A stretch of 22,255 nucleotides of DNA. Source: a virus. The translations under genes were made by a program, and so were the position numbers. The notes under the pieces were generated by a model. It worked only from the letters and a program-made list of their open reading frames with translations. It was not told the origin of the DNA and did not search any database. Every line of letters starts with the position of its first letter. The first letter of the stretch is position 1. The DNA is taken from positions 1-22,255 of IMG/VR virus record IMGVR_UViG_3300025759_000783; one strand, given 5' to 3'. This document shows, one piece after another, positions 1 through 22,255 of the stretch.

Positions 1-658
1 GTTTTCTACGTTCACCACCTTTAGCCAATATGTAAACGTATCTGTGTTTTCTTGGTTCTTTACGAATCCAAAAGGGTTTGTTTACCTGCTCTTGTATTTT
101 CTTAGGGTCGTTTGTTTTGTACTGAGGAAATATGGTTTTACCATGTATCCACCTTCCATCTTCTTCAAACTTAAAACTCCAACTATCGTTGAATCTGAGT
201 TTGTTACCCTGATAAATCCAATTAGTTGCTTGGTAGATTGTTCCAGCGTGCCCTTCTTTTGGGTCTGAGTAGGATATGAGTGCTTTTACTTTTGGAGCGT
301 TTGTTCTCAACCAATCAAATGTTTGGGATAAGAACCAACTCTCAATATTTGAACCATACCCATCAAAAACAAACAACCGAACCAATTCTAATACTTCGGT
401 TCTATCTAACGTTTCTGATATGGATTGTCCTGTTAATCTACCAATTGGGTCACCATAACATGCAACTCCAATCAACTTATCTGTTGAACCAAAGAACTGA
501 TGTGATTCATCTTCAACGTACAAACCCAATGCGTATGATACCTTTGTCCACAATCCACTATAATGGTTGTTGATTATGATATCCTTTGCTACCGATTTAG
601 AAATCGGTCGGATTGTTAGTTTAGATGTATCACAATAGTTCTTTCCTTCTTCTTTCAT
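1..658 (-). CDS. Mom-like DNA adenine modification protein (GNAT-like fold), 3' end beyond window
   Basis: This ORF reads without a stop for 219 residues and leaves the window at base 1. I read it as a member of the Mom family; Mu Mom converts adenine to N6-carbamoylmethyladenine and protects phage DNA from restriction. Seen: an N-terminal NNHYSG segment (residues 30-35), a later CYGDPIGR stretch, an LVRLFVFDGYGSN segment, then the most diagnostic block YSDPKEGHAGTIYQATNW followed by IYQGN. These match the order of family motifs as I remember them (HHYS; ELNRLWL-like; YADP..GH.GTIYQA.NW). The ATG shares a base with the stop of the upstream helix-turn-helix gene (TAATG), so translation is probably coupled. 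The gene is last in the P1 unit as far as the window shows. A less likely alternative is another GNAT-type enzyme. The chemistry of the modification is inferred from the family only. Confidence 0.78.
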   Translation of the reverse strand, partial: MKEEGKNYCDTSKLTIRPISKSVAKDIIINNHYSGLWTKVSYALGLYVEDESHQFFGSTDKLIGVACYGDPIGRLTGQSISETLDRTEVLELVRLFVFDGYGSNIESWFLSQTFDWLRTNAPKVKALISYSDPKEGHAGTIYQATNWIYQGNKLRFNDSWSFKFEEDGRWIHGKTIFPQYKTNDPKKIQEQVNKPFWIRKEPRKHRYVYILAKGGERRK

Positions 659-876
659 TATTGGTATTTATCAAACTCGCCCACTAACAAATGTGTCCAA
701 GTTTCATTCCTAACAATTCTACGAATATTCGCAGGTGATACTCCGTGATTTCTGGCTAAAACCCTAACATTCCTATGCCCAATCTTCCATAGTTTTCTGA
801 TAGTGGTTACCTGCTCTTCAGTAAGTTTATGTGCTGGATGTGATTCTCCTCTTAGAGCCATCCTAAACTTTTTCAT
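658..876 (-). CDS. small helix-turn-helix DNA-binding protein
   Basis: A 72-residue basic protein. Residues 8-57 resemble the stand-alone or C-terminal helix-turn-helix found in HNH homing endonucleases: GESHPAHKLTEEQV leads into a first helix, then ARNHGVSPANIRRIVRNETW forms the turn and recognition helix ending in the usual W. No HNH or GIY-YIG catalytic motif is present, so it is a free DNA- (or RNA-) binding module rather than a nuclease. The ATG at 876 overlaps the end of the MazG gene; a second ATG at 861 gives MALRGESHP and matches related starts equally well. Its stop overlaps the start of the mom-like gene (TAATG). Its position suggests a regulator of that gene, which is an inference. 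Confidence 0.65.
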   Translation of the reverse strand: MKKFRMALRGESHPAHKLTEEQVTTIRKLWKIGHRNVRVLARNHGVSPANIRRIVRNETWTHLLVGEFDKYQ

Positions 877-1297
877 CAAATGGTATTTGTGGTTGGAGTC
901 GTTTTCTCTCCCACTCTTTATTGATGATTTTACCCAAATCAGGTTTGAAGTAGTTCGGTCCTTTTAGAATCTTACCATCTTCTCTTTTGATTGGTTTACC
1001 ATCTTCACCCAACTTTGACATATTAGAACGATGTACCTCATCAAACACTTCTGCGATTACATTTTGCATTCCATGTGCTAACATCGTTCCCAATAGGATA
1101 TAGAGTTGGTCTGCCAATGCATCTGCTACTTCTACTGGGTCATCATTACGATTTGCCTCTAAGTATTCATCCAACTCTTCTTTACCTAATCTATATCTCA
1201 GTTCGGCCAACTCATCAGTTTGAGTTGTGGGTTCGGACTCGATTGGGTGTCCATATACCAAATGAAATTCTTTTAGCTTATTTAATACTTCTTCCAT
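863..1297 (-). CDS. MazG-like nucleoside triphosphate pyrophosphohydrolase
   Basis: A 144-residue all-alpha MazG/PRA-PH superfamily protein that would hydrolyse a (d)NTP to the monophosphate and pyrophosphate. The metal-binding signature is visible: E40-E41-x2-E44 in GKEELDEYLEA and D59-x3-D63 in VADALADQLY, followed by VFDEVHRSNMSKL and a KILKGPNYFKPDL tail that is typical of the phage and bacterial stand-alone forms. It is the first gene of the P1 unit. Its ATG lies only 5 bases past the -7 box, so the transcript would be nearly leaderless. It follows the reductase-thioredoxin genes, which fits nucleotide-pool control. The exact substrate cannot be read from sequence. Confidence 0.8.
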   Translation of the reverse strand: MEEVLNKLKEFHLVYGHPIESEPTTQTDELAELRYRLGKEELDEYLEANRNDDPVEVADALADQLYILLGTMLAHGMQNVIAEVFDEVHRSNMSKLGEDGKPIKREDGKILKGPNYFKPDLGKIINKEWERKRLQPQIPFDEKV

Positions 1298-1302
1298 AAC
1301 TA

Positions 1303-1333
1303 CTAATATACGAAATTATTTTGAAAATTCCAA
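1303..1333 (-). promoter_or_regulatory. P1, Bacteroidota-type promoter for mazG-HTH-mom
   Basis: On the minus strand: TTGG (1333-1330), a 19-bp spacer ending in TTTCG, then TATATTAG (1310-1303). It fills the 37-bp gap between the thioredoxin stop and the MazG start. The ATG begins 5 bases after the -7 box. It matches five other sites in this window in both spacing and the TTCG extension. Confidence 0.75.
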
Positions 1334-1334
1334 A

Positions 1335-1574
1335 TTATTTTGCGGCATCTAAATATGCCTGTTTTGGGTTTACTCCAATAAAGCGTTTAACTTCAGAATC
1401 ACCATTTACCAATACAACGGTTGGTATGTTTCTTACATTGAACTTTTGTGCCAACTCAAATTCTTTATCTACATCTACTTTTTGAACAGGAACCTCAGCC
1501 GATACCTCATTCATTACCGGCCCTAACATTCTACACGGACCACACCATTGTGCTGAAAAATACAAATACTTCAT
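1335..1574 (-). CDS. short phage thioredoxin/glutaredoxin-like protein
   Basis: A 79-residue thioredoxin-fold protein with the active site W10-C11-G12-P13-C14 and the cis-proline P51 in NIPT. About 20 residues of the usual N-terminus (beta1-alpha1 of the 108-residue E. coli protein) are missing, as in several phage thioredoxins. It begins 20 bases after the reductase large-subunit stop and has a clear ribosome binding site (AAAGGAG, 8 bases before the ATG). The likely job is to reduce the C-terminal CxxC of the adjacent NrdA; partnership is inferred from gene order. Confidence 0.9.
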   Translation of the reverse strand: MKYLYFSAQWCGPCRMLGPVMNEVSAEVPVQKVDVDKEFELAQKFNVRNIPTVVLVNGDSEVKRFIGVNPKQAYLDAAK

Positions 1575-1594
1575 TTTATTACTCCTTTATTGAT

Positions 1595-3367
1595 TTAACC
1601 ATCACACGACAAACAATCAGGGTCCATCGCTTGTGCGGCGATATCACCTCTTAGAACTGATTCTGTTCGTGTATAGTATAACGTTTTAACTCCTTGCTTC
1701 CAAGCCTCCATATGAACTTGATTCAACCACTTTGGTGTTGCTTGCGATGGAAACGCAAGATTAAGTGATACTGATTGGTCGATGTATTGTTGTCGTACAC
1801 CCGCCTGTCTCACCAATTCCAATTGATTGATTTCTTTGAAAGTTTTGAATACATCTTTAACTGTATCCACTACTTTGCCCTCTTCACAATCAGATACATT
1901 TACAACTCTACCATCACAATATACCCAATTATCTAATTCATCAATACCTTGAATCGAACCACCATCAGATAAAATCTTATCCCACGTATCTTTATTATTG
2001 ATACCTACTTTTCTAAGTACTTTTTCTAACTCTCTGTTCTTACGGATGAATGTACCTTTAGCAGTTTGTTCTGTGAACACATTGGCTGCCCAAGGTTCAA
2101 TGCCTGGTGATACATTACCCGCCAACTTCGAATTAGATACTGTTGGTGCTACTGCTCTAAGGTGAGTATTTCTCATACCCGTACCAATACACCATAATGG
2201 TTCACCATATTCCTCAGCCAAATCTCTACTTGCTCTCTCAGATTCAATTTTCATTTGAGAAAAGATTCTACGAGTTTCAAACTGAGCAGTAAGTGAATCA
2301 AATGGTATTCCATTTTGTTGTAGGTATGTATGCCACCCCAACACACCCAATCCTAATGCTCTACCTTTTTCAGCTGAACGTACAGAATTTTCAAATCCTC
2401 TCATATTCTTTGCTCTCTGAATGAACTCTTCGAGTACACCATCCAAAAACCAAGTTGCTGTATAAATCAAATCAGTATGTTTCCACTCATCATATTTAGA
2501 TAAGTTCAGAGATGATAAACAACAAACAAATGAGTGAGATTCATCGGTGTGGAGTGCAATCTCAGAACAAATGTTCGTCATAAACACTTTTAATCCGTTC
2601 TGCTTGTATGCTTCGGGATTTGCTTTATTAACATTCCCCTTATACATAATATAAGGTTCACCAGTTGCTTTTCTCTTCTGAAGTACCTTACCCCATCGTC
2701 TACGAGCTTCATCATCACCATCTTCTAATTTTCTCATAAACTTATCACCAACAATAACACATTGGTGTAAATTCAAACACTGTCGGTTTACATCACCTTT
2801 AGGTTCTCTAATCTCAATCCACTCATCGAAATCACCATGTTCGATATTTAGGTTAACCGATGCGGCACCTCTTCGTACACTACCCTGATTTGTGGCGAGG
2901 ATGGTTGAATCATAAATTTTTGTGAATGGTACTACCCCATCAGATGTACCATTTTGAGTAATTCTACTCCCAGCAGGTCTGATTTGATTGATACCAATAC
3001 CAACCCCACCCCCATGCTTAGCGAGTAACATCATCTCTAAGTTTTTCTGTCCGATTTCTTGGATTGAATCACCAACATCGATTCCGAAACAAGATATCGG
3101 AAGCCCTCTATCAGTCCCAGTATTGGATAGTACAGGAGTAGCCAAATTAAGCCAACCCCTCCAAATATAATCAAAAAACTTACTAGCGAGATGCGGTTTA
3201 CCCAATCTCCTAGCGACTGCCGTTGAAACTCTCCAATAAGCATCTTTAGGGGTTTCACCCGCCAAAAGATATCCTTTTGAAATTGTTTTAACATAAATCT
3301 CTGTATTTCCCCAGTCAGGAAAATCAACTCCAATTTCCCAACCTAATTCTTCTCCAAAATTCTTCAT
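1595..3367 (-). CDS. nrdA: class I ribonucleoside-diphosphate reductase, large (alpha) subunit
   Basis: This 590-residue protein reduces ribonucleotides to deoxyribonucleotides. Expected residues are all present: C93 in ISCFG and C282 in VCCLSSLN as the redox pair (E. coli C225 and C462), N265-C267-E269 in TNICSEI as the catalytic triad (N437, C439, E441), Y564-Y565 in TLYYTRTES for radical transfer, and a C-terminal C585-x2-C588 that accepts electrons from thioredoxin. It is about 170 residues shorter than the E. coli protein. The N-terminal ATP-cone is missing, so overall dATP inhibition is probably lost. The gene starts 6 bases after the nrdB stop and is followed by thioredoxin, forming a complete reduction module. 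Confidence 0.96.
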   Translation of the reverse strand: MKNFGEELGWEIGVDFPDWGNTEIYVKTISKGYLLAGETPKDAYWRVSTAVARRLGKPHLASKFFDYIWRGWLNLATPVLSNTGTDRGLPISCFGIDVGDSIQEIGQKNLEMMLLAKHGGGVGIGINQIRPAGSRITQNGTSDGVVPFTKIYDSTILATNQGSVRRGAASVNLNIEHGDFDEWIEIREPKGDVNRQCLNLHQCVIVGDKFMRKLEDGDDEARRRWGKVLQKRKATGEPYIMYKGNVNKANPEAYKQNGLKVFMTNICSEIALHTDESHSFVCCLSSLNLSKYDEWKHTDLIYTATWFLDGVLEEFIQRAKNMRGFENSVRSAEKGRALGLGVLGWHTYLQQNGIPFDSLTAQFETRRIFSQMKIESERASRDLAEEYGEPLWCIGTGMRNTHLRAVAPTVSNSKLAGNVSPGIEPWAANVFTEQTAKGTFIRKNRELEKVLRKVGINNKDTWDKILSDGGSIQGIDELDNWVYCDGRVVNVSDCEEGKVVDTVKDVFKTFKEINQLELVRQAGVRQQYIDQSVSLNLAFPSQATPKWLNQVHMEAWKQGVKTLYYTRTESVLRGDIAAQAMDPDCLSCDG

Positions 3368-3373
3368 AACTTT

Positions 3374-4369
3374 TTACCAAATATCGTTAAAATCTTCACC
3401 TTCGTTTGCCTTCGAATAATCAGTAGGTCTTACTGCGAAGAAATCAGTATGTGTAGTTCCACCTGTTAAATGATAGAACCAATCCAACTCTTCTGCTGAT
3501 TTTGAATTGAATTCAAAAATAGGCTCGTATCCCAACTCTTTTAATTTTTCGTTTCCTCTTTTTGAGATGAAATTCTTCAAGTCCTTTGATTTGAGGTTTT
3601 CCAAATCCCCCATTTCAAACATCTTATCAATAAACTTATGTTCCATCTCAACCATAAATTTAGCTGCTTGTTCCACATCACCTCTAACCGAGTCAATCAA
3701 CTCAGGATATTCATCACACATATGTCTAAACAACTGACATCCCATTTTTGAGTGTAGTGATTCATCTCTAACTGACCACTTCATCTGCTGACCGATTCCT
3801 TTTAGAAGATTTCTCATCTGAAAGGAATACAGTACAGCAAACGAACTATATAGTGATACACCTTCTGCAAAAGCTGAGAATATTGCTAACGAACGTGCCA
3901 CTTCTTCCCTTGCCTTTGGATTAGTTGCCAAATCCTCATATGTCCAATCTACTGAAGTGGATGTTAGATATTCAAACTTTTCTGCAATTGCAGGTTCGTG
4001 TAGGAATGCCTCAAAATCTTCTAACCCCAATGATTCATTGAGATATGAATATGCGGTGGCATGAATTGTTTCTTGAGAACCAAACATCATTGCCATTTGT
4101 TTAATCTCATGCTTCGGAAACCACTTAGTTACCATAGTAGTCCAATAGTCGGATACAGCACATTCTGTTTGTGCGAATCCTAATAGGATATTACCAACTA
4201 AGTTCTTTTCAGATTCATTAAGATTTTCGTTCCAATCCTTCAAATCACCTTGCATTGGGATTTCAGTATGTAACCAAAATGCTTGTGCTTGTTTCAACCA
4301 ACCTTCGGTGTAGTATTCTGGATATTCAAATGGTTTAAATGGTATTCTTTCTGTAAACAATTGTGCCAT
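3374..4369 (-). CDS. nrdB: class I ribonucleoside-diphosphate reductase, small (beta) subunit
   Basis: A ferritin-like R2 protein of 331 residues that generates the radical used by NrdA. Ligand motifs: a Glu in FAQTECAVSDYW at the position of E. coli D84, then ETIH (E115, H118 equivalents) with a Tyr four residues after the His (Y122 equivalent, ETIHATAY), FAEGVSLY (E204), and VRDESLHSK (E238, H241). I place the start at the ATG at 4369 (MAQLFTERIPFKPF), because the longer reading frame to 4438 begins at TTG inside the helicase gene and lacks family similarity. This leaves 58 bases after the helicase stop. The Glu in place of the first Asp ligand is noted separately. Confidence 0.95.
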   Translation of the reverse strand: MAQLFTERIPFKPFEYPEYYTEGWLKQAQAFWLHTEIPMQGDLKDWNENLNESEKNLVGNILLGFAQTECAVSDYWTTMVTKWFPKHEIKQMAMMFGSQETIHATAYSYLNESLGLEDFEAFLHEPAIAEKFEYLTSTSVDWTYEDLATNPKAREEVARSLAIFSAFAEGVSLYSSFAVLYSFQMRNLLKGIGQQMKWSVRDESLHSKMGCQLFRHMCDEYPELIDSVRGDVEQAAKFMVEMEHKFIDKMFEMGDLENLKSKDLKNFISKRGNEKLKELGYEPIFEFNSKSAEELDWFYHLTGGTTHTDFFAVRPTDYSKANEGEDFNDIW

Positions 4370-4427
4370 AGTATTGGTCTCTCTTTTTTTGTGTTCGAAA
4401 TTCTGTTTGGGTGATAATATATAGTGG

Positions 4428-5786
4428 TTAGAAGTCAATATCTCCCTTCATATCGTTGTATTTTTGTAACAAATTCTTTCTTACTAAACTCTCCCCCTTT
4501 GACATATCACTTTGGGTTTTTTTACCATCAATGGAATCATCGGAATATATGTTAATTCTACCATTACTCATATTCGCTTTAGATGGTAGAGTCATCCCAT
4601 CTGGCCCGAATCTATTTTTGATAACGTGCCATCTTCCAGTTCCCGCCAACTTATCCTCAATCTTTCTACTCAACGAAACCATAAAATCTGCAGTCATCAA
4701 TTTAGAGAACGAACCTGCAATTTTTGTACCCGTAATAATATCATCTTCAGCCCCACTACGATTGATTTGAGATGCTGTATATAATGGGCATTCATACTCA
4801 CCGGCAATACCTCTTAAACCCTCCACAATCTCTTCCAATTCTTCGTGTCTTTCTTTTCTACTATTACCCTTCAACAAATCAGCGTAATCCACAATGATAA
4901 CATCTGGATTCTTTCCCTGCAATTTCAGTTTATCCAAAGATGCTCTAAGTGTATTTAACCCCGCCGATTTAGTAGGCCAATACTTAATAATCAGTTCACC
5001 ACCCAAATTACCAACCTGAGTAGTTACATCTTCGATGTTGTATTTTAGATTAGGTACAGCAATCCCAGTCAACACCGCATCATATCTCTGCCCCACATAT
5101 CCCTCATTCAACTCTAACGTATAGTGAACAACGGTCTTACCTAGCTTCGCCGCAGCCATACCTACATTCACCAATGCCCAAGATTTACCAATACCCGGAG
5201 GAGCGGCAAAGATAATCAACTCCCCCTTACCAAATCCACCATCAACTAATTCATCAATCACATCCCAACCAGATGGAATTACATTTCTAACGGTAGATTC
5301 GTATCGTTCGGTGATATTTTCTTTATATTCATGTCCGATATCAGTATCCTGTCCCGCTTTCATAGCGGAATCAATCTTAGATTTGATTACATCAAATTTA
5401 CCCTCTTCTAATAACCCAACTGATTCTAAGATAGCGCTTTTGAACGTTTGGTTCTTACAGAACTCTAATGTTTGTTCTTTAACGTAATCTAAATCCTCAG
5501 ATTCTAATTGATGCCAAACTTGCTTTAGGTTATCGATAATGGATTGCTTCAGAACATCTCTCTCAACCTTATCTACCTCATTCTTAAACACATCAAGGGT
5601 AGGTAACTTAGAATAGTTATCAAAATGTGATAAGGTCTTAGTTACCAACCATTCATTTGCTTCAGAATCGAACATCTCAGGTTTGAGAATATCATATACC
5701 GTCTGAAGGAATATCCTATCAGATAACAGCGCTGATACTATCTTTATCTGGAAGCTCGTTCCAAACTTATTTCCAAATTTATCCAT
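4428..5786 (-). CDS. replicative DNA helicase, DnaB/T4 gp41-like
   Basis: A 452-residue hexameric RecA-fold helicase that would unwind the fork 5'-3'. Residues 1-150 form the helical N-terminal region (FQIKIVSALLSDRIFLQTV is a typical DnaB/gp41 opening). Walker A is APPGIGKS (195-202), the H1a-like glutamate lies in YTLELNEGYVGQR (222-234), Walker B is VIIVDYADLL (296-305), ASQINR (338-343) is the sensor/H3 segment, and NRFGPDG (391-397) is the H4-type loop. It is the first gene of the P2 unit. The ATG sits 4 bases after the -7 box, and the next Met is residue 38, so the start is well supported as leaderless. No primase fusion is present. Confidence 0.93.
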   Translation of the reverse strand: MDKFGNKFGTSFQIKIVSALLSDRIFLQTVYDILKPEMFDSEANEWLVTKTLSHFDNYSKLPTLDVFKNEVDKVERDVLKQSIIDNLKQVWHQLESEDLDYVKEQTLEFCKNQTFKSAILESVGLLEEGKFDVIKSKIDSAMKAGQDTDIGHEYKENITERYESTVRNVIPSGWDVIDELVDGGFGKGELIIFAAPPGIGKSWALVNVGMAAAKLGKTVVHYTLELNEGYVGQRYDAVLTGIAVPNLKYNIEDVTTQVGNLGGELIIKYWPTKSAGLNTLRASLDKLKLQGKNPDVIIVDYADLLKGNSRKERHEELEEIVEGLRGIAGEYECPLYTASQINRSGAEDDIITGTKIAGSFSKLMTADFMVSLSRKIEDKLAGTGRWHVIKNRFGPDGMTLPSKANMSNGRINIYSDDSIDGKKTQSDMSKGESLVRKNLLQKYNDMKGDIDF

Positions 5787-5790
5787 AGAG

Positions 5791-5821
5791 TAAATATACG
5801 AATTTATTACCTAATTACCAA
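5791..5821 (-). promoter_or_regulatory. P2, Bacteroidota-type promoter for helicase-nrdB-nrdA-trx
   Basis: Minus strand: TTGG (5821-5818), a 19-bp spacer ending in TTCG, TATATTTA (5798-5791). The helicase ATG follows after 4 bases. The promoter occupies the only gap between the exonuclease stop and the helicase start. Confidence 0.75.
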
Positions 5822-5822
5822 A

Positions 5823-6860
5823 TTATTTTTTGGTTTGTTTCGAATACTTATCCAAATCCTGCCAAGTATTCACTAACCACGTATCAACGTTCTTAAAAGC
5901 AGTGTACAATTTATCAATCATAAACTCTTTTTTGAATGTGAACGAGTTAAGACCATTGATTGGTGAATCAATGATGTTTCGTATATTTGAAGTAATCGAA
6001 GAACTCATATCAGGTTCTGATAACTGCATCAAATCATAGTTCAATGTAAGTGTATCCTTACTCTCTAAGATTTTATTCTTCAGTTTATCATCTTCCAGCT
6101 CAGATACCCTTTCAAATAGTGTATCTAATGTTAGTTCTTCCGATTGAAGAAATTCCAATTTGTTGATTATCGTTTTTGGTCCAATTCCTCTTACACCAGG
6201 AATATTATCGGATTTATCACCATCAAAGATTCTATAGTAAACTAAGTTGTGGGATGGTACTCCATACAACTCCTTTACATCTTCTTTCTGCATCAGTTTC
6301 TTTTTAGTTGGTAGATATACTGAAATTCTATCATCCACCAATTGTAAGAAATCCTTATCAGAAGAGATAATCATAACTTCTTTTTCAAATATATGTCGGG
6401 CAGCGTATGCCATTACATCATCTGCCTCAATGTGGTCGATGTAACATAAGTCAACTGGTAGTAAATCTAAGTATTTAATCAGTAGGTTAAATTGATTTTT
6501 CATAGATTCTCTCTGGTCCTCCAAATCTTCGTAACCAACCAATCGGTTAACCTTTGTAAGACCCGCTCTACCCTCTTTGTAACCTTTGTACATCTTTTTT
6601 CTACGATGTGAGCCACCCTTACCATCAAATACAACCAAAACTCTTGTTGGTTTGTTCTTTCGGATAAGAGCGCCGAGGGATAACAGAAACCCTGTTACCC
6701 CTCCGACGTGCTCTCCATCATCATTTAGTGTAGGAACTGCACCAAACACTCTGATGAACATATTCAACCCATCTACAATCATAACTTTATCGTTAACATC
6801 ACCAACGGATGTTTCACTTAGGTTACTTAACATTTCTTTGTAATTAGTCGATTGTATCAT
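5823..6860 (-). CDS. 5'-3' exonuclease / flap endonuclease (T4 RNase H-like)
   Basis: A 345-residue PIN/FEN-superfamily nuclease expected to remove RNA primers and flaps. Using numbering from the first in-frame TTG at 6863, metal-binding acidic residues appear as VDGLN (D31), VVFDG (D80), EADD (146-149), SSDKD (167-171) and DGDKSDN (214-220), followed by the helix-3-turn-helix IPGVRGIGPKT that binds duplex DNA. HRRKKMYKGYK (87-97) supplies the basic arch region. I start it at the ATG at 6860, which overlaps the uvsX stop by 17 bases; the preceding in-frame TTG is less likely. It ends the P4/P3 unit. Confidence 0.92.
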   Translation of the reverse strand: MIQSTNYKEMLSNLSETSVGDVNDKVMIVDGLNMFIRVFGAVPTLNDDGEHVGGVTGFLLSLGALIRKNKPTRVLVVFDGKGGSHRRKKMYKGYKEGRAGLTKVNRLVGYEDLEDQRESMKNQFNLLIKYLDLLPVDLCYIDHIEADDVMAYAARHIFEKEVMIISSDKDFLQLVDDRISVYLPTKKKLMQKEDVKELYGVPSHNLVYYRIFDGDKSDNIPGVRGIGPKTIINKLEFLQSEELTLDTLFERVSELEDDKLKNKILESKDTLTLNYDLMQLSEPDMSSSITSNIRNIIDSPINGLNSFTFKKEFMIDKLYTAFKNVDTWLVNTWQDLDKYSKQTKK

Positions 6861-7965
6861 CAAATTCTGCTGTGTCTGTGTTCGTATTTTCTGATGCTTC
6901 TTTGTATCCTAAGATATATGCATCACAAATTTGTTTGTACATTTCTTCCTTCACTTCAGGTCGTTCTTCCAATAAGTTTTGGAAGTCCTTTGCTTGGAAT
7001 TTAATTTCCTCGCCAGTTGATTCATCCACCCAAGTGTACCACGCACCACCTTGCGTTACCAACTTATATGTTTTCATAGTGTTTAACCACGAACCATATC
7101 TATCGATACCTCTATCAAAGTAGATTTCAAAATCAACTGAACGTAGTGGTGGTCCCATTCGGTTCTTAATGACCTGAACTCTGGTTTTGATACCAACGGT
7201 CTGTTCAACACCACCCACTTTAGAATTGAGCTTACCCATTTGTTTCATTCTCAATCTACACGATGCGTGGAAACCTAATGCTTTACCACCCGATGTAGTG
7301 TAAGGGTCACCAAATGATACACCCATTCTAACTCGTAACTGATTAGTAAATACTACCAAAATTCGCTCTCTACCAATGAGATTTGTAATCTTTCTCATTG
7401 CCTTTGAAATGATAATTGCTTTTTGTGTAGCGTAACCTGCTTGGTCGTAATCAGCAGATAGTTCCACCTTAGTGGTTGCTGCTGCTACTGAATCAACTAC
7501 GATAGTTACCAACCTATCCTTATCAGATTTTCGGATAGATTCGATAATAGAATCCATAGCATCAAAGATATCTTCAACAGTCTCCAAAGGTACATAAAGT
7601 AACTTCTGAGTATCTACCCCCAGTGCTTCTAAGAATTCTTGGTTAATTGCGTTCTCTGTATCAATGTACACAGCCAACCCACCCTTCTTTTGAGTGTTAG
7701 CCAATGTATGTGCTGATAGTAGAGATTTACCGCTCGCCTCAAGACCTGTAACCTCAACAATTCTTCCTACAGGAAACCCACCATTTGGTCGGTTTGAGAT
7801 AGCCAAGTCTAGCATGTCATCTCCTGTAGACACCCACTCAGTAAGGTCGGTGGGTGTCTGTTCGGAGCCATCTAAGAAGTAAGCTACCTTCTGTTGTCCT
7901 TTGAACTTTTTGTTAAGATTATCGGCCAGAATTGAACTCAATTCATCACGATTCGTTTTGGACAT
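6844..7965 (-). CDS. uvsX: RecA/UvsX-family recombinase
   Basis: A 373-residue strand-exchange ATPase. Walker A is GLEASGKS (74-81), the catalytic Glu lies in IDTENAIN (about E104), and Walker B is VTIVVDSV (153-160). The L2 region begins with FTNQLRVRMG and carries TTSGGKALGFHAS. A C-terminal acidic tail (TAEFDDTID) is consistent with RecA-type regulation and partner binding. It lies between the gp32-like protein and the exonuclease, as expected for a recombination-dependent replication module. Its 5' coding region contains a GC-rich 10-bp inverted repeat at 7828-7859, annotated separately. Confidence 0.95.
   Translation of the reverse strand: MSKTNRDELSSILADNLNKKFKGQQKVAYFLDGSEQTPTDLTEWVSTGDDMLDLAISNRPNGGFPVGRIVEVTGLEASGKSLLSAHTLANTQKKGGLAVYIDTENAINQEFLEALGVDTQKLLYVPLETVEDIFDAMDSIIESIRKSDKDRLVTIVVDSVAAATTKVELSADYDQAGYATQKAIIISKAMRKITNLIGRERILVVFTNQLRVRMGVSFGDPYTTSGGKALGFHASCRLRMKQMGKLNSKVGGVEQTVGIKTRVQVIKNRMGPPLRSVDFEIYFDRGIDRYGSWLNTMKTYKLVTQGGAWYTWVDESTGEEIKFQAKDFQNLLEERPEVKEEMYKQICDAYILGYKEASENTNTDTAEFDDTID
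7828..7859 (-). repeat. 10-bp inverted repeat (RNA hairpin) inside uvsX
   Basis: The arms are AGACACCCAC (7828-7837) and GTGGGTGTCT (7850-7859), perfectly complementary around a 12-base loop. In mRNA this is a stable GC-rich stem covering codons 36-46, in otherwise AT-rich sequence. No U-tract follows, so it is not an obvious terminator. Confidence 0.6.
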
Positions 7966-7976
7966 ATTGTAGCTTA

Positions 7977-8768
7977 TTAATTGTTAAATAAATCTTCAAA
8001 TGCGTCTTTTACATCAGCAGTAGTTGCGTTTGATACTGCCGCTGGTTCATCATCTTTGAATGGTGAATCGGTTGATTGGGTTGGTTGAGTTTCCTCTTCC
8101 TCAGAATCACCTAACTGCCCAGTTTCCAACCACTTCTCCAACAAACCTTTCATCTCATCGTAAGAGTACTTTTTGAACATCGTTGGAAGTTCAATCTGGT
8201 CTTTAACCAATTCCAAAACATTCTTATCCTCTGTGATAGGAGTTTGGTTTGGTTTAACACGGATGTACGTTTCAGGATAGTTCTTACCCAACTCTTTAGC
8301 GGTTTTGAACTCTACAGTGATATCTCTACCACTAGTCGGGTCGGTCAAATCACCATAATCAGGGTCAGCGAAGAATGCCAACAATTCCTGGTATACGGTC
8401 TTACCGAATCCCCAAAACTTAACACCCTCAGATTCCTCACCTCTTACAATGACAGGAACATACGTTCTCATCTTAGGTGTAAGTTGTTTGGAAAGATTCC
8501 AATCGTTTCTATCTCCCGTTGCCTTCAATTGGTCAGCGAACTCCATAAGTGGGTCTGCCTCACCAAAGGTTTGGGGTGATAGAATGTTCTTACCACCAAA
8601 TCCATAGTGGAAAAACAATTCGATAAAAGGGTTTGATTGATTGTGTACATAAGGTACGATTCGTACCTGCTGCTTGCCGGGCTTCGGCTTCCACAAATTG
8701 TCAGTCTTTTTTACTTTTGTCTGTAGACTGTCCAGACGGTTTCGGATTGCATCTAAATCGATTGCCAT
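7977..8768 (-). CDS. gp32-like single-stranded DNA-binding protein
   Basis: A 263-residue protein with the T4 gp32 layout: a basic N-terminal segment for cooperativity (LDAIRNRLDSLQTKVKK), an OB-fold core recognisable from QQVRIVPYVHNQSNPF (34-49) and LFFHYGFGG (52-60), then RTYVPVIVRG and KFWGFGKTVYQELL, and a long acidic C-terminal tail (about 220-263, ending in DAFEDLFNN) that normally recruits partners. It has no cysteine at all, so the zinc site of T4 gp32 is absent. Expression is probably high: two copies of the promoter lie upstream, and GGAG is 6 bases before the ATG. The leader is A-rich and could serve in autoregulation, as for T4 gene 32 (inference). Confidence 0.88.
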   Translation of the reverse strand: MAIDLDAIRNRLDSLQTKVKKTDNLWKPKPGKQQVRIVPYVHNQSNPFIELFFHYGFGGKNILSPQTFGEADPLMEFADQLKATGDRNDWNLSKQLTPKMRTYVPVIVRGEESEGVKFWGFGKTVYQELLAFFADPDYGDLTDPTSGRDITVEFKTAKELGKNYPETYIRVKPNQTPITEDKNVLELVKDQIELPTMFKKYSYDEMKGLLEKWLETGQLGDSEEEETQPTQSTDSPFKDDEPAAVSNATTADVKDAFEDLFNN

Positions 8769-8803
8769 AATTACTCCATTTTTTAATTAGTTAAACATTT
8801 ATT

Positions 8804-8838
8804 TTACAAATATACGAAAGTTTTTTCAAACTTCCAAG
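8804..8838 (-). promoter_or_regulatory. P3, proximal copy of the duplicated promoter for the SSB gene
   Basis: Minus strand: TTGG (8837-8834), a 19-bp spacer ending in TTTCG, TATATTTG (8814-8807). The full 35 bp are identical to P4, 87 bp upstream. The spacer contains the inverted repeat AAGTTTGAAAAAACTT. It leaves an A/T-rich leader of about 35 bases before the SSB start. Confidence 0.75.
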
Positions 8839-8847
8839 CACATTTCA

Positions 8848-8885
8848 ATTTTTATTTTCAACACTCATTTACTCCCATGTGTTGA
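8848..8885 (-). promoter_or_regulatory. leader segment with small hairpin and mini-ORFs between P4 and P3
   Basis: Only the P4 transcript contains this segment. It has a 6-bp stem (CAACAC / GTGTTG) around a 14-base loop. Two overlapping tiny reading frames start in it: MGVNEC and MSVENKN. No known riboswitch is recognised. A role in translation or attenuation is speculative. Confidence 0.3.
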
Positions 8886-8890
8886 TATGG

Positions 8891-8925
8891 TTACAAATAT
8901 ACGAAAGTTTTTTCAAACTTCCAAG
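8891..8925 (-). promoter_or_regulatory. P4, distal copy of the duplicated promoter for the SSB gene
   Basis: Minus strand: TTGG (8924-8921), a 19-bp spacer, TATATTTG (8901-8894), identical over 35 bp to P3. It lies just past the stop of the 129-residue gene. Exact identity in non-coding DNA points to recent duplication or strong selection on the whole site. Confidence 0.75.
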
Positions 8926-8943
8926 TATAAATATCAAAAAGTT

Positions 8944-9333
8944 TTATTTAACATCAACTATTCGGAACAATTTTGTTCCCATTACCTTATACCCATCACC
9001 ATCGGTAAGAATCAATGAGTTACGATAATCCTGCCAAGTTACCTGATAGGTTTTATCCTCTACCCCACCATTGAGTTCTTTAATCAATCGGTTTAATGCG
9101 TTAATGGTGTACATAGTGTTTGATTCTTTCTTCCGATGCACCATAATACTATTTGGTAGGAATCTATTATCTCTATCCGGCACTATATTATAACTAACCA
9201 CCAATTCCTTTGATGGCTCTAACTTCAGAATAAAAATCTTACGACTAAACAATTCATACGATTCGAAAATCTCATTTAACAAATCTTCAAATGTAAGTTC
9301 TGTTGTAAACGTACATAGTAATTGCGTTCTCAC
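8944..9333 (-). CDS. conserved-looking phage protein of unknown function
   Basis: A 129-residue protein with no enzymatic motif that I recognise. Visible blocks are LPNSIMVHRKKESNTMYTINALNRLI in the middle (residues 60-85) and TWQDYRNSLILTDG later; such well-formed blocks suggest a conserved alpha/beta protein. I choose the GTG at 9333: AAGGGG ends 5 bases before it, whereas the nearby ATG at 9337 is out of frame and opens only a 16-codon frame. It is the last gene of the P5 unit, 13 bases after the 733-residue gene and directly before the SSB promoters, so a replication-linked role is possible but unproven. Confidence 0.7.
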   Translation of the reverse strand: MRTQLLCTFTTELTFEDLLNEIFESYELFSRKIFILKLEPSKELVVSYNIVPDRDNRFLPNSIMVHRKKESNTMYTINALNRLIKELNGGVEDKTYQVTWQDYRNSLILTDGDGYKVMGTKLFRIVDVK

Positions 9334-9346
9334 CCATTCCCCTTAT

Positions 9347-11548
9347 TTATTTGATTCCAAGAGACTGCTTAACCTTACCAAGAGGTAACTCTTTCACGCC
9401 TTCGAAGTTATAACTATACTTACCGCTATCATTAGTACCCATTCTGAATTGTGAATATTTGAAATCCCCCTTTTCGTTGATTCCCGATAAACCATATGCT
9501 CTCAAGGTGAAATACGTTTTTTGGTCAGAACTATATAGATAGAACACTACCACATCAGATAGGTCTTTATTCATTTTCTCCTCAACATAACTCTCTGAGC
9601 CAGGATATGGTTCATATGCAGTACCACCACCATCTTTACTTAAGCCATATACCTTATACAATGGTAATGTAGTTTTACCATATACCATTTCCTTTTCTAA
9701 GGATACCATTTGTGAATACAACTTACTCGCATCTGCATTCAAATCACCCATCATATTCTGTAGAACAATTGCTGATTGGAAGTTGGTAATCAACTTCGCA
9801 ACATTATCCTTAGTTACAGGTGCTTTTATCTTCAAATCCTTATACCCAGCATAGTAAAACGCAGGGTTTTTATCTGCTGCCTTCTTTAGTTTGGTAAATT
9901 CATTGTTTGTGTTTTTCACAATAACATCTAACAATTTCTGGTCTTTAGATATCTCTTCAAAAGATTCCCACATTGATGCTTTACCTTCACCCAATAGGAT
10001 ACCCTCTTTGATTGTACCCGTCATACCAGCACGTTGTAATTGTTTTTCCAAATCACTAACCTGCTTAGTTGGTGCTTTTGTTAGTGATGAGTATATCTTC
10101 TTTCCCATAGAAAGCATCATATCACCAGCTTGCTTTAACTTAGATAGGAAGTCCGTACCAATGTTTCTGATAAAACCCATACCTCTTTTAACGAAATCAC
10201 TAAACCCTTCGTTAATCGCAAGGTCTAATACATCATTGTTACTCAACAATCCATACTTATCTTTTAGGTATGAATAGATTTTACCCAACTGAGCTGAATC
10301 CTTACCTTTTTTAAGTGATATCTGAATAAACTTAATCTTCGTTCCTTTGATTGTACAAACACCCTTTCCATCATACTCAACAGGCATTCCCTTTTCTAAG
10401 TTTGCTATCAATTCTGGACCAGGCACATTTGATACAACAGCATCGGTTGTATTTTCCTTAACACCATCGACCAAATCGGAACGTTCGGTTGCAGTATAAT
10501 ATGCTTTGATACTCTTATGGATTAGGTATGGTTTAAACGATAGTATATCATCAGTAAATTTAGTCATACCTGCCATTAACTGACCCAATAGAATCCAATC
10601 ACCCAATGGCATATTATCTAACTTCTTACTAATTTCACCAGCATTAGCATAATCACCACTACTCCCCAATGCTTTTACAACTTTATCTTTTACTTTGGCT
10701 ACAACCTTTGGAAGTTCATCTGCAGTTTTAGCTGAACTTAGTGTATCTAATATTGAGATACCATTTACGAACAATCCCATACACGCCGCGGTTTCTAATA
10801 CTTCGGTGTTCCAATTAACGTTGTTAGGGGATGCACCCTTTCTCATCTTACCAAATAGAGAACGGAATTGGTTTGCGGATGCGGTAATCTTATATGTTTT
10901 CTTTGTATCATCTGCGGATACATAAACAGTTGGGCCTGAACCAATGTTAACTTCTACCGCATCATCCATTTCGCCCATTTTAGTAAACGGGCCTTTTGGA
11001 TTCTTCTCACCAGAAGGTAATCCCTTAGAGAATAATTCCGCCGTAGCCTTCAAGGGTAAAAATCTATCACCTACTGAATACTTAGAATCAAAGATTGATG
11101 CTTCCGATAGGAGAACCCCCAACCCTTCAATAACCTCCTGCATTTTCTCTTTTTCCAATGCAGTTAGTGCGTTTCTTTGAATATCTTTTTCAGCTTTCTC
11201 TTTATCATCACCAGTCTCAGGACGTTCTTCTTCAGATTCATCCTCTTCTTCCCAAACATATCCAGGTTCATCATCATCATCACCATCACCGTGCAGATGT
11301 GCTGATACCGCAGTATCATTTCTACCTACAACAATACCTGATGTTCTATCACCACCTAAATGAAAGTTTGTAGGTGTTTTGACAGTACTTTCTATAATGT
11401 ATTCGATTACATCAGAATCGAAATCATATTTTTCTCTTAATACCTTTTTGAGTCCTTCAATCGATTTTTCAGATAATGGATTTTTCGCAAGTTCACCACG
11501 ACACTCTATCCACCATAAATCGATTAGTTCATTAAGAAATTCATTCAT
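9347..11548 (-). CDS. large phage protein of unknown function
   Basis: A 733-residue protein I cannot assign. Seen: an N-terminal globular part; a strongly acidic low-complexity linker (about residues 87-120: DGDDDDEPGYVWEEEDESEE) encoded partly by an (ATC)n-like run near 11,270-11,290; a long, mostly helical and lysine-rich middle; and a compact C-terminal part with aromatic strands (VVFYLYSSDQKTYFTLRAYGL). Around residues 363-430, KENTTDAVV followed by FIQISLKKG and AQLGKI has some resemblance to PD-(D/E)XK nuclease cores, but the acidic residue of the second motif is not clear. Its start overlaps the polymerase stop (ATGA), so it is translationally coupled to the polymerase. It could be a replication accessory or an injected virion protein. 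Confidence 0.75.
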   Translation of the reverse strand: MNEFLNELIDLWWIECRGELAKNPLSEKSIEGLKKVLREKYDFDSDVIEYIIESTVKTPTNFHLGGDRTSGIVVGRNDTAVSAHLHGDGDDDDEPGYVWEEEDESEEERPETGDDKEKAEKDIQRNALTALEKEKMQEVIEGLGVLLSEASIFDSKYSVGDRFLPLKATAELFSKGLPSGEKNPKGPFTKMGEMDDAVEVNIGSGPTVYVSADDTKKTYKITASANQFRSLFGKMRKGASPNNVNWNTEVLETAACMGLFVNGISILDTLSSAKTADELPKVVAKVKDKVVKALGSSGDYANAGEISKKLDNMPLGDWILLGQLMAGMTKFTDDILSFKPYLIHKSIKAYYTATERSDLVDGVKENTTDAVVSNVPGPELIANLEKGMPVEYDGKGVCTIKGTKIKFIQISLKKGKDSAQLGKIYSYLKDKYGLLSNNDVLDLAINEGFSDFVKRGMGFIRNIGTDFLSKLKQAGDMMLSMGKKIYSSLTKAPTKQVSDLEKQLQRAGMTGTIKEGILLGEGKASMWESFEEISKDQKLLDVIVKNTNNEFTKLKKAADKNPAFYYAGYKDLKIKAPVTKDNVAKLITNFQSAIVLQNMMGDLNADASKLYSQMVSLEKEMVYGKTTLPLYKVYGLSKDGGGTAYEPYPGSESYVEEKMNKDLSDVVVFYLYSSDQKTYFTLRAYGLSGINEKGDFKYSQFRMGTNDSGKYSYNFEGVKELPLGKVKQSLGIK

Positions 11549-12807
11549 ATCATATCCATTGTTTCAATATTCGTAGATTCCATTTCAGAATACCTATCGC
11601 CTATTTCCATTTTTGTGGGGAATCCATTCCCTTCTATAAGTATCTTTAAATTTTGTAAAATACTCATTTCTTCGGGATGTATATCTAATAAGTATGAATC
11701 ATATGTGTATAACACCATTTTCGATTTCATACCACTTAAAAATTCAACCACTTTTGAAAGTATCTTCATATTCAACTCCGTTTCCGTTGCTTGTAGTAGG
11801 TAGTTGAATAGTTTGTTAGCATTCATATCCTTTAGGTTGGATTTAGATAGTACCCTACCCATTGGAGTTTTGATAAATCCGTTTCGATTGAACTCCATCC
11901 ACATCAAATCAATTTTGTGTGAAACTTTTCCGAAAAGTGGAATACTTCGGTATTCCTCTTGCACCCCACCATACAATTGGCGGAATGTGATTCCTTTTGA
12001 TTCATCATAGGATACCCCATACATATCGGCAAGTGCTTGGTGTCCACTCACATCGGTTGAAATTGGTTCACCTACCATCTTACCAATGATACGCGGGTGA
12101 TATGCATCGTAATCAAATTGTACCAACTTACCCCCTTCGAACCTACTTACGAACCTATCTCTACTACCATCATCCTTATTGAGTGCCGCATAGTTTATCC
12201 CTCCGAAATTGTTTGAAGGACGTGATGTAATAGTGAATGGGTGGTACTCTGTCCACTCCAATCCATTTGTTGTATAGATTCCGTTTGATTCTACTTTATG
12301 TAATGGCTTAATATAGAAATTTTCAAATTTCTTCACACATTCGAAACTCACACCACCCAAATCGTAATACTGAAGGAAATCATTTCTAACATCTCTTATC
12401 ATCTCTATTTGTTTTGAGATTGGGATAAGATTGTTAACTCCTTTTAGGTTACTGAACCTACGATGATAAAATGTATGTGTTGGTGTTGCGATAGATTGTA
12501 ATGGTGAGTTCGAATGTAAATACTTTACCCATCCCGCATCTACTGAGTTTGGTATCTGAATGTGATTAAGTAATCCTTTGTTACCATACACATATGCTCT
12601 CTCAAAAGAGAACGTAATTTTATCCAAAATGGTTGTATGGGTATCTATGTTCTTTAGGTTGATTAAAACCTCTCTATCCTCTTCTATATCGTATATATAC
12701 AACAAAGATAACCCGTCATTATGCGGGTGTACGGATATACTCTCCCAAATGGGATGAATATATACCTCTTTCATAGATATATTTCCCTCAGCAAGAAATT
12801 CAACCAT
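11545..12807 (-). CDS. family A DNA polymerase, polymerase domain without recognisable exonuclease
   Basis: A 420-residue DNA polymerase. RPSNNFGGINYAALNK (196-211) matches the T7-like template-binding region. Motif A is FDYDAYHPRI (231-240, catalytic D232). Motif B is K271-x3-F275-x3-Y279-G280. The QATETEL segment (339-345) is the usual palm helix. Motif C is LYTYDSYLLD (366-375) with YDS in place of HDE and D370 as the second catalytic residue. Residues 1-180 are too short and lack DxE/ExD-type exonuclease motifs; they may be a remnant domain plus thumb. Starting at 12807 places the ATG 4 bases after the -7 box; the next Met is residue 12 (12774). Proofreading would have to be absent or supplied by another protein. 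Confidence 0.85.
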   Translation of the reverse strand: MVEFLAEGNISMKEVYIHPIWESISVHPHNDGLSLLYIYDIEEDREVLINLKNIDTHTTILDKITFSFERAYVYGNKGLLNHIQIPNSVDAGWVKYLHSNSPLQSIATPTHTFYHRRFSNLKGVNNLIPISKQIEMIRDVRNDFLQYYDLGGVSFECVKKFENFYIKPLHKVESNGIYTTNGLEWTEYHPFTITSRPSNNFGGINYAALNKDDGSRDRFVSRFEGGKLVQFDYDAYHPRIIGKMVGEPISTDVSGHQALADMYGVSYDESKGITFRQLYGGVQEEYRSIPLFGKVSHKIDLMWMEFNRNGFIKTPMGRVLSKSNLKDMNANKLFNYLLQATETELNMKILSKVVEFLSGMKSKMVLYTYDSYLLDIHPEEMSILQNLKILIEGNGFPTKMEIGDRYSEMESTNIETMDMI

Positions 12808-12811
12808 ACAT

Positions 12812-12842
12812 CAAATATACGAAATTATTTCTTATCAAGCAA
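12812..12842 (-). promoter_or_regulatory. P5, Bacteroidota-type promoter for the polymerase unit
   Basis: Minus strand: TTGC (12842-12839), a 19-bp spacer ending in TTTCG, TATATTTG (12819-12812). The -33 box and part of the spacer lie inside the last codons of the upstream 43-codon gene. The ATG at 12807 follows 4 bases after the -7 box. Confidence 0.72.
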
Positions 12843-12956
12843 ACTTTTGTATAGTTTTTCTAATTCACTACGTTCCTTATCGGTCATATAGCGAGGTTTA
12901 CTACCCCTATTTAACTTTTCCCATTGTTCGGGTGTAACTGTATAATGTAATCCCAT
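12825..12956 (-). CDS. small protein of unknown function (43 aa)
   Basis: A short charged frame, MGLHYTVTPEQWEKLNRG to LLDKK, starting 4 bases after the stop of the 91-residue gene. The composition (TPEQWEKL, MTDKERSELEKLYKSL) is that of a real helical protein. Tight packing with the gene before it and the lack of any other explanation for the interval support it. Its 3' end contains promoter P5. Function is unknown. Confidence 0.55.
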   Translation of the reverse strand: MGLHYTVTPEQWEKLNRGSKPRYMTDKERSELEKLYKSLLDKK

Positions 12957-12960
12957 ACTC

Positions 12961-13236
12961 TTAACTTACAAATTGATTGGTAGGAATCTCAATTCCTTTT
13001 TGTTTCTTAATCTGATAGAACACATTGAAGAATGCTTTGTAAACCTTTCCAGCATGCTCCAAATAATCAGAGTTAGGATTCTTCCACATTAACTGACCAC
13101 CACTCATATGATGTTTGTTCACTATCTCAATCTCATACCCATTGAGAAGTTTGTTAACAATCTTTTGTTGAGCGGGAGTAAATTTAACACCCTCAATCGC
13201 TTTTTGAAATTCTTCTATCTTATTCATATCTCTCAT
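12961..13236 (-). CDS. small protein of unknown function (91 aa)
   Basis: A basic alpha-rich protein that I do not recognise. FTPAQQKIVNKLLNGYEIEI resembles a helical DNA- or protein-binding segment, and MSGGQLMWKNPNSDYLEHAGKVYKAFFNVFYQI suggests a beta-turn followed by a long helix. The ATG at 13236 is 10 bases past the -7 box of P6. A second ATG at 13227 (MNKIEEF) would give a slightly longer leader and is equally possible. It opens the P6 unit at the border between the tail genes and the replication genes. Confidence 0.65.
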   Translation of the reverse strand: MRDMNKIEEFQKAIEGVKFTPAQQKIVNKLLNGYEIEIVNKHHMSGGQLMWKNPNSDYLEHAGKVYKAFFNVFYQIKKQKGIEIPTNQFVS

Positions 13237-13246
13237 TCTTACACTA

Positions 13247-13277
13247 CTAAAGTACGAATAATAGTTGAGATATCCAA
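13247..13277 (-). promoter_or_regulatory. P6, Bacteroidota-type promoter at the tail/replication border
   Basis: Minus strand: TTGG (13277-13274), a 19-bp spacer ending in TTCG, TACTTTAG (13254-13247). It is the weakest -7 match of the six but has the same spacing and TTCG extension. Three TTAACA repeats lie immediately upstream. Confidence 0.65.
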
Positions 13278-13285
13278 ATTTCTAA

Positions 13286-13312
13286 TGTTAAATAAATGTT
13301 AAATTTTGTTAA
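13286..13312 (-). repeat. three helically phased TTAACA direct repeats upstream of P6
   Basis: TTAACA occurs on the minus strand at 13312-13307, 13302-13297 and 13291-13286, spaced 10 and 11 bp, about one helical turn. They end 8 bp before the -33 box and lie in the non-coding gap after the tail genes. An activator or UP-element role is inferred from position only. Confidence 0.45.
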
Positions 13313-13316
13313 TGGG

Positions 13317-13958
13317 TTATGGAGTATAATATTCCAAAAAGTCCAGCAGTTTGCTTTTTAGATTGGGATACTGTTCTGAATAGAGTTCGGTTGTACGTTT
13401 GTTCGTATCAAATACACCAGATTCTTTAACATTTCCCATTTCATCCAATATATCATAAACAGGTCCTTTGATTTTCCACTTCAATTTAAAACCCACCCAG
13501 ATTGGAGCTGCTAATCCATCTTTTGTTCCAATTTTAGCGTAATCTTCTTGTGATAATTCTAAAACTCTACCATCGTTCTGCTTATATCCAAAATATCTTT
13601 CGAAATAAGCTCGTTTTGTATCTTTATCTGTAATTTCTTCTACATTTTGATTTGGAATGAAAGTTTTTTTGATATCAACTTGCTTAACTCTATCGTACTC
13701 ATAGTTTGTTGCGATATCAATACCCATATCATTAACTGAACCAATACTTTCTACATCGATATATGGTATTAACCTTCTGGACTTGCCTTCAACGAAGTTT
13801 GATTCAGAAAATACCTCACCCGTAACATATTTGTGATATTGCCCCACATATTCGGTGGTATCCAAATACATCCACTCACCACCATTGGTAATCAAACCAT
13901 TGGTAATTTGTGCTTTTGAGTAATATACCCTACTACGTTTGTATTCACCTTGTGCCAT
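13317..13958 (-). CDS. probable virion/baseplate-associated structural protein
   Basis: A 213-residue protein whose N-terminus (YYSKAQITNGLITNGGEWMY, then EYVGQYHKYVTGEVFSE and RRLIPYIDVES) resembles a family I know from marine phage structural clusters that carry a YxPKSQIxTNLYTxGGE...YVGxYY pattern. The reading frame extends to 13997, but the ATG at 13958 forms a TAATG overlap with the hub stop and begins with the conserved part, so I use it. It is the last gene of the tail block. The assignment to the baseplate comes from context. Confidence 0.65.
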   Translation of the reverse strand: MAQGEYKRSRVYYSKAQITNGLITNGGEWMYLDTTEYVGQYHKYVTGEVFSESNFVEGKSRRLIPYIDVESIGSVNDMGIDIATNYEYDRVKQVDIKKTFIPNQNVEEITDKDTKRAYFERYFGYKQNDGRVLELSQEDYAKIGTKDGLAAPIWVGFKLKWKIKGPVYDILDEMGNVKESGVFDTNKRTTELYSEQYPNLKSKLLDFLEYYTP

Positions 13959-15880
13959 TATTGCATCCTCATTACAGTGTTTATTGAAGTCTCCCAATCA
14001 CCCTGCCCATCAAAAGTATGTTCAACACCAGTTATACTGAAGAACGCATTTTGCTTATATACTGATGGTATTCTATCGGTTGTAATATTGGCTAAATATG
14101 GAATTCCCCAAATCCCATCCAAAGTAATACTTAGGTTCAAAACAAACTGAATTTCCCCATATCTACCACCATCTTTTAATTTTGAATCAGTAGCACAATT
14201 TCTTAAAATATAGTTTCTACACGCCTCTTTATACGATGAAATTTTGGCATCATCAAACCCATCATTACCATATTTTAATCTGATTTTTTTTAATTCCGGT
14301 TCATCTGGAGGTGAGCCTCCACCAAACTTTGGCGGGGTTGGGCATTTCGAATTAAATGGTGTTTTTACACCACCAGCCAACTGTCCACCAATTACACTCG
14401 TTCCCTTTGTAATGTTTGCGGGGGTAGCAGCAATCATCATATCAGTATCAAAATCAGAATCCAACGATATTGCCCTCGTTATACACTCATCACCCATTGC
14501 TTTAAATTCATATGGTTCTACTTTAGATACCGTTACTGCTTTTTTGTTTCCAAGAAGTAATGTCATTGGCGTTTCGGTATTAACTATCTGGTTTGGTCCT
14601 AGCATATTACCGTTCACATCAGTTGGGATAAGTTGTAAAGAAATCAAACCACCTGTCAAATCCTCCAATTCAGCAAAAACCGCTTTTAAGTAATCAACTA
14701 CTTTTGGGTTCATTTTTACACCACTTTTATATCCAGCCTTTCGTGATAATTCCATATACTTCTCATTTAAGAACTGTATTGATACTGCTATTTCACCCAC
14801 ATCAGTTGTGCCACCACCTCCTACTACACTACCCCATTTTGAGAAATTTTCTGCGTAATTACCTTCGTACCAGCTATCATCATTAGGGTCGCCATAATTA
14901 CTTTGATTACCCGGAAGTATAAATTTTCTCGGGTCTGCACACCCAATTGCTTCTATTTTAGGCCAAGTTCCTAATTTACCCTCAGCGAGTTTGTATGTGT
15001 ATATACTATCTGGATTTTTAGTGGACTGATAATTTATAAAATTTAATAGATGTTCGACAGTCGTATATCCTACATACACTTCAGTATCATTGAGGTAACC
15101 AGGAGCAGTTATAATTTCCGCAGCATAATAATATCCCGTTCCCCAAGGGTCTCTATGTGATTTATAAACCAATTTATTATTTCCTATATCATCTACCGAA
15201 TCTGGCCCTTCATCATCATCAAGACCAAATGCTCTACGGAATCCTTTTTGTAATCCCTTTAAGAAATCAGCCTGCGGGTCCGACTCTGCATCTGCATCAC
15301 CGTCCTCATCTTTTTCAATACCACCCATATCATCAGCTGACCACAATCCTGCGGCTGACATACATTTTATATTACAATCAAATGAACCATCATCTGCCAT
15401 TGAGAATCCAAAGTTATATACATTCGCTGTTACTTTACCAACGTTAGCTCCACCAGAGTATCCTTCCCAACCAAAATTAAATTCAACCTCAGCACCCACT
15501 CTGAAGTAACACGCATCAATAGCTTCTAATTGTGCTTGAGTGTAACACGTAAAACTGGCTTCAATTTCGTATATGAATGAATCAGCATAATCTTGTGCAC
15601 CTTGATTACTGATTTTAACCGATTTTAATTGTGGTTTAAATCTACGAACACCACCTTCGGTTTCGTACAAATCAATATGAGGCCCTCTAAGTCCAGGGTC
15701 GCCTATCTTCTGGCCACCTGTGGAACAAAATACCGTTGTACTCTTACCAGTACCCTGCATACTAACCCAAGCATATTTCTGATAGTTCCATTTTACGTTC
15801 TTACCTGAAACATATGCTTTCCTAGCATCCAATTCGGTTTTCTGTGCCCCGTCTATACTTTTCTCAAAACTAAGTGCCAT
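13958..15880 (-). CDS. baseplate hub protein (gp27/gpD-like)
   Basis: A 640-residue tail hub candidate. The N-terminal third contains strand-rich segments typical of hub tube domains (KSVKISNQGAQDYADSFIYEIEASF, then VGAEVEFNFGWEGYSG). The C-terminus has the conserved hub ending: FVLNLSITLDGIWGIPYLANITTDRIPS followed by FFSITGVEHTFDGQGDWETSINTVMRM. Inserted acidic and Pro/Gly-rich loops occur at about 200-230 and 515-530. It follows the LysM gene by 12 bases, the gene order LysM-hub known from P2/Mu-like phages and contractile injection systems. No lysozyme domain was recognised, so cell-wall cleavage must reside elsewhere. Confidence 0.78.
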   Translation of the reverse strand: MALSFEKSIDGAQKTELDARKAYVSGKNVKWNYQKYAWVSMQGTGKSTTVFCSTGGQKIGDPGLRGPHIDLYETEGGVRRFKPQLKSVKISNQGAQDYADSFIYEIEASFTCYTQAQLEAIDACYFRVGAEVEFNFGWEGYSGGANVGKVTANVYNFGFSMADDGSFDCNIKCMSAAGLWSADDMGGIEKDEDGDADAESDPQADFLKGLQKGFRRAFGLDDDEGPDSVDDIGNNKLVYKSHRDPWGTGYYYAAEIITAPGYLNDTEVYVGYTTVEHLLNFINYQSTKNPDSIYTYKLAEGKLGTWPKIEAIGCADPRKFILPGNQSNYGDPNDDSWYEGNYAENFSKWGSVVGGGGTTDVGEIAVSIQFLNEKYMELSRKAGYKSGVKMNPKVVDYLKAVFAELEDLTGGLISLQLIPTDVNGNMLGPNQIVNTETPMTLLLGNKKAVTVSKVEPYEFKAMGDECITRAISLDSDFDTDMMIAATPANITKGTSVIGGQLAGGVKTPFNSKCPTPPKFGGGSPPDEPELKKIRLKYGNDGFDDAKISSYKEACRNYILRNCATDSKLKDGGRYGEIQFVLNLSITLDGIWGIPYLANITTDRIPSVYKQNAFFSITGVEHTFDGQGDWETSINTVMRMQ

Positions 15881-15892
15881 ACTTTTTTACTA

Positions 15893-16192
15893 TTATTGGT
15901 TTAAGTTATTGTATTCTTCAACGATTGATAAGTGGTCATATGGTATCCGTAGTTGAATACCAATTGGAATATTTAAATCACCCTTACCCAAATTGTTTGC
16001 TCTAGCCAATATCCACCACAATCTAGCATCTTGATAGTATTTGTGGGCTAGATTATCTAATCTATCACCCTGTATGGATATGATATATCTATCCTTTGAA
16101 TTTCTTTTCATTTCAGGATATCTTACGGTTTTTCGGTATCTCTTACCATTTTCCGTTTTAAGTACTTCTATGTATTCGTATCTGTTAGCCAT
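15893..16192 (-). CDS. LysM-domain baseplate protein (T4 gp53/Afp7-like)
   Basis: A 99-residue protein with a single LysM module: RYIISIQGDRLDNLAHKYYQDARLWWILARANNL and then LNIPIGIQLRIP (about residues 33-85). In contractile tails such a protein sits between tube/tape-measure genes and the hub and helps join hub and wedge. Here it lies exactly between the repeat-bearing baseplate protein and the hub, 3 bases after the former. The N-terminal KTENGKRYRKTVRYPE is a short basic strand pair. Confidence 0.87.
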   Translation of the reverse strand: MANRYEYIEVLKTENGKRYRKTVRYPEMKRNSKDRYIISIQGDRLDNLAHKYYQDARLWWILARANNLGKGDLNIPIGIQLRIPYDHLSIVEEYNNLNQ

Positions 16193-16195
16193 ATC

Positions 16196-19132
16196 TTATC
16201 CCAAATCGTAAACGTTAGACATTGCATATTGTGGAATCGCATCATCTAATATCTTCATTCCAATTGCCACATCAATACCCATTGAAGCTTCTTCATCCAC
16301 ATCCCAAGGTACTTCATCAGAGAATGTGTATGATAGCGATTCAATGAATGATAATTTATTCTTCCAAAGATTACCCAATGTGAATGTAACCAAAGTACCA
16401 GTATACCCCTTTGTACCATAAGTTGGCATCGTCATCGATGATAATCTTTCTAATTTTGTGTATAGTGGTTTTAACTCTGCTTTTGATGTGGGATACACCT
16501 GAAAGTTAAAACTTAAACTTCTCTCAAACGTAGAATATTTGTATGCCTGGTCAGCTCTACCATTATATTTGAACGAATCCCAAGATGGTGAGAATGTTTC
16601 TGTAATACCACTCACAGCACCTCTGAATTGTATTTGGGAGCCACCACCATAAACATTAAATAGTAGTTTAATTAAATCATTTTGTGCTTCAGCACCAATT
16701 GCAGATGTTTGTACAGCATCACTTGATAATGATTTAGTTCTATCACTTCTATCTGTACCATGTGCTGGCGCAGATGGGAATCCTACACGAGCTTCTATGT
16801 TATCGTTTGTGTAGTTTTGGTTATCAGCTCGCTTCTTTCCATTACCATCATAAAGATTTCTGAAATCGTTGAACGTCGTATCACCAGCAACTCTTTTTGG
16901 TATCTTACCATATGAGATTGTTTCGTAGTTTTTTATGATTTCTGCGGCCGCTGTATTCTTTTCTAATGGGTGGATAGTACCTTCAGTATTTTTAGTATTA
17001 TTCTTAAAAGAATCTGGTAGGTTGTTTGCATTTAATCCTAACTCAGTATTATCTGGTTCAAATGGAAGGCCTGGCAAACCTGATTGATTAGGTCCACCCT
17101 CAGTTGGATTATATTGGTTTTGGGTTGTATATCCGCTAAATAAATCTGGAAGTGTACTTACATTTCTAGATGGTAATAACCCATTCGGAATTAACCCATA
17201 TAATGAGTTAGGGCCGCCCGTCCCAAGAGCTAGAGTATTAAATTGTTCACCAACAAATTTACTCGTACTGATTGTGTTAGCTGCTATTGTAAATGTTTCA
17301 TTGTACAATTGTATCAATCGGTTTCCAGTAACTGGAACACCAAGGGTTACATCATCAATATGAGTTAATTTCTTACCTTTTTGTGTTGCGCTATAAGTTT
17401 CAACTTCAGGGTCAAATGGAGTGAATCCGTGTCTCTTTGGTCGTAATCCAACAAATCCACCAATTGCGGATGCGATTGTGTTAATTGGAGTCCAAGTTTT
17501 AGTTAACCTCTTACCGGTCAATGTTTCCACATTTGGATTAGATGCTTGTAACCCCAAATTTTTGATTCCCCACAGCAATCCATTTACAGAAATCATCCAC
17601 TTACCAAGTCTAACAGCATCTACTACCGACCTATCAACTGCAGTAACAATACCACCTCTAACCAACCCGTCATCGACTGGGAATCCAAATCCCCACTTTT
17701 GTGGTTCACCTTTATCAATTGGCTTTCGTTGAATACCTCTCATAATCAATGGATGTGCGAACGCAGCCGTTCCTAAATTAAATGCATCATCTCTAAGATT
17801 ATATTTGTGATACATTTCATCTAAGAATGAAGGTGAGTTCTTCATCTCATGTAATTTGGATATGCTTGGATTTGTTAATTCAGTATCTACATAATACTTT
17901 GTATCAAAGTTATATCTCTGAGTCAATCCAGTTTCTTTACCCACCTTAAACTTACCATATCCAGCTCTGAACGATAATCCGTTAAATGCCCCACTAAAGT
18001 TACTATATAATGAACTTACATTATCAAACTGAGTATTATCGGGATTTATACCAACAAATTTGGTTTTAGTTTTATCAGTAAAGTTCTGAGTAAACCCAAT
18101 TGCCTTATCGTTTGTAAACATATCCACAGATGGTGGAGTAACCGCCTGCTTATCTTTGTTGTTTGGGGTTTTGAAATTCTTTGGAGTCGTTTCACCTAAG
18201 AACTGTGCACCTAAATTCATATCACTTGGAGTAGTTTCACCTAAGAATTGTGCCCCCAAATCCATATCGCTTGGAGTAGTTTCACCTAAGTACTGAGATT
18301 GATTATTCATCTCAGTTGGAGTTGTTTCTCCTAAGTACTGAGATTGTGGTGCAGCTGAATTTGGTGTTGTTTCTCCTAAATACTGTGATTCATTGTTCAT
18401 CTCAGTTGGAGTTGTTTCTCCTAAGAATTTTGATTCTGGTGCAGCTGACTTCTGAGTAGTTTCGCCTAAGAATTTTGATGTATTATCCATAGGAGTTGGG
18501 TTGGTTTCACCCAAAAACTTAGATTGTGGTGCTGCTGATGTAGGGGTTGTTTCTCCGAGATAATTTTCGGAATTATCCATTGTTTTTGGTGTTGTCTCCC
18601 CTAAGAATTTCTCAGAATTATCCATTTTAGATGGATTCGTTTCACCTAAAAATCTCTCCGATGTATCCATACGATTTGGAGTAGTTTCCCCTAAAAACTG
18701 CTCTGATGAATCCATTTTTGATGGGGTTGTTTCCCCTAAGAATTTTTCTGAGTTATCCATCGCTTGTGGATTTGTTTCACCTAAGTAGTTTGGTGAATTA
18801 TCCATCTTCTCTGGTGTAGTCTGACCTAAATATCTTTGTTCCAAACTCATTCGAGTCGGTGTAGTTTCGCCTTTGAACTTCTCTGAGTTATCCATAGGTG
18901 TTGCTGATGTTTCGCCTTTGAACTTATCACCCTGCTGAACTTTATTTGGGTTTACACCCTCTTTATTTGTTGTTGTTTGGGAACGTGGGATTTTCGGCGC
19001 TGAATCTACCAGTGAACTCAATGGTGTTTGGTTCTGGTTTGATTTTATATCCTCTCTCTTTTTAGATTCCAAAGGTTCTTTCTTTGGCATTCTAAACTTG
19101 GACAAATCCGATTTCATATCTTTCAGTGCCAT
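16196..19132 (-). CDS. tube-initiator/baseplate-like structural protein with 15-residue tandem repeats
   Basis: A 978-residue protein. Residues 1-70 are basic and polar. Residues 71-310 are sixteen contiguous 15-residue repeats with consensus (F/Y)LGETTPxxMDNSEx, and a partial seventeenth ends near 320. Residues 330-815 are unassigned. The last 160 residues (from NDLIKLLFNVYGGG) have a strand-rich pattern, IQFRGAVSGITETFSPSWDSFKYNGRADQAYKYSTFERSLSFNF and later GTLVTFTLG and DVAIGMKIL, similar to C-terminal domains I associate with tube-initiator or baseplate proteins of T4-like phages (gp48/gp54 position). It starts with a TAATG overlap on the tape measure gene and precedes LysM, the position expected for such a protein. 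Assignment is moderate. Confidence 0.6.
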   Translation of the reverse strand: MALKDMKSDLSKFRMPKKEPLESKKREDIKSNQNQTPLSSLVDSAPKIPRSQTTTNKEGVNPNKVQQGDKFKGETSATPMDNSEKFKGETTPTRMSLEQRYLGQTTPEKMDNSPNYLGETNPQAMDNSEKFLGETTPSKMDSSEQFLGETTPNRMDTSERFLGETNPSKMDNSEKFLGETTPKTMDNSENYLGETTPTSAAPQSKFLGETNPTPMDNTSKFLGETTQKSAAPESKFLGETTPTEMNNESQYLGETTPNSAAPQSQYLGETTPTEMNNQSQYLGETTPSDMDLGAQFLGETTPSDMNLGAQFLGETTPKNFKTPNNKDKQAVTPPSVDMFTNDKAIGFTQNFTDKTKTKFVGINPDNTQFDNVSSLYSNFSGAFNGLSFRAGYGKFKVGKETGLTQRYNFDTKYYVDTELTNPSISKLHEMKNSPSFLDEMYHKYNLRDDAFNLGTAAFAHPLIMRGIQRKPIDKGEPQKWGFGFPVDDGLVRGGIVTAVDRSVVDAVRLGKWMISVNGLLWGIKNLGLQASNPNVETLTGKRLTKTWTPINTIASAIGGFVGLRPKRHGFTPFDPEVETYSATQKGKKLTHIDDVTLGVPVTGNRLIQLYNETFTIAANTISTSKFVGEQFNTLALGTGGPNSLYGLIPNGLLPSRNVSTLPDLFSGYTTQNQYNPTEGGPNQSGLPGLPFEPDNTELGLNANNLPDSFKNNTKNTEGTIHPLEKNTAAAEIIKNYETISYGKIPKRVAGDTTFNDFRNLYDGNGKKRADNQNYTNDNIEARVGFPSAPAHGTDRSDRTKSLSSDAVQTSAIGAEAQNDLIKLLFNVYGGGSQIQFRGAVSGITETFSPSWDSFKYNGRADQAYKYSTFERSLSFNFQVYPTSKAELKPLYTKLERLSSMTMPTYGTKGYTGTLVTFTLGNLWKNKLSFIESLSYTFSDEVPWDVDEEASMGIDVAIGMKILDDAIPQYAMSNVYDLG
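18173..18922 (-). repeat. 45-bp coding tandem repeat array (16 full units plus a partial)
   Basis: The units are exactly 15 codons with no indels. GET is invariant except one GQT; position 1 is F or Y. Two sub-types differ at residues 9-13 (MDNSE-like or SAAPQ/E-like), and some neighbouring pairs (residues 236-265 and 281-310) are nearly duplicated, indicating internal amplification. Third-base changes are frequent, so the array is not brand new. Confidence 0.95.
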
Positions 19133-21798
19133 TAGCTAAATCCTCTTGTTGATACACTCTGTCTACTTTGTACTCTTGTTATCTTCTGTACTGCTTTACC
19201 ATCGATGTTTAGTACAATAGGTTGTGCTTTAATATCACTGCGTAACCCTTTTATCTCTTCTAATAATTCTGCGTTACCACCACCACTACTATCTGAACTC
19301 TCAGAATCACCGCCACCCATTCCGAAGAACTCACCAAGACCCATTAATGTAGGTGCTAGAGCTGCCAATCCAGCTATTGCACCGAATATTGGTATTGCGA
19401 GTAATCCCGCACCAGCAACTGCTACCAATCCACCACTTATAGAATATAATGCGCTTGATAATTGGAACATTGGTGATACTAAATCACCCATACCACTCAT
19501 AGATTCGGTAACTATCGACATATTATCTGCCACCGCTGCCAACCCATCACCAGCATCTTTAACTCCTGGTCCAACTTTTGATAATTCTACTATTTGGTCT
19601 ACTAATCCACCACCAAACCAACTAGCAAATGCACCTACTAATAATGATGCTGAGAATGCCAACATACCAACCGATGCCAGCATCAAAGCAGGTCCTAATA
19701 GTAACAATCCTGCGATTGCTTCTGGTGTTATCGCACCTAACATTGTTACAAATCCATCGGCTATTGCCTGAATGATTGGTGGAACTGCACTCATAACACC
19801 TACAATAACATTACCAAATGCCTCTATTAATGGTGATAGCAAAGATAATGCGAATGCGAATGGAATCATAGCCGCACCTAATGCTGCCATCAATCCAATA
19901 CCAATTAATACAAACACAGCCGTACCCGGATTACCAAATGCTGCTAAACCAGCGGCTAATGCTGTAAAGTTTGCTTGAATTATAGGTCCAGTTGCTGGGA
20001 TGGACATGAATGCTAAGAATGGAATTGCTAATAGTCCTACCGCAAGTGCCGGTCCCACTAACATCATTGTTAATGCACCTAACGCACCTTGTGGCATTTG
20101 AGCCAAACCTCTACCCAAACTTCCAAAATTTTCTTCCAATGCCTTTAGTTTAACTTTACCCATAAACAATAGGAATGGGATGGATGGAAGTGCTATAACA
20201 AATGCTGGCCCTGCTAATGCAACTACACCAACACCTGCTAATACTTTAGCATCACCCATTTCTCTTAAACCATCGGCTAATGATTTTAATCCACCACCAC
20301 TACCTTGTGCGGCTTGACCTGCTTGCCCTCCGGCATCTTGTGTAGATTCCATTCCTGGAACTCCACCACCACCGCCACCTTTTTTCTTAAATGGATTCAG
20401 ATTACCAAGACCTGTACCTCTACCCTGCATAGTATTTAGGATAGCCATTTGTGCGATGTATGCAATCAATCCAGTAGTTGCTTCTTTTAAACCACCAGGT
20501 ACTCTTTCCCACAGTTCCATTGCGGTCGATGCGGCATCGGCTAGTGGGCCAGATTCGGTAACAGTTGCACTTTGAATTTGAATCATCTCTGCTAACTTAT
20601 CAGCACTCACACCAATAGCTTCCGCATATACCTCTTGCCCACGTGGTCCGAGCTCGGCGAATTGTTCAGCGGACATCTTGGTCTGTTCTATGGCTTTCTG
20701 TAGTGCTTTCTCGTCGCCTGTTCTCTGATACTCTAAAGCGGCTGCCTGCATAGCACCCATACCCTGAATTTGGTCTTGTGTTAACTTACCCTGTAACATC
20801 ACTCTGGCTTTAGATTGAGCTTTCATAGTACTTTCGATATCCATCATATTATTAGCAATATCCTGCATATCTGAAAGGTGTAATCCTTGCTTACTTAGTT
20901 CGATTGTTTTTTTAGCGAGTAACTTTATTTCTTTTTCGGTTAGTCCCACTATTCGTCTCTGCTGAGCTCCTAAATCTTTGAATACACCACTCGCCATCAC
21001 ACCCGCATCTTTAGCCATATTTTTGATGTCGGTAGTTAGTTGTTGAGAATCACCTGTAGCACTATCAAATGATTGTGCTAACTTAGCTGCATCTTCACCA
21101 CCCACACCAAATTTAGTCATTTCTGCCATTGCGTTACGCATATTGTTCGTTAACCCAGCAGTTGTACCCATTGTTTCTGCAAAATCTTTAGTTGCTTGAT
21201 TCAACTCCTCTACACTAAATCTAGAAAAAAGAATCTCCGGTGATAGGTTTTTGATTCCCTGAAGCATTGCTTGCCCACCATCCATACCCAATTCTTTATT
21301 TAGTTCTGATGCGAATCCAATTGTGTTTTGAAATGCTGCTCCAATCTGTTCAGTTAATCCTTTGAATAGAGCCATAGCTGCAGCAATACCAGTACCTGCT
21401 TTGAGCATATCACCCATAGTACCTAAACTGGTGTATAGACTATCATTAGCATCTTCGTAATACCCATTTATTTCATCAGCTAAATCTTTACGCTGTTTCT
21501 CCTGCTTAACTAACTCTTCGGCATCCTCTAATTGTTTAAGTAGTGCGATGCCAATATCTTTATTAACACCCTTATACTTCTCAATTATCTCATTTTTCTT
21601 TTCTTGTATTGATGTGAGTTTTGATTCCAAGGACTTCTGACCTTTTATCTCATCTATCAACTCCTTTTGAGCAGTGGTTAGATTTCCAGTCTTTGTAATC
21701 CTATCTTGCAATATGGCAGACAGATTTCTTTGAATCGCCTCTTCACCTTTTACAGCTGCGATTCGTTTTTGTGTATCTTTATTGAAATCTTCTGCCAT
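19132..21798 (-). CDS. tail tape measure protein
   Basis: An 888-residue protein that would set tail length. Residues 1-115 are charged coiled-coil, 118-460 are helical with many Ala/Met/Gln, 467-503 form a Gly-rich linker, 518-825 are very hydrophobic with several potential membrane-spanning helices, 826-842 are a Gly/Ser linker, and the end has LLEEIKGLRSDI and a short basic tail. Within the hydrophobic part a unit of about 52 residues repeats (IPFLLFM at 540, IPFLAFM at 592, IPFAFAL at 645). It is the longest tail gene apart from its neighbour and lies upstream of the baseplate genes, as expected. With roughly 0.15 nm per residue, the family rule would predict a tail near 130 nm (inference). 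Confidence 0.88.
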   Translation of the reverse strand: MAEDFNKDTQKRIAAVKGEEAIQRNLSAILQDRITKTGNLTTAQKELIDEIKGQKSLESKLTSIQEKKNEIIEKYKGVNKDIGIALLKQLEDAEELVKQEKQRKDLADEINGYYEDANDSLYTSLGTMGDMLKAGTGIAAAMALFKGLTEQIGAAFQNTIGFASELNKELGMDGGQAMLQGIKNLSPEILFSRFSVEELNQATKDFAETMGTTAGLTNNMRNAMAEMTKFGVGGEDAAKLAQSFDSATGDSQQLTTDIKNMAKDAGVMASGVFKDLGAQQRRIVGLTEKEIKLLAKKTIELSKQGLHLSDMQDIANNMMDIESTMKAQSKARVMLQGKLTQDQIQGMGAMQAAALEYQRTGDEKALQKAIEQTKMSAEQFAELGPRGQEVYAEAIGVSADKLAEMIQIQSATVTESGPLADAASTAMELWERVPGGLKEATTGLIAYIAQMAILNTMQGRGTGLGNLNPFKKKGGGGGGVPGMESTQDAGGQAGQAAQGSGGGLKSLADGLREMGDAKVLAGVGVVALAGPAFVIALPSIPFLLFMGKVKLKALEENFGSLGRGLAQMPQGALGALTMMLVGPALAVGLLAIPFLAFMSIPATGPIIQANFTALAAGLAAFGNPGTAVFVLIGIGLMAALGAAMIPFAFALSLLSPLIEAFGNVIVGVMSAVPPIIQAIADGFVTMLGAITPEAIAGLLLLGPALMLASVGMLAFSASLLVGAFASWFGGGLVDQIVELSKVGPGVKDAGDGLAAVADNMSIVTESMSGMGDLVSPMFQLSSALYSISGGLVAVAGAGLLAIPIFGAIAGLAALAPTLMGLGEFFGMGGGDSESSDSSGGGNAELLEEIKGLRSDIKAQPIVLNIDGKAVQKITRVQSRQSVSTRGFS

Positions 21799-21811
21799 TT
21801 ATAAACTCAAA

Positions 21812-22015
21812 TTATAGAGATGTCTGATTCCAGTCTACTGGTTTTATGTTGTATTTTTTAAGGATTCTCTGATACTCTGGGTCTTGAGTAAGCTTTTCAA
21901 GTTCCTTTTCTTTGTTCTGCTTTTTGATATTTTTGAAAAACCTATCAATAAATCCTTCAGATAACCCTTGGTTTCTGAAATGTTCTGTTAAATTTGTTTT
22001 TGTAAGTCTAGCCAT
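21812..22015 (-). CDS. small protein upstream of tape measure, unknown function
   Basis: A 67-residue highly charged helical protein (MARLTKTNLTEHF; FFKNIKKQNKEKELEKLTQDPEYQRILKKYNI). The frame is open further to a TTG at 22066, inside the terminator hairpin, but the ATG at 22015 has GGAG 9 bases upstream and is chosen. It lies 13 bases before the tape measure gene, a place where small chaperones or head-tail factors are often found. No family is recognised. Confidence 0.65.
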   Translation of the reverse strand: MARLTKTNLTEHFRNQGLSEGFIDRFFKNIKKQNKEKELEKLTQDPEYQRILKKYNIKPVDWNQTSL

Positions 22016-22054
22016 ATTAGATACTCCGTTTGTTCTATATAGTATAAATATAGA

Positions 22055-22080
22055 AATACCCAACAAAATTGTTGGGTATT
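22055..22080 (-). terminator. hairpin terminator-like structure
   Basis: AATACCCAACAA pairs perfectly with TTGTTGGGTATT (12-bp stem, nominal loop of 2 bases, so the real loop will open by one or two pairs). On the minus strand it is followed by a moderately U-rich stretch (TCTATATTTATAC). It lies 4 bases after the stop of the upstream gene and before the ribosome binding site of the next, in a 69-bp gap. Confidence 0.7.
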
Positions 22081-22084
22081 CATA

Positions 22085-22255
22085 TTATCTTCTTCTTGAT
22101 TTTGCTTTCTTCATTTCTTTATCATGTGCCTTCTTTTCAGCTTCTTTAAATTCTACAATTTTAGTAATGTAGAATGTTCTAGCCCAAACAGGCATATTAT
22201 AAACATCATTCCATGTAAATCCACCATTTCCGTGATAAATTAAATCAAAAAGTTG
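22085..22255 (-). CDS. 3' end of small tail-assembly/baseplate-like gene
   Basis: The last 56 codons of a gene that enters from the right edge. Seen: YHGNGGFTWNDVYNMPVWARTFYITKIVEF and a basic, charged tail ending in KAKSRRR. The pattern of a short aromatic segment (F-W/Y-x-V-Y-N-M-P) followed by a WxRxxY helix resembles small T4-like gp26-type or CIS-type tail proteins near the tape measure gene. This reading is from memory of the pattern and is tentative. A tail-assembly chaperone is an alternative given its position. Confidence 0.55.
   Translation of the reverse strand, partial: QLFDLIYHGNGGFTWNDVYNMPVWARTFYITKIVEFKEAEKKAHDKEMKKAKSRRR

Follow-up and report, generated by a model that had tools for sequence, protein, structure and literature searches.

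A probable autoregulatory leader with embedded promoters upstream of the gp32-type gene of a T4-related phage

Background

Just upstream of a gene for a single-strand DNA-binding protein (SSB), a viral sequence of 22,255 nt (IMG/VR record IMGVR_UViG_3300025759_000783, the whole of which is called the window below) carries the same 35 bp twice, and the locus raises the question of what two copies of one promoter, and the sequence held between them, do for the gene that follows. The initial annotation described identical promoter copies 87 bp apart with unrelated sequence between them, and suggested either dosage for SSB or the use of two different leaders. The repeat is exact as described (87 bp from start to start, with 52 bp between the copies); the window has no longer exact direct repeat, and about 2.6e-12 such repeats would be expected from base composition. 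The suggestion of two different leaders agrees with the sequence; dosage does not account for what is best kept at the locus. The reading developed here is that the region is probably a gp32 autoregulatory leader with promoters embedded in it.

The gene downstream does encode a single-strand binding protein, and one of gp32 type. Its product matches the Pfam gp32 family (PF08804, 54.8 bits against a cut-off of 26.8) and PHROG 1192; a profile search of PDB sequences returns gp32 entries 8gme (E 9e-7) and 1gpc (E 1e-5); and Foldseek, run on a structure model with a mean pLDDT of 75.5, returns gp32 of RB69 and T4 (RB69 SSB core, E 9e-9, TM 0.52-0.65). UvsX-like, exonuclease and DnaB-like genes follow SSB, and the genes discussed at the locus all lie on the minus strand (Table 1). 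The phage appears to be related to T4 and to infect Bacteroidetes, a host suggested by its promoters and by a Flavobacterium phage relative. Elsewhere in the window, the polymerase-like ORF at 11545-12807, short at 420 aa, resembles family A weakly and may represent a split or reduced enzyme, and positions 18181-18926 hold 45-nt repeats within ORF 19132-16196, coding for units of about 15 residues (FLGETTP...) in a presumed structural protein.

Table 1. Features of the SSB locus, in window coordinates.
Feature	Position	Strand	Basis or detail
gp32-type single-strand DNA-binding protein gene (263 aa)	7977..8768	minus	Pfam, PHROG, profile, fold
A/U-rich leader up to the SSB start codon, with weak structure and containing UUAA units	8769..8802	minus	
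P2, inner repeat copy	8804..8838	minus	-33 TTGG 8837-8834, 19-nt spacer, -7 TATATTTG 8814-8807; predicted start ~8802
RNA hairpin enclosing P2 in read-through RNA	8808..8845	minus	16 pairs; folding, covariation, control promoters
H-type pseudoknot	8858..8890	minus	Covariation, gene specificity, covariance model, T4 comparison
P1, outer repeat copy	8891..8925	minus	-7 TATATTTG 8901-8894; predicted start ~8889
P0, TATTTATA motif abutting P1, putative phage-type promoter	8926..8933	minus	Strand bias, position
Upstream ORF	8944..9333	minus	No PHROG or Pfam match

Sequences compared

A search with the SSB protein supplied the best 80 of at least 599 relatives. Among these, the linker between the repeat copies is kept in 30 of the 30 group-1 loci with upstream sequence (SSB identity of at least 81%; L003-L033 minus the truncated L027), at -117 to -125 from the start codon, and is absent from the loci with upstream sequence listed below group 1, at 76% identity or less. 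Further scans brought the collection to 363 loci, including repeat fetches of the same contigs, which reduce to 145 distinct upstream regions of at least 60 nt. These comprise the 40 that bear the linker (PK1), a sister group of 19 (G2), a third group of 37 (G3) and a remainder of 49, called other below. The PK1 class is set by a pattern that holds part of the first stem described below; 21 of its 40 regions have a member fetched by protein, and the rest come from a pattern scan of viral contigs, in which 110 stretches matched and 80 of these were examined. Because known members served to build this pattern, modules that diverge more would escape it.

Fifty-two distinct occurrences of the pattern were found in all loci examined. 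Eight are not genuine (seven near-identical coding-like stretches and one GC-rich contig), and the 44 genuine ones all stand before SSB. A mobile promoter cassette was therefore rejected as a description of the module, on the loci examined (80 of the 110 pattern matches). A covariance model of the PK1 element, run over three phage records and 68 loci of the G2 and other classes (the 37 G3 loci not being included), found nothing at E <0.1 outside group 1; a single G2 match stands at E 0.13.

The linker between the promoter copies

The linker, far from being unrelated filler, can be folded as a pseudoknot that covaries among relatives. Read on the minus strand from 8890 to 8858, it runs CCAU-A-UCAACAC-AUGG-GAGUAAAUGA-GUGUUGA: the first stem (S1) pairs CCAU (8890-8887) with AUGG (8878-8875), a single A (8886) forms the first loop (L1), and the second stem (S2) pairs UCAACAC (8885-8879) with GUGUUGA (8864-8858) around a loop at 8874-8865. 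In 25 distinct modules, 99.3% of pair cells hold standard pairs, against 93.0% after shuffling; 5 of the 11 pairs show double changes, with 17 double-changed cells against 4.8; and the covariation score is 0.191 against 0.085, none of these values being reached by any of 500 shuffles. Further pair types are no more numerous than after shuffling (6 against 6.6, reached by 472 of 500 shuffles). Sliding the partners against each other, as a control, drops pairing to 25-44%.

The collecting pattern fixes three of the S1 pairs and the first bases of S2, so within S1 it is the fourth pair that is informative. This pair is U-A in 14 modules, A-U in 9 and broken in 2, a switch between CCAT/ATGG and CCAA/TTGG. 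Loci L328 and L099 have identical SSB coding sequences and opposite S1 states, both paired, a compensated change. On a tree of SSB coding sequences the state changes at least eight times, a count that recombination could inflate; independent contrasts, on the starred branches, number only three, all three in the expected direction (p 0.25). One lineage (L013, L240, L253, L254) has the fourth pair mismatched. Taken together, the comparison strongly supports an RNA pseudoknot encoded by the linker.

Some relatives depart from the simple arrangement. In L022-L024, at about 2750-2980, three promoters alternate with two pseudoknot modules before SSB, so that promoter and pseudoknot can evidently duplicate as a unit. 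In L253, L254 and L240 (the L013 type), an inserted stretch parts P1, about 100 nt before the linker, from the pseudoknot; the insert ends in GGTGGTTTTAAATCCACT, which looks like a T-arm, and ARAGORN finds no tRNA in it. G3 loci (L197, L182 and others) have a different stem between promoter and SSB, UUAG..GUUG..AUGU with ACAU..CAAU..CUAA, whose covariation is weak in an alignment of 18 of 35 leaders with the 3' end cut (L202, L214 and L216, where the element is shortened, and 14 others were left out); G3 leaders also share a conserved UUCUAGAC stretch.

The promoter copies

On the minus strand each repeat copy reads CTTGG-N19-TATATTTG-TAA, upstream of the SSB ORF. The Bacteroidetes promoter, in the accessible text of PMC6847099, has the -33/-7 consensus TTTG / TAnnTTTG, with transcription starting 4-5 nt past the -7 box; the starts given in Table 1 are predictions that take this spacing, at 4 nt. 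Both copies have -33 and -7 boxes at the separation of about 19-20 nt characteristic of this sigma class, the -33 box being CTTGG, and both are plausible promoters of the Bacteroidetes type. The same type of motif precedes three other genes of the window (MazG-like, DnaB-like and polymerase-like). Other promoters of this type (1305-1314, 5793-5802, 12814-12823) lie only a few bases before a start codon, which suggests leaderless mRNAs, and next to these short-spaced promoters the SSB leader is exceptional. The two predicted SSB leaders themselves differ greatly: RNA from P1 would have a structured leader of about 121 nt, its start falling one base within the 5' end of the pseudoknot, and RNA from P2 a nearly bare one of about 34 nt.

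The initial annotation proposed comparison across relatives, and there the second copy proves neither absent nor decayed throughout. P1 directly adjoins the linker in 34 of the 40 distinct PK1 regions, with P1-P2 spacings of 87-89; among the remaining six, a promoter-like motif stands 101-135 nt upstream of the linker in four, and the available stretch shows none in the other two. Exact identity of the copies is another matter, since P1 and P2 share an identical spacer in just 3 of the 21 distinct pairs. In L003, whose SSB protein is 100% identical to that of the window, the copies agree at 33 of 35 positions. At the other two, and nowhere else in the 35 bp, the P2 of the window differs from that of L003, each time having the base of P1, which makes the exactness of the repeat less telling; two further changes lie just upstream of the 35 bp. 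Two unusual changes are common to both copies in L255, and L236 has a different core, the same in both copies. Across genomes, P1 and P2 of the same locus average 13.0 of 19 identities against 12.35 for pairs from different genomes (permutation p 0.036), so that copying is visible in a few lineages only. Exact identity thus looks lineage-specific and resembles recent copying, and copying between the promoters in some lineages would explain it better than selection for identity.

Abutting P1 is a motif, TATTTATA, that possibly acts as a late-type phage promoter (P0). Across 447 kb of SSB loci, 129 copies lie in the sense orientation and 22 as the reverse complement. Near 644 gene starts the figures are 95 and 20, and the first 100 coding bases hold no copy; since some matches overlap -7 boxes and related loci recur, these totals should not be taken as numbers of independent sites. 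The window by itself shows no excess of the motif (2 found, 2.8 expected), the sites being the one at P0 and another at 22043-22050, both in minus-strand sense. The motif precedes SSB in 22 of 40 PK1, 18 of 19 G2, 9 of 37 G3 and 14 of 49 other regions. A search for a gp55-like late sigma factor found none in 7 of 8 records and, in the other, one weak match (E 0.008) to a hypothetical protein of Flavobacterium phage immuto; a search with a second family matched nothing anywhere, controls included. UUAA units occur in 144 of 145 leaders, at 2.36 per leader against 1.60 in shuffled sequence, and the PK1 class has the fewest (1.75 per leader).

The hairpin within the inner promoter

RNA that reads through P2 can be folded into a hairpin in the order AAAUGUGC, UU, GGAAGUUU, GAAA, AAACUUUC, GUAUAUUU, that is, an outer arm (AAAUGUGC/GUAUAUUU) and an inner arm (GGAAGUUU/AAACUUUC) closed by a GAAA loop. 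The predicted fold of the leader has an energy of -19.2 kcal/mol (z -2.65). The consensus from 21 of 26 PK1 contexts (four near-duplicates were dropped, as was L379, its outer arm partly broken) has 16 pairs, four of them with double changes. Among PK1 and G3 promoters together (44 distinct of 46, with 30 other and 8 G2 promoters left out), 85.2% of hairpin cells pair, against 67.5% when shuffled, with a covariation score of 0.536 where shuffling gives 0.235; the double-changed pairs are reached by 22 of 500 shuffles and the further pair types by 45 of 500.

At least five of the six core pairs form in 18 of 18 distinct PK1 promoters, 16 of 28 from G3, 8 of 30 others and 0 of 8 from G2, and in 5 of 54 control promoters of the same loci; after similar sequences are thinned, the SSB promoters give 6 of 6, 7 of 13, 5 of 21 and 0 of 1. 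The idea that such a dyad is a general feature of promoter spacers was rejected: in a set of 53 control promoters, pairing is near the column expectation. Two of the five control promoters with at least five core pairs form all six; one of them, in L202, may be a second SSB-type copy. Single departures from Watson-Crick pairing in the core comprise 21 G-U, 4 A-C and 13 others, with related sequences recurring among them, and the excess of G-U over A-C is indicative of a structure in the sense RNA strand.

Other groups have their own forms. The G2 promoter has a stem that pairs the -33 box instead, with a crossing stem in some members, and the cultured Flavobacterium phage immuto has GAATAT-TAAA-ATATTC in the spacer of its SSB promoter. 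A Bacteroidetes-type promoter also precedes the gp32 gene of Microcystis phage Mel-JY01 (L394, 1387-1418); this phage is recorded on Microcystis, and its true host may be a Bacteroidetes companion.

The layout of the T4 leader

In the T4 record, the gene 32 leader can be read, from -67 to -40, as UGCC-A-GCUAUGA-GGUA-AAGUG-UCAUAGC, which fits where the pseudoknot lies and how long it is according to the accessible text of PMC3014915 and PMC535899 (position and length, rather than the pairing figure, were what was compared). A finder with fixed geometry (S1 of at least 4 bp, L1 of 1-2 nt, S2 of at least 6 bp, gap of 0-1) returns the same result for T4, at -67, and for the window: 4 bp, 1 nt, 7 bp and a gap of 0. 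It succeeds in 37 of 40 PK1 leaders, a count biased by the fact that PK1 is classed by a pattern holding part of S1 (the protein-only set of 30 loci is free of this bias), and in 7 of 19 G2 leaders, at -73/-72. It finds nothing in the 37 G3 and 49 other leaders, nor in immuto, Mel-JY01 or LR756508. The background is 1 in 1450 shuffles and 3 in 437 other ORF starts, the latter being ORFs of at least 120 aa, unfiltered for real genes.

Discussion

What is conserved in this region is RNA structure linked to the SSB gene, a sign of control at the level of mRNA more than of a plain doubling of promoters. In the mechanism we propose, SSB present in excess over single-stranded DNA would bind the structured leader and, by analogy with T4, spread along the A/U-rich stretch and block its own translation. 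RNAs begun at P1, at P0 or farther upstream would carry the pseudoknot and the P2 hairpin, although S1 is perhaps one pair short in P1 RNA, whose predicted start lies inside it. No terminator-like site was found in 8700-9400, so RNA of the upstream gene would hold both structures as well. RNA begun at P2 would start downstream of both and have only the short leader, and such messages may escape or weaken the control, responding less to SSB.

Dosage alone, with the promoter duplication raising SSB transcription and the linker having no role, would suit two copies that both fit the Bacteroidetes consensus, the adjacency of P1 to the linker in 34 of 40 regions and the loci of L022 type with three promoters. 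It leaves unexplained why the linker is conserved and covaries, and why it persists in six of 40 regions where P1 is missing or displaced, two of them with no promoter in the available stretch; together with the rarity of identical spacers, this makes the dosage proposal of the initial annotation quite improbable. A structure that stabilizes or marks the mRNA for processing (a pseudoknot at the 5' end, a long hairpin cut by an RNase of the host) in place of an operator bound by SSB is unlikely rather than far-fetched: the pseudoknot does sit at the predicted 5' end of P1 RNA, and the P2 hairpin has 16 predicted pairs. Stabilizers could serve any gene, however, and the linkage to SSB alone, the T4-type geometry and the UUAA leader are better explained by autoregulation.

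To the remaining two accounts we give little credence. The dyads might act in DNA, as protein operators, cruciforms or part of a replication origin, and the P2 dyad does sit at a constant position between the -33 and -7 boxes of those SSB promoters that have it; but changes in its arms are compensated, G-U outnumbers A-C on the sense strand by 21 to 4, and the crossing pairs of the pseudoknot are unexpected of a duplex operator, so that this is very improbable. Least probable of all is a leader peptide controlling SSB, encoded by a short ORF in the loop (NTG GGN NTA AAT...). The loop triplet is ATG in 14, TTG in 9 and GTG in 2 of the 25 modules, giving M-G-(L/V)-N, and in the GTG lineage a start codon is retained although an S1 pair is broken; yet the ORF runs anywhere from 4 to 24 codons, its sequence is not kept past codon 4, and the covariation of the stems is left unexplained.

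Autoregulation by a gp32-type leader, the reading we favor, has counterpoints of its own: the 49 other and 37 G3 leaders have no pseudoknot, and 22 of the 30 other promoters have no hairpin. A bolder extension is offered tentatively, as possible rather than likely, namely that the DNA of the inner promoter, if transcribed from a start farther upstream, doubles as a gp32-responsive RNA hairpin that is missing from RNA begun at this promoter itself, giving rise to autoregulated and escape messages, and that T4-type pseudoknot control by gp32 arose or persisted in Bacteroidetes phages, its sequence unrelated and its site variable: group 1 would have it between the promoters, and part of group 2 inside the promoter. 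Promoter and RNA structure here occupy the same bases.

Comparison with known systems

PeSL elements are mobile promoter/stem-loop cassettes of T4-type phages. The module described here resembles them in setting a promoter beside a stem-loop and in the existence of tandem units (L022), and differs in being found only before SSB instead of being shuffled among genes. STAXI has a current Rfam model; nothing in the window matches any known RNA family at the Rfam gathering level, and STAXI is not among the five weak matches at the locus (best E 0.74). The STAXI motif, in the accessible text of PMC2864571, consists of tandem pseudoknots often found near SSB genes, and a pseudoknot near an SSB gene, in tandem copies in some relatives, is what the two have in common. 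Promoters for the primary sigma factor of Bacteroidetes are matched by both boxes in both copies, with a 19-nt spacer after TTGG; the SSB copies add to this a covarying spacer dyad that is mostly absent from control promoters of the same loci.

The closest likeness is to the gene 32 operator of T4 and RB69. In T4, according to the accessible text of PMC535899 and PMC3014915, gp32 nucleates on the pseudoknot and spreads over UUAA-rich RNA across the initiation region. The window likewise has a gp32-family gene downstream, an H-type pseudoknot with a short first loop and a 7-bp S2 (from sequence and covariation), and an A/U-rich leader with UUAA/UUAAA units, two of them in the window. The differences are several: the sequence is unrelated; loop 2 is 10-12 nt long, against 5 in T4; the pseudoknot occupies -122 to -90, which puts it some 55 nt farther upstream of the start codon than that of T4; and it does not stand directly 5' of an unstructured initiation region, since it lies between promoters, with a further covarying hairpin, in the inner promoter, between it and the initiation region. 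The promoters are of Bacteroidetes type, against the enterobacterial setting of T4. Our search of the literature (subscription papers lay outside its scope) found no report of a gp32 pseudoknot in Bacteroidetes phages. The locus would offer, in a distant group, a gp32 leader whose pseudoknot repeats the T4 layout in unrelated sequence and covaries strongly, and through it the manner in which gp32 recognizes its own message becomes testable across many natural variants.
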